From assembly GCF_002884495.1 (NCBI RefSeq), contig NZ_KZ614145.1, positions 1,564,423 to 1,628,422 on the forward strand: a DNA stretch of 64,000 bases, written 5' to 3'. Below, piece after piece: positions 1-64,000 of this stretch. Under the pieces are notes generated by a model. It was given only the letters and a program-made list of their open reading frames with translations. It was not told where the DNA came from and did no database searches. This DNA comes from Rummeliibacillus pycnus. GTDB taxonomy: Bacteria > Bacillota > Bacilli > Bacillales_A > Planococcaceae. The first letter of the stretch is position 1, and each line of letters begins with the position of its first letter. The translations under genes and the position numbers were made by a program.

Positions 1-497
1 CAAATAGCTGTTAAAGCAACATATGTTAACCCCATCCAAACGAATGGCAAAAATAATTGATTATGCGGGTTCACAAATTGAGGTAAAAAAGTCAAAAAGA
101 ATACGGCTACTTTTGGATTTAATAGATTTGTTAAAAACCCTTGTTTAAAACAAGAATGATGATGATATTTTACTCCATCTTCTTTCGTAATCTCCATATT
201 GTGTTTTTGTTGTTTCATAGATATAAATGATTTTACACCTAGATAAATTAAATATGCTCCACCAACATATTTGAAAATGGTGAATACAAATGCTGATTTT
301 GCAATGATTGCAGACAAGCCTAAAACTGCCGCCAATGTATGAATGAACAAAGCGCAACAAGTACCAAATACAGTTTTTAGTCCACCTTTTTTCCCTAAAG
401 TTAACGTATTTTTGGTTGCAATTGCTGTATCAGGTCCAGGCAAGAGGATGAGCAAAATACACATAGTTACAAACAACCAGTAATGTTCCAATTTCAT
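1..497 (-). CDS. LysE/RhtB-family amino acid exporter (C-terminus beyond window)
   Basis: Inner-membrane exporter of the LysE/RhtB superfamily, which typically exports amino acids or their derivatives. Reading down from the ATG at 497, the protein begins MKLEHYWLFV and soon reaches LLPGPDTAIA, the family's N-terminal G-P-D/N motif, followed by hydrophobic segments (a helix around IYLGVKSF and another after NLLNPKVAVFF). The start is supported by an AGAGGTG ribosome binding site just upstream. Only about 165 residues are in the window out of a usual 200-210, so the last helices are missing. It is transcribed divergently from the amino acid importer at 781. The substrate cannot be read from the sequence. 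Confidence 0.85.
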   Translation of the reverse strand, partial: MKLEHYWLFVTMCILLILLPGPDTAIATKNTLTLGKKGGLKTVFGTCCALFIHTLAAVLGLSAIIAKSAFVFTIFKYVGGAYLIYLGVKSFISMKQQKHNMEITKEDGVKYHHHSCFKQGFLTNLLNPKVAVFFLTFLPQFVNPHNQLFLPFVWMGLTYVALTAI

Positions 498-558
498 CAC
501 CTCTTTCTTTTATAAATATCATTTTATCAGAAAATTTAGAATTAAAATAACTAATTTA

Positions 559-600
559 AATTTTTATAATCTATTTCTACTTAAATAGATTATAAAAATT
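559..600. repeat. 18-bp perfect inverted repeat, 6-nt loop
   Basis: The arms 559-576 and 583-600 are exact reverse complements and very AT-rich, with loop CTACTT. The element lies between the divergent LysE gene and the importer promoter at 626, not downstream of either, so it is more likely an operator or cruciform site than a terminator. Confidence 0.7.
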
Positions 601-625
601 CGATTATATTCATCTCATATTGACA

Positions 626-655
626 TTGACACTCCACGTAATATTTTCTTATAAT
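626..655 (+). promoter_or_regulatory. SigA-type promoter of the amino acid ABC operon
   Basis: A perfect TTGACA (626-631) and a perfect TATAAT (650-655) are separated by 18 bp, about 125 bp before the substrate-binding protein gene. Nothing else in the divergent region matches as well. Confidence 0.75.
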
Positions 656-780
656 TCTGAATATATTAAATATTATAAATATAGGGATTTTTTGGTTTAA
701 AAGTCTGTAATCATCTTTTATACAAAGGCGTGGATGATCTGCATTCTATTAAATAGATAGATGAATAAGGGGGATTTAAT

Positions 781-1617
781 ATGAAAAAGTTTTTTTTCGC
801 ATTTATGGTAATTTTATCAGTGATTTTAACTGCATGTGGAGGTTCTGGGACAGATAATAGGGGTTCTGATAGCGGTACATCCACAATTGAAAAAGTTAAG
901 AAAAACAAAAAAATCGTTATTGGCACAGCACCTGGCTATGCTCCATTTGAAATGACAGATTTGAAAGGAAACTACGTTGGTTATGATATCGATACAGCAA
1001 AGGCTATTGGAAAAGCTCTAGGTGTAAAAGTAGAGTTTAAAGAATATTCCTTTGATGGGTTAATCGCTGCCTTACAAGTTGGAGAAATTGATATGATTAT
1101 TTCTGGTATGACGATCACTGGACCACGCGCTTTATCAGTAAGCTTTGCAAATCCTTATTATAAAACAAAACAAGTTGCACTTGTACCAAGTTCAGATACA
1201 ACTACTAAAGAATGGACTGACTTAGATAAAAAAGGAAATAAGATTGCAACAGTTATAGGAACAACAGGTCAACTAATTACCAAAAACACATTTAAGCATG
1301 CAGAAATTAAAGATTATAAAGAAATGCCAGCTGCTGCGCTTGCAATGATTTCTGGCCAAATCGATGGTGTAGTTTATGACGAGTCTGCTGTTCGTATTTG
1401 GAGTAAAGAAAATGGTAAGTCAAGAGTCATTGACAATCAAATTTCGGCAGAAAATTTGGGTATTGCAGTTAAACATAATGATTTGAAAACCGTTCAATGG
1501 TTAAATTCAATCTTATATAGTTATATTGATGGACCAGATGAATTAAAATCTAGAAAATATTGGTTTGAAAGTGATGAATGGTACAACAACATTAACAATA
1601 AAGTAGAAGCCGAATAA
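781..1617 (+). CDS. Polar amino acid ABC transporter, substrate-binding lipoprotein
   Basis: Extracytoplasmic binding protein (family 3 type) that delivers a polar amino acid to the permease and ATPase encoded just downstream. It has a lipoprotein signal peptide with lipobox LTAC (Cys19), a Ser/Gly-rich linker, then the core starting near KKIVIGTAPGYAPFE, with the family pattern GYDIDTAKAIGKALG and later GEIDMIISGMTIT. At 278 residues it has normal family length. It is the first gene of a three-gene operon: an 89-bp gap with a ribosome binding site precedes the permease. The exact amino acid (arginine, glutamine, cystine or other) is not decided by the sequence. Confidence 0.9.
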   Translation: MKKFFFAFMVILSVILTACGGSGTDNRGSDSGTSTIEKVKKNKKIVIGTAPGYAPFEMTDLKGNYVGYDIDTAKAIGKALGVKVEFKEYSFDGLIAALQVGEIDMIISGMTITGPRALSVSFANPYYKTKQVALVPSSDTTTKEWTDLDKKGNKIATVIGTTGQLITKNTFKHAEIKDYKEMPAAALAMISGQIDGVVYDESAVRIWSKENGKSRVIDNQISAENLGIAVKHNDLKTVQWLNSILYSYIDGPDELKSRKYWFESDEWYNNINNKVEAE

Positions 1618-1706
1618 TGAGTATGGAAGAAAGTATCGTAGATCATCCTTACTTTCTTCCTTTTTGTTTTATGATTTTATTTTTTTAAAAAAGGAGGTAG
1701 AAATTT

Positions 1707-2369
1707 ATGATTTATCAACCAGACTGGAGTATTATTACTGATAATCTAGATATTTTTTGGCAAGGATTGCTGTTAACGCTTAGAATTTCAGCGCTTTCTT
1801 TGCTCTTAGCTATTCCAATCGGCATCCTAGTTGGTATGGGGCGAATATCTAAAAATCGTATCGTGCAATTTCTTGCTTCTGCTTATGTAGAAATCATGCG
1901 AGGTATACCACTAATTGTAATACTTATTTGGATTTATTTTGTATTAGGACAATTTTTAAAACTAGGCTCATTTTGGGGTTCAATCCTCTCTTTAGCTATT
2001 TTCTCTGGTGCTTTTATTGCTGAAATCGTAAGAGGTGGAATTCAATCTATCCCTAAAGGTCAAATGGAGGCTGCAAGATCCTCAGGAATGTCTCATGTTC
2101 AGGCGATGAGACTGATTATACTACCACAAGCAATTAGGAAAACATTACCACCTATGGCTTCTCAATTTATATTACTAATAAAAGATTCTTCACTCGTATC
2201 TACAATTTCTGCGGTAGATTTAACATTAAAAGCCACTAACTTAGCAGCAGTATCTTATCGTTATATTGAAATATGGTCATTTGTTGCAGTAGTATATTTT
2301 GCCGTGACATTTACTTTATCTATGATCATTAGACAATTTGAGAAAAGATTATTAAAAAATGAATTTTAG
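1707..2369 (+). CDS. Polar amino acid ABC transporter, permease (HisM/GlnP type)
   Basis: Single membrane subunit of the importer, presumably acting as a homodimer. The 220-residue protein has about five hydrophobic segments and the cytoplasmic EAA loop at residues 121-140 (EAARSSGM...ILP), which contacts the ATPase. An AAAGGAGG ribosome binding site precedes the ATG. The ATPase gene follows after 15 bp, so the two are almost certainly co-translated. The family is clear; the substrate is not. Confidence 0.9.
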   Translation: MIYQPDWSIITDNLDIFWQGLLLTLRISALSLLLAIPIGILVGMGRISKNRIVQFLASAYVEIMRGIPLIVILIWIYFVLGQFLKLGSFWGSILSLAIFSGAFIAEIVRGGIQSIPKGQMEAARSSGMSHVQAMRLIILPQAIRKTLPPMASQFILLIKDSSLVSTISAVDLTLKATNLAAVSYRYIEIWSFVAVVYFAVTFTLSMIIRQFEKRLLKNEF

Positions 2370-2384
2370 AGGGGGGATCCTAAT

Positions 2385-3113
2385 ATGATATCAATCAAAA
2401 ATGTTTCAAAGAGTTTCGGCAAACATAAAGTCTTAGAAAATATTAATCTAACCATTGATCAATCGAATGTCATTGCTTTAATCGGACCAAGTGGCGCAGG
2501 AAAATCTACTCTTATTCGTACGATTAATGCACTTGAAGAGATTGACCAAGGTGAAATAATTGTTGAAGAAGTTTCGATTCATCAAAAGGGAACAAACATT
2601 AATAAAGTTCGAACGCACATTGGTTTTGTTTTTCAAAGCTTTAACCTGTATCCTTTTTTAACTGCCTTAGAAAATGTCACAATTGCTCCAATTAAAGTAA
2701 AAGGGATTGCTAAAGAAGAAGCGATTGCTCAAGGAAAAAAATTGCTTGCATCATTAGGACTTGAAGACAAATTTGAAGTCTACCCTTCCCATTTGTCTGG
2801 TGGCCAGCAACAAAGGATTGCTATTGCAAGAGCGCTTGCAATGGAACCGCATGTAATGCTATTTGATGAACCTACTTCAGCCCTAGACCCTGAAATGGTT
2901 AAAGAAGTCTTAGACGTTATTCGGAAATTAGCAAATGACGGTATGACAATGGTGGTTGTTACACATGAAATGGGATTTGCTAGAGAAATCTGTGATCAAA
3001 TTGTTTTTATGGCTGAAGGACAGATTGTCGAAGTAGCTCCTCCAGAAAAATTCTTTTCAACTCCTCAATCCGAACGCGCTAAATCATTCTTATCAAAGGT
3101 TTTAAATCACTAA
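2385..3113 (+). CDS. Polar amino acid ABC transporter, ATP-binding protein (GlnQ type)
   Basis: Cytoplasmic ATPase that powers the importer. Of its 242 residues the diagnostic ones are Walker [10 protein letters not shown] (34-42), Q-loop Gln84, signature LSGGQ (137-141), Walker B VMLFDEP (157-163) and the switch histidine in VVTHEM. All are intact. It is the last gene of the operon; no classic terminator with a T-run follows, only the hairpin at 3194-3243. Confidence 0.93.
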
Positions 3114-3193
3114 CTTTTTGTTATATTAAATTTTTATTATTCAATCATTTTTATGAAGATGGTGGTGAGCCATTTCCTTCACGTTGTAAAAAA

Positions 3194-3243
3194 AGGTTCA
3201 TTCATAGCCCCAATTTATCGTATCACAGGACATGAATGAACCT
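3194..3243. other. Stem-loop in the gap after the ABC operon
   Basis: A 12-bp perfect inverted repeat, AGGTTCATTCAT (3194-3205) and ATGAATGAACCT (3232-3243), with a 26-nt loop and no T-tract. It could be a weak terminator or an mRNA 3' end structure. The rest of 3114-3406 shows no gene. Confidence 0.5.
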
Positions 3244-3406
3244 CTCTGAATAATCATCGAAAATGCGCATGCATATAGGTGTAGCCTCCCACTGTTACAA
3301 TCAAATGCAGTTTAACAATGAGTATAATATAACAAAAATACAGCATCAATAGGGCATTTCTCGTAATCCCTATTGGCTGCAATCTAAAAAATGTTGAATT
3401 GTTTTA

Positions 3407-3589
3407 TTAACCTAACAATTCATGTTTAACAACTTCGTAAGCTTGGCAAATTGACGCTAACTTATCTGCTGGTTCATTTTGAATTAACCCATTTGCTATT
3501 TGATAGAGGTTTGCATCATCATGATCAGCTAGATCCATAAGAATTTGTCCTTCAATTCTATTTACATAAAATTCTATCGTGCTATTCAT
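3407..3589 (-). CDS. Small conserved-looking acidic protein, function unknown
   Basis: A 60-residue ORF with a good AAAGGGAG site 9-10 nt before the ATG. The protein begins MNSTIEFYVNR and is acidic and soluble-looking, with no signal peptide or membrane segment. I do not recognise the family. The ribosome binding site and sensible composition make it a likely real gene. It is transcribed toward the ABC operon, convergently. Confidence 0.55.
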   Translation of the reverse strand: MNSTIEFYVNRIEGQILMDLADHDDANLYQIANGLIQNEPADKLASICQAYEVVKHELLG

Positions 3590-3846
3590 TTAAAATACTC
3601 CCTTTAATAATATCTATATAAACATCTTATTTTTATATACTTGTTAGACATCTTTATCTTACATGGTCAGACATCTTACATCCAGTCTTTTGCTCTATTT
3701 CCGCTTATATTGTGTCAAATATTTGACACCCCATTTTCTTTGCTACATGGGACCGCTTTCATTATTTCAGACGGAATTTTCAGAACCCAAAATTTCCACT
3801 TGCACAAAAGAACAAATGTTCCTATAATGTAATTGAGGTGACAGAC

Positions 3847-4008
3847 TTGCATCCGCTAGACAAACAAATGAGGAAACTTTCCCCAAAAGACAAAAACGCT
3901 TTAGAAATAGCAGTAAAAGAATTACTACAAAGATCATCGAAAGAACTTCTATTAGAAAACCTTATAATTTATGAGATTGAACAAAAAAATAAAACGGTTG
4001 CTCGTTAG
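3847..4008 (+). CDS. Small charged helical protein with TTG start, function unknown
   Basis: A 53-residue protein (MHPLDKQMRKLSPKDKNAL...) read from a TTG preceded by GAGGTG at 6 nt spacing. It is rich in Lys, Glu and Leu, predicted largely helical, and ends in EQKNKTVAR. Its stop codon lies inside a terminator hairpin shared with the opposite gene. Small sporulation or regulatory proteins of this type are common in Bacillales, but I cannot assign it. Confidence 0.45.
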   Translation: MHPLDKQMRKLSPKDKNALEIAVKELLQRSSKELLLENLIIYEIEQKNKTVAR

Positions 4009-4024
4009 AACAACCGATTTTAAA
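3995..4024. terminator. Bidirectional terminator-like hairpin
   Basis: CGGTTG (3995-4000) pairs with CAACCG (4011-4016), with A/T-rich flanks on both sides. It lies between the convergent 53-residue gene and the DUF1980 gene, so it could serve both. Confidence 0.5.
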
Positions 4025-4032
4025 AAAATTAT

Positions 4033-4908
4033 TTACTTATTAATTTTTACATTAGGATTATCATAGCCGCGGAATGTATAGGGTTCTTCAGGCTTTTGTG
4101 TTTCCTCTATCTTCGTTACTTTTAAATAAGGAATATTGGATCTAAAAGGTTGGTAATAGATTGTAGATAACTTTCCTTCTACATTCACCCATTGGTCATT
4201 TTTAAATTGTTGATTACCTGGAAGTTGTACAAGCATGCCATAAACACCCGCATCCGCTATACAGTGAATAACACCAAAGCGTAATACAAAGACTTGATTT
4301 TTTCCAAGTTCATGATCTTCACCATGATAGATAAATCCTTTATAAGAGACTGTTTTACCTTCAAAGTCTCCAGGGAAATTATATAATGTTTCCATTCCCA
4401 TTAAGAAATTATTATCATTCAAAGCAACCGGGTCCATTTTAGAAAACTCATCTAGTTCTTGTTTCATTAAATCTAGATAACCATCTTTAGCAAAAAATAC
4501 GCTTGTATCAGGTTTTAGATATTGTGGTTTAATAAACTGGTCACCTTTTTGCAATGTATTAATTGATTGAAAAGAAAAACCTTTTGACCTAACAACTGTA
4601 GAATCCAATGTAGCTATTGGCAATCCTAATCCCGTTACTAGTGGAAAAGCAAACAGTGCATAAAGAAGTATTCTTTTCCACCAAGGCTTATCTTGCTCGT
4701 GCTCATGATCATGTCCACAATCACATTCAATTTTAGGCTCTCCTTTTGCAATATTAAAAATTTGTACAGTAGTTAAAACCGCAAATAAAATCATTCCTAA
4801 AATATTGATATATTCATATTTCATATTAATGTATTTCGCATTATCGCCTGAAGCATAGAGGTAATAAAAGAAATACGTAAATCCCATCAAGATTAAAGCT
4901 CGGATCAT
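4033..4908 (-). CDS. DUF1980/TIGR03943 membrane protein (YcgQ-like)
   Basis: A 291-residue membrane protein with two to four N-terminal helices, then a His/Cys-rich cytoplasmic or linker segment (CDCGHDHEHE), another helix, and a soluble C-terminal half of about 190 residues typical of the TIGR03943 family. It is always found next to a DUF318 permease, as here: the permease gene is 13 bp upstream on the same strand. B. subtilis YcgQ-YcgR is the equivalent pair. A role in metal or metalloid handling is suspected from the His/Cys cluster but is not shown. Confidence 0.8.
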   Translation of the reverse strand: MIRALILMGFTYFFYYLYASGDNAKYINMKYEYINILGMILFAVLTTVQIFNIAKGEPKIECDCGHDHEHEQDKPWWKRILLYALFAFPLVTGLGLPIATLDSTVVRSKGFSFQSINTLQKGDQFIKPQYLKPDTSVFFAKDGYLDLMKQELDEFSKMDPVALNDNNFLMGMETLYNFPGDFEGKTVSYKGFIYHGEDHELGKNQVFVLRFGVIHCIADAGVYGMLVQLPGNQQFKNDQWVNVEGKLSTIYYQPFRSNIPYLKVTKIEETQKPEEPYTFRGYDNPNVKINK

Positions 4909-4921
4909 CGATATTCCCCTC

Positions 4922-5791
4922 CTAAACTAGCATAGAGCTGATAAATACGAGTACAACAATATACAAAATCAGCACTGCAATGAATTTTTTCTTAAATGTA
5001 TGATATAGCATCAGTAAATTTTTAATATCTACCATTGGTCCAATCAATAAAAACGCAACCAATGCTGATGTAGAGAACGTACCTCTAAATGATGCAGCGA
5101 TAAACGCATCTGCTTCTGAACATAATGACAAAATAACTGCTAGCAACATCATTACTAGAGAAGATGTTGCTTTTGTTTGACCAAGATCCATTAAAACAGA
5201 TGTTTTCACAAAAATTTGCATAGATGCTGCTATGAAAGCACCAATAATTAAATATTTTCCTACAGAAAAGAATTCTTCCACTGCATGATTTAATGTACCA
5301 ACAAATTTTTGCCAAAGTGTTGTTGCATGTTCATGATGGTGATCGTGCTCATCTTCATCTAGGAGCTGTGTCCCCTTGTATTGGAAAGAAAGGATAATGC
5401 CAATAACAAACGCAATCAATAGAGCAAATCCTGCACGATACCATACCATCTGCCAGTTATTACCGAATGCGATGAATGTTGAAAACAGCACAATAGGGTT
5501 AATAATTGGACCCGTTAACATAAATGGTATCGCAACATGAAGAGGAACTCCTTTTTTTAATAGACGATGGACGATTGGTATAATACCACATTCACATGAC
5601 GGAAAAAGCGCCCCGATTAGTGCACCGTACAAAACGCCTAGCACTCTATTTTTTGGTACTATTTTAGCAATCATTTGCTCTGTTACGAACATTTGAATAA
5701 GACCTGATATAAACACACCAATCAGTACAAAAGGAAATGCTTCAATAATTATACTGATAAAAATCGTGTTTAGTTGTAAAAATGTAGACAC
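4922..5791 (-). CDS. DUF318/ArsP-family permease (YcgR-like)
   Basis: A 289-residue polytopic permease with about eight membrane segments. The family pattern CECGIIPIVHRLLKKGVP is followed by a GPIINP-type motif, and a cytoplasmic loop is His-rich (DEHDHHHEHA), suggesting metal binding. It is first in a two-gene operon with the DUF1980 partner. Members of this superfamily include organoarsenical exporters, but many have no known substrate. Confidence 0.82.
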   Translation of the reverse strand: MSTFLQLNTIFISIIIEAFPFVLIGVFISGLIQMFVTEQMIAKIVPKNRVLGVLYGALIGALFPSCECGIIPIVHRLLKKGVPLHVAIPFMLTGPIINPIVLFSTFIAFGNNWQMVWYRAGFALLIAFVIGIILSFQYKGTQLLDEDEHDHHHEHATTLWQKFVGTLNHAVEEFFSVGKYLIIGAFIAASMQIFVKTSVLMDLGQTKATSSLVMMLLAVILSLCSEADAFIAASFRGTFSTSALVAFLLIGPMVDIKNLLMLYHTFKKKFIAVLILYIVVLVFISSMLV

Positions 5792-6264
5792 GCTTTTCTA
5801 AACCTTCTTTTCTATCTATTTTTAAGCATTATACTCTTTTTTTATATAAAAAAAGAAGTTTACACAAGCTTAAACTTTTTGCCACATTACTTGACTTTAA
5901 AAACACGTTTTAGGTTGCATGGAATTGCGACTAATAGTAACTCTATTGCTTTTATAAAATGGAGATCCTTATCAAATTATTTTTGGAGTTTTGTACTTAA
6001 ATGAGAAAATTTCATAATTCAAAGTTTTGATATAAGAACATAAATTAAGAAAACTGTATATGCTATATCTATAAGAATCTTAGCTAGTAGCGGAAGATGG
6101 CGAGTCCTCGAAAGCGACATCTGATCGGTATATGAAGCAAATAGTATCGTTGAGTATAATCCGAATTATTGGATTGTATATTTAGAAGATAACATTCTGT
6201 TTTATGTATAAAAATATTTATTAAATTAATTCAAATATTGAAATTCTCCCCAATATACTAGCAA

Positions 6265-6345
6265 TCAGAACCTTGGAGAACTTAAGTAGTACTTTCCTAT
6301 AAGGATCATTATTACTACCAATATCCCTAACAAAACTCGTTTCAA
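6265..6345 (-). CDS. Possible short membrane peptide or truncated signal-peptide gene
   Basis: TTG start with an AGGAGG site at good spacing. The 26-residue product MKRVLLGILVVIMILIGKYY... is a positively charged start plus one hydrophobic segment. It may be a genuine small membrane peptide or the beginning of a gene broken by a frameshift. No homology is recognised. Confidence 0.3.
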   Translation of the reverse strand: MKRVLLGILVVIMILIGKYYLSSPRF

Positions 6346-6466
6346 GATACCCCTCCTTAATAAATCACCAAATTACAGCAGTAAACTATTCTTTTGAAAA
6401 ATATTCCTTTCTCTAATTCTTTTACTTTCCAATTCTTTCATTCCAAATCTAATTTGTAAATAAAAA

Positions 6467-6509
6467 AGGAGCTCTAAATAAACGCAGTAATGCGTAAATT
6501 CAAGCTCCT
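6467..6509 (-). terminator. Terminator of the coiled-coil protein gene
   Basis: Outer arms AGGAGCT (6467-6473) and AGCTCCT (6503-6509) and inner arms ACGCA (6482-6486) and TGCGT (6491-6495), followed on the minus strand by TTTTTTA. Confidence 0.75.
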
Positions 6510-6549
6510 GGATGTTCCAATAATCTTATTAAATTAAGAATTTTTTAAC

Positions 6550-6759
6550 CTATTTACTCAAATAACATTTTGCTTTTCCATTATTACGATAGCGTTGTCT
6601 GTCTTGTTTAGTATTTTCTTTTAAGGCACTAATAATCCTTTTTAGTCGCTTAATTTCTTTGTTTTTATTAGCTAATTGTCGTTTCAAGTGATAGTTTTCA
6701 GCCTCGATCAATTTGTAGTGTTCCCATGTTGATTGTTCTCGTACAGTTTGCTCATTCAT
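6550..6759 (-). CDS. Small basic coiled-coil protein, function unknown
   Basis: A 69-residue protein starting MNEQTVREQSTWEHY; an in-frame ATG 6 codons earlier lacks a ribosome binding site, while GAGGTG precedes the chosen one. Residues 15-50 form a continuous Lys/Glu/Leu heptad-like helix, and the basic tail ends YRNNGKAKCYLSK. It has its own terminator. I do not recognise the family; a DNA-binding or structural role would fit the composition but is only a guess. Confidence 0.5.
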   Translation of the reverse strand: MNEQTVREQSTWEHYKLIEAENYHLKRQLANKNKEIKRLKRIISALKENTKQDRQRYRNNGKAKCYLSK

Positions 6760-7108
6760 AGTTAAACACCTCGGCACGATTTTTTATTTAGCTAACACTT
6801 TTTATAAATCTGATAAACGAAGTATACGCTTATCTACTTTTACTATAACACGTTGATTGAATTTATTCATCCACTTACATGTTTATTTTTTTATAACTCC
6901 TACCTATACGCCTACCTATACTTATCTTACTAGAAGTTGGTATAATTTTATGCCAGCTAATCTCCTGTTATCCGTATCGATTTGGTATTTGATCGACAAC
7001 TTTCAGTTGGTTGTCTCATAATATACACTGTGTTTTGTGTATATCAATTACTGTAATTATCTTCAATGAGCTACAAGCTTCTCCAAAGTTAGCCCTAATA
7101 GCACTAGA

Positions 7109-7666
7109 TTATATCTTGAATAAGATTGGCATATTTTCTATCTTTTTTCTCCAGATCATGTGGTCATACCCTTCACCCCAAAAATCTTTTAAAAAGTAAT
7201 CAGGCTTACCGAATTTCTTCTTCCATATCTTCTGTGCATTTGTATATCCACTATCAAGATAAAATTCTTTTATTCCTTTATTCAGCAAGGTAATATACAT
7301 GACATTCAAGAGCAAATTACCTATCCCTTGTCTCTGATAAGTAGGGAGGACAAATACTGTCCCTATCTCTACAAGCTCTTTTAATGCCCCGTTTATGCCT
7401 TCATTAATCAAGTCGCTAGCAAGACCATATTCAATAGTGCCTATAACTTGTTCATTAACTAACGCTAGCAGAAAGTAGCTTTTTGCTCCATTACTTTCAA
7501 AATCCATATTAAGATACTTAATTTTATTTTGTATCTCATTTTCAATTTCATTTACTTCATCCATTAACCCCTCATTCGCGAATGTATCTGAAATTACTTT
7601 TCTGAAAAATTGATGCAGTTCACCTTTATCGTCAATTTTTGGACGCCTAATCTCTACATTGTTCAT
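7109..7666 (-). CDS. GNAT-family N-acetyltransferase
   Basis: A 185-residue acetyl-CoA-dependent acetyltransferase. The C-terminal half carries the acetyl-CoA binding segment VFVLPTYQRQGIGNLLLNVM (Q/R-x-x-G-x-G/A loop), followed by the helix and strand FYLDSGYTNAQKIWKKKFG typical of motif B. The start is supported by AAGGAGG 11 nt upstream. The gene stands alone. The substrate is unknown. Confidence 0.85.
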   Translation of the reverse strand: MNNVEIRRPKIDDKGELHQFFRKVISDTFANEGLMDEVNEIENEIQNKIKYLNMDFESNGAKSYFLLALVNEQVIGTIEYGLASDLINEGINGALKELVEIGTVFVLPTYQRQGIGNLLLNVMYITLLNKGIKEFYLDSGYTNAQKIWKKKFGKPDYFLKDFWGEGYDHMIWRKKIENMPILFKI

Positions 7667-7938
7667 TTGATGATCTACCTCCTTACTTACAACAACTAAA
7701 GTCTAATTTCAATAATGTTTTTATAGGCGATGAATCAATTTTAAGTCACTAGAGTGCCACCAGTTAGCTAAAGAATAAGAAAAGAACTGACATTTTGTTG
7801 AACCTAAACTGATGTACAGTAACTTTCAAACTTTATAAACTCCTTATTTCTATTGTATTAGTTCAACTATACATACTATTCAAATTATTAAATTTATTTT
7901 ATACTAAATAAAAATGGAATTAGAATGGAGTGATTTAT

Positions 7939-7992
7939 ATGATGTTTTCTCCATTATTTGAACAAGATGTACCAACAATTCTTCTTCCTTAA
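7939..7992 (+). CDS. 17-residue leader peptide ahead of the EamA exporter
   Basis: ORF MMFSPLFEQDVPTILLP with a TGGAGTG ribosome binding site, ending 61 bp before the EamA start. Its stop codon TAA lies inside the first arm of hairpin 7987-8019. The last sense codon is proline, a residue that slows termination in several regulatory leader peptides such as TnaC. The placement strongly suggests a regulatory leader rather than a functional peptide. No experimental support exists here. Confidence 0.6.
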   Translation: MMFSPLFEQDVPTILLP

Positions 7993-8049
7993 CGGTAGAA
8001 GAGTTTTTCTCCGTTAAGGACATAGATTTCTATGAAAAACGGAGGAAAA
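7987..8049 (+). promoter_or_regulatory. Two mutually exclusive hairpins: possible translational attenuator
   Basis: Arm 1, CCTTAACGG (7987-7995), pairs perfectly with CCGTTAAGG (8011-8019), extended inside by AGAA/TTCT. Alternatively TTTTTCTCCGTT (8004-8015) pairs with AACGGAGGAAAA (8038-8049) over 12 bp with one G-U pair, burying the GGAGG of the EamA gene. A small CATAG/CTATG hairpin (8021-8034) fits inside that second form. The two forms cannot coexist, so leader translation could set access to the ribosome binding site. Confidence 0.6.
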
Positions 8050-8053
8050 AATC

Positions 8054-8926
8054 ATGAGCAATAAAGTAGTTGGCGCATTATTTTTATCACTTGCCGCAAG
8101 TATTTGGGGCGCAATGTATGTTGTCGTAAAAGTCGTAGTTGATGTTGTTCCACCTTTGGAACTTGTTTGGATTCGTTATGTGATTGCTGTTATTGCACTT
8201 AGCATTATTGGTATTTCCTTGAAGCAATCATGGAAAATAGCTAAAAAAGATTGGTTGATCATTTTTCTTGTTGGTCTAATTGGTAATACAATATCGATTG
8301 TCACACAAGAAACAGGCACGATGTTGTCAACTGCTCAAATGGGTGCGATCATTACAGCAACAACACCTGCTTTTATGGTCTTATTTGCACGTTTTATTTT
8401 AAAAGAAAAAATAACGTTTAAAAAAAGTTTCTCCATTTTGTTAGCAACAATTGGAGTTGTCATTATTGTTGGAAATGGGCAAATTGATGTGACGCAACAA
8501 TTAGGTGGACTCTCTTTATTGATCGCTGCGTTAACATGGGCACTAATGTCCGTGTTCGTTAAAAAAATTCCTAGTCATTATTCACAAATTGTGGTTACGA
8601 CCTATTCATCTATGATTGCTGTTGTCTTGTTGACTCCATTTGTTCTACCAAAATTAAATGCTTTAGATTTATCGAGCATTTTGGACCCAACAATTTCTGG
8701 TGGTTTATTGTATTTAGGTATTGTTTCAACAGCGGGTGGTTTTTTATTGTGGAACAAAGGCCTACAATTACTGAATGCTTCTAGTGGTGGATTATTCTTT
8801 TTCTTCCAACCGATTGTTGGAACCTTTTTGGGTTGGTTATTGCTAGGAGAGACAATCGGAATTTCTTTTTGGTTAGGTACCATTTTAATTTTTAATGGCG
8901 TTTTTATTGTTATTAAAGATGAGTAG
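8054..8926 (+). CDS. EamA/DMT-superfamily exporter
   Basis: A 290-residue protein with ten hydrophobic helices arranged as two EamA repeats (residues about 5-140 and 150-288). The N-terminal signature is LAASIWGAMYVVVKVVV and the second repeat carries ALTWALMSVFVKK. Such proteins export metabolites or drugs across the membrane. The GGAGG site (8041-8045) overlaps a possible regulatory hairpin, so expression may be controlled at translation. A terminator follows at 8944. Confidence 0.88.
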   Translation: MSNKVVGALFLSLAASIWGAMYVVVKVVVDVVPPLELVWIRYVIAVIALSIIGISLKQSWKIAKKDWLIIFLVGLIGNTISIVTQETGTMLSTAQMGAIITATTPAFMVLFARFILKEKITFKKSFSILLATIGVVIIVGNGQIDVTQQLGGLSLLIAALTWALMSVFVKKIPSHYSQIVVTTYSSMIAVVLLTPFVLPKLNALDLSSILDPTISGGLLYLGIVSTAGGFLLWNKGLQLLNASSGGLFFFFQPIVGTFLGWLLLGETIGISFWLGTILIFNGVFIVIKDE

Positions 8927-8943
8927 ATAATATATCTAGTAAG

Positions 8944-8976
8944 TGCGTTTCTACTTTAATAGAGACGCATTTTATT
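8944..8976 (+). terminator. Terminator of the EamA gene
   Basis: TGCGTTTCT (8944-8952) pairs with AGAGACGCA (8961-8969), with one G-U pair, followed by TTTTATT. Confidence 0.8.
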
Positions 8977-9165
8977 CATCAATCGTGTTGTAGCTGTTAC
9001 CAATTCTAAATTCGATACAGTAGGTTTACTGCTACTTAAAGTGAGAATATTACTTTTAAAGGGGTTCAATCCTTATTCAAACAGATACCGAAAATGGATT
9101 ATTAATCGATGGTGGTAATAAAGGCAAATCATGTGGATTATATTGATATTGGAGTCAAACTAATT

Positions 9166-9203
9166 AAAAAAGAGGAACCTTATTAAAAGGATTCCTCTTT
9201 TTT
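9166..9203 (-). terminator. Terminator of the cold shock gene
   Basis: AAAAAAGAGGAA (9166-9177) pairs with TTCCTCTTTTTT (9192-9203). The T-run is present in both directions, but only the csp gene is close enough to use it. Confidence 0.8.
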
Positions 9204-9232
9204 AGATACTTCTAAAACGAACTAATTAAAAA

Positions 9233-9433
9233 TTAAAGTTTTACAATGTTTGCAGCTTGTGGTCCGCGTTGTCCTTCTTCAACTTCGAATTCAACTTTTT
9301 GACCTTCTTCTAAAGATTTGAAACCGTCGCCTTGGATTGCTGAGAAGTGAGCGAATACGTCTGCTCCGCCTTCAACTTCGATGAAACCGAAACCTTTTTC
9401 TGCGTTAAACCATTTTACTGTACCTTGTGTCAT
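9233..9433 (-). CDS. Cold shock protein (CspA family)
   Basis: A 66-residue single-domain RNA chaperone with both nucleic acid binding motifs: RNP1 KGFGFI and RNP2 VFAHFS. The length is exactly that of Bacillus CspB/CspC/CspD. The start has a GGAGGT site. The mRNA leader is about 140 nt long, with a strong promoter at 9579-9607 and a 22-bp hairpin at 9487-9545, in line with post-transcriptional control known for csp genes. Confidence 0.95.
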
Positions 9434-9486
9434 TTAAATGACCTCCATTAAATAATTATTAATATATAAGCTTTTTAAAAGAAAAA

Positions 9487-9545
9487 AATTCACATATTAC
9501 AAAAAGTACCGAACAAACACGATTACTTTTTGTAATATGCGAATT
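9487..9545 (-). promoter_or_regulatory. Long hairpin in the csp 5' leader
   Basis: The arms 9487-9508 and 9524-9545 are 22 bp long and complementary at all but one position, which is a G-U pair in the csp transcript. The loop is 15 nt. It lies between the promoter and the csp start. Its lack of a strong following T-run argues against a simple terminator. Confidence 0.65.
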
Positions 9546-9578
9546 CAACTTTTTCCTATAAAGGACTCTATTAAATTC

Positions 9579-9607
9579 ATTGTATACTGTAAATACACAT
9601 TTGTCAA
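9579..9607 (-). promoter_or_regulatory. Promoter of the csp gene
   Basis: On the minus strand TTGACA (complement of 9602-9607) and TACAAT (complement of 9579-9584) are 17 bp apart. Confidence 0.7.
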
Positions 9608-9619
9608 ATATCATTTTTA

Positions 9620-10073
9620 GATCAAGAAATATAAACAATCCCATCCTTCGTTAATACAATCAGACGATCATGATGATTTTATTCGTTATGTAGATGAACA
9701 AGTAGGAGAATCTGATAATGAGTTACTTAAAGTTCCCTCTTTTTATGCCAATAGAAGAAATTGAAAAAAAGGTTTAGATTTTTTTGGCACCACAGCATTT
9801 AATTACATTCATCTGATAAAAACAAAAGGATACATAATCGGCTAGTAACTAATGCAGGGAATAAGAAATTTCAATCATCCTGATGTAGTAGAGATATATG
9901 GCCTCCTACCCCTGCATTAATATATGTTATGCTTATACAAATACATGTAAGGGCTAATAACCTATTTTCAATAAAATAAATAACCTATTCCTTTAATAAA
10001 AGGTTATGCTAAATGCTAAGCAAAGTGATTATTCAAACTCTCACCTAATTTTCTTATATAAATAATTTTCATT
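9620..10073. other. Gene-free stretch with a possible coding remnant
   Basis: About 450 bp. A plus-strand frame at about 9625-9765 reads as an acidic peptide without a start codon (...DDHDDFIRYVDEQVGESDNE...), which looks like the decayed tail of a gene. No RNA gene or complete ORF is seen. Confidence 0.4.
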
Positions 10074-11516
10074 TTAACTTCTTGTTTTATCTTTTGTTTT
10101 TAACATCTCTGGTCGTTTTTTATAAAATTTAGCAGGTAATCTAAATACTGTTTTTCCAATTGTTCTCCAATTTAAGTTTAATGCTATATTCAGATATGGA
10201 ACTTCAAATACTCTTATATTCGATAAATAAGTTATAAGAAAAAATAGTGAAGTAAAAAAACCAAAAAAGCCGAATAATGCAGAAAATAGAACGAAGATAA
10301 CACGTAAAATGCTTACTGCAGTAACAAATGATTGATTAACCAATGTATATGAAGCTATTATTGAAGCTGCGATAATTACAGTCATCGATGGACTTGTTAT
10401 CCCTGATCTAATTGCTGCATTCCCAATTATTATTCCCCCTACAATTCCAATTACTGCTCCAAGAACTGATGGAAGGCGTAAGCCTGCTTCTCGGAAAAGC
10501 TCAAACATAGCTAACATGAGAAGCATTTCTAAAGCTCCAGGAAAAGGTAAACCACTTCTTGATTGAATAACTGTTGCTAATAACTGAAAAGGCAATTGAT
10601 TCGGATGATGTGAAATTAATGCAAGCCAGAATCCTGGAAGACCAGTTGCTATAAGAACACTCAAAATACGTAAAATACGTTCTACTGAACCAACAATAGC
10701 AGGATATTCGTTATCTTCGCTTGTTTTAAAGAGCATAAATAGATTTACCGGCGTAATTAATGCATATGAAACTCCATCAACAAGTACGACGAACCTTCCC
10801 CTAATCAGTGATTGGATCGTATAATCTGGTCTCCCCGTATATTCATGCCGTGGGAAAAGCCAATACCGAGTATTTATATGTTCCATTAATATTTCACCGC
10901 TAAATACAGCATCTGTATCTACTTTTTTTAAATGATTTATTATTTGGTCAAGTATATTTTTATTTACAATATCATCAAAATAAAGAATAGCCACCCTTGT
11001 TTTTGAACGCTTACCCAACTCTAATGAACTTACACATAATGAGTTAGTGGGCAATCTTTTTCTGATTAATGCAATATTAACTGCTATATCTTCAATAAAG
11101 TTATCCCTCGGTCCTTTTAAAACCACTTCCGTAAAAGTTTGTTCAGTTTTTCGATTAGGCTTATTAGAAATATTGCTTGAGAATAAAAGTTGACCATCTT
11201 CAAAATAAAGTAGCAAAAAGCCCTTATACACTAGTGAAATAGCTTCTTGTTCATCTGTCACTTTTTTTAAATCAGGAATATATAAATTTGACTTCAATTG
11301 AATCTCTATAGATTCATCTCTCAAATTGTTACATAAAAATTCAACTCGGTTTAGTATGACTTTATGTAATAATTGTTGATTAACCATTGCTTCGCAAGTA
11401 ATGAAATGCACTATATGCCCATTGAAGGAATACCGTTGAAACTTTATATCTGCTGAATTTTGGAAGAGTTTCTTCAAAGAAATTATATCCATTGAGATCC
11501 CGCTATTTTTGTTCAA
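10074..11516 (-). CDS. Orphan GerA-family spore germination protein (A subunit)
   Basis: A 480-residue germinant receptor A-type subunit. It has a large N-terminal soluble domain (about 1-240) with the family motif VVLKGPRDNFIEDIAVN and the downstream IRKRLP, then four or five membrane helices (about 245-440). These receptors sit in the spore inner membrane and respond to small-molecule germinants. The start is TTG, preceded by AGGAG at 9 nt. Unlike the operon at 28-32 kb, no B or C subunit gene is adjacent. Confidence 0.9.
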   Translation of the reverse strand: MNKNSGISMDIISLKKLFQNSADIKFQRYSFNGHIVHFITCEAMVNQQLLHKVILNRVEFLCNNLRDESIEIQLKSNLYIPDLKKVTDEQEAISLVYKGFLLLYFEDGQLLFSSNISNKPNRKTEQTFTEVVLKGPRDNFIEDIAVNIALIRKRLPTNSLCVSSLELGKRSKTRVAILYFDDIVNKNILDQIINHLKKVDTDAVFSGEILMEHINTRYWLFPRHEYTGRPDYTIQSLIRGRFVVLVDGVSYALITPVNLFMLFKTSEDNEYPAIVGSVERILRILSVLIATGLPGFWLALISHHPNQLPFQLLATVIQSRSGLPFPGALEMLLMLAMFELFREAGLRLPSVLGAVIGIVGGIIIGNAAIRSGITSPSMTVIIAASIIASYTLVNQSFVTAVSILRVIFVLFSALFGFFGFFTSLFFLITYLSNIRVFEVPYLNIALNLNWRTIGKTVFRLPAKFYKKRPEMLKTKDKTRS

Positions 11517-11635
11517 TCATCTACGCTCCTGATAAAAGGATATTGTATTATCATATGTAGTTTAAACAAAAAAACTAATTTTTATTTATTACTTCTTTTT
11601 TTAAATATATTTTAAAAAAGCTCACCAACATTTAA

Positions 11636-11842
11636 TCAAAAGTTTTTAATCACTATCTGCTGCATATCTTCTAGTTTCCATTCTGATAGTTGAGGTTTAT
11701 CAATCCATGCACCAAGTTCATGTCTTTGCTTAAGCATGCTAACATGCTCTGGCATAATCATTGATATTGACCATTTAATGCTACCACGATCTTTTAATTT
11801 TACTTCACCGTAAATCTTATATAATTCCTCTTCTGAAGTCAT
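11636..11842 (-). CDS. YolD-like family protein
   Basis: A 68-residue protein. DRGSIKWSISMIMPEHVSML is the core of the YolD family (small proteins usually encoded beside Y-family UvrX/DinB polymerases and often under SOS control). Its ATG overlaps the stop of the upstream WYL-like gene by 4 bp, indicating translational coupling. No polymerase gene is present nearby, so this is a free-standing copy. Function is unknown. Confidence 0.75.
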   Translation of the reverse strand: MTSEEELYKIYGEVKLKDRGSIKWSISMIMPEHVSMLKQRHELGAWIDKPQLSEWKLEDMQQIVIKNF

Positions 11843-12048
11843 TGTATGATTTTCTCCTTGTAAATTAGTGATATCACCGCAAGAACATTATCGATAATAA
11901 AAGCACACATTGAATGTTTCATGAAACAGAATGCTTGAAATTTATCCACAGTAATTTTAACTACTTTTACTCGTCTTTTCGTGATTTCACCTGATTTTGA
12001 CATATACATTAATTCCTCTAACTGATCATATTGCAATTGTTCTTTCAT
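11839..12048 (-). CDS. Small WYL-like protein, partner of YolD
   Basis: A 69-residue protein starting MKEQLQYDQLEELMYMSKSG, chosen because AAAGGAGG precedes this ATG; a longer frame upstream lacks a signal. The segment RRVKVVKITVDKFQAFCFMK plus the following H-x8-DNVLAVI resembles the small WYL-type proteins that commonly precede yolD. It probably binds a nucleic acid or a ligand, but this is inference from the WYL fold. It forms a two-gene operon with the YolD gene. Confidence 0.6.
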   Translation of the reverse strand: MKEQLQYDQLEELMYMSKSGEITKRRVKVVKITVDKFQAFCFMKHSMCAFIIDNVLAVISLIYKEKIIQ

Positions 12049-12100
12049 AATGTTACCTCCTTTAAAAATAAGAATAGTTCTTGTTTCAAGCATAAAAAAA

Positions 12101-12118
12101 CCTCCATAAAAATGGAGG
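12101..12118 (-). terminator. Terminator of the YjcZ-type gene
   Basis: CCTCCA and TGGAGG arms with a 6-nt loop, followed on the minus strand by seven Ts. It separates the yjcZ-type gene from the WYL-like/YolD pair. Confidence 0.8.
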
Positions 12119-12200
12119 AAATAATTTATTTTATTCGAACCAAAGGAGGAAAATGAAGAATTAATGCCGTGGAGAAGAAATGGCTCGAGTTTTTTCGATA

Positions 12201-12317
12201 TTAACAATAACTACTGTTACTGTAGAACGTCGCGCCAACAATAATTAGCAAGATAAATAGAACAACAACTAAAGTAAAGCTATTTACTCCAGAATTGCCA
12301 TTATTACAATTACTCAT
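12201..12317 (-). CDS. YjcZ-family small sporulation membrane peptide
   Basis: A 38-residue peptide, MSNCNNGNSGVNSFTLVVVL then FILLIIVGATFY. The Asn/Gly-rich head plus one very hydrophobic helix with VVVLFILLIIVGA is the signature of the YjcZ family, common in spore formers and often produced in sporulating cells. AGGAGC precedes the ATG. It is too short for usual ORF listings. The gene has its own terminator. Confidence 0.85.
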   Translation of the reverse strand: MSNCNNGNSGVNSFTLVVVLFILLIIVGATFYSNSSYC

Positions 12318-12747
12318 TATATCCGCTCCTTTAATTAGATTTAATATAAAATATGCCATTTTTTTAGCTTTGTTTAGATGTTTAACACTGATTTGAAAAA
12401 ATTTTTAATCATGATGCATTATGTACGAATATTTAAAGTATCTTTTTGTTAATTTAATATAAAATTCCACATCCTCCATGTGAAAGTCAGTGCATGCAAT
12501 TACTTCAATTTAATTTTCTGACCAGCATAGATAAAATATTTTATGTATTTCTAAAGACTCTGAAGTACTTCCATAGCTCTTTTTTAAGCTTTCTTAATTC
12601 TCCTCCTAGTATTTGTAACTCTAATTTTAATCTTTAATACAAGACTTTTATCACACCCATTATATATTTTTACTTATTTTCATTAAATTTTCTAATTTAT
12701 ATTTATTTTTAGTTAATATTGCTATTGAAGTAAAGGGAAGGGTAATT
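12318..12747. other. Gene-free AT-rich stretch
   Basis: About 430 bp with no ORF carrying a ribosome binding site, no strong hairpin and no recognisable RNA. Confidence 0.6.
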
Positions 12748-12751
12748 ATGG

Positions 12752-12989
12752 ATGAAAATGACACTAAAAATTATTATGGCTAGCATAATTGCCCTAGCAA
12801 TGTTTTTTCATCAAGAGATCTTTATAAAATGGAAAGCTTGAGACTCGTAGATACTATGGGAAAAATGGTGATGGAGAAACAGATATATATTATATAAATA
12901 ATGGAAATAGTAAAAATCATCCAAAAGTACGTCATCGACATAATTGCTATTACAAAGATGGAAAATCGGAAACTGAGAAATGTTGTTAA
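12752..12989 (+). pseudogene. Possible frameshifted small secreted protein
   Basis: An ATG at 12752 behind GGGAAGGG gives a signal-peptide-like start (MKMTLKIIMASIIALAMFF) that stops after 29 residues. A second frame opens just before that stop and encodes a coherent tail rich in Asn, Gly and Lys with paired cysteines (RYYGKNGDGETDIYY...ETEKCC). A frameshift between them would explain both. It may instead be two unrelated fragments. Confidence 0.35.
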
Positions 12990-13010
12990 TTTCAAAAAGA
13001 GAAATTATAA

Positions 13011-13250
13011 ATGGATTTAAATTCATGGGAAGAAGTTAGAAAAGCTATTGAAGATGAGGAACAAGAAGTTAGTTTATCTTATAATGATGAAGAATGGTCG
13101 ATTAGTAGGCTATATGGAGAAGAAAAAAGCTTTTTTCTTACACGTTCCAAAGATTCTTTCACACAGAGATTTGATACTGCTCAAGAATTATTCAATAAAG
13201 GAATTGTTGACGGCAAACCATTTATCGAAAGAATAAAAGACTTTTATTAA
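13011..13250 (+). CDS. Small acidic protein, function unknown
   Basis: A 79-residue cytoplasmic-looking protein (MDLNSWEEVRKAIEDEEQEV...), rich in Glu, Asp and aromatic residues, ending KPFIERIKDFY. The ribosome binding site is weak (AGAGAAA). The composition and a hairpin downstream at 13263-13295 favour a real gene. The family is not recognised. Confidence 0.5.
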   Translation: MDLNSWEEVRKAIEDEEQEVSLSYNDEEWSISRLYGEEKSFFLTRSKDSFTQRFDTAQELFNKGIVDGKPFIERIKDFY

Positions 13251-13262
13251 TAAAAACCAAAA

Positions 13263-13295
13263 AGACCAGGCGCTCATATTTTCTGAGCATCTGGT
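13263..13295 (+). terminator. Hairpin after the 79-residue gene
   Basis: GACCAG (13263-13268) with CTGGTC (13290-13295), and inner GCTCA (13271-13275) with TGAGC (13283-13287). The T-run is poor, so it may terminate weakly. Confidence 0.5.
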
Positions 13296-13536
13296 CATTG
13301 ATATACACTTTTTCTACATACTCTTTATTTGCAGTAATGTACACTCCCCATTTAGTTCTCAATCATAAGTCGAACCGTATTTAGCAATTCCTACAGTCGT
13401 ATATTCTACAAACTACGAAATAGTAACTTTTTTAAGTTCCTTGAAAGTGGCCATTTTTATTAAAACGAATTATTTTTTTTATTACTCCCATACTATCCAT
13501 GTTTGAAAATGTTCAAATAAGAGAGGAAGTGTAAGT

Positions 13537-14046
13537 ATGGGAATTCTTAGTGGAAACCCTAAAGACGAGCCATTACACTACGGAGAAGTGTTTAGTATCT
13601 GGACACATCTTACTGTAAATTATGGTTTCATCGCTGGGTATCAAACATTTTTTAATCATACAGGTGATGAAGATTTAAGAAAAATTATCGAAGACATTAT
13701 CGATACTTGTAGAGAAGAAGCAAAACAGTTAGAAAAAATATTAAAAACTAACGGTGTTGCTCTACCCCCAGCACCACCAGAAAGACCAGATGCAAGAATT
13801 GAGGATATACCTCCAGGTGCAAAATTTAATGATCCAGAAATAAGTGCTGCCCTAACAGGTGACCTTGCTGCTGGGCTAGTTACATGTAGCCAAGTTATGG
13901 GTATGTCTACTAGAGAAGATATCGCGCTAATGTATGCTCAATTCCACACAGGTAAAGCTCAACTTGGAGCAAAATTGTTACGTCTTAATAAAACAAAAGG
14001 TTGGTTAGTTCCACCACCAATGCATGTAAATTCCCCTGAAAAGTAA
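13537..14046 (+). CDS. DUF3231 family protein
   Basis: A 169-residue protein of the DUF3231 family: a four-helix, ferritin-like bundle found in Bacillales, related to coat-type CotF/YvdQ proteins. The N-terminus carries LHYGEVFSIWTHL and the second half EISAALTGDLAAGLVTCSQV. AAGAGAGGAAG supplies the ribosome binding site. It is transcribed alone with a strong terminator at 14072. Function is not established. Confidence 0.75.
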   Translation: MGILSGNPKDEPLHYGEVFSIWTHLTVNYGFIAGYQTFFNHTGDEDLRKIIEDIIDTCREEAKQLEKILKTNGVALPPAPPERPDARIEDIPPGAKFNDPEISAALTGDLAAGLVTCSQVMGMSTREDIALMYAQFHTGKAQLGAKLLRLNKTKGWLVPPPMHVNSPEK

Positions 14047-14071
14047 TAATTATTAAACCTGACAAACTGTT

Positions 14072-14097
14072 CCCCAGTATTCACTGGGGTTTTTTTA
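14072..14097 (+). terminator. Terminator of the DUF3231 gene
   Basis: CCCCAGT (14072-14078), loop ATTC, ACTGGGG (14083-14089), then seven Ts. Confidence 0.92.
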
Positions 14098-14326
14098 TTC
14101 CTTCCAGTAGTTGCAATAAGGCATTTTAATCTTCCTTTTTACTGCACATTTTTCTTCTTATTACCATTAAATTTAGCTAACGAAATTAATATGATAATAG
14201 CTATTTTTAACGCTTTTCTTGGTAAAAGATATACAGGACAGATTTATAAGGTAGTGAAAGAGATGGAACTTTCATTATTAATCAGAGTGGGTAAACACAC
14301 TTAAGCCAAAATATAATTTCATTTTT

Positions 14327-14653
14327 ATGAAAGAGACATCTTTTGAGCCTTTTCGCAACTCCTACGTTAACGAAGTCTTAAACAAGCAATGCAAACGCAA
14401 ACGTTTTGAACTACCTCGTATAACTGTTTATGGTTTACGTCACTCTTGTGCATCACTCTTATTTGCTGCAGGTGTAGATATTAAAGTTATTCAAAAATTA
14501 TTAAGTCATGCACATATTGAAACAACCATGAACATCTATACTCATGTGACTACAGAGACCATTGAAAAAACGACTGATTTGCTCATAAATTACCTTAATG
14601 AGCCAAAGAAAAAAAGCTCTGGTAGTCAAACGGTAGTCAAAAAGCCAAAATAA
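14327..14653 (+). pseudogene. C-terminal remnant of a tyrosine integrase
   Basis: Only the last 108 residues of a phage-type integrase survive. YGLRHSCASLLFAAGVDIKV (HxxR with the histidine replaced by Tyr), LLSHAHIETTMNIYTHV (second His and the nucleophilic Tyr) are present. The N-terminal DNA-binding part and the first catalytic arginine are missing. No ribosome binding site precedes it. It lies beside the odhB 3' end and suggests an element once integrated here. Confidence 0.8.
14621..14641 (+). repeat. Tandem GGTAGTCAAA repeats at the integrase 3' end
   Basis: Two copies of GGTAGTCAAA separated by one base, inside the last codons of the integrase remnant. This position matches arm-type integrase binding repeats next to attP in Firmicutes phages and elements. 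Confidence 0.5.
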
Positions 14654-14660
14654 CAAAAAA

Positions 14661-14682
14661 ACCACCCTAATGAAAGGGTGGT
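14661..14682 (-). terminator. Terminator of odhAB
   Basis: ACCACCCT (14661-14668) and AGGGTGGT (14675-14682), followed by TTTTTTTG on the minus strand, 38 bp after the odhB stop. Confidence 0.9.
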
Positions 14683-14719
14683 CTGAGTGTAAGCGATAGG
14701 TTCGGAAAAGCCCGTCAGA

Positions 14720-15973
14720 TTAAGCTTCTAGTAGTAAATCTTCTGGGTTTTCGATAAGGTCTTTAACCATTTTTAAGAATCCAACTGATTCTTTACCGTT
14801 GATGATGCGGTGGTCATAAGATAATGCTACGTACATCATTGGACGGATTTGGATTTCGTCACCAACAGCGATTGGGCGTTTAACGATATTGTGCATACCT
14901 AGGATAGCAGCTTGGTCGCCGTTAATGATTGGTGTAGACATTAATGAACCAAATACACCACCGTTTGTAATAGTGAAAGAACCACCTTCAAGATCTTGAA
15001 GTGATAATTTTTTGTTACGAGCTTTAGTTGCTAATTCAGCAATTGAAGCTTCGATTTCAGCAAAGTTTTTGCGGTCAGTATCACGAACGTTTGGTACAAC
15101 TAATCCATCTGGAGTTGATACGGCAACACCGATATCGAAGAATTTGTTGTAGTGAATTTCGTCACCAACGATTTTAGCATTAACTGCTGGATATTTTCTA
15201 AGAGCAGCTGTAACTGCTTTCGTGAAGAATGACATGAAGCCTAGGCGAGTACCATCATGTGCTTCTTGGAATGCATCTTTTTTACGTTTACGAAGTGCCA
15301 TAACGTTTGTCATGTCGATTTCATTGAATGTAGTAAGCATTGCTGTATTTTGAGATACTTCAAGTAAGCGTTTTGCAGCTGTTTGTTGACGACGAGTCAT
15401 TTTAACAACTTCAACACGTGATTCATCTACAGCTTTTGCAGCTGGTGCTGGTGCTACTTTTGGAGCTGCTGGTTGTGCTACTGGTGCTGTACCATGTGCA
15501 GCAACGTCTTGAACACGTACGCGACCTTGTGGATCAACTGGTGAAACAGCTGCAAGATCGATACCTTTTTCACGAGCTAATTTACGTGCTGCTGGACTAG
15601 CAATAACACGTTCGTTAGAAGAAGTTTCTTCTACAACTGGAGCTGGTGCTGCAGCTGGTTTTGCTTCTGCTTTTGGTGCTTCTTGTTTTGGTTCTTCAGC
15701 TTTTGGAGCTTCTTTTGGAGCTGGTGCTGCTGCAGCTGCGCCTGCTTCAACTTTTGCGATTACAGCGCCTACTTCTACAACGTCGCCTTCTTGAGCTAAG
15801 ATTTCTGTAAGAATACCTGCTTCTTCAGAAATAATTTCAGCATTTACTTTATCTGTTTCTAATTCAACGATGAATTCGCCTTTTTCTACGTGGTCACCAA
15901 CTTGTTTAACCCAACGTACGATTTCACCTTCTGTAATAGATTCTGCTAATTCTGGAACGATAATTTCTGCCAC
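14720..15973 (-). CDS. odhB: 2-oxoglutarate dehydrogenase E2, dihydrolipoyllysine succinyltransferase
   Basis: E2 core of the 2-oxoglutarate dehydrogenase complex in the TCA cycle; it transfers succinyl from lipoyl to CoA. The 417 residues hold a lipoyl domain (1-76, lipoyl Lys42 in ETDKVNAE), an Ala/Pro-rich linker, a peripheral subunit binding domain (about 125-160, [16 protein letters not shown]) and the acyltransferase domain with the catalytic histidine in [11 protein letters not shown]. The usual motif is HxxxD; here the Asp is Asn, which is odd. It follows odhA by 31 bp with GGAGG and shares its terminator at 14661. Confidence 0.96.
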
Positions 15974-16004
15974 TTTAAATTTCCTCCTTTAGTTGTTTGC
16001 TCTA

Positions 16005-18806
16005 CTATTTCGCAACAGCTTGGTCGATAACGACTGTTTGTGCTGCTTTATAAGAGTCAGCGTCACCTTCTGCTGGGCTAGAATGTTCAGGACGTCCAAC
16101 ATAAACGACTTCTTGAGCGTCTGTTGCTAACTCGCGTAGGAATGGATCTGCAAAGAACCAAGAACCCATGTTTTTAGGTTCTTCTTGTGCCCAAGCAAGC
16201 GTTTTAACGTTAGGGAATTTTGCAAGGATTTCAGCAATTTCTTCTTTAGGGAATGGATATAGTTGTTCAACACGTACTAAATGTAAGTGTTCGTATCCTT
16301 CTCCTTCACCTATTTTTTCGGCAATATCGATTGCCATTTTACCTGAAGCAAATACGATTTTTTCAACTTTTTTCGCATTTTTGCCTGTTGTTGGGTGTTC
16401 AATAACAGTACGATAGTGACCAGATGTTAATTCTTCAACATCAGCTGCTACGATTTGGTTACGTAGAAGTGATTTTGGAGACATCATTACTAATGGACGT
16501 ACTGATTCAGTACCTAGAACAGCAGCTTGATGGCGTAATAAGTGGAAGTAGTTTGCAGCGCTAGAAAGCATTACAACTGTCCAGTTGTTTTCAGCTGATA
16601 ATTGTAAGAAACGTTCTAAGCGGCCACTTGTATGTTCTGAACCTTGACCTTCAGCAGAGTGTGGTAATGATAATACAACACCTGATTTAACACCCCATTT
16701 AGAACGAGTGCCAGAGATGAAGTTATCGAACATTACTTGTGCCATGTTTGCAAAGTCACCATATTGAGCTTCCCAAATTGTAAGAGCATTTTCATTTTCT
16801 AAGTTATAACCATACTCATAACCAACGATTGCAGCTTCAGATAATGGACTGTTAATTGCTGCAAATGAAGCATGTGAGCCTGAGATATTGTGTAAAGGTA
16901 CGATTTCTTTACCGTTTTGTGCATCATGTAGAACTAGATGACGTTGTGAGAATGTACCACGTTGAGCATCTTGACCAGTAATACGTACTGGATGGCCATC
17001 TTGAAGAATTGTACCGAATGCAAGTGTTTCAGCGTGACCCCAGTCGATTTTGCCTTTACCTTGGAAAGGATCGCGACGACGATTTAAAATTTTGCTTAAT
17101 TTTTTGAATACGTTGAAGTCTTCTGGGAATGCAAGAAGTTCTTCGTTCATTTTTTCTAAGCGTTCTTTTTCAACAGCTGTTTCGATTCCTTCTGGGAAAC
17201 CGTTTTTCACTGCTTCTGGCATTTCATGGCTAGTTTCTTGGCCTTTACCTACTTCTTTAACATAATCAAGTGCATCTTGTAATTCAGCTTTGATATCTTT
17301 TTGAAGTTTTGTAACATCTTCTTCTGTTACAACACCTTCAGCAACTAATTGTTTACCGTATAATGCACGAACTGTTTCATGATTGTGTACGATATTGTAA
17401 GTTTCTGGGTTTGTAATCATTGGTTCGTCCATTTCGTTATGACCATAACGACGGTAACCAATTAAATCGATTAAGATGTCTTTACCAAATTTCGCACGAT
17501 ATTCAACTGCAAAACGTGCAACTTGAACAACTGCTTCTGGAGAATCAGCGTTTACATGAATTACTGGTACTTCATAACCTTTTGCAGGGTCAGAAGAGTA
17601 AACAGTAGAACGAGAATCGAAACGTTCTGTAGTGAATCCAATCATATTGTTCGCGATAATATGAACTGAACCACCAGTATTAAAACCTTTAGTACGAGAG
17701 TAGTTTAATGTTTCAGTTACAACACCTTGACCAGCAAATGCTGCATCACCATGTACCAAGATTGCAAGAGCTTTACTTGGATCTTGTTCAGGGAAGCCTG
17801 GTTTAGAAGTATTATCTTGAGCTGCACGAGCTTGACCAGTAACAACTGGGCTAACTACTTCTAAGTGAGATGGGTTGTAAGCTAATTTAATTGTTGTACC
17901 ATTTGGAGATTTATATGTTGCACCAAGGTGGTATTTCGCATCATTTGACCAACCTTTTGTAACTTCTAAAGAGCCGTCTTTAGGTACGAATAATTCACTT
18001 GGAACATGAGCGAAGTCAGCTAACATCATTTGATATGGTTTGTGTACATTGTGTGTTAGTACATTTAAACGACCACGGTGAGCCATACCGATCATGATGT
18101 CTTTAGCACCTTTTACTTCTGAACCTTTGATGATTTCTTCGATTAATACAACTAATGCATCGACACCTTCGATTGAGAAACGTTTAACCCCAACAAAAGT
18201 TTTGTGCAAGAATTGTTCGAAACCTTCAACTTTGTTAAGCATAGAAAGAATTTCTTTTTTGTCTTCATTAGAAAGTTTACCGTTTAATGAGCCACTTTCA
18301 ATTTTAGATTGAATCCATTTTCTTTCGTCATTGCCAACAACTTGATTAAATTCATAAGCAATCTTGCTTGTATAGACTGATTTAAGGTAATTAATGGCAT
18401 CTAATCCATTGTGAACGTTTACAGGAATGTCGTTTAATAACACAGATGCAGGGATATTCACTAAATCTTGATCAGTTAAACCATATGTTGCTGCTTCAAT
18501 ACGTTTTGTGTCTTTTGGTTGGTTATTTAGAGGGTAGATATCAGCTGCTAAATGACCGTGTGCACGAATACCATCAGCATATTGTACAGCAGCTAAAATT
18601 TTTGCAATATTTCCTGGTTCTACTGTTGTAGCGTTTTCAACTGACTCTACAACTGGAGCGCCGTATTGTTCAAATAAAGCCACAAGATCTGCATCAACTT
18701 CTTCAGGAGATGTTAAGTATAAATCATACATATCCATTACATAGCCAAGGTTTGGACCTGAAAAAGCTGACCATGGAGAGCTTGCAAGTGAAACGTTGTT
18801 TGACAT
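16005..18806 (-). CDS. odhA: 2-oxoglutarate dehydrogenase E1 component
   Basis: Thiamine diphosphate-dependent decarboxylase of the 2-oxoglutarate dehydrogenase complex. The 933-residue protein starts MSNNVSLASSPWSAFSGPNL; this ATG has GGAGG 8 nt upstream, unlike the longer in-frame reading to 18833. GDAAFAGQGVVTETLN is the ThDP/Mg binding segment, and IGMAHRGRLNVL and RYGHNEMDEP are family motifs. Length matches Bacillus OdhA (about 940). It is first in an odhA-odhB operon, downstream of the ArlRS-like pair, the same order as in Staphylococcus. Confidence 0.97.
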   Translation of the reverse strand: MSNNVSLASSPWSAFSGPNLGYVMDMYDLYLTSPEEVDADLVALFEQYGAPVVESVENATTVEPGNIAKILAAVQYADGIRAHGHLAADIYPLNNQPKDTKRIEAATYGLTDQDLVNIPASVLLNDIPVNVHNGLDAINYLKSVYTSKIAYEFNQVVGNDERKWIQSKIESGSLNGKLSNEDKKEILSMLNKVEGFEQFLHKTFVGVKRFSIEGVDALVVLIEEIIKGSEVKGAKDIMIGMAHRGRLNVLTHNVHKPYQMMLADFAHVPSELFVPKDGSLEVTKGWSNDAKYHLGATYKSPNGTTIKLAYNPSHLEVVSPVVTGQARAAQDNTSKPGFPEQDPSKALAILVHGDAAFAGQGVVTETLNYSRTKGFNTGGSVHIIANNMIGFTTERFDSRSTVYSSDPAKGYEVPVIHVNADSPEAVVQVARFAVEYRAKFGKDILIDLIGYRRYGHNEMDEPMITNPETYNIVHNHETVRALYGKQLVAEGVVTEEDVTKLQKDIKAELQDALDYVKEVGKGQETSHEMPEAVKNGFPEGIETAVEKERLEKMNEELLAFPEDFNVFKKLSKILNRRRDPFQGKGKIDWGHAETLAFGTILQDGHPVRITGQDAQRGTFSQRHLVLHDAQNGKEIVPLHNISGSHASFAAINSPLSEAAIVGYEYGYNLENENALTIWEAQYGDFANMAQVMFDNFISGTRSKWGVKSGVVLSLPHSAEGQGSEHTSGRLERFLQLSAENNWTVVMLSSAANYFHLLRHQAAVLGTESVRPLVMMSPKSLLRNQIVAADVEELTSGHYRTVIEHPTTGKNAKKVEKIVFASGKMAIDIAEKIGEGEGYEHLHLVRVEQLYPFPKEEIAEILAKFPNVKTLAWAQEEPKNMGSWFFADPFLRELATDAQEVVYVGRPEHSSPAEGDADSYKAAQTVVIDQAVAK

Positions 18807-19047
18807 GAGTAATACCTCCAACTTTTTTGCCAAGTGGCAGTTCCATTAATTAAAAAGTATAATTTTGAAAATCCACTGAATATTTTACCATTCTTCCTGC
18901 TGAAGATACACGTATGTATTTCTGTAAGCTGGAAGAACTTTTTCCTTTCAATCTTACTACTCTTCATGAAAAATTCAATATTATTGAGAGAATTGAGCAA
19001 TTTTCATCTTGAAAGATGGAATTACCGAATAAATCCTAAGAAAAATG

Positions 19048-20457
19048 TTATTTTTCAGAAGGTAGTATTACTTTGAATTTTGTTCCAGTACCCAGTTTAC
19101 TAGATACAGTTATATTACCGCCATACTTATTGACTAACATCTTCACAATACTTAGTCCTAAGCCTGTGCCACCTTCATCTCTTGAGCGCGCTTCATCTAC
19201 CCGATAAAATCGTTCAAAAATATGTGGTACGTCTTTTTCAGCGATGCCTATACCGTTATCTTCGACTTCGATTTTGCAATTCTTCAAGTTATTTGTCAAG
19301 TAAATTTGAATATGAGCCTTTTTATCTGAATATCGGATTGCATTTTGTAACAAATTACGTAAAATCTGTCCATAAGCATTTGATGAAATCCTTGCACAAT
19401 ATTCCGTTAAATTATCATCATGTACAATTATTTCAACATCTGGATGAAGGGCAATTTGTTCTTGAACAATTTCAAATGTAATTGTCTTGATATTACATTT
19501 CTCATCATGATCTTTTGCCTGACCCCTAGCAAGTTCTAACATTTCTTCAATTAGGCTTTTCATGCGTTTTATTTCTGCTAAGGATGTGTCTAATGATTCA
19601 TTTAATACTTCCGGTTCATCCCTTCCCCATCTCTTGATCAAAGATAAATGTCCTTCTACAACTTGAATAGGCGTTCTAAGCTCATGTGATGCGTCTGAAA
19701 TGAATTGTTGTTGTGTGTGGAAGGATTGCTCAAGTTCCCCCATCATTTTACGATAGACCCTTAACAAATCACCAATTTCGTCATCTTGATCATATTCCAT
19801 ATGAATAGGTGCTTGAAATCCTTCTTCAGCTACTGTTGTCATTTCCATACGGAGATTGTTTAATGGTTTTAAAAGTACATTTGCTAATGCATATCCAATG
19901 TATGCCGACAATACCAATGCTCCTATTCCTAGTATTAACATAGCCATCAGCAAATAATTCATTAGTGAGTCAAATGCTGTTAATGGATGTGTTAATTGTA
20001 TATATCCCTGAAAAATACCTATCTGTAATTTCCCTGTAGCGACAAAACTATCGATTCCATCTATCTTTTGTTTATCTACAACATAACCTTCAGGGGGAAC
20101 GTTGTTGGAGACATCAGGAATTTTCGATACTGTATCGTTAATCCGTAGAATTTCAATACCATCTTTATTTAATATTCGAACAGTCTGATCTTTGTCTACA
20201 ATAGAATTCATTAACCCCTTATTAGAACGTATATCATCAATTGTGATTCCGCTACCTTGGGATTCAAAAAACACTGTTAAATCATCCATCGTACGATATA
20301 CAGATTGTTCTTGTTCAGATAATAACCATGTATGAATTGACCAATATAATACAGAACAAAGAATCGCGAAACTAACAAAAATAACAAAAGCGGACGTAAG
20401 GGCCCACTTTGTTTTTAAAGATTTATTTTTAAAAGATATACGATTAAGTTTCTTCAT
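19048..20457 (-). CDS. arlS: Sensor histidine kinase, ArlS-like
   Basis: A 469-residue membrane kinase. Two transmembrane helices (about 18-38 and 165-187) flank an extracellular sensor region, followed by a HAMP domain, the HisKA box with [15 protein letters not shown] (phosphorylated His), and the ATPase domain with N, G1 ([10 protein letters not shown]) and G2 ([10 protein letters not shown]) boxes. It overlaps the regulator gene by 4 bp. Position next to odhAB, as in Staphylococcus, supports the ArlS name; in that genus ArlRS controls adhesion, autolysis and virulence. The stimulus is unknown here. Confidence 0.85.
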
Positions 20458-21149
20458 TCTCTCATCACATACCCTACTCCTCTTACAGTTTCAATGTAAG
20501 AACTAGCTTCTTTTGGTAGTTTAGAACGTAGATGGCGAATATAAACATCTACTACATTTGTTTCAACATCCGTTTGGTAGCCCCATACATTTTCAAGTAT
20601 TTGATTACGAGTGCAAACTCGATTTTTATTGTTGATGAGTAAACTTAATAGATCAAATTCCGTTTTTGTCAGTTCAAGAAGACAATCATCGACATAGGCG
20701 CAATAAGCAGCTTGGTCAACTTTAATGTTTTTATACTGGAGTAATGGAATTTTCTTTTGTTCTTGACTTGTTCTTCTTAGGATGGAACGAATTCGTGCAA
20801 GTAATTCTTCTATAGCAAAAGGCTTGACAATATAATCATCTGCGCCAGCATCAAGTCCTGCTACTCGATCCATGATGGCATCTCTAGCCGTTATTAAAAT
20901 AATTGGTACTTGTGAATGGCTTCTTATCCTTCTACATACTTCAATCCCATTTAACTCTGGAAGCATAACATCTAATAAAATTACATGAAAATGATTGTTC
21001 TCATCTAGTGCTTCCTGTAGTCCATCACGACCGTTATAACAAATTGTCACATTGAATTGCTCGTGTTTTAATTCAAGTTCAATGAAACGCGCAATATTTT
21101 TTTCATCTTCTACCAATAAAATATTTTTTGTCATTTCCATCGCCACCAT
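20454..21149 (-). CDS. arlR: OmpR-family response regulator, ArlR-like
   Basis: DNA-binding partner of the adjacent kinase. Receiver domain (about 6-120) has the acidic pair EDE, the phosphoacceptor Asp in LLDVMLP and the lysine in IVKPF; the C-terminal winged helix (about 130-230) ends with the OmpR-type [10 protein letters not shown]. The start is either 21149 (2 bp after the upstream stop) or the ATG at 21134, which follows a GGTGG at 8 nt. The tight spacing to the GGDEF gene implies translational coupling. Confidence 0.88.
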
Positions 21150-21151
21150 TC

Positions 21152-23182
21152 TTACTTACATGCAAAATGATAGGAATCTTTTCCTGATATTTTTTTAGCG
21201 TAATATAAAGCTACATCTGCTTTATCTAGTAATAGTGATATTTCTGTACCGTCTTCAGGATAGCATGAGACGCCAATTGAAGAAGTTGGTGAGAAATAAT
21301 TTTTACCAATAGTCCAACCCACACGAAGAATTTTTTGTATTCTTGCGATGGTTTGCTCTATTTGTTTTTTTCTTTTAATTTTATTTTTGGACATCTTCGT
21401 TAATATGACAACAAATTCGTCTCCGCCAATACGAGCGATAATATCACTGTCTCTTAAGCTTGATGAAAGTGCCTTACCAAATTTTCTGATAAATTCATCC
21501 CCTACATCATGGCCATATACATCATTTATACGTTTAAAATTATCTCCGTCAATAAATAAGATAGCTATAGAACTATTGGAAGAATCTGCAGTATGGGCTA
21601 TGTCTTCAAATCGTTCTAATAGGTATCTTCGATTAGGCAATAATGTTAAACTATCGTGATAGGCTAAAAAGCGTAGCTTTTCTTCCAATTCTTTACGTTC
21701 TGTTATCTCCCGTGCAACGGTTACAAATTGTTTTATTCCCCTACGTTCCGAATCATTAACTGCCGACACTTGTGCTTCTACCCAGAATCTCTGACCGTTT
21801 TTAGCGATAACTTCCAATTCCGTTTTTAAATTTCCAAAGTCTTCTATGATCATGTTTATCTCTTGATTCAAGAGATCACTACTTGCAGGTGCAAGTATTT
21901 CTGAAAAGAATTTCCCAAGTAATTCTTCCTGATCGTAGCCTAAACGAGCTTCGTGATTAGGGGAAATGTATAAGATAATACCATCCTCACTTGTAATGAC
22001 GATTAAATCATTCGTATGCTCGGTTATTAAGCGAAATAGCTTTTCAACATTCCTAAGATTTGTGATAATTGACTTCTTTTCCGAGATATCAAAACTTATT
22101 GCTAAGAAATTGGTAATCTCACCTTTTGCATTTTTGATAGGGACAATCGTTGTATCTGCCCAAAATGTCCTTCCGTATTTTGTCCGATTACACATCTCTC
22201 CACGCCATATTTCCCCATTTAAGATACAATCCCATAATTTTTTGTAATATTCTTTAGAATGTTCTCGTGAATTTAAGATTGCATTCGTTTGTCCAACTAG
22301 TTCAACGGAAGAGTATTGCGTTTGCTTTTCAAACCCTGCATTTACATACTCAATTACTCCATTTACATCTGTAATACATATATTAGCAGCTATGTTTAAG
22401 GCATCTCTGTAACTATCTAACAACAATGTAGTTTCAATCAAATCATTCTTTAGTTGAACCGCACTTTTAAGTTCTTGCCATTGGATGCAAATAGCTATAA
22501 CATTATGGTCCATATATACAGGTGAAAAACTAACAAGAAAGGTCCCTGTTTCATTTTCTTTTATCTTATGGGTAAATATAACAGAAGAGGAACCTTTACC
22601 ATTAAAGGTCTTTTCTATATATTGTAAATATTTTTGATTATTTTCAGTATCCATAAAATCTGAATCCATAAAATTTTGATTTTTATTAAGACTGAATTTA
22701 AATAGTTTATTAAAAATCGGATTTACTTCATATATTGTAAAGTCTTTCAATAAAATAACAATCGGATCAATCTTATCTTCAAATAACGATTGTAAAAACA
22801 CAGACTTTTCCTCTAAAGTTTTTTGCTCTGATATATCATTAGTGATTGCTAATAGATATGTACGTTCTCCATAGAAAATAGGCGTACAAACCGTTTCATT
22901 TGTATACCCATTTTCTGAGAACAAATAAAAGTCACGATAAGTGACTTGCTGTTTTGTATGAATTGCCTTACGATAATTTTCTTCTATAGTGTTTCGAACA
23001 TCTGAGTGTATAACATTATCGAGAAATTCACCTTCTGGATTGGTTTTAAATACCATTTCTGCTGTCTGATTTATATATATATATTTAAACTTATTTTCTA
23101 CTAGTTCCATTAGGAAAACAAAGCCCTTATTTGTTTTAATAAGGGCATTAAATTGCTCTCTAGTTATAAAATCTTCTGACAT
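21152..23182 (-). CDS. Multi-PAS diguanylate cyclase (GGDEF, no EAL)
   Basis: A 676-residue soluble signalling protein. Four PAS-type modules occupy about residues 1-500 (two carry clear PAC ends, such as [12 protein letters not shown] and [12 protein letters not shown]), followed by a GGDEF domain. The active site [11 protein letters not shown] is intact, and an inhibitory I-site RDSD sits exactly five residues before it. The family makes cyclic di-GMP. There is no membrane segment and no EAL domain. It is 2 bp upstream of arlR, so it probably shares its mRNA, an unusual link for an ArlRS locus. Confidence 0.9.
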
Positions 23183-23197
23183 ACCAACACCTCGATA

Positions 23198-24166
23198 TCA
23201 ATTAGTAAACTGTGTTGCTAATCTCTTTGAAGCAAAGTCAATAAGCGCATTATACGATTGTTGTTCACTTGTTTCTTGAATGGCTTTATAAGCATACTCT
23301 TTACCTTCAACTTCTAATGTATACGAAGCTATAAATGTTGCGTTTCCTACTAATTTTAATTCGTAATTTTCTTGTTCGTGTTTTACGAAGCATTGTACGA
23401 ATCCACCAGGATTGTATACGGTAATTTTTTGTTTTGTTGTGTGCTCCAAGATTCGTGAAACTAACGCGGAAGCAGTCATTGCAGTTCCACATGCATTTGT
23501 AAATCCAACGCCTCTTTCGAACGTGCGAACATATATTTCGTGATCACTAATTGGATAAACATAACTTACATTAACTCCATCAGGACAGACTGGATTAGGA
23601 CCATTTAAGTAAGAAGCTAATTTTTCTTGGTGTTCTGTATTTTCAATTTTTTCTTTCGAAACAAAACCAATTAAATGTGGGTTTGGTACAGAGACAGCAG
23701 TAAATGCAATATCATCTGCTAATTTAGCGTATACTTCATTAATCAAAGTTGTTTTGCCTTCCACTTTCATCGGTAACGAAGAAAGTTCAAATGAAACAGG
23801 TGCAATTTCAACTCCATATGTTGGGACGCCATCAAATAATTGATCCTCTTTCGCTACATGTAAAGTTGCTTTCATTGTTTCAATTAAACCCTCAGATACT
23901 CCGTTCTTCTCTAACACATAACGTGCGACACAGCGTAGACCATTTCCACACATTGAAGCTTCTGTACCATCTGCATTGATCACGCGCATTTTGGCTAAGG
24001 CGTTTTTTGATGGAGCTACTAATAATAACCCATCTGCACCATCATGATTTGCAGTGTCGCAAAGCCATTTTGTTAAGTTTACCCAATCGAGTAACATTTC
24101 GTCTTTTGTATCATATAAATAAAATGTATTTCCTGAACCATGAACTTTCAATAAATTTAATAACAT
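23198..24166 (-). CDS. dapF: Diaminopimelate epimerase
   Basis: Converts LL- to meso-diaminopimelate for lysine and peptidoglycan synthesis. Both catalytic cysteines are present, in SMCGNGLRC and FTNACGTAM. The start used is MLLNLLKVHGSGNTF, which follows GGGGG by 9 nt; an ATG five codons earlier has no signal. At 322 residues it is longer than the E. coli enzyme (274), with the extra length in the C-terminal half. It ends 16 bp before the diguanylate cyclase start. Confidence 0.92.
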   Translation of the reverse strand: MLLNLLKVHGSGNTFYLYDTKDEMLLDWVNLTKWLCDTANHDGADGLLLVAPSKNALAKMRVINADGTEASMCGNGLRCVARYVLEKNGVSEGLIETMKATLHVAKEDQLFDGVPTYGVEIAPVSFELSSLPMKVEGKTTLINEVYAKLADDIAFTAVSVPNPHLIGFVSKEKIENTEHQEKLASYLNGPNPVCPDGVNVSYVYPISDHEIYVRTFERGVGFTNACGTAMTASALVSRILEHTTKQKITVYNPGGFVQCFVKHEQENYELKLVGNATFIASYTLEVEGKEYAYKAIQETSEQQSYNALIDFASKRLATQFTN

Positions 24167-24181
24167 AAAATCTGCCCCCAT

Positions 24182-24526
24182 TCACTATATTTATCATAAT
24201 TCTATTCAGACAAGCATACAACTAGATATTCGCTCTCTCAAAGTGCAAAATTTTGATAATAATATTACTTATTTGACTAATTATATCAAGCCTTATAACA
24301 CAGCTAAATCTATCTATATTTTTATTTTTAAGTTAAGAATATTATATCTTTTTTGCTTAATTAGTACTTTTTTGCTTATTGTTCCTATAAATAAATAATA
24401 ACTTTTCTTTATATTAACAAATTTCTGCTACGCATTACATTACAAAAAAATTTTTTAGCAAACTAAAATATGTTCACATTTGTCATTTTTGCGATTATTT
24501 TTTTTGTGTAAAACAACAGTTTTCTC
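24182..24526. other. Divergent intergenic region, dapF to GNAT
   Basis: About 345 bp of very AT-rich sequence with long T and A runs. No ORF with a ribosome binding site is seen. It must hold the dapF promoter, which I could not place with confidence. Confidence 0.5.
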
Positions 24527-24555
24527 TTTGCATTTTGAAAAAATCTTAGTATAGT
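24527..24555 (+). promoter_or_regulatory. Promoter of the structured leader and GNAT gene
   Basis: TTTGCA (24527-24532), 17-bp spacer, TATAGT (24550-24555). Start of transcription would be near 24562. Confidence 0.6.
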
Positions 24556-24561
24556 AAAAGT

Positions 24562-24752
24562 GCAAAATAATTTCATAAGTGATTCCTATTTTTTATAGAG
24601 TCAATAGGGAAGGCAAATGGTGCGCCACCAGTGATCGCTGGTTCTAGTGGGTTCGATTCCCACCCCGAAATTTTTTATGCAACATTAAATGAAAAATTTC
24701 GAGCGGGATAGAACTGGATTAGAAGTTCACCCCTAAAAAGGAGGCGTTCGGC
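24562..24752 (+). ncRNA. Structured 5' leader of unknown class with a tRNA-like T-arm
   Basis: About 190 nt between promoter and GNAT start fold into successive hairpins: CCTATT/AATAGG (24585-24608), TGGTG/CACCA (24618-24630) competing with ACCAG/CTGGT (24627-24642), a canonical T-arm GTGGG-TTCGATT-CCCAC (24647-24663), CGAAATTTTT/AAAAATTTCG (24666-24701) and GAACT/AGTTC (24711-24728). It is not a whole tRNA: no acceptor stem or proper anticodon loop fits. It matches no riboswitch I know. Confidence 0.5.
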
Positions 24753-25301
24753 ATGATTAAGCGACGTGAATTGCATGAATGTAATGAGCTTTTTGAGTTG
24801 TTAAGTCACCCATCTGTCTTCCCTTTTGTGCGTCAAAAGGCAAAGACAGCAGATGAATTTTGGTTTATGACTAGCCAACTAATGGAAGATGAAGAAAACG
24901 GTAAGGTTGTATCAAGGACGATTACCGATGATTGGGGTCAACCAATTGGAACTATTACTTTGTATGATGTGCAAGATGGCGCTGGTTTTCTAGGAACATG
25001 GATTGGTGTTCCATATCAAGGAAAAGGATATAATCAAAAAGCCAAAGAATTATTTTTGAAAGAATTGTTTTTTGAATTAGATTTTCAATGTGTCTTTCTT
25101 AAAATCCGAAAAGAAAATACAAAATCTCTACGTGCTGCTACTAAACTTGGTTATGTAATGGATGCTAAAGAAAGCCATCCTTCATTGTATGAAGAGATTA
25201 ACCGTGGAGAAAAGCAATTTGAATTATTGAAAATTCAAAAAGATACTTTCTATCTTTATATGGCAACCCAACAAAATACTACAGAAGAACAGGCAATGTA
25301 A
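24753..25301 (+). CDS. GNAT acetyltransferase (RimJ/RimL type)
   Basis: A 182-residue acetyltransferase. It carries the acetyl-CoA loop TWIGVPYQGKGYNQKAKEL (Q-x-x-G-x-N/G) and the later RKENTKSLRAATKLGYVMDA segment typical of RimJ/RimL-like enzymes, which acetylate protein N-termini or small amines. The start has AAAGGAGG at 8 nt. It lies between dapF and murG; the Staphylococcus region also has an acetyltransferase next to murG. Expression may depend on the long structured leader. Confidence 0.85.
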   Translation: MIKRRELHECNELFELLSHPSVFPFVRQKAKTADEFWFMTSQLMEDEENGKVVSRTITDDWGQPIGTITLYDVQDGAGFLGTWIGVPYQGKGYNQKAKELFLKELFFELDFQCVFLKIRKENTKSLRAATKLGYVMDAKESHPSLYEEINRGEKQFELLKIQKDTFYLYMATQQNTTEEQAM

Positions 25302-25325
25302 TATTAGAAAAGTGAGGATGTTAAC

Positions 25326-25436
25326 TTGAAGATAACCTTGAATAATAATACTGCGGACGCTGAGCCCTCGAGTTGTTATAGTTTCTGGGTTACAGGATTG
25401 AAACTTGCTACTATAGCCGAAGCTTTTAAACAATAA
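25326..25436 (+). CDS. Possible 36-residue peptide downstream of GNAT
   Basis: TTG start with GTGAGG at 8 nt, product MKITLNNNTADAEPSSCYSF... ending TIAEAFKQ. It ends at the left arm of the terminator, 24 bp after the GNAT stop, so it could be co-transcribed. No family is recognised. Confidence 0.35.
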   Translation: MKITLNNNTADAEPSSCYSFWVTGLKLATIAEAFKQ

Positions 25437-25479
25437 AAGACCATTTAGTCCCCTACTATAGGAAACTAAATGGTCTTTT
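25435..25479. terminator. Bidirectional terminator between GNAT and murG
   Basis: A 15-bp perfect stem: AAAAGACCATTTAGT (25435-25449) with ACTAAATGGTCTTTT (25465-25479); T-runs in both directions suit the convergent genes. Confidence 0.9.
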
Positions 25480-25523
25480 ATATATGAGCTTAAATTCTTC
25501 TATTATATTAATTTACTAATAGG

Positions 25524-26600
25524 CTATTTTGCATATTGCACAATTAGTTCAACCATTTCATCCGGCGTTTTTGGTTTCTCAGCTTCACACATATTCTTGA
25601 CTAAAGAATCTTTATGTGTTTTTAACATCTCCATTGCTCTCATAAAACTTTGACTATTTAACTCTTCTTCTTGTAAAACCTCTGCAAGACCTTGTTCAAA
25701 GAATAGTTTCGCATTTAAAATTTGGTCCCCACGAGATTTTTGTAATGAAAGGGGGATTAAAAGCATGGGTTTTTGGAGAGCTAAAAATTCAAAGATTGAA
25801 TTAGATCCAGCTCGAGAAACAATATAATCACTTGCATGTAGTAAATCAGGTAACTCTGTTGTTACATATTCAAATTGTTTGTATCCTGGCATATTGACTA
25901 GAGCCTCATCTAAATGCCCTTTCCCACATAAATGAATAATATTATGATTTTTTAGTAATTCGACCATATTGGAACGAACAGCATCATTGATGAACTTTGA
26001 TCCTTGACTTCCACCCATAATTAGAATGGTTTCTTTACCATTGTTAAAACCACACATTTCAAGGCCTTTTTCTCTTTTTCCTTCAAATAACGCTGGACGA
26101 ATGATAGAACCTGTACATGTAGCTTTTTCAGCTGGTAAATGCTTTAATGTTTGTTTAAATACTGTGAAAATATGAGAAGCAAAAGGTAATGATAATTTGT
26201 TCGCTAAACCAGGTGTTACATCTGATTCATGAGAAACAACTGGTATACCAGAAAGTTTTGCAGCCATAACAACTGGTACGGATACAAAACCTCCTTTTGA
26301 AAAAACAACAATTGGTTTTACACGGCGCATAATTGATAATGCTTGAGAAATTCCTGCCAAGACACGAAATGGATCTGTAAAGTTTTTCATAGAAAAATAA
26401 CGTCTTAACTTCCCACTTGAAATAGCATGATACGGTAAATTCGGGAAAGCCTGACCAATTATATCCTTTTCAATTCCATTTTTTGAGCCAATATAATGAA
26501 CATCATAGCCTTTTTCTAAGAATGATGGTATGATAGCTTGATTAAGTGAAACGTGGCCTGCAGTACCGCCACCAGTTAATATTACAGTTTGTTTAGTCAT
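25524..26600 (-). CDS. murG: MurG, lipid II-forming GlcNAc transferase
   Basis: Membrane-associated glycosyltransferase that adds GlcNAc to lipid I to make lipid II. The 358-residue protein has the N-terminal glycine loop TGGGTAGHVSLN, the second loop VVFSKGGFVSVPV, and the C-terminal sugar-nucleotide site MGGSQGSKFIN and SRAGSNSIFEFLALQKPML. It is encoded alone, outside a division/cell wall cluster, next to GNAT as in Staphylococcus. It may be the only or a second murG of the genome; the window cannot tell. Confidence 0.9.
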   Translation of the reverse strand: MTKQTVILTGGGTAGHVSLNQAIIPSFLEKGYDVHYIGSKNGIEKDIIGQAFPNLPYHAISSGKLRRYFSMKNFTDPFRVLAGISQALSIMRRVKPIVVFSKGGFVSVPVVMAAKLSGIPVVSHESDVTPGLANKLSLPFASHIFTVFKQTLKHLPAEKATCTGSIIRPALFEGKREKGLEMCGFNNGKETILIMGGSQGSKFINDAVRSNMVELLKNHNIIHLCGKGHLDEALVNMPGYKQFEYVTTELPDLLHASDYIVSRAGSNSIFEFLALQKPMLLIPLSLQKSRGDQILNAKLFFEQGLAEVLQEEELNSQSFMRAMEMLKTHKDSLVKNMCEAEKPKTPDEMVELIVQYAK

Positions 26601-26838
26601 TATAATTCTCCTATTCTACTCGAACAATGTAGGACCAACTTGCTTTTGTTTTGAACAGGTACTTATTTTACTATACGAACTACTTCAATAAAACATGTCA
26701 ATCAAAGCTGAAGCAACGCTGATTTAAGTTTGATCAACTAAATCACTTATTGCATCAATGAATTTGACTTTCCTTCGTGTCAAACCATGATCCCAAGCCG
26801 CCTCAGCTGGAAATGACCACCATGGGAGATGATAACAA

Positions 26839-28203
26839 TTGCATGAAACAACAACGATAAGAGCAAAATGGATACTCATGTTAAAAATTGTGTTCCCTAT
26901 TCTTATCACCCAGATTGCGTTATATTTGATGTCATTTTTTGATATCTTAATGTCAAGTAAATATAGTACTGCTGATTTAGCAGGTGTTTCCATTGGTTCT
27001 TCGATTTGGATGCCTGTTTATACTGGATTAGCAGGCATTCTCTCATCTATAACCCCTATTGTAGCACAATTAGTCGGTGCAAAAAGAGAGAAAGAAGCAA
27101 CATTTTCAATTCAACAAGGTTTTTATGTAGCAATTGCAATCGCATTGTTTGTTTTCTGCTGTATGATGATCGCGATTAATCCTTTACTTTCTAAAATGTC
27201 ATTAGATGCTGATGTTCGTCGAGTGGCACATCATTATCTAATCGCTATGTGTATTGGTCTAATTCCTCTATTTATCTACAGCGTTCTACGGTGTTTTATA
27301 GACGCCTTAGGGCAAACAAGAGTTTCGATGATTATTACCTTACTGGCTACTCCAATCAATATTCTTTTTAACTACTTCTTCATTTTTGGTAATTTTGGTT
27401 TCCCTGAACTTGGTGGAGTCGGATCTGGTGTTGCCTCTGCCATAACCTATTGGCTTATATGTGGAATTGCTATTTACATAACGATGAAAAAGGTTCCATT
27501 TTCGGCTTTCCAATTGTATGAAAAACTACCGAAGATACATTTGGCTAAATGTATGGAAATCATTAAACTTGGATTACCTATTGGTCTATCTATTTTTGCC
27601 GAAGGAAGTATTTTCTCAGTTGTTACAATATTAATGAGTAATTACAGTACATCTATTATCGGAGCTCATCAAATTGCGATGAATTTTGCTAGTCTACTGT
27701 ATATGATCCCTCTAAGTATTTCAATGGGTGCAACCATTATTGTTGGTTTTGAAACTGGCGCCAAAAGGTTTAAGGATGCACGAACATATAGTTTAATATG
27801 TATTACGACAGCTGTATCCATATGTATTGTTTCATTAACCATCCTGCTTACTTTTAAAGAACAAATTGCAGCAGTTTATAGTGATGATCTACATGTCGTA
27901 AATCTGGCAAGTCATTTTCTAACATATGCTGCGTTTTTCCAACTATCTGACGCAATTCAAGCACCTATACAGGGCGCACTACGTGGATACAAAGATGTTA
28001 CCATTACTTTTGTTATGGCACTCATTTCATATTGGATTATTGGATTACCACTTGGGATTATATTAGCGAATTTTACAGATCTTGGACCATATGGCTATTG
28101 GATCGGACTAATATCTGGACTAGCTACAGGGGCATTTACTCTTAGTATTCGTCTACGTTTTGTACAACAAAAAATACAACAAATCAAATCTCCCTCTATA
28201 TAA
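26839..28203 (+). CDS. MATE-family multidrug/cation exporter
   Basis: A 454-residue protein with twelve hydrophobic segments in two homologous halves; PVYTGLAGILSSITPIVAQLVGAKR and the later IPLSISMGATIIVGFETGAKR are the paired MATE motifs. Members export drugs or metabolites using a sodium or proton gradient. The start is a TTG with GGGAG about 10 nt upstream. The stop codon lies inside the terminator hairpin. Confidence 0.88.
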   Translation: MHETTTIRAKWILMLKIVFPILITQIALYLMSFFDILMSSKYSTADLAGVSIGSSIWMPVYTGLAGILSSITPIVAQLVGAKREKEATFSIQQGFYVAIAIALFVFCCMMIAINPLLSKMSLDADVRRVAHHYLIAMCIGLIPLFIYSVLRCFIDALGQTRVSMIITLLATPINILFNYFFIFGNFGFPELGGVGSGVASAITYWLICGIAIYITMKKVPFSAFQLYEKLPKIHLAKCMEIIKLGLPIGLSIFAEGSIFSVVTILMSNYSTSIIGAHQIAMNFASLLYMIPLSISMGATIIVGFETGAKRFKDARTYSLICITTAVSICIVSLTILLTFKEQIAAVYSDDLHVVNLASHFLTYAAFFQLSDAIQAPIQGALRGYKDVTITFVMALISYWIIGLPLGIILANFTDLGPYGYWIGLISGLATGAFTLSIRLRFVQQKIQQIKSPSI

Positions 28204-28214
28204 GGGAGATTTTT
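28187..28214 (+). terminator. Terminator of the MATE gene
   Basis: ATCTCCC and GGGAGAT arms (about 28188-28194 and 28204-28210), then TTTT; it overlaps the stop codon. Confidence 0.85.
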
Positions 28215-28255
28215 GTTGCATTTTCGATAAATTTCACCAACTAACATAATTTAAG

Positions 28256-29344
28256 CTATTTTAAAATACCAGAGCGAATTATTTTTACCTTCACATTTGT
28301 ATTCAATTGTAATGTAGTATAGACTTCCTTCCAATGTCCTTCCTTCCAAAGATTTGATCGACTAGCTCTAAATTTTCTTCCAATCCCAATAGGATCTGAT
28401 GAAGCATCTTGACACTTTTTGAGCATTTTATCAATATTACTTTTTATATTCTTCTCAAGATATTTTTCTAAATCCTTTTGTATACGTTCTTCACCTATAT
28501 GATCTGATGGAAATTCATCTATATTCACTTCAAACGTAACGTTTAAGTCAACCTTTGGTGTATTCCCCTGTTCTTTTAGTTTCTTTTTAAATTTTATGAT
28601 ATCAATGGTAAGTGGTGTTTTTTTATCCTTCTCTTTATATAAGAATGTCATTCGAGCAGTATCCGCTTTTCCATTCATCAATAAATTTAATAATAACGAA
28701 TCTTTTACATCCAAAATTGTGCCAGAAAACCTTCTATGATTAAAAAGTGCAAGACCCGCTGCTATCGGAGTTCCGTGCTTTTCATCTCTTTTTAAATAAG
28801 GTAAAGCTAAATCCTTTCCTTCATCAAACAAGATTGATCCAGCTTGCTGCAAATCTAAATCTTTTGGAAAAATAGTATCTCTCTCAAAGCTTTCAATAAA
28901 GTCTTCATAAAATTCTCCTAGTTCAGAGGGTAATTGTTCTTTGATATCTATAAAGTCTTTCGTCGAACCCTCTGTAATGGCAATTTTCGAAGTAATAGGA
29001 TTTTGTGCATTTCGATAATAAATATCTAAAAAAGGATAAATATCATCATATACAGATTCTTTAGCGATTAAAAGGGTTGAGAGTTCAGATAAATCAATTG
29101 TATTATCCATTTTTAAATCTGCTTTATTTCGAGCATCTCTTGGTGTAATTCCGTGTGATTCGATTACTGTAAATTTTGTAGGATCTTCAGCAGAACTTGG
29201 ATATGCGTAGTAAGCTTTTAAGTCACCAATATGCCCTTCTACTCCTGCAATTGAAATAACGGACAAATTTTTATATAATCGCTCATCCCAACAGCCAGCA
29301 AGTAACACAACACTTAGAATACATATTATTGTGACTTGTCGCAT
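28256..29344 (-). CDS. GerAC-family germinant receptor lipoprotein (C subunit)
   Basis: A 362-residue lipoprotein with signal peptide and lipobox VLLAGC (Cys18), followed by the family start WDERLYKNLS. C subunits are anchored at the outer face of the spore inner membrane and are required for A/B receptor function. The gene is last in an A-B-C operon and overlaps the B gene by 19 bp, so translation is coupled. The germinant is unknown. Confidence 0.92.
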   Translation of the reverse strand: MRQVTIICILSVVLLAGCWDERLYKNLSVISIAGVEGHIGDLKAYYAYPSSAEDPTKFTVIESHGITPRDARNKADLKMDNTIDLSELSTLLIAKESVYDDIYPFLDIYYRNAQNPITSKIAITEGSTKDFIDIKEQLPSELGEFYEDFIESFERDTIFPKDLDLQQAGSILFDEGKDLALPYLKRDEKHGTPIAAGLALFNHRRFSGTILDVKDSLLLNLLMNGKADTARMTFLYKEKDKKTPLTIDIIKFKKKLKEQGNTPKVDLNVTFEVNIDEFPSDHIGEERIQKDLEKYLEKNIKSNIDKMLKKCQDASSDPIGIGRKFRASRSNLWKEGHWKEVYTTLQLNTNVKVKIIRSGILK

Positions 29345-30363
29345 TTGGAATCTCTCCTCATATTAAACAAAATGATGAAAATAGGTAACACAACTGCAGA
29401 AGGATAAAACAAAAAACTAAATACCTTGCGAACTAACTCTACTTCACCTAAACCTGTTAGGGTTAGAGGAACAACTAAAATGATAAAATGGAGTACAAGC
29501 AGTAGAATAGTTGGATGTTTTCTTTTTTTAGCAAATAAAACAACACGAATATTAAATAAAAATAAGTTAATCGTTACAATACTCCAAGCCAACCAAATAT
29601 ATACAAAGAAAATATCTAGACGTTTAACAAATGTTACTTTTTGGGATTTTAAAATATAGATAATAGGATCTGGGATAAGTTTAATTTCCTTTAACATAAA
29701 GTAAAATTCTGTTCCTACTACAGAAGCCCCCATAAAAATTGTAATAATCAGGTGAAAGTATAATAAAGGTTTCCCTGCTACTTTTTCGTTTTCCAAGACA
29801 TATTTTCTTAAAATTAAATAACTTTCAATACCTATAAAAGCGATAAAACTTCGATTAGTCCCTTTTAACCATTGTTGAAGAGTACTAGTCCCTACTGGTA
29901 AGATATTCGAAAATTTCAATTCGTGAGTTGCTAATAGTATAAAGACAACGAAAATAAACACTAATGGGATAATTAAAACACCTAAGTTTATAGCGGTTGA
30001 AGGTCTACTAAAACTAATATATAAGGAAACAAGAACGATTGCTAATAGCGTAAAGAGAGGGGGTGTATTTTGAATTACCCAAACATTTAATGTATATTGC
30101 ATATAGCCCAAAAAGCTAACTATTATGATTAACCAATAAAAAACGTAAATCCATGTAGTAATTGTGCCTAGCTTAAAATATTGGTAAAATTTTTCATAAA
30201 AAAGAAGAAGTGAATAGACGATGATTGAAGAAATTCCAAACATGATCCATGCATCTCTTCCTCCCTTATCAATGACCCCTTGTTGAAATGAAATATAAAC
30301 AACGCCCGTTTCAATATAAAATAGCATTAAAAAAAATTGAACCCTAGTTAATTTAAAATTCAT
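29326..30363 (-). CDS. GerAB-family germinant receptor permease (B subunit)
   Basis: A 345-residue integral membrane protein with about ten helices, of the APC-like GerAB family that binds the germinant. It starts MNFKLTRVQFFLMLFYIETG with Q-F form common to the family. It overlaps both neighbours (4 bp with A, 19 bp with C). The expected length for the family is 360-370. Confidence 0.92.
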   Translation of the reverse strand: MNFKLTRVQFFLMLFYIETGVVYISFQQGVIDKGGRDAWIMFGISSIIVYSLLLFYEKFYQYFKLGTITTWIYVFYWLIIIVSFLGYMQYTLNVWVIQNTPPLFTLLAIVLVSLYISFSRPSTAINLGVLIIPLVFIFVVFILLATHELKFSNILPVGTSTLQQWLKGTNRSFIAFIGIESYLILRKYVLENEKVAGKPLLYFHLIITIFMGASVVGTEFYFMLKEIKLIPDPIIYILKSQKVTFVKRLDIFFVYIWLAWSIVTINLFLFNIRVVLFAKKRKHPTILLLVLHFIILVVPLTLTGLGEVELVRKVFSFLFYPSAVVLPIFIILFNMRRDSKCDKSQ

Positions 30364-31778
30364 TTTTTACTTCCTTCTGGATCAAAAGAACTTACTTGTG
30401 ATGATGCTTTTATAAATGGTCCTCGGACAAAAATCTGGCTAATTTTCTTAGGTTCAAAAGGAACAATCGGTGAAAAGTAAGGAGATTTTAATGAGCTTAA
30501 ATTTAATAGATGAATAAATAAAACAAAGCTTCCTATTACGATTCCAAAAAATCCAGCTATAGCAGCTGCTAACATAAATGGAAAACGCAAAATTCTAATC
30601 GACATATTCATTTCTACAGACGGAACAACATAACTAGAAATGGCAGTTAAAGCCACTACAATAACCATCATGTTGGAAACTAAACCTGCATTTACAATAA
30701 CCGTTCCAATTACTAAACCACCAACAATCCCAATCGTTTGTACAATTGCCTGAGGCAAACGAATACTCGCTTCCCGTATTAACTCGATAATAATTTCAAG
30801 AATCATCGCTTCTATAATAGGTCGATAAGGTATTTCACTTATATCTAATCTAAGCTTTTTACTCAGTTCAATTGGTAATACCTCAAAATGAAAGCTAACA
30901 ATTGCTATATAAAAAGCTGGCAAGAAAACGGCAGTTATAAAACTAAATATCCTTACTATTCTGTAAAATGAACCAACTAACACACGTCCATTATAATCAT
31001 CAGGAGACTGATAGAAAGAGAAAAAAGTAACTGGACCGATAAGTACAGTTGGAGAAAAACCAGTTATAACACCAATTTTTCCTTCAACAAGATTGGCAAA
31101 GACACGATCAGGTCTCTCCGTGTTTAACATTTGTGGAAATGGAGAGTATACACACTCTTCTAAATAGTCCCCAACTTCTCCAGCTGTATATAAAGAAGAC
31201 GTTTTATCCTGCATCAATTTTAATTTTCTCTCTACTTCTAACACAGATTGTTGATTTGCAACTTGATCTAAATAGATATAGTACACAGCTGTTTTTGTTT
31301 CTCTTCCGATATCAATTTTATTGACCACTAAATTAGGCATCTGAATTCTTTTTCGAATTAACCCTATATTTACATCAACATTTTCAATAAAGCCTTCATG
31401 AGAGCCCCGAATAATATGTTCATTAATAGGTTCGTCTGGAGAACGATGTGGAATCTCTGGTAGCGTAAGATGGACCATCTGTTGCTCTGTTAACAAAAGT
31501 ATAATGGTTTCCCCATGGCAAATATATTCAATAAATTTAGCCATCTCAAATGGCTCTTTCATAGCAGCCATTGTTTCAGTCCATTTCTGATCGTCCATTG
31601 TCGCTTGGACTTTCAAAACATTAATTTGATTTTGAACATCATTTTTATTGACCATAGAACTGTAATAGCATAAAATGGCATAGTTTTCTTTTGGCCACGA
31701 AATCTCTTTTACCGTAAAATCAACAGAATTATGAAAGGTAGATTTTAATTTATCGATCATGGATTCAAGTAATAGCAA
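30360..31778 (-). CDS. GerAA-family germinant receptor (A subunit)
   Basis: A 472-residue A subunit: N-terminal soluble domain (about 1-235) with IIRGSHEGFIENVDVNIGLI and RKRIQMPNL, then helices including RLPQAIVQTIGIVGGLVIG. It starts the gerA-type operon with GGAGGG upstream. Together with the B and C genes it forms a complete receptor; the separate A-type gene at 10-11.5 kb shows the same motifs. Confidence 0.93.
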   Translation of the reverse strand: MLLLESMIDKLKSTFHNSVDFTVKEISWPKENYAILCYYSSMVNKNDVQNQINVLKVQATMDDQKWTETMAAMKEPFEMAKFIEYICHGETIILLLTEQQMVHLTLPEIPHRSPDEPINEHIIRGSHEGFIENVDVNIGLIRKRIQMPNLVVNKIDIGRETKTAVYYIYLDQVANQQSVLEVERKLKLMQDKTSSLYTAGEVGDYLEECVYSPFPQMLNTERPDRVFANLVEGKIGVITGFSPTVLIGPVTFFSFYQSPDDYNGRVLVGSFYRIVRIFSFITAVFLPAFYIAIVSFHFEVLPIELSKKLRLDISEIPYRPIIEAMILEIIIELIREASIRLPQAIVQTIGIVGGLVIGTVIVNAGLVSNMMVIVVALTAISSYVVPSVEMNMSIRILRFPFMLAAAIAGFFGIVIGSFVLFIHLLNLSSLKSPYFSPIVPFEPKKISQIFVRGPFIKASSQVSSFDPEGSKK

Positions 31779-31833
31779 AATCTCTCCCTCCTTTTTAGAC
31801 TAGTATGGAAAAATAACGATTATTTCAAACAAA

Positions 31834-31859
31834 AAACCGACCAAATATTTGGTCGGTTT
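31834..31859 (-). terminator. Terminator of the CAP-domain gene
   Basis: AAACCGACCAAAT and ATTTGGTCGGTTT form an almost perfect palindrome, followed by Ts on the minus strand. Confidence 0.85.
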
Positions 31860-31888
31860 AATCATCATATGAAGCTATCAATCTACTC

Positions 31889-32884
31889 TTATTTTTGAAT
31901 AAATTGTTGAGTCCAGTAGTTACCACTTGCAGCATATCCTACACCAATATGAGTATAGGAAGCGTTCATAATATTAGCACGGTGGCCAGGTGATTGCATC
32001 CAAGCTTGTACTACTTCTTGAGGGGTTTTTTGTCCTTGCGCGATGTTTTCTCCCGCAGATTTATATGAAATTCCAAGAGATTTCATTTGATCAAAAGGTG
32101 AACCGTATGTTGGGCTAGTGTGATCAAAATAATGGTTTTTAGACATATCTTCTGATTTTGCTCTAGCAGAAGACATCAGTTTTGTATCAATTTGCAAAGG
32201 AGCTAATCCTTCTTTTGCACGTTCAGCATTCGTAAGTGTTACCACTTCTTGTTCAAATTGAGAAACTGAGCTATTAGCGTTTGTCGAAGTTGTTGTGTTG
32301 GAACCATTGTTTGAAGTTGTCCCTTGATTGGATCCTGTGTTTGTTGTTCCTTTGTTGGAATCAGTATTTGAAGTTGTGCCTTGATTGGATCCTGTATTTG
32401 TTGTTCCTTGGTTGGAATCAGTGTTTGAAGTTGTTCCTTTATTGGATCCTGTATTTGTTGTTCCTTTGTTGGAACCAGTGTTTGAAGTTGTTCCTTGATT
32501 GGATCCTGTAGTTGTTGTTCCTTTGTTGGAATCAGTGTTTGAAGTTGTTCCTTGATTGGATCCTGTATTTGTTGTTCCTTTGTTGGAACCAGTGTTTGAA
32601 GTTGTTCCCTTGTTAGAACCTGTTACCTTCCCAGCATATAGAGAAGCTAAATACTTATCTAGTTCAGTTTTATTAAGTTTTTCAACTTTCAAAGTATCTG
32701 CAAAATTATTATCTAATTTCACCAAATTATAAGATTGATTATATTGCCAATTACAGTTTGACATTGAAGTTTGCTTGGCTGTATCTGAAGTGATTGTTTT
32801 AGCAGAAGCTTCTGTTGCTCCACTTTGGACTCCCACCATCATTAATAAGCTTAATGGTAATGCCCATTTTGTCATTTTGTTCAT
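31889..32884 (-). CDS. Secreted CAP/SCP-domain protein with Thr/Asn/Gly repeats (YkwD-like)
   Basis: A 331-residue exported protein. The start is MNKMTKWALPL: GGAGG lies 10 nt before it but directly touches the ATG three codons earlier. A signal peptide ends near ATEASA. Then come a short domain with one Cys, a low-complexity linker of 19-residue repeats, and a C-terminal CAP domain of about 125 residues (LTNAERAKEGL, YFDHTSPTYG, AGENIAQGQ, SPGHRANIMN) with the canonical histidines and glutamates. Such proteins occur in spore and cell envelopes; activity is unproven. Confidence 0.9.
   Translation of the reverse strand: MNKMTKWALPLSLLMMVGVQSGATEASAKTITSDTAKQTSMSNCNWQYNQSYNLVKLDNNFADTLKVEKLNKTELDKYLASLYAGKVTGSNKGTTSNTGSNKGTTNTGSNQGTTSNTDSNKGTTTTGSNQGTTSNTGSNKGTTNTGSNKGTTSNTDSNQGTTNTGSNQGTTSNTDSNKGTTNTGSNQGTTSNNGSNTTTSTNANSSVSQFEQEVVTLTNAERAKEGLAPLQIDTKLMSSARAKSEDMSKNHYFDHTSPTYGSPFDQMKSLGISYKSAGENIAQGQKTPQEVVQAWMQSPGHRANIMNASYTHIGVGYAASGNYWTQQFIQK
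32297..32608 (-). repeat. 57-bp tandem repeats in the CAP gene
   Basis: Five full 19-residue units plus a partial one. Each unit joins GTTSNTxSNx and GTTNTGSNx, where x is K, Q, G or D. DNA copies are very similar, so copy number may vary between strains. Confidence 0.85.
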
Positions 32885-32939
32885 TTTTTGCATTCCTCCT
32901 TGTCTGCATCAAGCTTATCGTACGTATGAGACAAAAAGT

Positions 32940-32983
32940 TGCCCAATGATTACCACTTTCTCCAAGAGTGGTTTCATTGGGCA
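32940..32983 (-). terminator. Terminator of the CobW-type gene
   Basis: TGCCCAATGA (32940-32949) pairs with TCATTGGGCA (32974-32983), with inner ACCACT/AGTGGT; TTTTTG follows on the minus strand. Confidence 0.85.
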
Positions 32984-33073
32984 GTATTAAAGCATCTTAT
33001 ATGGAATATACTTGAAATCTATCTGCTTATTACTATTTCAAAAGGGTTGACAGTTTATTATTTTCAAAGAAAT

Positions 33074-33973
33074 TTAACAGCCAATTACATTTAATTCGTC
33101 AACGTTTTCTCCAATTATGACAAGATTAGGGTCCATATGTACATATTCTGGAAGCCATTGTGTCAGGCCATATGCATACTGAAAAAGCATCGGATTTTTT
33201 ATTCCTTTTACAGGTACATATCCTTTCATTCGATAAATGGTTTCAGGAATTGCACGTACCCAATCTTCAAATTCCTCTTGTGTAAAGTCTACTGATTCAG
33301 GAAAACGAATAAGACGAGAACTTAAATGTAAATGGTGTCCTAAATCTGCTTTATGAATAGCTGAGGGTCTAGCAGTTGCATGTAAATTTTGTAAAAATTT
33401 TAAAGGCATTTTAGCATTTGTTGTTTGTAAAATTTGAGCATTTGGATTCAAACTTTGTAATTCAAAAGTAACTTGAGCTCTTTCAGCTTCCGTTAATAAA
33501 TCCATCTTATTAGCCAAAATCAAATGTGCATGACGAATTTGTTCTAAAAATAATGAACGTGTTTGAGGGGACATTTTATCACGTTCAAGCCAGCGTTTAC
33601 TATCAGCAACTGTAACAATTCCTTTAATGTTCAATTGTTCAGCAAATAACGGTGAATACACTGCATCCAATGCTTCAACGGGATGAGCTGCTCCGGTTGT
33701 TTCAATAATCAATACATCAAAATCAGATTCTACTAATAACGATTGAATTTGAGCTTCTGTTTTTTCAGCTCCAGAGCAGCATATGCAACCATTCAGCATT
33801 TCTTTTAATGGAATACCTTCTTCAACTGCTTGTGAGTCAAAATTCAACTTTCCCAGTTCATTCATAATGACAGCTGGTTTTAAGCCTTGTTCTTTTAATT
33901 GGCGAATTATATCTACCAACATAGTTGTTTTACCACTACCTAAAAATCCACTAAATAAAAATACATCTTTCAT
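33074..33973 (-). CDS. CobW/COG0523-family G3E GTPase
   Basis: A 299-residue GTPase of the COG0523 metal chaperone group. It has Walker A GSGKTT near the start, the metal-binding motif GCICC (CxCC), the NKMD guanine specificity motif and ETTGAAHP. The start MKDVFLFSG has AGGAG at 8 nt; a GTG three codons upstream is less good. These proteins (for example YciC) deliver zinc or other metals to enzymes. No Zur box was identified. Its terminator is at 32940. Confidence 0.88.
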   Translation of the reverse strand: MKDVFLFSGFLGSGKTTMLVDIIRQLKEQGLKPAVIMNELGKLNFDSQAVEEGIPLKEMLNGCICCSGAEKTEAQIQSLLVESDFDVLIIETTGAAHPVEALDAVYSPLFAEQLNIKGIVTVADSKRWLERDKMSPQTRSLFLEQIRHAHLILANKMDLLTEAERAQVTFELQSLNPNAQILQTTNAKMPLKFLQNLHATARPSAIHKADLGHHLHLSSRLIRFPESVDFTQEEFEDWVRAIPETIYRMKGYVPVKGIKNPMLFQYAYGLTQWLPEYVHMDPNLVIIGENVDELNVIGC

Positions 33974-34127
33974 ATTGATCACTCCTAAGAATATCTAACT
34001 AGAAAAAAATTATAATATTTATTAATTGCTTTGAAGAATTTTTACATAACATTAAATCTGTAGATTTTATTAGTTCTTTGTGATTTAAAAATAACTAATA
34101 CCACCTTACGGGTATTCTTAATAATAA

Positions 34128-34153
34128 AGAGCTGACAAGAATACGTCAGCTCT
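34128..34153 (-). terminator. Terminator of the processing protease gene
   Basis: AGAGCTGAC (34128-34136) pairs with GTCAGCTCT (34145-34153), followed by TTTATTATT on the minus strand. Confidence 0.85.
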
Positions 34154-34187
34154 CCTTACGATTATTTAAATCAGTAATGTTATCTAT

Positions 34188-35696
34188 TTACATTTCTGAT
34201 TTCACGATTTCCATAGCTTTTTTCAATTGAGGATCGTCTTTTTTGATTTTCAAGCGAAGTTCCTCCATCAATGCATAAGTTGTATCACCTTTTAATACGC
34301 CATTCACGTTTAACTTATGATCTTTTTGGAACTGTTCAACAGCTAAGACTGTTGAAGCATCATATAATCCATCCAATTTCCCTGGGTTATAGCCAACTGC
34401 CTTAAGCATTTTTTCAGCTGCTTTTACTTGATCAGATAGAGACCCTTCTTTTAATGTCTTATCTGGATTTAGATATGGCAGTGAAGCATAGCTTGGGTAG
34501 TTAACTTTATAATCCGGTTGGATTCCTTTTTCGTGTATCCAGTTACCGTCTGGTGTTAACCATTTTGCAATTGTAAATTTAATGTTTGAACCATCTGGAA
34601 GATTTTCAGCTGTTTGCATTGTACCTTTACCAAATGATTTTTCTCCTACTAATTTAACATTAGCAGACTCACTTAAAGCACCCGCTAAAATTTCAGAGGC
34701 AGATGCACTACCACCATCAATTAGGACAGTAACTGGCACTTTTACTTTACGACCATCTTTTGCCGAAATAACCTCTTTTTTACCATTTCGATCTTCAAAT
34801 TGTACAATTGGTTCACCAGTTTTAACAAATAAGCTTGCAATATCCTCAACAGAATTTACTAAACCGCCTGGATTTTGACGTACATCAATGACAAGACCCT
34901 TCATGCCTTTACCTTCCATCTTGTCCAATGCACTTAATAACTCATTATACGTATTTTCCGAGAAGCTAGTAATTTGAATATGGGCAATTTTGTCCTTTTC
35001 CATTGTTGCATAGACCGTTTCGACTGGAATATCATCACGTGTAATTTTCATGCTTATTAATTTACTAGCTCCACCACGTTGAATATCTAAAGCTACAGAA
35101 GTACCTTTTTTACCTCGAATCAATAACACAGCCTCAGAAGCTGTCATTCCATCGATGCTTTTACCATCAACTTTTTTAATAATATCATTTGTTTTAATAC
35201 CTGCTTTTTCTGCAGGAGAGTTTTTAATCGGTGACACAACAACTATATGACCATCTTTTTCTTGAATTTCAGCACCGATTCCTTGGAAGCTAGAAGAAAT
35301 ACTTTCATTAAACTGGCTTGCTTCCTTCTTATTCATATAATCTGAATAAGGATCACCTAATGCACTAATCATGCCATCTACCGCACCATTGACTAATGCA
35401 TCTGTATCAATATCTTTGTAATAGCCTTTGGATATTTCATCATAAGCATTAAATAATTTTTGGAATTCGTTATGAGTCGGTGTTCGAACTTCTACAACTT
35501 TTTCCTCTCCAAAAGTTAAAGCAAAGATTGTGATACCTGAAGTTGCGAGAATTAAAACAATAATCATCATAATAAAAGCGAAAGGCTTCATACGTATGTA
35601 TTTACCCGCTGGTTTTATTTCTTGTACGGGTTCCCCTTGTTGCTCTTTTTGTGGTTCATTGTTTTGTTCTGGATCAACTTTTGTTTTATCATCCAT
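34188..35696 (-). CDS. S41-family carboxy-terminal processing protease (CtpA/CtpB type)
   Basis: A 502-residue membrane-anchored serine protease. An N-terminal cytoplasmic Gln/Glu-rich part is followed by one helix (about 38-60), a PDZ domain (about 110-205), the S41 core with the catalytic Ser in GGSASASEILAG and Lys in EKSFGKGTMQ, and a C-terminal peptidoglycan-binding domain (about 420-480). The chosen start MDDKTK has a GGTG 6 nt upstream; a TTG six codons earlier is possible. Bacillus homologues act in the envelope and in sporulation signalling. Confidence 0.9.
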   Translation of the reverse strand: MDDKTKVDPEQNNEPQKEQQGEPVQEIKPAGKYIRMKPFAFIMMIIVLILATSGITIFALTFGEEKVVEVRTPTHNEFQKLFNAYDEISKGYYKDIDTDALVNGAVDGMISALGDPYSDYMNKKEASQFNESISSSFQGIGAEIQEKDGHIVVVSPIKNSPAEKAGIKTNDIIKKVDGKSIDGMTASEAVLLIRGKKGTSVALDIQRGGASKLISMKITRDDIPVETVYATMEKDKIAHIQITSFSENTYNELLSALDKMEGKGMKGLVIDVRQNPGGLVNSVEDIASLFVKTGEPIVQFEDRNGKKEVISAKDGRKVKVPVTVLIDGGSASASEILAGALSESANVKLVGEKSFGKGTMQTAENLPDGSNIKFTIAKWLTPDGNWIHEKGIQPDYKVNYPSYASLPYLNPDKTLKEGSLSDQVKAAEKMLKAVGYNPGKLDGLYDASTVLAVEQFQKDHKLNVNGVLKGDTTYALMEELRLKIKKDDPQLKKAMEIVKSEM

Positions 35697-35776
35697 CTTA
35701 TTCACCACTTTCAATCTAACAGTGTTTCAAACACTACTTATACCATAATATCAGGAATTATGCGCTACGAAAAGAA

Positions 35777-35805
35777 AAAGACTGCCAAAATTATTGACAG
35801 TCTTT
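35777..35805 (-). terminator. Probable native deoD terminator, now displaced
   Basis: AAAGACTG (35777-35784) with CAGTCTTT (35798-35805), T-rich after it on the minus strand. It lies 15 bp after the stop codon of the orphan deoD tail at 35820 and is the natural end of an uninterrupted deoD transcript. Confidence 0.75.
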
Positions 35806-35819
35806 AGAAAATTTTGCAA

Positions 35820-35950
35820 TTACTCTTGAATAGCCTCTTCAAGCGCTACAACAATCATATCATTGAAAGTAGTTTGACGTTCTTCAGAAGTTGTTGCTTC
35901 ACCAGTTAATAGGTGGTCAGATACTGTTAATACAGATAGGGCTTGACGAT
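35820..35950 (-). repeat. Island boundary: orphan copy of the deoD 3' end (att site)
   Basis: 131 bp equal to 53797-53927 with only three mismatches, all in the last ~25 bp before the stop. It encodes the DeoD C-terminus ending ALEEAIQE plus stop, without the rest of the gene. Both copies are in the same orientation. This is the left boundary of the integrated element. Confidence 0.9.
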
Positions 35951-36204
35951 ACCTAGGTTTCACCTTGCTGAATCAATCAAATTTTTCATAAAAATAAAAC
36001 AGTTGTCATAGCAATTTTTCTAATATAAAAATGATTTTTTGGTCACCAGTCGGCACCAATTTTCCATGTAAATATTTATGCATTTAATAAAAATTTTTGG
36101 CCATATAATATGGATAAAATAAAATAAATTATAATCCAATTTTAAATATTAAGACTAAAAGTTGATTTTGCAGAATAAAACTCAACCAAAAATCTACAAA
36201 AACC

Positions 36205-36945
36205 CTATATATCATGATTTCTATTTGTACTGTCTAAACTCTTTTCTGTTTTTACCAAAGTTTCACATAGTAATCTAAATAACTTTTCTATTCCTTTAAT
36301 AAAGATATAACAGGCTTTATCATCTAAAATGATTCCTCTCTTATTTTCAGATAAACTGATACCTTTACCTGATAAATTATATATTGCATTTAATACGTTT
36401 TCATCAGTTTTCTGTCCCCAAATAACATACCCCCGCTTATGTACAATACAGTTCCTTATTTTACGATAGTTTGAGAACTCTTCTTTAAAGCTTTTAGGAA
36501 TTTTATAATTTAATACTTCTTCTATTCCCATAAAAACTATCGATAGTATTGATAATTTCTTCTTATCTTTCAACCTTACGTTACTTTTTAATCTATAATT
36601 ACAATTTTCAAAGAACCTTAACAGAACATCTTCTAAAAGACTATATAAACTTATGAATACAGAATTTCTAAGTAAATGTGGATACCTGATATCAATTCGA
36701 TGTGCATATTCGTAGTTCTCAGAAAGTAAAAAATTAAATGCATAATTATCTGTTTCAATTAGTTTATCCTTAAGCTTTTTGACGTTTAATATCATATCAT
36801 CTAGATAACTTTTAAAATCTTGTAATTCTAAACCAACTATTGAATAATAAAAATCTTCTGTTTGGTGAATATCGTAAGCTTTTGTAAGCGTTCCGCCCAT
36901 TACACCTTTAATATTAATCCCAAATCTAGTATATTCTTTCTCCAT
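36205..36945 (-). CDS. HEPN-like protein, possible RNase (island cargo)
   Basis: A 246-residue, largely helical soluble protein. FSNYRKIRNCIVHKRGY contains the HEPN ribonuclease motif R-x4-H (RNCIVH), and a preceding helix bundle with SVFISLYSLLEDVLLRFFE fits the fold. HEPN proteins often act as RNases in toxin-antitoxin or phage defence systems. No obvious partner gene is adjacent: the left neighbour is the island boundary and the right one is the divergent-region regulator. A GGGGAATT precedes the ATG. Assignment rests on motif and helical pattern only. Confidence 0.5.
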   Translation of the reverse strand: MEKEYTRFGINIKGVMGGTLTKAYDIHQTEDFYYSIVGLELQDFKSYLDDMILNVKKLKDKLIETDNYAFNFLLSENYEYAHRIDIRYPHLLRNSVFISLYSLLEDVLLRFFENCNYRLKSNVRLKDKKKLSILSIVFMGIEEVLNYKIPKSFKEEFSNYRKIRNCIVHKRGYVIWGQKTDENVLNAIYNLSGKGISLSENKRGIILDDKACYIFIKGIEKLFRLLCETLVKTEKSLDSTNRNHDI

Positions 36946-37066
36946 AATTCCCCACCCTTACCAACTCACTATGACTTGAAAATAAAGTTGACTTCTCTAT
37001 CCTACTTTGTTCTCTTTTATTACAAAAACTGCTCTTTCAAATGTGGAAGAACTCTTTTTGTACAAG

Positions 37067-37282
37067 CTATTCTTTTTTGAAGTCGATTAGATCACGTATA
37101 TCATCTAGTTCAAATACATCCGCAATTTTTGACAAAGCTTTTTTTGGTACACGTTCAATTTTATTGTTCACTAAGACTGAGATGGTTCTTCCTCCCAGCC
37201 CTGTCTTATTACACAATTCTTGTTGTGTCATATTAGATTTCTTCAGCAACTGTTTTAATTTGATTTCAATTTCATGGTTCAA
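37067..37282 (-). CDS. Xre-family HTH regulator of the island
   Basis: A 71-residue single-domain repressor of the Cro/C1 type: helix-turn-helix in NMTQQELCNKTGLGGRTISV and the following helix VPKKALSKIADVFEL. It lacks a peptidase or ligand domain. It is divergent from the coupling-protein gene, and two near-palindromic sites at 37310 and 37350 lie between them, the usual layout for a regulator controlling the conjugation genes and itself. Confidence 0.85.
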   Translation of the reverse strand: MNHEIEIKLKQLLKKSNMTQQELCNKTGLGGRTISVLVNNKIERVPKKALSKIADVFELDDIRDLIDFKKE

Positions 37283-37309
37283 TTATTATCACCGGCCAAT
37301 TCAGAATTT

Positions 37310-37362
37310 TGCGTTAAACACATTTAATTTTAGGGGACAAGATATATTTTGTGTTAAACGCA
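37310..37362. promoter_or_regulatory. Paired operator-like sites for the Xre regulator
   Basis: TGCGTTAAACACA (37310-37322) and TGTGTTAAACGCA (37350-37362): two 13-bp near-palindromes 40 bp apart (start to start), differing only by exchanged half-site bases. They occur only in the divergent region beside the xre gene. Confidence 0.6.
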
Positions 37363-37553
37363 ATATATTAGTACTACCAAACCAAGTACCCAGACAACTG
37401 CCCATATAAATGCTCCCCGACTACTTCTACTGGGCAACTCGAAAACCCTTTATTTTCAATGGTTAAACATCAATTTTGAACATTCCCATTTGCTGCAACT
37501 CTTACTTCCTAAGATAACTACCGTGGCGTAAATCATTTGAAAGGAGATGTTGA

Positions 37554-38867
37554 ATGATTTTTGAATTTGTAACAACAACTTTATTTGGTGGAATTGCGTT
37601 AAAAGCTTTTTTGAAGAAACAAAATTTAATTGAAAACGATAGTGGAAAAATTCAAAGGATTATTTCTTTGAGCAGTTTAAATGTGAAGGATGGGAAAGAC
37701 ACTTTAACTACTCAACTTGTCTCAAAAAAGCAACATGATTGGGGATGGGAGTACAAGTATCGAATTCCTTTAGGAAGAAGTTTTGATGATTACCTTTCTA
37801 AGCAAAATGCTATTGCAGATGGATTAAAAAACAGAAGTAAGCGAATCACATTCAATGATTTAAAATTACTTAATTTTAATGATGGGGTTGTAAACTTACA
37901 TAGATCACTTTGGAAGAAAAAACTAGCTGAATCAAAAGAAATTGAATTGGACTTTGACGGTTTATTAATTGTTCGAGTTTACAATGAGCCTTTGCCAAAA
38001 CAAATACCTTATCAGCCAGGAACCCAATGGAAAGTACCAGTGGGTATAATTCGTGATAAAAACGCTTTTAAATATCATGACTTTGAAAAAATCCCTCATT
38101 TAACTTTAGGAGGGGCTACACGATACGGAAAAAGTAATTTTATTAATTGTATTATCAACAGCTTATTGCAGAGTGAACCAGATAATTTGAAATTGTTTCT
38201 CATTGATTTAAAAGGTGGTGTGGAACTTTGCGATTATGAATGTATTAAGCAAACTGAATCGATTGCATATGAGCCAGAGGAAACTCTTGGAACGTTAAAA
38301 ATTGCTTAAGAACGTATGATAGATATACAACAAAAAATCAAAGCAAAAGGTAAGAAGAATGTGCAACAAGCTGGAATAAAAGAACGTTATTTTATCATTG
38401 TGGATGAAGTAGGAGAACTTAATCCTAGTGAAGCTGTTACATCAGACGAAAAGAAACTTAAACAAGAATGTCAAAGAATCATGTTGCAAATATCGCGTAT
38501 TGGTGCCGGATTAGGTTTTAGATTAATTGTAGCTTCACAATATCCAACTGGAGATGTAATCCCAAGGCAGGTTAAACAAAATTCAGATGCAAAACTTTCA
38601 TTTAGATTTCAATCGCAAATTGCTAGTCGTGTAGTTCTTGATGAAGCCGGTGCAGAACTTCTTCCTCAGATCAGAGGTAGGGCTATTTATCAAGCGGCAG
38701 ATAAACGTGAAATTTTTCAAACTCCTATGATCACCTCAAACAATATAGAGGAAACAATTAAACCTCATATTCGAGTTATTGAACAAGAGGAGGTTCATGA
38801 TGCTATTGAAATTGAAACAGTTATCTCAAAGGCAAGAATCGATACTGTTACTTTTGAAGAAGTTTGA
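37554..38867 (+). pseudogene. FtsK/TcpA-like coupling ATPase with in-frame stop
   Basis: Conjugative coupling protein of the FtsK/HerA type, like ICEBs1 YdcQ or Tn916 Orf21. Walker A is GGATRYGKSNF and Walker B is YFIIVDEVGEL. A TAA at 38307-38309 splits it into 251 and 183 residues, both in the same frame: GTLKIA-stop-ERMIDIQQKIKAKG. The stop is between Walker A and Walker B, so neither half is an ATPase alone. A single CAA-to-TAA or GAA-to-TAA change would explain it. GAAAGGAG precedes the start. It overlaps the next gene. Confidence 0.85.
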
Positions 38868-39411
38868 TTTCATGACACGTGATCAAATACGTTATTACTT
38901 CGGATTAGGTAAAAAGCGAAATTCAAATAGAGTTCTAAGTAATTTATCAGAATATCTAATGTTAATTAGAGATGGCCAACAATCAATTTATTATCTAAGT
39001 AAAAAAGGTCGTGAATATGTAGGGTGCGAAAAGATAAGAAAGAAAAGTAGTAACGTTCAGCATTACATCATGCGGAATAAGTTTTATTTTTATAACCGTT
39101 GCCCTTCCGATTGGAAAAATAAAATCAAGGTTAGTGATGGGAAAACATCTGTAATAGTAGATGCTATGTACTCTCAAATACATACTACACACTTTTTAGA
39201 AGTGGATAATTTACAATCAATGGCTGAAAATCGTTCAAAAGTTAAACGTTATGAAGAATTATTGAATAATGGTTTACTTGCTGAAAAACTTGGCCACTAC
39301 CCTACAATTGTTTGGCTTACTACCACTGAATTAAGGCGAATGCAATTAGAAGAATTGTGTGTAGGATTACCTGTAACTAAAGTGTTTACTTATGATGAAA
39401 TTAAACAATAA
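38797..39411 (+). CDS. Replication-relaxation family protein
   Basis: A 204-residue protein of the replication-relaxation family, found in Firmicutes plasmids and ICEs next to FtsK-like coupling genes. The N-terminal winged-helix part LKQLSQRQESILLLLKKFDF then TRDQIRYYFGLG is typical; a C-terminal part has VDNLQSMAENRSKVKRYEEL. AGAGGAGG lies just before the ATG at 38797 (second ATG at 38800 equally possible); six extra codons upstream are unlikely. It overlaps the coupling gene by 71 bp. The role in element replication is inferred from the family. Confidence 0.75.
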   Translation: MMLLKLKQLSQRQESILLLLKKFDFMTRDQIRYYFGLGKKRNSNRVLSNLSEYLMLIRDGQQSIYYLSKKGREYVGCEKIRKKSSNVQHYIMRNKFYFYNRCPSDWKNKIKVSDGKTSVIVDAMYSQIHTTHFLEVDNLQSMAENRSKVKRYEELLNNGLLAEKLGHYPTIVWLTTTELRRMQLEELCVGLPVTKVFTYDEIKQ

Positions 39412-39423
39412 AGGAGAGGTGTA

Positions 39424-39963
39424 ATGTTTTTTAAGAAGAATAAAGTTGAGGTTGTTCCCGAAAATGAATGGACGGATTACAGTGAACAAGAAAAGTATGC
39501 TACAAAGAAGGGGTTAGCAATTGCTATGTGTGTACCAGGTGCAGCAAGTGTCGGATTATTAGCACATCGAATCTTATCAAATAATTCTTCCTCAATTGAG
39601 CAAGTAGCTAATGTTATTGATTCCGCAACCCTTAAATCATTGACTAGCTCAATTACACAAATTCCTGTTACTTCAGACCACATTACAGCGATACCAACTG
39701 GTGCAGTATCTGAACATATAGCAAGTACCTCCCTTGATGTACTTACCACTATATTAGATCCAGTAATTCAAATATTAGTTGCTATTTCGCTACCTATTGC
39801 AAGCGTAATTATGATAGGTTCATTGTTTTGGTTTATGTTCGGTAAGGCGGAGAAAGCTTGGAGCATGATTATGAACGCTGGTTTTGGATTTGTACTAATT
39901 CAACTAAGTCCTTTATTTTTGAAAATTCTTCATCAACTTGGTAATGCTGTTCAAGTGCAATAA
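39424..39963 (+). CDS. Small membrane protein of the conjugation module
   Basis: A 179-residue protein with a charged N-terminus (about 1-28), a hydrophobic segment at about 30-48, and a long C-terminal hydrophobic hairpin (about 112-172: ILDPVIQILVAISLPIASVI and MIMNAGFGFVLIQLSP), resembling pilin- or TrbC/VirB2-like proteins of ICEs. It follows the replication-relaxation gene by 12 bp with AAAGGAGAGG and likely shares the transcript. Function unproven. Confidence 0.6.
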   Translation: MFFKKNKVEVVPENEWTDYSEQEKYATKKGLAIAMCVPGAASVGLLAHRILSNNSSSIEQVANVIDSATLKSLTSSITQIPVTSDHITAIPTGAVSEHIASTSLDVLTTILDPVIQILVAISLPIASVIMIGSLFWFMFGKAEKAWSMIMNAGFGFVLIQLSPLFLKILHQLGNAVQVQ

Positions 39964-40374
39964 AAATAATGTCACGATTTCTATATAGACTCGCAAACCA
40001 TTTTTCTATACATTAACAAAAAAGGGGTTAAATATTAAAGTAGCGGTACATTTGAACTCAGCAAAATTCATCTATATTTCAGGTAGATATATTAATCAAC
40101 TAACAATAAAATGGGATATCAATAACCAAATGTAATAGAATCTCGTCAGGAATCACTGAGGAAAATGTTAGAGAAATATTGATTGACTAACTTTGTTCAT
40201 TATAAATTAGAAAACCGCTAAATAATAATACCCCACTTCCAAATGGTTGAGGGGTACTTAGATGAATTAGCTAAGGGAGAATTTGAAACTACTATTTATT
40301 TTAAAATTAAATTTTTTATATTCGTATGTTCAAAGAAAGCACTATTAAGGTCGAATAAACTATATGAGTTTTTA
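39964..40374. other. Gene-free stretch in the island
   Basis: About 410 bp after the conjugation genes. No ORF with a ribosome binding site, RNA or hairpin with T-run is convincing; the next transfer genes of an ICE are missing here. Confidence 0.55.
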
Positions 40375-40890
40375 TTAATCAAATACAGGTTTATATGTAA
40401 ATGTTGTAAACCCACCAAGGATTCCTATCCCTTCAATAAGAAAATACCGTCCTTTTTCATCTTCTAATTTAATACTCTTCATATTGAAGAAAAAATAATC
40501 CTCTGACTCTCTATTCACCACTTTTTCAACTTCTTTATTAACAACTTTCTCTGTTTTTCCGTCACGCATTTTTAAACTCTCTGAATTAGACACACATTCT
40601 TTTTCTTGGCAATCGAGTTGATGACTATCTGATAACCAATCATTAAAAGTATCATTAGACGGTTTTGTCAATGGTAATATTAAAAGAAATAAAATAAAAA
40701 GTGACAAGAAAATGAGACTAATACGTTCACGTTTAAAAACCGCTATTGTATTTATTATTAATGCAGCTATTAATAGAACGATTCCTAAAAAAACTACAAC
40801 TAAAGATTGAGATGTCTTGATACCAAGATAAATAATCATAACGCCTAAAAAAGTAAATAGTAATGACAAGATTGAGTAGTTTTTCTTCAT
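40375..40890 (-). CDS. Membrane protein of unknown function
   Basis: A 171-residue protein with three N-terminal membrane helices (about 8-25, 28-48, 55-76) and a soluble domain of about 95 residues with two Cys (LDCQEKECVSN), a Lys/Glu-rich stretch and a C-terminal segment FNMKSIKLEDEKGRYFLIEG. A possible translation signal is weak. I cannot place it in a family; immunity or envelope roles are possible. Confidence 0.5.
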   Translation of the reverse strand: MKKNYSILSLLFTFLGVMIIYLGIKTSQSLVVVFLGIVLLIAALIINTIAVFKRERISLIFLSLFILFLLILPLTKPSNDTFNDWLSDSHQLDCQEKECVSNSESLKMRDGKTEKVVNKEVEKVVNRESEDYFFFNMKSIKLEDEKGRYFLIEGIGILGGFTTFTYKPVFD

Positions 40891-41038
40891 AGTTATCCCC
40901 TATTTTTCTAAAATTCTGATTTAAGATGGTCAGAGAACACTTCTCTTTCCTTGAACAAACCTATTTAAAGAATGTAGAATTCAAGCAACAGCATTTTCTT
41001 GCACAGTTAAGTGTTGAAATACCCAACAATTAATAAAT

Positions 41039-41500
41039 TTATTTAATTCTATCTACAAAATATATAGTGTCTTCATCACTAAGTATGATTTTATTTTTTA
41101 TTTTAATTGATTTTGTGTCCCAAATTGAGATTACGTTTTTATTATTAACAAAAGATTTTGTATAAAATTCATTTTCATCATTGTCCACATTCAATATATA
41201 CTCCCCAGATGTATTTTTTATCATCTCAATCTGTGGTTGGCCACTACCTATCGATATTTTTGCTATAAAGCTTATTTTTTTGCCGTTAATAGTTTGTATT
41301 TTAACATTAACTAGAATATTATTTTCATCTAGCATTATACTTTTATTATATTCTACAAATGCTATTTCATCTGAAAAAAATGATAAATCAAAAGAATAAG
41401 AATTAATATTTAAATCACTACTAATTTCTACAATATTTCCATTTCGCATAAATAAATACAACTTTTGATTTGGCCTATCATTAATTACAGATGGAATTGA
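41039..41500 (-). pseudogene. 5'-truncated gene fragment, unknown family
   Basis: Reading from about 41500, the frame gives a coherent C-terminal half of a protein (PNQKLYLFMRNGNIVEISSD ... IILSDEDTIYFVDRIK). Upstream of 41500 the same frame is only the antisense of the nuclease fragment, so the N-terminus is lost. It is probably not expressed. Confidence 0.45.
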
Positions 41501-41852
41501 CCTTTTAACAAGTAATAGTGCAACTGCAAAATCGGAAGTTACGTTCGTCAAACACGTTGATGGTGACACTAGTAAGTTTAGAATCAATGGTAAGGTCAAA
41601 ACTGTTAGGTACCTTTTGATAGACACTCCTGAGACTGTTAAACCAAACATACCAGTTCAGCCTTATGGGAAAGAAGCTAGTAATTTTACAAAAAAGGCTT
41701 TAACTAATGCTCATAAGATTCAATTAGACTATGATAAGACAGGCAATAAAGGTGATAAATATAATCGAACTTTGGCATATGTCTATGTAGACGGAAAAGA
41801 TCTTGATGAAGAATTAGTTAAAAAAGGATTAGCCCGAGTTGCTTACTTATGA
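41469..41852 (+). pseudogene. Thermonuclease (SNase) fragment, both ends lost
   Basis: Fragment of a secreted staphylococcal-nuclease-like protein: VDGDT and KTVRYLLIDTPETVKP (active-site region), QPYGKEASNFTKKAL, then NRTLAYVYVDG and LARVAYL. The signal peptide and start codon are missing, and the C-terminus stops after ARVAYL where family members continue. It abuts the truncated minus-strand gene head to head at about 41500. Confidence 0.75.
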
Positions 41853-42130
41853 TTACTTATAAATATGTCTAATTATTAATACGCCTTATTTTAAAGGATA
41901 AGTTCTAAAAATTTATAGAAATTAAAAATGGACACTATTTAACATACAAAGTGTCTTATCCCAGGAGGATATTTGTACATTTTTTAGATTTTTTCAATAA
42001 AACTACTTAAAGTTGAAAATCATAATATTCCATTATCTTTTCAATTGTGAGATCCATAAGTTCCTTCTCTCTTTTCTGCACAAAATTATTTTACTAATAT
42101 CTATTTAACATATTACGTTTTATAGAATGT

Positions 42131-42265
42131 TCTTTTACAACTTAGTCGCGACGTAAAAACTCTTTCGAAAAGAAGTTCTATACAACTCAATCGTGACGTA
42201 AAAATTTCATTTAACAAATATTGTTTCCAACTTAGTTGTGATTTTCTAACTGTGCCTCTATTAAT
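42131..42265. repeat. Three imperfect repeats at exact 45-bp period
   Basis: Cores at 42137 (ACAACTTAGTCGCGACGTAA), 42182 (ACAACTCAATCGTGACGTAA) and 42227 (CCAACTTAGTTGTGATTTTC). The spacing is 45 bp twice. Copies one and two share about 23 bp with four differences; the third is more diverged. There is no cas gene nearby. Confidence 0.55.
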
Positions 42266-42316
42266 ACTTAATTGGAGGGATTGAGTTGGATGATTGTGTG
42301 TTAAAAGGTATTTTCT

Positions 42317-42421
42317 ATGGGATTAGGTATATTACTGAGTGTTATTGCTCCTAATTTTAAGGATGCATTAGACAAACTATCGGTTGGTACAACATCAATT
42401 CCTGCAGCATTTCCAAAGTAA
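42317..42421 (+). pseudogene. Acr3 arsenite efflux fragment (N-terminal)
   Basis: 34 residues reading MGLGILLSVIAPNFKDALDK then LSVGTTSIP, which matches the first helix and L/F-x-VGTTSIP motif of Acr3-type arsenite exporters, then stops. Everything after and before is lost. Confidence 0.55.
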
Positions 42422-42440
42422 AGGATTTGCGCTTTTTAAA

Positions 42441-42470
42441 TTATAGGGCCATATTGATGAGGAACGTTCC
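42441..42470. repeat. Dispersed repeat copy
   Basis: TTATAGGGCCATATTGATGA then GGAACG. A second partial copy of the same type is at 43181-43206. Confidence 0.45.
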
Positions 42471-42552
42471 ATGTATTCATGTAGAATAATAATTGAGATT
42501 GTGAAGGATTACACTTATACTAACGTGGCATGTTATTTTAATAATAATTCAA

Positions 42553-42580
42553 AAAAACCACCTAAATAAAAGTGGTTTAA
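42553..42580 (-). terminator. Terminator of the DUF3888-like gene
   Basis: AAACCAC and GTGGTTT arms with an A/T loop, followed by Ts on the minus strand. Confidence 0.55.
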
Positions 42581-42596
42581 ATGCTTTTATCTATCG

Positions 42597-43024
42597 TTAT
42601 CTCCATGGTTCATATGTGATTAAAGTAACTTTCATGTCCGAATTTCTTTCTTTGTACTTATCCCTTGTATACATGTTTGGAATATCAATTCTAATACGAA
42701 GACTATCCAATAATTCCTTATCTTTTTCATCATCATGGACCCTGACATGTATAATCATCTCATACCAATTTTCAGAGTTCTTTTTAGTCTGGTCAGCGAT
42801 TAACGAAACCATTATCACTTTACCGATTTGCCAAGTCTTCTCTTTATCATATTTATCTGTAATAATCTTATTTATGTCAGGTTCTATCAAATTTATAAGT
42901 ATATCCTCTGTAGTACATACCCTTCCTTCTTAACCTTTCATGATTCTGTGACTTCGGCATTTGCTAAATTACTTGTAGTAAAGATTAACAAAGTCGTGAA
43001 AACTAAAACAATAACTTTTCGCAT
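42597..43024 (-). pseudogene. Secreted DUF3888-like protein, frameshifted
   Basis: An ATG at 43024 with AGAGGTGG encodes a clean signal peptide (MRKVIVLVFTTLLIFTTSNL then ANA) that stops at 42938. The body follows in another frame: LINLIEPDINKIITDKYDKE and later WYEMIIHVRVHDDEKD, typical of DUF3888 secreted proteins. The two frames together are a single gene interrupted near 42930-42940. The body alone could start at a TTG at 42890, but without a good signal. Confidence 0.6.
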
Positions 43025-43351
43025 GGTGTCCACCTCTAAATATTTTGTCATTGTTATATTTCTAATAATAGGTAAGAACTATGTATTAAATATAGAAATT
43101 ATAATTTTCCCTAACTAATGGGGTCTTTAGTGAAAGAAGAAATAATGATTTTATGTTTAAGATCATATTTATTTATTCCATTAAAGGGCCATATATTGGA
43201 GCAATACCTTTAAAGAAAAATGGACTTTCGGTTAAAATTTAGAAGAGCTTGCGAAATTTTGCACTTAAAGTAACGGGCAATTCCCCCTGATTATCTTCTA
43301 AAAAAGATAAGATAAAAATCGATTAAATTATATTTAATGTAAATGAAAAGT
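43025..43351. other. Gap with one dispersed-repeat copy
   Basis: About 330 bp. It contains the repeat copy TTAAAGGGCCATATATTGGA (43181-43200) and nothing else recognisable. Confidence 0.5.
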
Positions 43352-44641
43352 TTATTTTAAAAAATATTGTTTTAGAACATCTTGAGTTTTTATATAACTT
43401 ACTTTTATATTTTTAGCATACTCGCTGACTTCTTCACTAAACGTTATAACCGCTTTAAACTGTTCTTCAAATTCTTTTTTCTCCTCTGGAGTATAATAGC
43501 AATATATTAATTGAGGATTTTGTTGTTTGGCATTAAAAAACGCTAACATTAGATTTCTTATTACATGCTGGTCATTTTCGATATTCATACCGAAGATAAC
43601 AACACAGTTTATTGAATATTCCTGGATTAAGGTTTCTATATTCTTAGAGAAGTATGTTGCCTTTTTGTTGAAAATATTTCTACTGTTTACATTAATGATT
43701 GGTAATATTGTTTTAAACGTAAAATAATCTCCAATTAATATATCCGAGAAACTGACATAACCTTCATCGTAATCTAATCCAAGGCTTTGGGAATATACAT
43801 ATTCGATCTTATTTTCAACAAATTCTCCATGTAAATGGACAACACGTTCATTAACTAAATTTTCAACTATCTTATCATAATTCAATGAAAGCAATAAGTT
43901 GTATTTATTTAAGAAGCTCTTTATTTTGTTTATTTCGAGATTATCTATGTTTGATAATTTACTAAATTCAACCGCTTTTCCATTTGAAAAAATAGCTGTA
44001 GAGAATAAAAAGCGATAGTAAGTGGTAAAGCCGTTAAATATTACTTTTTCAAGAACTTGGTCTTGCTCAGGTAATAGTGTTATTGGACTCTTATTTCCAA
44101 CATTTAGAACAGTTATAAAGGAATTATTATTAGGAAATTGATAGTGTTTAGTATTTATCTCCTTAATTGCAAAATAGAAATGAATTAGGATTGTCCAATG
44201 TTCAATACTTACATAGGTAATGCCTTTATTTTCACCAATCTCACATATCTGATTTAAAATATCAATTTCACTTAATCCAAAAACAAGTGATTTAATTTTT
44301 TTCTTTTCCCATAATTCTTCGACTAACCGTTTATTTTCTTTTATTGTTTTTGCAAATATAAAGGCATCTTCAAAAATTTTATATAATCCATCCTCTGAGA
44401 TATTACGTAAAAATTGTTTGACACTTTTAAAGTTTTCGATACATTTATGTCTGAAATTTTCGTTTGCTTTAACTTTATAAGATGAATTGTAAATTACTTT
44501 TTTATGATATATATATAAATTTTGATATATATTTCTAAAGTCACTATCAAAATTCATGCTAAAACCATTGCCACAAAGAAATGCAGTATTGTGGTTATCT
44601 AAATGTTCCTCGAAATTTAATATTTTTATTTCTTCACTCAT
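43352..44641 (-). CDS. SIR2-like protein, DUF4917/AbiH-type (putative defence)
   Basis: A 429-residue protein from MSEEIKILNFEEHL, chosen because GGAG lies 8 nt upstream; the longer reading to 44719 has no signal. It has NTAFLCGNGFSMNFD near the N-terminus (G-x-G-x-S nucleotide loop), then after a long helical insert LSLNYDKIVENL and VVHLHGEF, the N and H positions of SIR2-like NAD-binding folds, and VVIFGMNIENDQHVIRNL near the end. SIR2-like proteins in islands are frequent NAD-depleting phage-defence effectors, but this one has no recognised partner. Confidence 0.6.
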   Translation of the reverse strand: MSEEIKILNFEEHLDNHNTAFLCGNGFSMNFDSDFRNIYQNLYIYHKKVIYNSSYKVKANENFRHKCIENFKSVKQFLRNISEDGLYKIFEDAFIFAKTIKENKRLVEELWEKKKIKSLVFGLSEIDILNQICEIGENKGITYVSIEHWTILIHFYFAIKEINTKHYQFPNNNSFITVLNVGNKSPITLLPEQDQVLEKVIFNGFTTYYRFLFSTAIFSNGKAVEFSKLSNIDNLEINKIKSFLNKYNLLLSLNYDKIVENLVNERVVHLHGEFVENKIEYVYSQSLGLDYDEGYVSFSDILIGDYFTFKTILPIINVNSRNIFNKKATYFSKNIETLIQEYSINCVVIFGMNIENDQHVIRNLMLAFFNAKQQNPQLIYCYYTPEEKKEFEEQFKAVITFSEEVSEYAKNIKVSYIKTQDVLKQYFLK

Positions 44642-45107
44642 CTTAACGACTCCTTCACTTAAATTTATGTTAACTCTAACATAATTAGGTATTTGATAAA
44701 AGAATGAGAAAGAAGACAATGAGAACTGAATTATATTTAAATAAAATCAAAAATTGGAGTTTTACTGCAATTTCTTACTGTCTCGGTTAAATAATTAACA
44801 TTATGAGAGACTGCCTTTCTATCCTTTCTTAATATTTTCTCAAATTCAATTTATATTTGTAATCATTATTCCATTAAATGCCACTTTTCTGTAACAAGGA
44901 ACAGCGCTTATTTTCATTAAAGGGCCATATTGTTGAGGAACGCTTTCAATCAATGTGCAATAAAAATTAGCATGTAATTTGGGATTATCAAAGTCACAAT
45001 TGATCAATGGTAGATGGAATGTAAAATTGGAGAAATCATAATAGTTCTCGGTTTTTGAGGAATAATAAATTGAAAAGTAATAAATAAGATATAAAGCGAG
45101 GTGTTTT
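44642..45107. other. Gap holding a dispersed repeat
   Basis: About 465 bp without a gene. The repeat copy at 44884-44946 is here. The end of the gap leads into the deacetylase gene with AAAGCGAGG. Confidence 0.6.
44884..44946. repeat. Dispersed composite repeat, long copy
   Basis: It begins TTTTCTGTAACAAGGAACAG, then GCGCTTATTTTCATTAAAGG and GCCATATTGTTGAGGAA. It matches 49569-49621 with only about four differences. Confidence 0.7.
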
Positions 45108-45842
45108 ATGAAAAAGGTCGCAATGATTTTCCTATGTCTTCTTATTTTAATTCTTCCCTCTCAAGTCTTTGCTCAACGAAAAGTGCCTATTTTAATATAT
45201 CATTCGATTGACGAATTTAATGGGCATGGTTCTAAGGATTTATATGTAGCACCGAAGAATTTTGAGAAACAAATGATTTATCTAAGAGATCATGGCTACA
45301 CATTATTAACTTTTGATCAATGGCAAGACATTGATAAAGTAAACAAACCTATTTTCATTACCTTTGATGATGGGTGGAAAAACAATCTGAATGCATTTGA
45401 TATCTTTCAAAAATTGAAAAACGAACGTTTTCAACCAACTGGTACCATTTTTGTTATTTCTGACTTTATCGGTCGCTCCAATCGATTATCAGAATCGGAT
45501 TTAAAAATGATGGCTGATTCGGGGATCATTTCAATTCAGTCTCATACTGTTACACATCCTAATTTGACGAAAATAAAAAATCACGAATATGAACTGAAAG
45601 AGTCAAAAGATAAAATTCAAAAAGTAACGGGCAAACCAGTTATTGCTCTTGCGTATCCATACGGAAATTTCAATAACAAGGTCGTAGCAGAAACTAAGAA
45701 ATACTATTCCTTTGGACTTACGACAATTCCTGAATTATTTTCTGAGAAGCACATAAAAGACGAATTGTATCTTTTACCACGGATCTATATCAAGTATTCA
45801 ACTACCCTTAATGAATTTGCAAAGATCGTGGAAGGAGATTGA
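45108..45842 (+). CDS. Secreted polysaccharide deacetylase (NodB fold)
   Basis: A 244-residue exported enzyme that removes acetyl groups from GlcNAc polymers such as peptidoglycan or exopolysaccharide. A signal peptide ends near SQVFA. The metal and catalytic motifs are present: FITFDDGW (catalytic Asp and metal Asp), SHTVTHPNL (two metal histidines) and AYPYGNFN. It has VPILIYHSIDE, as in IcaB/PgaB-like deacetylases. It is the best preserved metabolic gene of the island. A terminator follows. Confidence 0.88.
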   Translation: MKKVAMIFLCLLILILPSQVFAQRKVPILIYHSIDEFNGHGSKDLYVAPKNFEKQMIYLRDHGYTLLTFDQWQDIDKVNKPIFITFDDGWKNNLNAFDIFQKLKNERFQPTGTIFVISDFIGRSNRLSESDLKMMADSGIISIQSHTVTHPNLTKIKNHEYELKESKDKIQKVTGKPVIALAYPYGNFNNKVVAETKKYYSFGLTTIPELFSEKHIKDELYLLPRIYIKYSTTLNEFAKIVEGD

Positions 45843-45845
45843 AGG

Positions 45846-45873
45846 CGGTTACTATAACAGGTAATCGTTTTTT
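45846..45873 (+). terminator. Terminator of the deacetylase gene
   Basis: CGGTTAC (45846-45852) with GTAATCG (45861-45867, one G-U pair), then TTTTTTC. Confidence 0.7.
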
Positions 45874-46304
45874 CTTTTTGAACCAAGGGCAAGTGTTAAT
45901 AGTGTTTATAAGCAAATGGGTAAAGAACCCGGAAAAATGGTTTATTAAGGGAAGTAGGAAGCTCAATGGTTATCGAATTAATTGTCTTGGGGATTATTCT
46001 ATTAATTTTTAGATTTTTAACTTCTTTACAAGAAACGGGGCAGTTTAGTTGAACTATCATTATTAGCTTTTATTCCACAATCGGGCCAGATTATGGAGCA
46101 ACGTAAATCTTGAACCTAGTGAATTAAGAGTGCTGCGTCCTAAGGTAGAAAAGTAACATATTATAAAAGTACATAATGGTGTTTTCATTAATGAAAATTA
46201 AAATCATAATAAGGTGTTTAAGTAGAAAACCTTAGATAATTTTATAACCAAGAGTATTTTTCACATTTTATATATAATTTTTATTACAATAGACTTAGTG
46301 AGAG
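45874..46304. other. Gap before the PIN gene
   Basis: About 430 bp containing a hairpin repeat around 46068-46103 (CACAATCGGGCCAGATTATGG) and the left 72-bp direct repeat at 46166. Confidence 0.5.
46166..46237 (+). repeat. Left direct repeat flanking the PIN gene
   Basis: 72 bp beginning AAAGTACATAATGGTGT; about 90 percent equal to 47947-48019 (four mismatches in the first 60 bp, one indel at the end). Confidence 0.8.
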
Positions 46305-46316
46305 GTGGGAATTATT

Positions 46317-47825
46317 GTGGCCACAAAAAAGTCAGAAAAAGCTGATATAAAGTCTATTAAAAGTGATGCTTCTATAGATATAGAAAAATTAATCACTAAT
46401 AATTATGTCATTGTATGTGATACAAACGTATTTTTAGGTTTATATCGTCATTCACCAGACTATGCAAATTTTGCTTTGGAATGCTTACGGGAAATTGAGG
46501 AGTATATAGTACTTCCTTATACAGCTAAAATTGAATATTATAGAAACCACAAATCTCAATTTAAAAATCGTCAAGATTCCATGGAAAGATCGGTAACAAA
46601 TACTCTGAATTTAGTAGAATTACAGCGAACTAAATTAAAAAATAGTTATGCGTTAAGCACTCGGCACTTTCCAGAAGCAGATAAATTTGAAAATGAAATA
46701 GACCAAAAATATAATGAATTAAAAACCATGCTTACAGATTATTTTGATGATCGTAGTGTTTTAACCTTTATAGGAGAAACTACTTGGACAAGCGATAAGG
46801 TTGAAGAACTAGTAAAGGAATTAGAAAGTAATAATCAAATAATGAATGACTTTACTAGAGATGAAATATATACAATTTGCGAGGAAGGAAAAAAGAGGTA
46901 TAAGGCCTCTACACCTCCAGGTTATGGGGATGCAAAGGATAAGGATGGCATTCAAAAATATAGTGATTTAATTTTATGGAAAGAAGTAATCCGATATGCG
47001 AAAGAAAGACAAAAAAACATCATTTTTGTAACAGATGATGTGAAGCCTGACTGGTGGATTACTGATAATAAACCTTATGAATTTTTACCACAGCTTATTG
47101 ATGAGTTTGAGAAAGATACAAAGATTAGAGAATCAGCGAACAATGGCAAAGCTGGAGTACCAATGAAAATTGTTCCATTTGTGAGTGAAGATTTCTTTAA
47201 TGCAATCTCGACCAGTATGGATGTCCAAAAGTCTGATGCAGTAGAACAAGCTTTGGAAATAACCGAAGAGGATTATATTGCCAACATTAAAGATAGCGTA
47301 TTTGACAGTGCATATACCATACTTCAATACTCGGGTTTTGATTACATCGAGGAATCTATACTAACAGATTTTGGGTCTAATGGTATTGATGAATGGGAAC
47401 TTGATAGACAAGACTTTATCGGTTATACAATGATTGAGCGTGAAGGTGAACGAATTATATACCACTTAGAATATGAAGTTGAGTTAAGTGCTAATTCTTA
47501 TGAGTATTGGGGAAGGGACGATGATACTAAGGAAGTAATCAATTCTCCTGCTTATAGTCACAGGGTAATGGGGGAAATAACAGTACGTGTAGTCAGAATC
47601 GTTAACATGTTTGTCGACTTCGAATACTCAGATGAATATGAATCTGCTGAAATCATTGATACTAGTTTTGAGGAAACACACTATCAATCATGTTATGATG
47701 ATGATGAATATGATGATGATGGTGTTCCCGATTTCTATAATACGTGTCCTGAATGTAATACTAAAATAAACATAGAAAACGACGGTGGTAACGGATTTTG
47801 TATAAACTGCGCACCAGATCATTGA
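46317..47825 (+). CDS. PIN-domain protein (DUF4935-like) with C-terminal zinc ribbon
   Basis: A 502-residue protein from GTG 46317 (MATKKSEKADIKS), which has GAGGTGG 8 nt upstream. The N-terminal half is a large PIN-like nuclease: YVIVCDTNVFLGLYRHSPDY (first Asp), LPYTAKIEYYRN, then FVTDDVKPDWW (second acidic pair). The middle has SANSYEYWGRDD. The C-terminus has an acidic Asp/Glu-rich stretch and CPECNTKINI ... CINC, a four-cysteine zinc ribbon. PIN domains usually cut RNA. It lies as a unit between direct repeats. Confidence 0.75.
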   Translation: MATKKSEKADIKSIKSDASIDIEKLITNNYVIVCDTNVFLGLYRHSPDYANFALECLREIEEYIVLPYTAKIEYYRNHKSQFKNRQDSMERSVTNTLNLVELQRTKLKNSYALSTRHFPEADKFENEIDQKYNELKTMLTDYFDDRSVLTFIGETTWTSDKVEELVKELESNNQIMNDFTRDEIYTICEEGKKRYKASTPPGYGDAKDKDGIQKYSDLILWKEVIRYAKERQKNIIFVTDDVKPDWWITDNKPYEFLPQLIDEFEKDTKIRESANNGKAGVPMKIVPFVSEDFFNAISTSMDVQKSDAVEQALEITEEDYIANIKDSVFDSAYTILQYSGFDYIEESILTDFGSNGIDEWELDRQDFIGYTMIEREGERIIYHLEYEVELSANSYEYWGRDDDTKEVINSPAYSHRVMGEITVRVVRIVNMFVDFEYSDEYESAEIIDTSFEETHYQSCYDDDEYDDDGVPDFYNTCPECNTKINIENDGGNGFCINCAPDH

Positions 47826-47946
47826 TGAAGGTCAATTTCCATCAAATAAAAAATGATTGGTAAAAACTATTTGAATGATAAATAAAAGAAAATAAACGTA
47901 CCCATCTGTAGTGGGTACGTATTTTTTTCAATAGAAGTTTTAACTG

Positions 47947-48019
47947 AAAGTACATAATGGTGTATTTATTAATGGAATTTAAAATCATAATAAGGTGTTT
48001 AAGTAGCAAATCCTTAGAT
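47947..48019 (+). repeat. Right direct repeat flanking the PIN gene
   Basis: Same sequence as 46166-46237, ending TTAAGTAGCAAATCCTTAGA. The unit between starts is 1,781 bp. Confidence 0.8.
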
Positions 48020-48074
48020 TTAATGTATTATACATAATATTCCATTGAAGTTCACAACTTTAGATATTCATTAT

Positions 48075-48206
48075 TTACTGTTTATTTCGATGTTGATCCA
48101 TTTTATTTAAGATTTTTTCACTATCCTTATTTGCCATATTAGTATAAAGGGAAGTTGTTTTAATATCATTATGCCCCAGTTGATCCCGTAGTAATATGTA
48201 AACTTG
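48075..48206 (-). pseudogene. Tyrosine recombinase C-terminal remnant
   Basis: 43 codons reading LRDQLGHNDIKTTSLYTNMA ending with MDQHRNKQ: the LGH and Y catalytic signature of a tyrosine recombinase. No other part of it remains. Confidence 0.7.
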
Positions 48207-48741
48207 ATAATTTTTATTAAAGATAATGCACCTAAACTCATGTATTTCAAGGGTTTAGGCTCTTTTCGTTTCTTTTGTAATTACATTGAAAGTTTATTTA
48301 ACACTACTTTTGCTAAAGTAACATTCAAAGTTAACCTTTTTCATTCTTTCTTCAACTAAAGGGGCTGATTAGTTGAAGAATCGTATTTGCTCTTATTCAA
48401 CAATCGGGCCAGATTGTTGAATAACATTCTTTTATAAAACGTTACCTAACAGGGTTTGTGAATCTTCTTCATATGTAATATTTGTAATAAATGTAATAAT
48501 ATAATTTTTATTTCCTTAAGTAAATCTTCTTTAAATGCTTTATAAGCATTTTTTATCGATTACCATATGTTACTATCTCCTAATAATTTTATTCAGATAG
48601 GATGAATACTAGACGTGTTTAATACCATTATTGAGGCACTTTCCACTATGGTAAATTAAGGTGTTTAATCTTATTTTAAACATAGTGTAACAATACAAAA
48701 TTCCCTTTATATTACAATTAAATACATAAGGAGGGTGTTAG
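48207..48741. other. Gap with two strong hairpin repeats
   Basis: About 535 bp. It holds two adjacent perfect stem-loops at 48350-48427 and otherwise no ORF of note. Confidence 0.55.
48345..48428. repeat. Pair of perfect hairpins
   Basis: TTCTTCAACTAA and TTAGTTGAAGAA form the first; TATTCAACAATC and GATTGTTGAATA form the second (loop GGGCCA). Related single copies with the GGGCCA loop are at 46068 and 49549. Confidence 0.7.
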
Positions 48742-49440
48742 ATGTTAGTAAAGAATAATGAGGATTTATATGAATTACTAGATTCTTTGTTACGAGAGCC
48801 AACAGAATTTTGGGATACATTTTATAAAGATAAAGAAAGAAATGTCCCATTCTTTTGTGATAGACCTGATGAACATTTAGTAAAATATATTGAAAAAGAA
48901 ACTATTAAGCCACGTAACGTACTTGAAATTGGCTGCGGGAATGGGCGAAACGCTATTTATCTAGCTCAAAAAGGTTGTAATGTAACCGCTGTAGATTTAT
49001 CACAACAAGCAATCGATTGGGCAAAGGAGCAAGCTGATGTACAAAATGTAAACATTCAATTTATTTGTGAAAATATCTTTAATTTAAAGCTGGAATCACA
49101 AAAGTTTGATTACATATATGATTCTGGTTGTTTTCACCACTTATCACCTCATCGAAGAGTATCCTACATTCAATTTATCAACAAATATTTAAAGAATAAT
49201 GGTTATTTTTCAATCAGTGCATTCAAAGAAAATGGAAAGTACGGCGGATCATCGCTGTCCGATAAACAATATTATATGGATCGAAGTTTACACGGTGGTT
49301 TAGGATATTCCAAAGAAAAATTACAAATACTTTTTTCGGATTTCCAAGAAATTGAGATACGTGATATGCAGCACAATAATTTAAGTCAAAATGAATTTGG
49401 TCTCGAAGATTTTATTGTTTGTCTGTTTAGAAAAATATAA
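48742..49440 (+). CDS. SAM-dependent methyltransferase (class I)
   Basis: A 232-residue methyltransferase with the SAM loop VLEIGCGNGRNAIYLA, the acidic end of strand two AVDLSQQAI and FDYIYDSGCFHHL. AAGGAGGG precedes the start. The long tail with FKENGKYGGSSLSD and FGLEDFIV resembles TehB-like or small-molecule methyltransferases. The substrate is unknown. It stands alone in the island. Confidence 0.8.
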   Translation: MLVKNNEDLYELLDSLLREPTEFWDTFYKDKERNVPFFCDRPDEHLVKYIEKETIKPRNVLEIGCGNGRNAIYLAQKGCNVTAVDLSQQAIDWAKEQADVQNVNIQFICENIFNLKLESQKFDYIYDSGCFHHLSPHRRVSYIQFINKYLKNNGYFSISAFKENGKYGGSSLSDKQYYMDRSLHGGLGYSKEKLQILFSDFQEIEIRDMQHNNLSQNEFGLEDFIVCLFRKI

Positions 49441-49757
49441 TTCTAGATAGATAAAAATGTATCTTTATATAGTCAATTTGATGTAATAAACCTGCATTTT
49501 TTAATCGTTCCTATACTTCAATTACAGTGACTTTAGTTGAAAAACGATCTTCAACAATCGGGCGCTTTTCTGTAACAAGGATCAGCGCTTATTTTCATTA
49601 AAGAGCCATTTTATTGAGGAAGAATCTCTTATACTATGGGTTAGTTTAGTACAAATAATCATTATTCCATTTACATCAAAAGTTGTAGATATTTCCATTG
49701 CCTTTTCTGCGATAATTTATTTATTAAAGGCAGATTTAATAGGGGGGAATTTTTTTA
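49441..49757. other. Gap with a dispersed repeat copy
   Basis: About 317 bp with no gene. The 49549-49625 repeat lies here. Confidence 0.5.
49549..49625. repeat. Dispersed composite repeat, full-length copy
   Basis: Includes CAACAATCGGGCGCTTTTCT then GTAACAAGGATCAGCGCTTA and TTTTCATTAAAGAGCCAT. Another short copy is at 50300-50340. Confidence 0.65.
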
Positions 49758-50216
49758 ATGATTGAAGGATTATACGAAGCTCATTTACCAGTAAGTGATT
49801 TAAAACGATCTATAGAATTTTATAAAGATCTTGGTTTAGAGTTTGACCATAGTATGGATGGGAAGATAGCGTTTTTATGGATAGAAAAAAATAAAAGTTG
49901 GATAGGGTTGTGGGAGACAGATAAAGTAGAACTTGAGTATCATCCTTCAATAAGACACATTGCTTTTCAAGTATCTCTTGAGGGCTTGAAAAAGTCAGTT
50001 ACTTGGCTAAAAAGTAAAGGATATGAACCCCGGGAAGCCTTTGGTTTTGAGCCAATAGAACCATTTGTAATGGCACATGAAGGATACGCTCATGCTAAAA
50101 TTCATTTCAGTGACCCCGATGGTAATAGTCTAGAGTTTATTTGCAAACTTGCTAATCCAAATAGAATTAATAAACGTATGTATTTAAGCGAGTGGGAGAA
50201 AATAAACCTATTTTGA
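49758..50216 (+). CDS. VOC/glyoxalase-superfamily protein
   Basis: A 152-residue two-module metalloenzyme of the vicinal oxygen chelate fold. LYEAHLPVSDLKRSIEFYKD, then RHIAFQVSL in the middle and HFSDPDGNSLEFICK at the end give the paired metal-binding positions (His, His, Glu). Members include glyoxalases and antibiotic-resistance proteins. GGGGGG precedes the ATG. No neighbour gives a clue to the substrate. Confidence 0.82.
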   Translation: MIEGLYEAHLPVSDLKRSIEFYKDLGLEFDHSMDGKIAFLWIEKNKSWIGLWETDKVELEYHPSIRHIAFQVSLEGLKKSVTWLKSKGYEPREAFGFEPIEPFVMAHEGYAHAKIHFSDPDGNSLEFICKLANPNRINKRMYLSEWEKINLF

Positions 50217-50569
50217 AATCAAAGCACCAGATTTTTAATTAATGTGACATGAGAAAACGATAATAATGAGATTTCTAGTATATTAAAGATAAAACTTGTA
50301 CAACAATCGGGCGCTTTTCTTGAACAAGAAGGCGTCTTTTTAATTGCTCCAACATTGAGTGATTACATTTTAAATAATCAATCTTTATTATAAAAATGGA
50401 TAGCGACATACAGGTAAAACATTGTATTTTGATCAATCTTTGTTCAAAACACAATGTTTATTTTTATCCAAAAAAATTGAGGATTGTCGTAAAGCTTTAA
50501 TTGATCCTTTTATCAAAAGTGACACTTTCAGTAAGGTGTTGCTATCTAATATTTTGGTGAGGAAATTAT
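50217..50569. other. Gap with one short repeat copy
   Basis: About 350 bp. A copy with CAACAATCGGGCGCTTTTCT and a mirror end AGAAGGCGTC is at 50300-50340. No gene is seen. Confidence 0.5.
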
Positions 50570-51127
50570 TTATTGTGAGTGATTATTAAAGTTAATCACG
50601 TTACTTTTTTTATTTACTAATTGGAATTTGATATTTTCATTTTCATTTCGTAATGTCGCATTTTCAAAAGCATACTGTTTATTTATATGATTTAAATCTT
50701 TGATTTCTTTTTCAAGTTCTTGAATCTTTAGCTCAAATATATCAGTTTCAATTATTTGAATTTTTATATGTTCTATATATTTTTTCAATAACTCATAGTC
50801 TTCACTGTTCTTTTGGGCTTTTTTTATATCAAACAAATCATTTTTTTCAATTTCATTAATGCGTTCGTTTATATATTTTTTTAATACGTTAGGACTATTA
50901 TATACAGAGCTTCTTGGAATAGTTGTAGAAATGCATACTTTTGCAAGGTTAATTTTTTGGTTTTTAAGTAGTTCTGAAAGCTTAATTTGTTCTTTTGTGT
51001 ATTTTTGAAAAAAATTCTCTATTTCGATCAATTGATTTTGAATAATATTACTCAATTGGCTGAAAGAAGGATTTATATTATATTTATCTATATTCAATTC
51101 AACTAAAGGTTTAATCGTATTATCCAA
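50570..51127 (-). CDS. TnpC-like (DUF6262-like) coiled-coil protein
   Basis: A 185-residue protein. The helix-turn-helix-like stretch KINLAKVCISTTIPRSSVYN plus SPNVLKKYINERINEI resembles the DUF6262/TnpC proteins of Tn554-type transposons. A long coiled coil follows (about 125-175, LEKEIKDLNHINKQYAFENA). It overlaps the upstream fragment by 25 bp. In Tn554-like elements TnpA and TnpB recombinases precede it; here they are gone except for a possible tail. Confidence 0.5.
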   Translation of the reverse strand: MDNTIKPLVELNIDKYNINPSFSQLSNIIQNQLIEIENFFQKYTKEQIKLSELLKNQKINLAKVCISTTIPRSSVYNSPNVLKKYINERINEIEKNDLFDIKKAQKNSEDYELLKKYIEHIKIQIIETDIFELKIQELEKEIKDLNHINKQYAFENATLRNENENIKFQLVNKKSNVINFNNHSQ

Positions 51128-51393
51128 TTTTCACAGTCCTTTTTTATGTCGTCGATTTTTAGAAGTATGGGTTTAAGGTTGGAATTTTCTTTTTCTAAAA
51201 ATCCCTTATCTTTTTTCAGTATTTCAGTCTCAATCAAATTTAATTCTGGTAAAACTTTATTATGTAAAAATGATTTTAGCGACTTTTTTTCTAAATTATA
51301 CTGTAACAAGTATCTATTATCTTGATCTTTAATTTTTTCATTGTGTTCAATTATCCATAAGTTAAAAATGAACCGATTAATCTACTCCACTTA
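51103..51393 (-). pseudogene. C-terminal remnant upstream of the TnpC-like gene
   Basis: An open frame without a start (INRFIFNLWIIEHNEKIKDQ ... ENWIIRLNL) whose end overlaps the TnpC-like start. The size, position and overlap suggest the tail of a TnpB-type recombinase, but no catalytic residues remain. Confidence 0.35.
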
Positions 51394-51612
51394 CTGTTGC
51401 ATAAATCATCAAACCTAATTTTAAATCCACAAATTATCCCAAAGCAAATTAAAAAGGATAGGTAAGGCATATTATTTCTCCTACTCTATCCTTTTCTTAT
51501 TTTCATAAATATACTACTTTAGTTAGTTTTTCAACCAAAGGGTATTAGTATAATTAATTGATTCTTTATGACATTTCTATCAGATATATCGACAGGCTAA
51601 CGATAGTTGTCA

Positions 51613-51840
51613 TCAATACATTATAAAAACTAAATAGAGAATAATTATGGATGTTGTTATTAAACTAAATAAAATAATCAGCATTATTTTTTGGACTTTC
51701 CTTGGAAATAGTTTAATTATTGCTAATAAGGTACTATTTGCCGCATAAATTGTTTCACTCTTTCTATCCCATTTAAAAAGCCATAGTGTGCATCCAAATG
51801 ATAAAATTATTAGTACAATAAATATTAAATGTACCCACAT
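51613..51840 (-). CDS. Small two-helix membrane protein, possible RHS immunity
   Basis: A 75-residue membrane protein (MWVHLIFIVLIILSFG... helix, then RKVQKIMLIILFSLITTSII helix). Its ATG is one base after the stop of the RHS tip gene, the normal place for a polymorphic-toxin immunity gene. The role as immunity protein is inferred from position only. Confidence 0.5.
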   Translation of the reverse strand: MWVHLIFIVLIILSFGCTLWLFKWDRKSETIYAANSTLLAIIKLFPRKVQKIMLIILFSLITTSIIILYLVFIMY

Positions 51841-51841
51841 T

Positions 51842-52745
51842 TTAAATCCTCCTTGCTACTTTTATAGCTCGTGTCTTTCCTCCTCGTATATACGCCTGAT
51901 AAACGAGCTTTAATGCTCTAGCTTCACCTTGTATCGTACCTTTTCCAGCATCATATAATGCTCTCCAAACATTAATTTCCCCATCTTGTGAGTATTGTTT
52001 TGCTAACTCGGATTTAAACTCCCATTGAAATGTAACAAATAACCTATTTACAACACCAACTCTTGCTTTCCCAAGATATCTACCTAATGCTCCTCCTAAC
52101 ATTCCTGTTAACGCACCTGTTATTGCAAGAGTAGTTAACTTTTTATAATTCAAGTTTCTTTTGAATTTTTTTAATTTATAGTTGCTTTTTTTAAATACAT
52201 CCCAAACATATCCATAGGAATTATCAGCGGCTCCATAGAAACCTTGCCATAGTAACCACCAAATTTCTCCATTAGGATCAATAATTGAATTGGGATTATT
52301 TCTTGCATAACTATACCCATTCTGAGATAACGGCTCATTATCATCTCCTGGATGTGGGTCTAGTGCTAAAAATGCACCATTCTCTGGATTGTAATAACGA
52401 GCTTGTAGATAATAGTTCTTAGTTTCCGCATCATAATAGTAGCCTGCATATGGAATAGGGTTGTCTTTTGCGACATCACCTTCTACAGATAATACATTTC
52501 CATAGGAATCATAACTATAATAACCAATTTCTTGGTCGTCTTGATCGCGAATACTTAATACATCTCCACGATAATTGGTGATAAATTGGTACGTTTTTGT
52601 TTGGAAGTTTCCTGTTGTGTCTTTTTTTTTCACAATCATACCAAGTGGTGTGTAGCCATTCCATTCGTAATAACGATATTGTGTGACTTCTCCATTTTTC
52701 TTTACTACTTCCATATCCAGTACTTCATTATTATAGAAGTATATT
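51842..52745 (-). pseudogene. RHS core tip with C-terminal toxin domain, 5' truncated
   Basis: The frame opens at a stop around 52746 and starts in the middle of RHS repeats (YYSYDSYGNVLSVEGDVAKD; RYYNPENGAFLALDPHPGDD; YSYARNNPNSIIDPNGEIWW, the RHS core end). After this junction comes a 140-residue C-terminal domain with KKFKRNLNYKKL and a Gly-rich hydrophobic stretch GALTGMLGGALGRYL, probably the toxin module. The large upstream repeat part and secretion signal are missing. Possible expression from ATG 52714 exists. Confidence 0.75.
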
Positions 52746-52966
52746 TTCTATTAAAGTAGTGGCTTTAACTTATATGTACGTTTTACAACCTTTACTTATA
52801 AGCTCTAGGTGGTTGGGGTTAAAACATAGGGGTTTAGTATAAAAGTAAAATCACGTAACACTTACGAGAATTATTTAAATAATGGGTTACTTGATTTTTT
52901 TGGTATGATGAAAATGCATAAAATTACATCAACACAAATAAACTTATTTAGTGTCGAACAAAAATA
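52746..52966. other. Gap before the integrase remnant
   Basis: About 220 bp with no gene; it should have contained the N-terminal half of the integrase. Confidence 0.45.
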
Positions 52967-53733
52967 ATGAAAGCCGGCTCTATTTATGAGAAGTTTGTAA
53001 TGCTTAATACAATCTTCAATAAAGCTATAGGATGGGGATATATCGAGGTTAACCCTTGTGCTAAGGCCACTAAACCAAAACGTACGAAAACGCGACGTAT
53101 TAACTACTATACAGAGGAACAAATTAAGCTACTATTATCAGTAATTCCTAATCTCCACATTAAACATCAATTACATATAAAAATTGCAATGTTTTGCGGA
53201 TTAAGGCTGGCAGAAATAGCAGGCTTACGATTTCACTAGATTTTCAAAACAACTCAATCTACGTTGATAAGACCTTACAATATGATAAAACTAGCAAACA
53301 ATTCTTTTTGGATACAACGAAAACTGGGGAAAGTCGTGTGGTGTATGCTCCTCAAAATTTAATGAGTGAGTTAAAAGATTATGTTGAGAAGAAGAAAAGT
53401 AAGTTGGGGAAATTAGGAGAAAAGTTCAATCCAATCTACACGAAGAATAATAAACCCATTTATTTAGTTTTTTCAAAAGATAGTGGCTTTCCAAATCACC
53501 CTGACAGAATGTCTATTCAGTGGCGAGATATTGTAAAAAAATATAACTTACCTTATATCACATTTCATGGCTTAAGACACACATTTGCTAGTTATATGCT
53601 ATCCAAAAATGTGAATATTAAGGTCATTCAAGAACAACTTGGTCATGCAAATATTCGAGAAACATTAGATACTTATTCTCATATAGATATGTCACAAAAA
53701 CAAAAAGCGAGTGACCTATTTAGTAACCTTTAA
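52967..53733 (+). pseudogene. Island tyrosine integrase, 5' truncated and frameshifted
   Basis: Catalytic half of a phage-type tyrosine recombinase. GLRLAEIAGLR has the first Arg, HGLRHTFASY the HxxR motif, LGHANIRETLDTYSHID the second His and nucleophilic Tyr. The reading frame breaks near 53235 (GLRF, then the other frame continues with DFQNNSIYVDKTLQYD), and the N-terminal arm-binding and core-binding parts are absent. The stop is 64 bp from the deoD repeat, so this is the element's own integrase, now dead. Confidence 0.85.
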
Positions 53734-53740
53734 AAGTACA

Positions 53741-53761
53741 TTTGGTCACCAATGGTCACCC
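53741..53761 (+). repeat. GGTCACC repeats by the right boundary
   Basis: TTTGGTCACCA (53741-53751) and GGTCACCC (53754-53761) lie between the integrase and the deoD repeat. TTTGGTCACCA is also found at 36038-36048 inside the left end. Confidence 0.55.
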
Positions 53762-53796
53762 GTAAAATTTTACCAGGCTACAAACCCTTGATACGT

Positions 53797-54501
53797 TTAC
53801 TCTTGAATAGCAGCTTCAAGTGCTACAACAATCATATCATTGAAAGTAGTTTGACGTTCTTCAGAAGTTGTTGCTTCACCAGTTAATAGGTGGTCAGATA
53901 CTGTTAATACAGATAGGGCTTGACGATTGAATTTAGCTGCTAAAGTGTATAATGCTGCAGATTCCATTTCAACTGCTAGTACTCCGTATTCAGCTAATTT
54001 TTCATTTTGATTATCTTCACCATAGAATAAGTCAGCAGTGTAGATATTACCTACTCGTAAGTTCAGACCAGCTGCTTCGCCTGCTTTGTATGCTTTCAAT
54101 AATAAGTCGAAATCAGCTGTTGGTGCATAGTCAATACCTTTAAAGATGATTTCATTCATTTTAGAATCAGTTGTTGCTGATTGTGCAAGAATGACATCAC
54201 GAACTTTTACATCACGTTTAAGGGCGCCACATGTTCCTACACGAATTAGCTTTTGACAACCGTATTCTTGCATTAACTCAGTAGTGTAGATCGCAATTGA
54301 TGGTACACCCATACCTGTTCCTTGAACAGAGATACGCTTTCCTTTATATGTACCCGTATAACCAAACATATTTCGTACTTCGTTATATTGTGTTACATCT
54401 TCTAAAAAAGTTTCTGCAATATATTTTGCACGTAAAGGATCTCCTGGTAATAAAACGATTTCAGCAATATCGCCTTTTTTTGCGTTAATGTGGATGCTCA
54501 T
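53797..54501 (-). CDS. deoD: Purine-nucleoside phosphorylase
   Basis: Cleaves purine nucleosides to base and ribose-1-phosphate in salvage. Start [14 protein letters not shown] has AAAGGAG at good spacing; six extra upstream codons are unlikely. The 234 residues include [15 protein letters not shown] and [12 protein letters not shown] and the nucleoside-binding EMESAAL. Length is standard for the trimeric/hexameric family. The last 43 codons are the island's copy of the gene end, since the original tail lies at 35820; the protein is complete. No terminator follows directly. Confidence 0.95.
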
Positions 54502-54605
54502 AGTTATTCTCCTTTTCATTTCACGTAAAATTTCATTTCGTATTCATGTTATTTACTCATAATACTTTTCTTATTGTAACAAGAACGTCTGACATCTGAC
54601 AAATA

Positions 54606-54827
54606 TTATTCTAAATATTTCTCTTCATATAGTTGCCAAAGTTCATCAAAAACAACCGCGCTCATTTCATGTTCTGCCTTTTCTTCTATATATCTTGAGA
54701 GCGTTTGAAAATCCTCAGCCTGTTTTGGAAAACCATGGTCATGGAAAGTTGCTTCTGCAAAGTCTGCTTTAGGATCATTCTTTCCACCTCTGAAAGTTAA
54801 TACAAACTGATAAAATGATGGTATCAT
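54606..54827 (-). CDS. yozE: YozE family (UPF0346) protein
   Basis: A 73-residue protein from MIPSFYQFVLTFRG, with GGTAGG upstream; the longer reading to 54884 is not supported. The DPKADFAEATFHDHGFPKQA and SRYIEEKAEH segments are diagnostic of UPF0346. The structure of family members is a small helical bundle; function is unknown. The Staphylococcus region also has it close to msrAB. Confidence 0.88.
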   Translation of the reverse strand: MIPSFYQFVLTFRGGKNDPKADFAEATFHDHGFPKQAEDFQTLSRYIEEKAEHEMSAVVFDELWQLYEEKYLE

Positions 54828-55186
54828 ATCGTTTCCTACCTTTTGTTTCATATATATTAATATCCAAATGTTAAAAAAGCACAATTATTTTGTCCTATAT
54901 TTCATTAAAATAATAAGAACTTCTTCCAATTTATACGATTATATCACGAGAGGTATTATCTTTCTTCTAAAAACAATAATCCATAAAGAATTAAATGAAG
55001 ATGTCAACCTCACTTTTAATTTCTCTAAAAAATCCCCTAAAAAACCCTAGTTTTTTTCATTAAAATGGAAACCTTCTTATCATCTCTTCGTTCTATTACT
55101 CGGATGCGAAACAAATACGAACTAACACATGAAATCAGCGCATCACTATCCTTTTTAGGTAGTATTTCAATGAGGAGATGATTCAA
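54828..55186. other. Gap before the SH3 protein
   Basis: About 360 bp, AT-rich, no gene seen; the ORF at 54868-55050 lacks a ribosome binding site. The gene after it has GAGGAG. Confidence 0.5.
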
Positions 55187-56017
55187 ATGAAAATAGTAAA
55201 AACTTTACTATCTTTCATGGTCATGTTTGCTACTTTAATTACTTTTACAGCAAACAGTGACGCAGCAACAACAAAAACAATGAACGCTAAAGTAGCGAAT
55301 AGCGTATATGTTCGCTCACAACCATCTGTGAATGGTAAAAAAGTTGGAACTCTTTGGAAAGGTGACACTGTTATCGTTTACAGCAAGTCAAAAACTGGCT
55401 GGGCAAAAATTAAATTCAACAAAAAAACAGCTTATGTGTATGCATCTTATTTAACATTTGCAAAAAAAGCTGGAAAAAGCACAACTCAAAAACAAACTAC
55501 TTCATCTAAAAGTACAAGCAAAAAAACAGTAGCTACTAAAAAAACTACTACAACTTCAAAAAGTACTTCAACAAGTAAAAAAACAACATATCGTCCTGTA
55601 ACAACAAATACTTACTACTATGTTGAAAATGGTAAGAACGGCAAAATGTATTCTACAAACAAACGTAATTCAACTGGTTGGACTTATTGGTACAAAAAAA
55701 CAGGTACTGACAAAGTTCAAACTATTTTAGTACGTGAATCTGCACAAGGTTTAGATTACAAATTTACAAAAACTGGCACAGTCCGTCAAATTGTATATCC
55801 TTTTACAAAAGGACAAGTATTTAAAGCCGGTACAAAAAACAGCAAAATTGTTTATATCCTAAACAAAATGACAGTGAAGGCTGGCACATATAACACAGTC
55901 GTTGGTGTAAAAGCTGCTGACGGTTCTATCACTTACTACGCTCCAAATGCTGGTGCTATAAAAACTATTAAAAATAATAAAACAATTTTTGAATTAACAA
56001 AAGTAACAACAAAATAA
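55187..56017 (+). CDS. Secreted bacterial SH3-domain protein
   Basis: A 276-residue exported protein. Start MKIVKTLLSF (GAGGAG 10 nt before; ATG three codons earlier is less good). A signal peptide ends near ANSDA. Residues about 30-90 are an SH3b domain: NSVYVRSQPSVNGKKVGTLW and WAKIKFNKKTAYVYASYL, a wall-binding fold. A Ser/Thr/Lys linker follows and then a C-terminal domain of about 140 residues that I do not recognise (YYYVENGKNGKMYSTNKRNS ...). It is a wall-associated protein of unknown activity. Confidence 0.82.
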   Translation: MKIVKTLLSFMVMFATLITFTANSDAATTKTMNAKVANSVYVRSQPSVNGKKVGTLWKGDTVIVYSKSKTGWAKIKFNKKTAYVYASYLTFAKKAGKSTTQKQTTSSKSTSKKTVATKKTTTTSKSTSTSKKTTYRPVTTNTYYYVENGKNGKMYSTNKRNSTGWTYWYKKTGTDKVQTILVRESAQGLDYKFTKTGTVRQIVYPFTKGQVFKAGTKNSKIVYILNKMTVKAGTYNTVVGVKAADGSITYYAPNAGAIKTIKNNKTIFELTKVTTK

Positions 56018-56022
56018 AAAAT

Positions 56023-56055
56023 AAAGGTGAGGATTCTTTCCTCACCTTTATTTTT
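56023..56055 (+). terminator. Terminator of the SH3 protein gene
   Basis: AAAGGTGAGGA (56023-56033), TCCTCACCTTT (56039-56049), then ATTTTTT. Confidence 0.9.
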
Positions 56056-56241
56056 TATTAAACCGGACTACCTCAAATTTACAGGTGGTCCTTTTTTATA
56101 AGACTCTTCATCCTTATCTCCCATCATTTATAGAGAGATTCAGGCACATCCTTTTCTGAATATTTTAATTCTTCTATTGCATAGCATTATTCAAAGTGTT
56201 AATATTTCATTAATTGGAATTTTTCCTACAATTTAATTAAT

Positions 56242-56348
56242 TTCTTATCCAGAGAGATGGAGGGACTTGGCCCTGTGAAATCTCAGCAACCACCATTACA
56301 TTATGGTAAGGTGCTAATTCCAGTAGATGTATGTCTAGAAGATAAGAA
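56242..56348 (+). promoter_or_regulatory. SAM-I riboswitch (S-box) aptamer
   Basis: Closing stem TTCTTATC/GATAAGAA, then AGAGAGATGGAGGGAC, the core ATCTCAGCAACC, and GGTAAGGTGCTAATTCC: the conserved S-box. It binds S-adenosylmethionine. Confidence 0.96.
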
Positions 56349-56366
56349 GATTGACTTTCGTGTTTA

Positions 56367-56399
56367 TGGGTCCTCTTCTTAGAGGGCCTTTTATTTTTT
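56367..56399 (+). terminator. SAM-controlled terminator of metIC
   Basis: GGTCCTCT and AGAGGGCC form a terminator followed by TTTTATTTTTT. The antiterminator is clear: TAAGAAGA (56343-56350) is perfectly complementary to TCTTCTTA (56374-56381). The aptamer's closing stem and antiterminator share TAAGAA, so SAM binding favours termination. Confidence 0.9.
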
Positions 56400-56417
56400 A
56401 TGAAAAGGATGATGAAT

Positions 56418-57548
56418 ATGACGGAAAACCACATTTCAACACGCTTAGCTCAGATCGGAACTGATACAGATTCGAAAACAGGCGCTATTAACACGCCAAT
56501 TTACCTTTCAACTGCATATAGACATGCAGGGCTTGGACAATCAACAGGCTATGATTATACACGCACCAAAAATCCAACTCGTTCAGTATTAGAAGATGGT
56601 GTGGCCAATTTAGAAGGTGGCGATGCTGGATTTGCCTGTAGTAGTGGGATGGCGGCTATTCAATTAGTACTTTCCCTATTTAATACTGGTGATGAGATTA
56701 TTTATACGGATGATATTTATGGTGGTACATATCGTCTCGCAAATCAATATGAACAACAATATGGGATTAAGGCTCATTTCGCTCCTTTTCATTCAGTTGA
56801 TGAAATTGAAGCTCTAATTAATGATCATACAAAGGCTCTCTTTATTGAAACACCTACAAATCCATTAATGAAAGAGATTAATATAATTCAATATGCAGAT
56901 TTGGCTAAAAAACATAATGTACTATTGATTGTTGATAACACATTTTTAACCCCATACTACCAACGCCCAATTGAACTTGGTGCTGATATTGTCATTCATA
57001 GTGCGACTAAATACATTGGTGGACATAATGATGTACTTGCTGGTCTTGTTGTCTCAAAAGGTGAAGAACTTTCTGAAAAACTACTCTATAACCACAATGC
57101 ATCGGGTGCAACTCTTGCTCCAATTGATAGCTGGTTACTATTAAGAGGTTTAAAAACGCTCCATGTTCGGATGAAACAGCATACGGAAAACGCAAAAAAA
57201 ATCGTTACGTACTTAAAACAAGAACCTTTAGTGAAAGAAGTCTTATATGCTGGATTAGGTGGAATGGTTTCCTTCCGATTACAACGTTCAGAATGGGTGG
57301 CTCCTTTCCTGCAAAACTTAAAACTAATTGCATTTGCTGAAAGTCTTGGAGGTGTGGAAAGTTTTATCACCTATCCTGCCACGCAAACTCACGCTGATAT
57401 TCCTGAAGAAGAACGCATTGCGCGTGGGGTTGATCATTCGCTATTACGCTTTTCAATTGGTATTGAAGAAGCTGAAGATTTAATTGCAGAATTAAAACAA
57501 GTTTTTACTACTATCCAACAAGAGGTGACGATTCATGACGCAAAATAA
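56418..57548 (+). CDS. metI: Cystathionine gamma-synthase / O-acylhomoserine thiolyase (MetI)
   Basis: PLP enzyme of the transsulfuration branch of methionine synthesis. 376 residues from MTENHISTRLAQ, with AAAGGATG 9 nt before it. Typical motifs are ARTx-type YDYTRTKNPTRSVLE, CSSGMAAIQLVL, VDNTFLTPYYQRP and the PLP lysine in HSATKYIGGHND. It overlaps metC by 14 bp, so they are translated together. The riboswitch upstream represses it when SAM is high, as in B. subtilis. Confidence 0.92.
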   Translation: MTENHISTRLAQIGTDTDSKTGAINTPIYLSTAYRHAGLGQSTGYDYTRTKNPTRSVLEDGVANLEGGDAGFACSSGMAAIQLVLSLFNTGDEIIYTDDIYGGTYRLANQYEQQYGIKAHFAPFHSVDEIEALINDHTKALFIETPTNPLMKEINIIQYADLAKKHNVLLIVDNTFLTPYYQRPIELGADIVIHSATKYIGGHNDVLAGLVVSKGEELSEKLLYNHNASGATLAPIDSWLLLRGLKTLHVRMKQHTENAKKIVTYLKQEPLVKEVLYAGLGGMVSFRLQRSEWVAPFLQNLKLIAFAESLGGVESFITYPATQTHADIPEEERIARGVDHSLLRFSIGIEEAEDLIAELKQVFTTIQQEVTIHDAK

Positions 57549-58719
57549 ACAATCTATCGAAACTAGCTTAATCACAGCTTCTACAAAAGGTGATTATGAG
57601 CAAAAAACAGGTGCTGTCAATGTTCCTATTTATCTTTCTTCTACATTTGATCAAGAGCATTTTGATTCTTTTGGTCCTTATGACTATAGTCGTTCCGGTA
57701 ACCCCACCCGTGATGCACTAGAAAAGACAATTGCAGAATTAGAAGGTGGGACAAGAGGATTTGCCTTTTCTTCAGGTATTGCTGCTATTTCTTCTGCTCT
57801 ACTAACTTTAAATGCCGGAGACCATATCGTCATTACAAGTGAAGTTTACGGTGGAACCTATCGTTTTGTAACCCAAGTATTAACAAAATACGGGATTACC
57901 CATACATTTGCTAATTTTACAAATTTACAAGAAGTTGAAGCTGCAATTCAACCAAATACAAAGATTTTGTACGCGGAAACACCCGCTAATCCTTTACTAG
58001 GCATTACAGATCTCCGTGGAATCGTGTCAATTGCTAAAAAATATAATTTACTTACTTTTGTTGACAACACATTTATGACACCACTATATCAACGTCCTTT
58101 AGATTTAGGTGTAGATGTAGTTCTCCATAGTGCCACAAAATTTTTGGGTGGACATAGTGATATTATTGCTGGTTTAGCAGTAACAAAAGATGAAGAATTA
58201 GGGAAACAAATTTACTTTATGCAAAATTCAATGGGTGCAATTTTAGGTGCTCAAGATTCCTTCTCATTAATCCAAGGAATTAAAACACTAAAAGCACGTT
58301 TAACACAATCATCACAATCTGCATTGAGGATTGCCTCTTATCTCGATCAACATGAACTTGTTGAACAAGTCTATTACCCTGGTTTACCAAGTCATCCTGG
58401 TTATACTATTCATGCGAGCCAAGCATCCAACGCAGGTGCTGTATTATCCTTTACATTACCAAATCGTGAACTAACAAAAGTATTTGTAGAACATGTAGAA
58501 ATTCCAATATTCGCAGTAAGTCTTGGTGGTGTCGAATCCATTCTTTCTTACCCTGTAACGATGAGTCATGCTGCAATTCCTAAAGAAGAACGTGATAAAC
58601 GTGGAATTACAGAGGGACTTCTCCGTTTCTCTGTTGGTCTTGAAAATGTTGATGACTTAATAGCTGATTTTGAACAAGCCTTCCAAGAGGCCAAAAAACA
58701 AGTAATCATTCAGAAATAA
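57535..58719 (+). CDS. metC: Cystathionine beta-lyase (MetC)
   Basis: PLP enzyme that converts cystathionine to homocysteine. 394 residues with YDYSRSGNPTRDALE, SSGIAAISSALL, VDNTFMTPLYQRP and the PLP lysine in HSATKFLGGHSD. AACAAGAGGTG sits inside metI as its ribosome binding site. It is the second gene of the SAM-controlled metIC operon; a terminator follows at 58725. Confidence 0.92.
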   Translation: MTQNKQSIETSLITASTKGDYEQKTGAVNVPIYLSSTFDQEHFDSFGPYDYSRSGNPTRDALEKTIAELEGGTRGFAFSSGIAAISSALLTLNAGDHIVITSEVYGGTYRFVTQVLTKYGITHTFANFTNLQEVEAAIQPNTKILYAETPANPLLGITDLRGIVSIAKKYNLLTFVDNTFMTPLYQRPLDLGVDVVLHSATKFLGGHSDIIAGLAVTKDEELGKQIYFMQNSMGAILGAQDSFSLIQGIKTLKARLTQSSQSALRIASYLDQHELVEQVYYPGLPSHPGYTIHASQASNAGAVLSFTLPNRELTKVFVEHVEIPIFAVSLGGVESILSYPVTMSHAAIPKEERDKRGITEGLLRFSVGLENVDDLIADFEQAFQEAKKQVIIQK

Positions 58720-58724
58720 TAGAA

Positions 58725-58756
58725 AAAGCTGATGACCAAAAAGGTTCATCAGCTTT
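58725..58756 (+). terminator. Terminator of metIC
   Basis: AAAGCTGATGA (58725-58735) with TCATCAGCTTT (58746-58756), then TCTTCT. It may also serve msrB on the other strand. Confidence 0.85.
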
Positions 58757-58786
58757 TCTTCTATTTATAATATCTACTTTTAGTCC

Positions 58787-59218
58787 CTAAGATTCGAAAA
58801 GTTTAATGTATTCTGCATATCCTTCTTCCACAAGCTTGTCTTTTGGAATAAAACGCAAAGATGCAGAGTTAATACAATAACGAAGTCCTCCCTGATCTCG
58901 AGGACCATCTGGGAATACATGCCCTAAATGTGAATTCGCATTTTCACTTCGAACTTCAGTACGTCTCATACCAAAACTAGTGTCAAAATGTTCAGTAATT
59001 CCTGCACCCTCTACTGGCTTTGTAAATGCTGGCCAGCCACACCCTGAATTGTACTTATCCTTTGATGAGAATAATGGTTCACCCGAAACGATATCTACAT
59101 ATAATCCATCTTCAAAATGTTCATCAAATTCATTTCGAAATGGAGGCTCTGTTCCATTTTCTTGAGTTACATGAAATTGCATAGGCGTTAATTCTTTTAG
59201 TCTTTTTTCTTTATCCAT
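58787..59218 (-). CDS. msrB: Methionine-R-sulfoxide reductase
   Basis: Reduces methionine-R-sulfoxide in proteins. The 143-residue protein starts [15 protein letters not shown] (GGGGG at 7 nt); a longer reading to 59281 overlaps msrA and is not credible. [22 protein letters not shown] and [11 protein letters not shown] (catalytic Cys) are present. It overlaps the msrA 3' end by 8 bp, forming an msrA-msrB operon. Confidence 0.93.
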
Positions 59219-59744
59219 TATGATTCCCCCAATGTTGTTGTTGAAAGGCAACACGTCCTGAACCGATTGAATAAAGTTCATAATGCGTTGGGTTTTTCTT
59301 ATAATAATATTGATGATATGGCTCTGCTTTATAAAACGGCTTTGCTTCTAATATCTTCGTAACTATTGGCATATTAAATTTCCCGGATTCCTCTAGTGCC
59401 TTTTTGGAAGCTTCAGCAATTCCTTTTTGTTCTTCATCATGATAAAAAATAGCGGTCATATAGGATCTACCGCGATCATGGAATTGGCCACCAGCATCTG
59501 TTGGATCAATTAGTGTCCAAAACGTTTCAACTAATTTTTCATACGGATAAACTTCTGGATCAAAAGTAATTTGCACTGCTTCTAAATGACCTGTTAAATC
59601 CGAACAAACTTGCTGATAAGTTGGATTTTCTACATAGCCCCCTGTATAGCCCGAAATAATAGATTCAATACCCGGTTGTTCATCAAACGGTTTTACCATA
59701 CACCAGAAACATCCACCTGCAAATGTTGCTTTTGCTGTTGTCAT
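59211..59744 (-). CDS. msrA: Methionine-S-sulfoxide reductase
   Basis: Reduces methionine-S-sulfoxide. The 177 residues start with FAGGCFWCM (catalytic Cys of GCFWC), then [17 protein letters not shown] and [12 protein letters not shown]-type residues ([15 protein letters not shown]). It is standard length. It is first in msrA-msrB; the ypmS gene ends 12 bp upstream. Confidence 0.94.
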
Positions 59745-59755
59745 ACTCAGACCTC

Positions 59756-60337
59756 CTATTTTGTAGGAATTATTACATCTAGTATAATGCGGTTTTCCTT
59801 TAAATTGAATTCTTTTGCTTGTACATGCCCTTTAAGTTTTTCACCTACTGGAACATTCATTTTCGTTAAATTTAGATAGATTTGTTCTTCCTTTGGCTGA
59901 ATAACCATCCAAGAGGGTAAATCAACGGAATCCTTCAATAATTTAAGTGCAGTATTTGGGGGGATGTCAAGCATACCAACTTCAACCGTTTTTTGTTTCA
60001 ATAGTAAATTACCATCTTCAATAATCGGCTCGAACGTCATCGTTATAGGCAAGTCCATTTCAAAAACTGTTAATGTACTTTGTAATGTAACTTCTTGACC
60101 AACGTACATTTTCACAGGAATTTTAGATGTTTTCATAGAACTTTCTATTAATCGATTGGCCATATTCTCAAAGTCTTTTGGGGTAGTATGAACTTCCAAA
60201 TGACTACCATTTGGAAGTTCACGAACAGTGGGATTAGGCGTTTCAGCCATTGGTTTCGTAACAAAATATACAGCTGAAACTATTGCAACTATCACAAGTG
60301 TGATGAGAAGTAGAAAGGCCACTTTCCATTTATTCAT
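59756..60337 (-). CDS. ypmS: YpmS-family (DUF2140) membrane-anchored protein
   Basis: A 193-residue protein from [10 protein letters not shown], with AAGGAGG upstream. One N-terminal helix (about 5-26) and an extracellular domain of about 165 residues with [14 protein letters not shown] and [20 protein letters not shown] typical of YpmS. The function is not known. It overlaps the stop of ypmR by 8 bp, so both are coupled. Confidence 0.82.
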
Positions 60338-61148
60338 TTGTGGATTCCTCCTTAAAATCGAATTGACCATGTGATAGTTTTCCTAGATCAACTTCATGTA
60401 ATGTTTTAATAATGCGTGCTGTCATTTGGTCGTACCCTTTCGCATTTGGATGGAAAAAGTCAGTATGATAAACCATATTATCATTAGAATCAAATAAATC
60501 TTCTACATTTATAAAAACAGCATGAGCATCTTGATTGGCAAATCCCCTAATATCAGAATTCCATTCTCTCATTATAGTATTCATATCTGATTTTTCTTTT
60601 GTAAAGATAGATAATGGATTGTATATTCCTATCAGAATAATAGGTGCATCAGGGTTACGTTCTCGAATCAGCTGCATGATTGTTTCATATCTTTGTTGAA
60701 ATGCTGGTCTCTTATCGTCAAAAACTTCTTTTGTAAGATCAGTAATATTGGCACGTACAATTTTCATCAAATCATTACCACCAATTGTCAGAGAAATAAT
60801 ATCGGCTCGTTCTAATGCGTCATCAAGTTTGCCAGATTGAATTTGATCAATTAATTGATCACTTCTTCTTCCTCTTTTGGCTGTATTTGTGACTGTTACT
60901 GATTTAACACCTTTCCAAGTTTCCATCTCTTTTTGCATCCGCCCAACATACCCATGTTGTCCTAGCTCATCCCCAACACCTTCTGTCAGAGAATCTCCTA
61001 ATGCAACATATTGTATGTCTTTTAGTTGGATCATTTTTGTAACAGCTATTTTGTTTTCTTTTTGTGAATTACTCATGGTATCTGGTACTTCGCATGCAGC
61101 TAACAAAAACACAGATAACATCAGTATTACCCATTTTTTCACTTTCAA
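60330..61148 (-). CDS. ypmR: SGNH/GDSL-family lipoprotein (YpmR-like)
   Basis: A 272-residue lipoprotein esterase-type protein. The start is TTG at 61148 with GAGG 6 nt upstream; the longer frame to 61301 has no start. Signal peptide with lipobox LLAAC. The four SGNH blocks are present: YVALGDSLTEGVG (Ser), KRGRRSDQLI (Gly), TIGGNDLM (Asn) and DFFHPNAKGY (Asp, His). The substrate is not known. It is first in ypmR-ypmS. Confidence 0.85.
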   Translation of the reverse strand: MKVKKWVILMLSVFLLAACEVPDTMSNSQKENKIAVTKMIQLKDIQYVALGDSLTEGVGDELGQHGYVGRMQKEMETWKGVKSVTVTNTAKRGRRSDQLIDQIQSGKLDDALERADIISLTIGGNDLMKIVRANITDLTKEVFDDKRPAFQQRYETIMQLIRERNPDAPIILIGIYNPLSIFTKEKSDMNTIMREWNSDIRGFANQDAHAVFINVEDLFDSNDNMVYHTDFFHPNAKGYDQMTARIIKTLHEVDLGKLSHGQFDFKEESTNE

Positions 61149-61190
61149 ACTCTTCCTCTCACGTCGAACTTGTCGCTCAAATGAAAGAAA

Positions 61191-61218
61191 GCAGGGAATA
61201 ATTTTTTGGATTCCCTGC
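61191..61218 (-). terminator. Terminator of degV
   Basis: GCAGGGAAT (61191-61199) with ATTCCCTGC (61210-61218), followed by TTTCTTTC on the minus strand. Confidence 0.8.
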
Positions 61219-61227
61219 CGCCTGTAA

Positions 61228-62067
61228 TTAGTCTGTATAGTAGGAAAAGCCAATTGCTCCTGGCCCAGTATGTGTACTAATGATTGGCGACGTATAGCCA
61301 AATTTTACATCATGATAGCCTGACTCTTCAATCATTGTTTTTAATGGATCTGCCATTTTTAATCCTTGTGCATGCGCAATACCTACACCTTTAATCACTT
61401 TTCCATTTGTATCTTCTTGGAATTTTTGCAACAAATATTTAACAACCTGTTTATGACTACGTACTTTAGCTACAGGATTATATGCTCCCCCTTCAAGAGA
61501 TGCAATTGGTTTTATATTCAATAATGAACCAATTAAGCCAGTGCCTTTTCCGATACGGCCACCTTTTATCAAGTTTTCCAATGTATCTACAACTACATAC
61601 AAATTAGTATTTGAACGTACATGATCTAATCTTTTAAGTATTTCTTCCATTGTTTTGCCTTCTTCGGCCATTTGTGCAGCCTCCAAAACTTGGAAACCTA
61701 AGCCAAAAGAAATGAATCGCGAATCTACAACGACAACTTTCGATTCTGTCATAGTAGCAGCTGCTTCTGCTGATTTTACTGTACCGCTCATACCACCTGT
61801 CATAGTAATCACTAATACTTCATCACCATTACTACCTAATTCATCAAATAGTTCTTTAAAAACTCCTACTGCAGGTTGAGAACTTTTAGGTAGTTCAGGT
61901 ACATTAGCCATTTTTTCAAGAAATTCAACAGGATCAATGTTTACTCCATCAATATATGTTTCTTGATCAATTTGAATTGTTAAAGGTACTACATGAATTT
62001 GATACTTTTCAATTTCTTCTTTCGTTAATTCTCCAGTAGAGTCGGTTACAATATGAATTCGCCCCAC
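61228..62067 (-). CDS. DegV-family fatty-acid-binding protein (FakB type)
   Basis: A 279-residue DegV/EDD fold protein. It starts MGRIHIVTDSTGELTKEEIE; THIT-type loop SQPAVGVFKELFDELG and MTGGMSGTVKSA and VVDSRFISFGLGFQV are conserved. FakB proteins bind a fatty acid for phosphorylation by FakA. No FakA gene is in the window. In Staphylococcus the corresponding gene sits between msrA and dfrA, as here. Confidence 0.88.
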   Translation of the reverse strand: MGRIHIVTDSTGELTKEEIEKYQIHVVPLTIQIDQETYIDGVNIDPVEFLEKMANVPELPKSSQPAVGVFKELFDELGSNGDEVLVITMTGGMSGTVKSAEAAATMTESKVVVVDSRFISFGLGFQVLEAAQMAEEGKTMEEILKRLDHVRSNTNLYVVVDTLENLIKGGRIGKGTGLIGSLLNIKPIASLEGGAYNPVAKVRSHKQVVKYLLQKFQEDTNGKVIKGVGIAHAQGLKMADPLKTMIEESGYHDVKFGYTSPIISTHTGPGAIGFSYYTD

Positions 62068-62412
62068 ATTGACACATCCTTTTGTACATATAAATTATAA
62101 AATTAGATTGCTATATAGTAAAATGAAAGCCTTATCATTTATAGTACTAGTTTTTATTCATTTATACATGTGACATTTGTCAATCTTATTGATTTTTTGT
62201 CGAATTATAAATGAAAGAAACGATTGAATTTCTATTGTAGAAAAATGTAATGAGCTTTTTTCCTAACTTTCAACACAACCCACTTCTATAAAATAATAAA
62301 ATGCTATCTCTCATAAAATTCGAAAAATCTTATGCTTCCCATTAAAAACATAACAAAAAATAGAGCGACTATTAAATAGTCACTCTAATCATAATATAAA
62401 CTAATCAAAACC
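62068..62412. other. Gap with the dfrA terminator
   Basis: About 345 bp. AGAGCGACTA (62362-62371) and TAGTCACTCT (62377-62386) form a hairpin, followed by ATTTTTTG on the minus strand, which terminates thyA-dfrA. The degV promoter must lie in the rest but was not placed. Confidence 0.7.
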
Positions 62413-62889
62413 TTATTTTTTATAGACGATATAAGAAAACTTTGTGTGGTCGTTTGTTTCGAACTCTTCTGATTCAGAGATTTTCTTCCATTCAGCTCCG
62501 TACTCTGGGAAATAGGTATCCCCTTGATATGAATGCTGAATTTTAGTTACGTATAAAAGATCTGCAATTGGTAGTGCTAAGCGAAAAATCTGTTCTCCAC
62601 CAATAATCATTATTTCTTTATTTTCTTTTTTTGCTACTTGTAATGCTTCATCTAAAGAATGAACTACTACAATTCCTTCTTTTTGATAATTAGAATCTCT
62701 TGTAATGACAATATTCGTTCTTCCAGGTAAAGCTTTTCCTATTGATTCGAAGGTTTTGCGTCCCATGATCATCGGTTTACCCATTGTTGTCTTTTTAAAA
62801 TAGGCTAAATCTCCTGGTAAATGCCAAGGCATAGCGTTGTTAAAACCGATTACTCGATTTTCGTCATGCGCAACGATTAAAGAAATCAA
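62413..62889 (-). CDS. dfrA: Dihydrofolate reductase
   Basis: NADPH-dependent enzyme making tetrahydrofolate. 158 residues with VIGFNNAMPWHLPGDLAYFK, the catalytic acidic position within LPGDLAYFK, GRKTFESIGKALPGRTNIV and MIIGGEQIFR. It follows thyA by 13 bp with AAGGAGG in the classical thyA-dfrA operon, which recycles the dihydrofolate made by ThyA. Confidence 0.96.
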   Translation of the reverse strand: MISLIVAHDENRVIGFNNAMPWHLPGDLAYFKKTTMGKPMIMGRKTFESIGKALPGRTNIVITRDSNYQKEGIVVVHSLDEALQVAKKENKEIMIIGGEQIFRLALPIADLLYVTKIQHSYQGDTYFPEYGAEWKKISESEEFETNDHTKFSYIVYKK

Positions 62890-62902
62890 CTATATAACCT
62901 CC

Positions 62903-63847
62903 TTATACGGAAATTGGCGCTGCAATACGAGGATAAGGATCATATCCCTCTATCGCTAAATCCGCCATTTCATATTCAAAGATTGAATCCTTGTCCGTTT
63001 TTATCACCAATTTTGGTAAAGTTCTTGGTGTTCGAGTCAATTGTTCTTTCACCTGGTCTAAGTGATTTTTGTAAATATGTGCATCCCCTAAAGTATGCAC
63101 AAAATCTCCAACCTCTAGTCCACATTCTTTAGCGATTAAATGTGTCAGTAATGCATAAGATGCAATATTAAATGGCACACCTAAAAATACATCTGCACTA
63201 CGTTGATATAATTGGCAAGATAGTTTTCCATCTGCTACATAAAATTGGAAAAGTGAATGACAAGGTGGTAGAGCCATATCATCAACTTCTGCTGGATTCC
63301 AGGCAGTTACGATATGCCGTCTTGAATTAGGATTTCTTTTAATCGATTCAATCACATTATGAATTTGATCGATCGTTCCACCTTTCGCATCAGGCCATGA
63401 ACGCCATTGTTTTCCATAAACAGGTCCAAGATCGCCAAATTTCCGTGCGAATTCCTCATCTTCTAAAATATTCTTTTGAAAAATTGCCATTTGTTCATCA
63501 TATTGCTCTTTAAAGGTTTCATCTTTTAATACACGGTGACCAAAGTCTGTCATATCAGGTCCTTGATAGTCTTCATTTTGTACCCATTTTTCAAAAGCCC
63601 ATTCATCCCAAATATGATTATTTTGAGCAATCAAAGTACGAACATTCGTATCCCCTTTTAAAAACCATAACAATTCAGTTGCAATTAAACGAAATGCTGT
63701 TTTTTTCGTGGTCATTAATGGAAAACCTTCTTGCAGATTAAATCTCATTTGGTATCCAAAAACACTCCATGTTCCTGTTCCAGTACGATCTCCTTTATCA
63801 TTACCATTCCCCAAAATATGGCGGCAAAGGTCTAGATATTGTTTCAT
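62903..63847 (-). CDS. thyA: Thymidylate synthase
   Basis: Makes dTMP from dUMP using methylenetetrahydrofolate. 314 residues from [12 protein letters not shown], with GGAGG 8 nt upstream; the reading from 63931 adds 28 unsupported residues. The length is like the long form (about 318) of Staphylococcus and Lactobacillus, with an insert around 80-130. The catalytic Cys is in [21 protein letters not shown] and [11 protein letters not shown] are typical. First gene of thyA-dfrA. Confidence 0.96.
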
Positions 63848-64000
63848 CGATATAGCCTCCAATTTACATACTATTTTTAATAATAACATTGCCGATAAAT
63901 GTCGTAAATTGTTTATGAGTTTTAATTTCATCTATTTATCTTCTATTAGAATATCTAGTATCACTTTTATTAAATTATATTACATCTAATTATATTTCAG

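Follow-up and report, generated by a model that had tools for sequence, protein, structure and literature searches.

The EamA-type exporter gene studied here is preceded by a short ORF whose peptide, characterized by the motif LFENDxP, is deeply conserved upstream of about 110 EamA exporters. Together with the RNA that follows it, this leader probably constitutes a four-arm translational attenuator of the erm/cat type which is switched on by nascent-peptide arrest between the x and the P of LFENDxP. At the level of sequence, this reading builds on a conserved peptide, three co-varying helices, an exclusive linkage to EamA genes and a predicted switch geometry. The first-pass annotation of the locus had proposed mutually exclusive helices through which leader translation sets exporter translation. 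Our data support a translational switch of this kind, but the earlier reading missed arm 0 (7977–7985 with 7997–8005), and its logic is reversed by the relatives.

The leader peptide and its linkage to EamA genes

Positions refer to the window, i.e., the whole stretch of 64,000 nucleotides that was analysed. The leader and the exporter gene comprise the following features:

7900–7905, plus strand: TATACT, putative −10 element of a promoter for leader and exporter, tentatively assigned by sequence inspection
7927–7932, plus strand: leader ribosome binding site (RBS) GGAGTG, with 8 nt from GGAG to the leader ATG
7939–7992, plus strand: leader ORF MMFSPLFEQDVPTILLP-stop, candidate arrest peptide
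7954–7974, plus strand: conserved motif LFEQDVP (family LFE[NQH]D[VQ]P), based on conservation and the accessibility peak
7969–7971 (Val, P site) and 7972–7974 (Pro, A site), plus strand: predicted stall position, based on the accessibility peak 12–14 nt past the first nucleotide of the Pro codon
8054–8926, plus strand: gene for an EamA (DMT superfamily) exporter of 290 amino acids (Pfam EamA, E 3e-46)

The leader ORF comprises 17 residues, ends with a Pro codon followed by TAA, as previously noted, and is located directly upstream of the exporter with a Shine-Dalgarno (SD) sequence of its own, for which relatives have an equivalent site. The TATACT element occurs at the same position in close relatives (L001–L004). 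Conservation at the peptide level implies that the leader is translated. The F, E, D, and P of the motif are identical in all of 100 non-redundant loci, and the motif codons vary synonymously (six codons for L, four for P, two for D). Residues C-terminal to the motif are variable; a Pro directly before the L and an aromatic residue three positions upstream of it are common. At one locus (L104) the motif directly abuts the start codon (MLFENDQP), so that arrest there would need just seven residues, as in drug-responsive leaders; the nascent chain at the predicted stall comprises 7–13 residues in most loci. Two distant exporters (L062, L064) are preceded by the variant leaders MKQTRYECDVPGACRS and MMQHSRFERDVPGSFVS, respectively, suggesting [FY]ExDVP as the core motif.

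All close relatives of the exporter possess a short ORF with LFE[N/Q/H]D[V/Q]P 60–95 nt upstream, and the leader is present in 109 of 127 gathered homologues, the leaderless ones being the distant ones. It occurs in many soil Bacillota and spans Bacillaceae, Planococcaceae, Paenibacillaceae, Alicyclobacillus, one member of the Lactobacillaceae, and a pair of genomes from a second Bacillota class. When 399 Bacilli genomes were searched with the motif pattern, the reversed pattern serving as background control, all leader-like short ORFs were located upstream of an EamA gene, and none preceded a non-EamA gene. The remaining short-ORF pattern matches differed in their residues or lacked the leader layout and were discarded as chance, a similar background being obtained with the reversed pattern. 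The leader thus precedes EamA genes in many Bacilli families, and the exporters concerned are as divergent as about 45% identity (estimated from bit scores). A phylum-wide search returned mostly chance matches and two true leaders in another Bacillota class, both before EamA genes. In the two genomes outside the class Bacilli (L169, L170), a c-di-GMP-I-GGC riboswitch is present on the opposite strand, close upstream of the leader-exporter unit (L169:1832–1914 and L170:1719–1801). At two further loci (L115, L116) the leader motif is located upstream of a different EamA subfamily; one of them (L116) has lost the intergenic arms, with 35 nt from stop to start, and probably represents a relict or a rearrangement.

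The exporter contains two EamA domains (Pfam PF00892, two stretches, E 3e-46) and thus belongs to the EamA/DMT exporters. It is encoded in a Rummeliibacillus-like genome of 3.85 Mb, has its closest relative in R. suwonensis (89% identity), and occurs in two of four genomes of the genus that were searched. A PDB sequence search revealed no relatives, and no close characterized relative was found. Inspection of exporter neighbourhoods in relatives for substrate hints likewise yielded nothing beyond lineage-specific synteny. The GNAT-family acetyltransferase gene divergent to the leader (7109–7666, minus strand) is not kept beside the exporter in relatives. Downstream, a strong inverted repeat at 9165–9203 (AAAAAAGAGGAACC...GGATTCCTCTTTTTT) separates the exporter gene from a convergent cold-shock protein gene (9233–9433, minus strand) and looks like a bidirectional terminator. 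Plasmid copies with leader occur in Priestia, B. badius, and Niallia, and the leader is unannotated in those plasmid records that have gene tables; a homologue on a Selenomonas plasmid is without leader. Several plasmid copies together with the absence of conserved neighbours suggest that leader and exporter form a portable, resistance-like unit.

Competing helices around the exporter RBS

Four RNA arms were delimited between the motif and the exporter start codon:

7977–7985, plus strand: arm 0, consisting of the leader codons that follow the motif immediately; partner 7997–8005 (helix A), based on co-variation
7986–8005, plus strand: arm 1 region; 7986–7995 and 7997–8000 pair with arm 2 (helix B), and 7997–8005 with arm 0 (helix A)
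8004–8020, plus strand: arm 2; 8007–8020 pairs with arm 1 (helix B), or 8004–8015 with arm 3 (helix C)
8038–8049, plus strand: arm 3, which holds the exporter SD sequence GGAGG (8041–8045); compensatory pairs with arm 2

In helix A (9 bp) arm 0 competes with arm 1. Helix B consists of 13 bp formed by 7987–7995 (CCTTAACGG) and 7997–8000 with 8007–8019, and helix C of 12 consecutive pairs, including one G-U, between 8004–8015 and 8038–8049, whereby the exporter SD sequence is buried. The 13-bp hairpin at 7987–8019 and the 12-bp pairing of arm 2 with the exporter RBS had been described in the first-pass annotation, and we recovered both. Helices A and C are thus in competition with helix B, and the RBS resides in arm 3, as in a translational attenuator. 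Folding of the leader region is much better than that of shuffled sequences (z −4.0 and −5.0), and a helix of at least 12 bp to the SD sequence arose in 6 of 5000 dinucleotide shuffles. Two features of the window temper the switch model: the energies of A plus C (−17.9 kcal/mol) and of B (−18.1 kcal/mol) are nearly equal, and when folding starts at the leader ATG, it is leader codons that sequester the RBS. In Rummeliibacillus and Lysinibacillus, the 5′ codons of the leader (7946–7953, TTTTCTCC) are complementary to the exporter SD sequence (11 bp in L001), a pairing that is possibly a lineage-specific extra lock.

All three helices co-vary. Since MAFFT did not align the most divergent leaders reliably, co-variation was assessed in an alignment-free manner by comparing the complementarity of each locus's own arms with that of arms swapped between loci (33 loci less than 75% identical; 5000 permutations). 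The resulting z-scores were 9.5 for helix A, 10.0 for helix B, and 4.9 for helix C, and none of the 5000 permutations reached the observed complementarity for any helix, the three tests sharing arms and therefore not being independent. In an alignment of 54 sequences, helix A exceeded shuffles and every slid register in covariation score; helix B was too invariant there to be informative and draws its support from the diverged loci. Double-sided changes in helix C include AACGGAG:CTCCGTT, CCGGGAG:CTCCCGG, and GACGGAG:TTCCGTC. Helix A of relatives is long and wholly re-written in sequence, as exemplified by the arms GUAGUUAUUCU/AGAAUGACUAC in Peribacillus (L015), GUCCUUCAUCUC/GAGAUGAAGGAC in L061, and GCUUGCUCC/GGGGCAAGC in L104. 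Co-variation in relatives had been put forward earlier as a check on the proposed switch, which was to be abandoned if compensatory changes or a conserved leader peptide were lacking; neither applies, given peptide conservation and co-varying helices.

Ribosome position and the direction of the proposed switch

SD accessibility was computed for 100 loci with successive lengths of RNA hidden under the leader ribosome. Mean accessibility is 0.06–0.08 when the RNA is free or translation has just begun, peaks at 0.37–0.39 when the Pro codon begins 12–14 nt ahead of the first visible base, and is again 0.06–0.08 with the ribosome at the stop codon. The profile of shuffled intergenic regions is flat near 0.24. 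In the window, the corresponding values are 0.01 for free RNA, 0.91 for a stall at DVP, and 0.00 at the stop codon; it should be kept in mind that exposure at the predicted stall averages 0.40 over the loci and not nearly 1. If the P-site codon is placed the usual 16 nt from the ribosome edge, the peak corresponds to a P site occupied by residue x and an A site occupied by Pro. By computation, the RBS is thus exposed only when a ribosome resides inside the leader, which implies that the exporter would stay off with an idle leader and likewise upon normal termination, and that only a halt between x and P of LFENDxP would switch it on.

We propose that, by default, arm 0 pairs with arm 1 and arm 2 with arm 3, such that the exporter RBS would be buried. 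A leader ribosome halted by the nascent chain it carries (M...LFEQDV), its A site holding the Pro codon, would cover arm 0 only; arm 1 could then capture arm 2, which would free the RBS and allow the exporter to be made. We infer the arrest itself, its codon (to within about one codon), induction, the kind of inducer, and the substrate of the exporter. The inducer would most likely be a small molecule, either a naturally produced antibiotic or a metabolite that is toxic, that binds to the ribosome or the nascent chain and is removed by the exporter. That the inducer is itself a substrate of the exporter appears to be the simplest reading.

The geometry is the same as in trp-like leaders, and the Pro codon falls exactly into the predicted A site, both of which would fit an attenuator responding to amino-acid starvation, where the ribosome would halt at ordinary control codons for lack of a charged tRNA. 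We nevertheless regard this model as improbable because the leader has no run of a single codon, because the invariance of F, E, D, and P alike is the signature of a peptide and not of a codon, and because an exporter would be an odd target for starvation control.

A slightly lower probability is assigned to the model of the first-pass annotation, according to which arm 1 is covered by a ribosome that pauses at the Pro-stop, leaving arm 2 to bury the RBS and turn the exporter off, whereas an idle leader leaves it on. Helix C is indeed the best fold with the ribosome at the stop codon, and the RBS is closed in this state, as had been anticipated (0.00; mean 0.07). Idle RNA, however, is closed already and not open as had been assumed (0.01 in the window; mean 0.08 over 100 loci). 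Only a ribosome upstream of the stop codon, at the conserved DVP, opens the RBS (0.91; mean 0.40), which inverts the postulated direction of the switch. Moreover, leaders of relatives end in LP, RP, LS, RF, CF, HP, RD, or HM, so the Pro-stop is not the signal; what is conserved instead is the mid-leader LFENDxP. Finally, a switch at the stop codon would leave arm 0 without a role despite its co-variation.

Even less probable is a leader that merely provides constitutive translational coupling or RNA stability without responding to a signal, given the invariant peptide motif, the three competing helices, and the closure of the RBS during normal termination. The least probable model is transcription attenuation with arms 1:2 or 2:3 acting as intrinsic terminator: U-rich stretches near arm 2 are present in a few relatives (e.g., L057), but the window hairpins are not followed by a U-tract, a terminator scan called none, and the conserved target is the SD sequence. 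Neither classic terminators nor amino-acid control codons were retained as explanations.

Relation to known leaders and biological significance

Arrest at LFENDxP would place the EamA leader mechanistically next to ErmBL, ErmCL, and the cat leaders, with which it shares a short leader and competing hairpins and would share a stall in mid-leader that frees the downstream RBS. It differs from them in its peptide, which is dissimilar beyond an Asp near the stall, and in the downstream gene encoding an EamA exporter. ErmBL stalls at Asp10 in a peptide- rather than codon-dependent manner (PMC8274638). In E. coli, the toiL uORF of topAI-yjhQ represents another example where RBS occlusion is relieved by ribosome stalling within a uORF (PMC12121999); toiL responds to stalls at several codons (PMC12121999), while in the EamA leader only one motif and one exposure peak are conserved. 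Control of a drug exporter by leader ribosome stalling in a Gram-positive organism is documented for bmrB-bmrCD of B. subtilis (PMC4191407), which, by contrast, is regulated by transcription attenuation and encodes an ABC transporter (PMC4191407). The small-molecule-sensing arrest peptide TnaC contains an essential Asp and a Pro and is arrested at the stop codon after 24 residues (PMC8429421). The EamA leader shares with it the Asp, the Pro, and a loose F-x-x-D resemblance; differences are the chain of 7–13 residues at the predicted stall and the lack of a conserved Pro-stop. With its N-terminal LFENDxP and variable C-terminus, the peptide did not group with the ErmBL, ErmCL, or TnaC families when published motifs were compared by reading.

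An Rfam scan of the window gave only chance matches below the gathering threshold, none of them over the leader region, and a scan of 18 loci gave no match over any leader. Likewise, the open-access literature (subscription papers being outside the scope of the search) contains no description of the LFENDxP motif or of leader control of EamA/DMT exporters. The leader peptide is therefore without prior description in Rfam or the open-access literature, while the type of regulator as such is known from erm and cat.

We see an even chance that LFENDxP is a minimal arrest peptide of as few as seven residues by means of which the ribosome directly senses the substrate of the EamA exporter, the two forming a portable sensor-exporter unit across Bacillota. 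If our model is true, it adds an undescribed family of arrest peptides with a sharply defined motif and a predicted stall codon, and it brings control by a ribosomal sensor to an exporter superfamily that is among the largest and least understood. As the ribosome would be the sensor, identifying the inducer would at the same time show what these EamA exporters naturally transport, a link that is amenable to testing with simple reporters.
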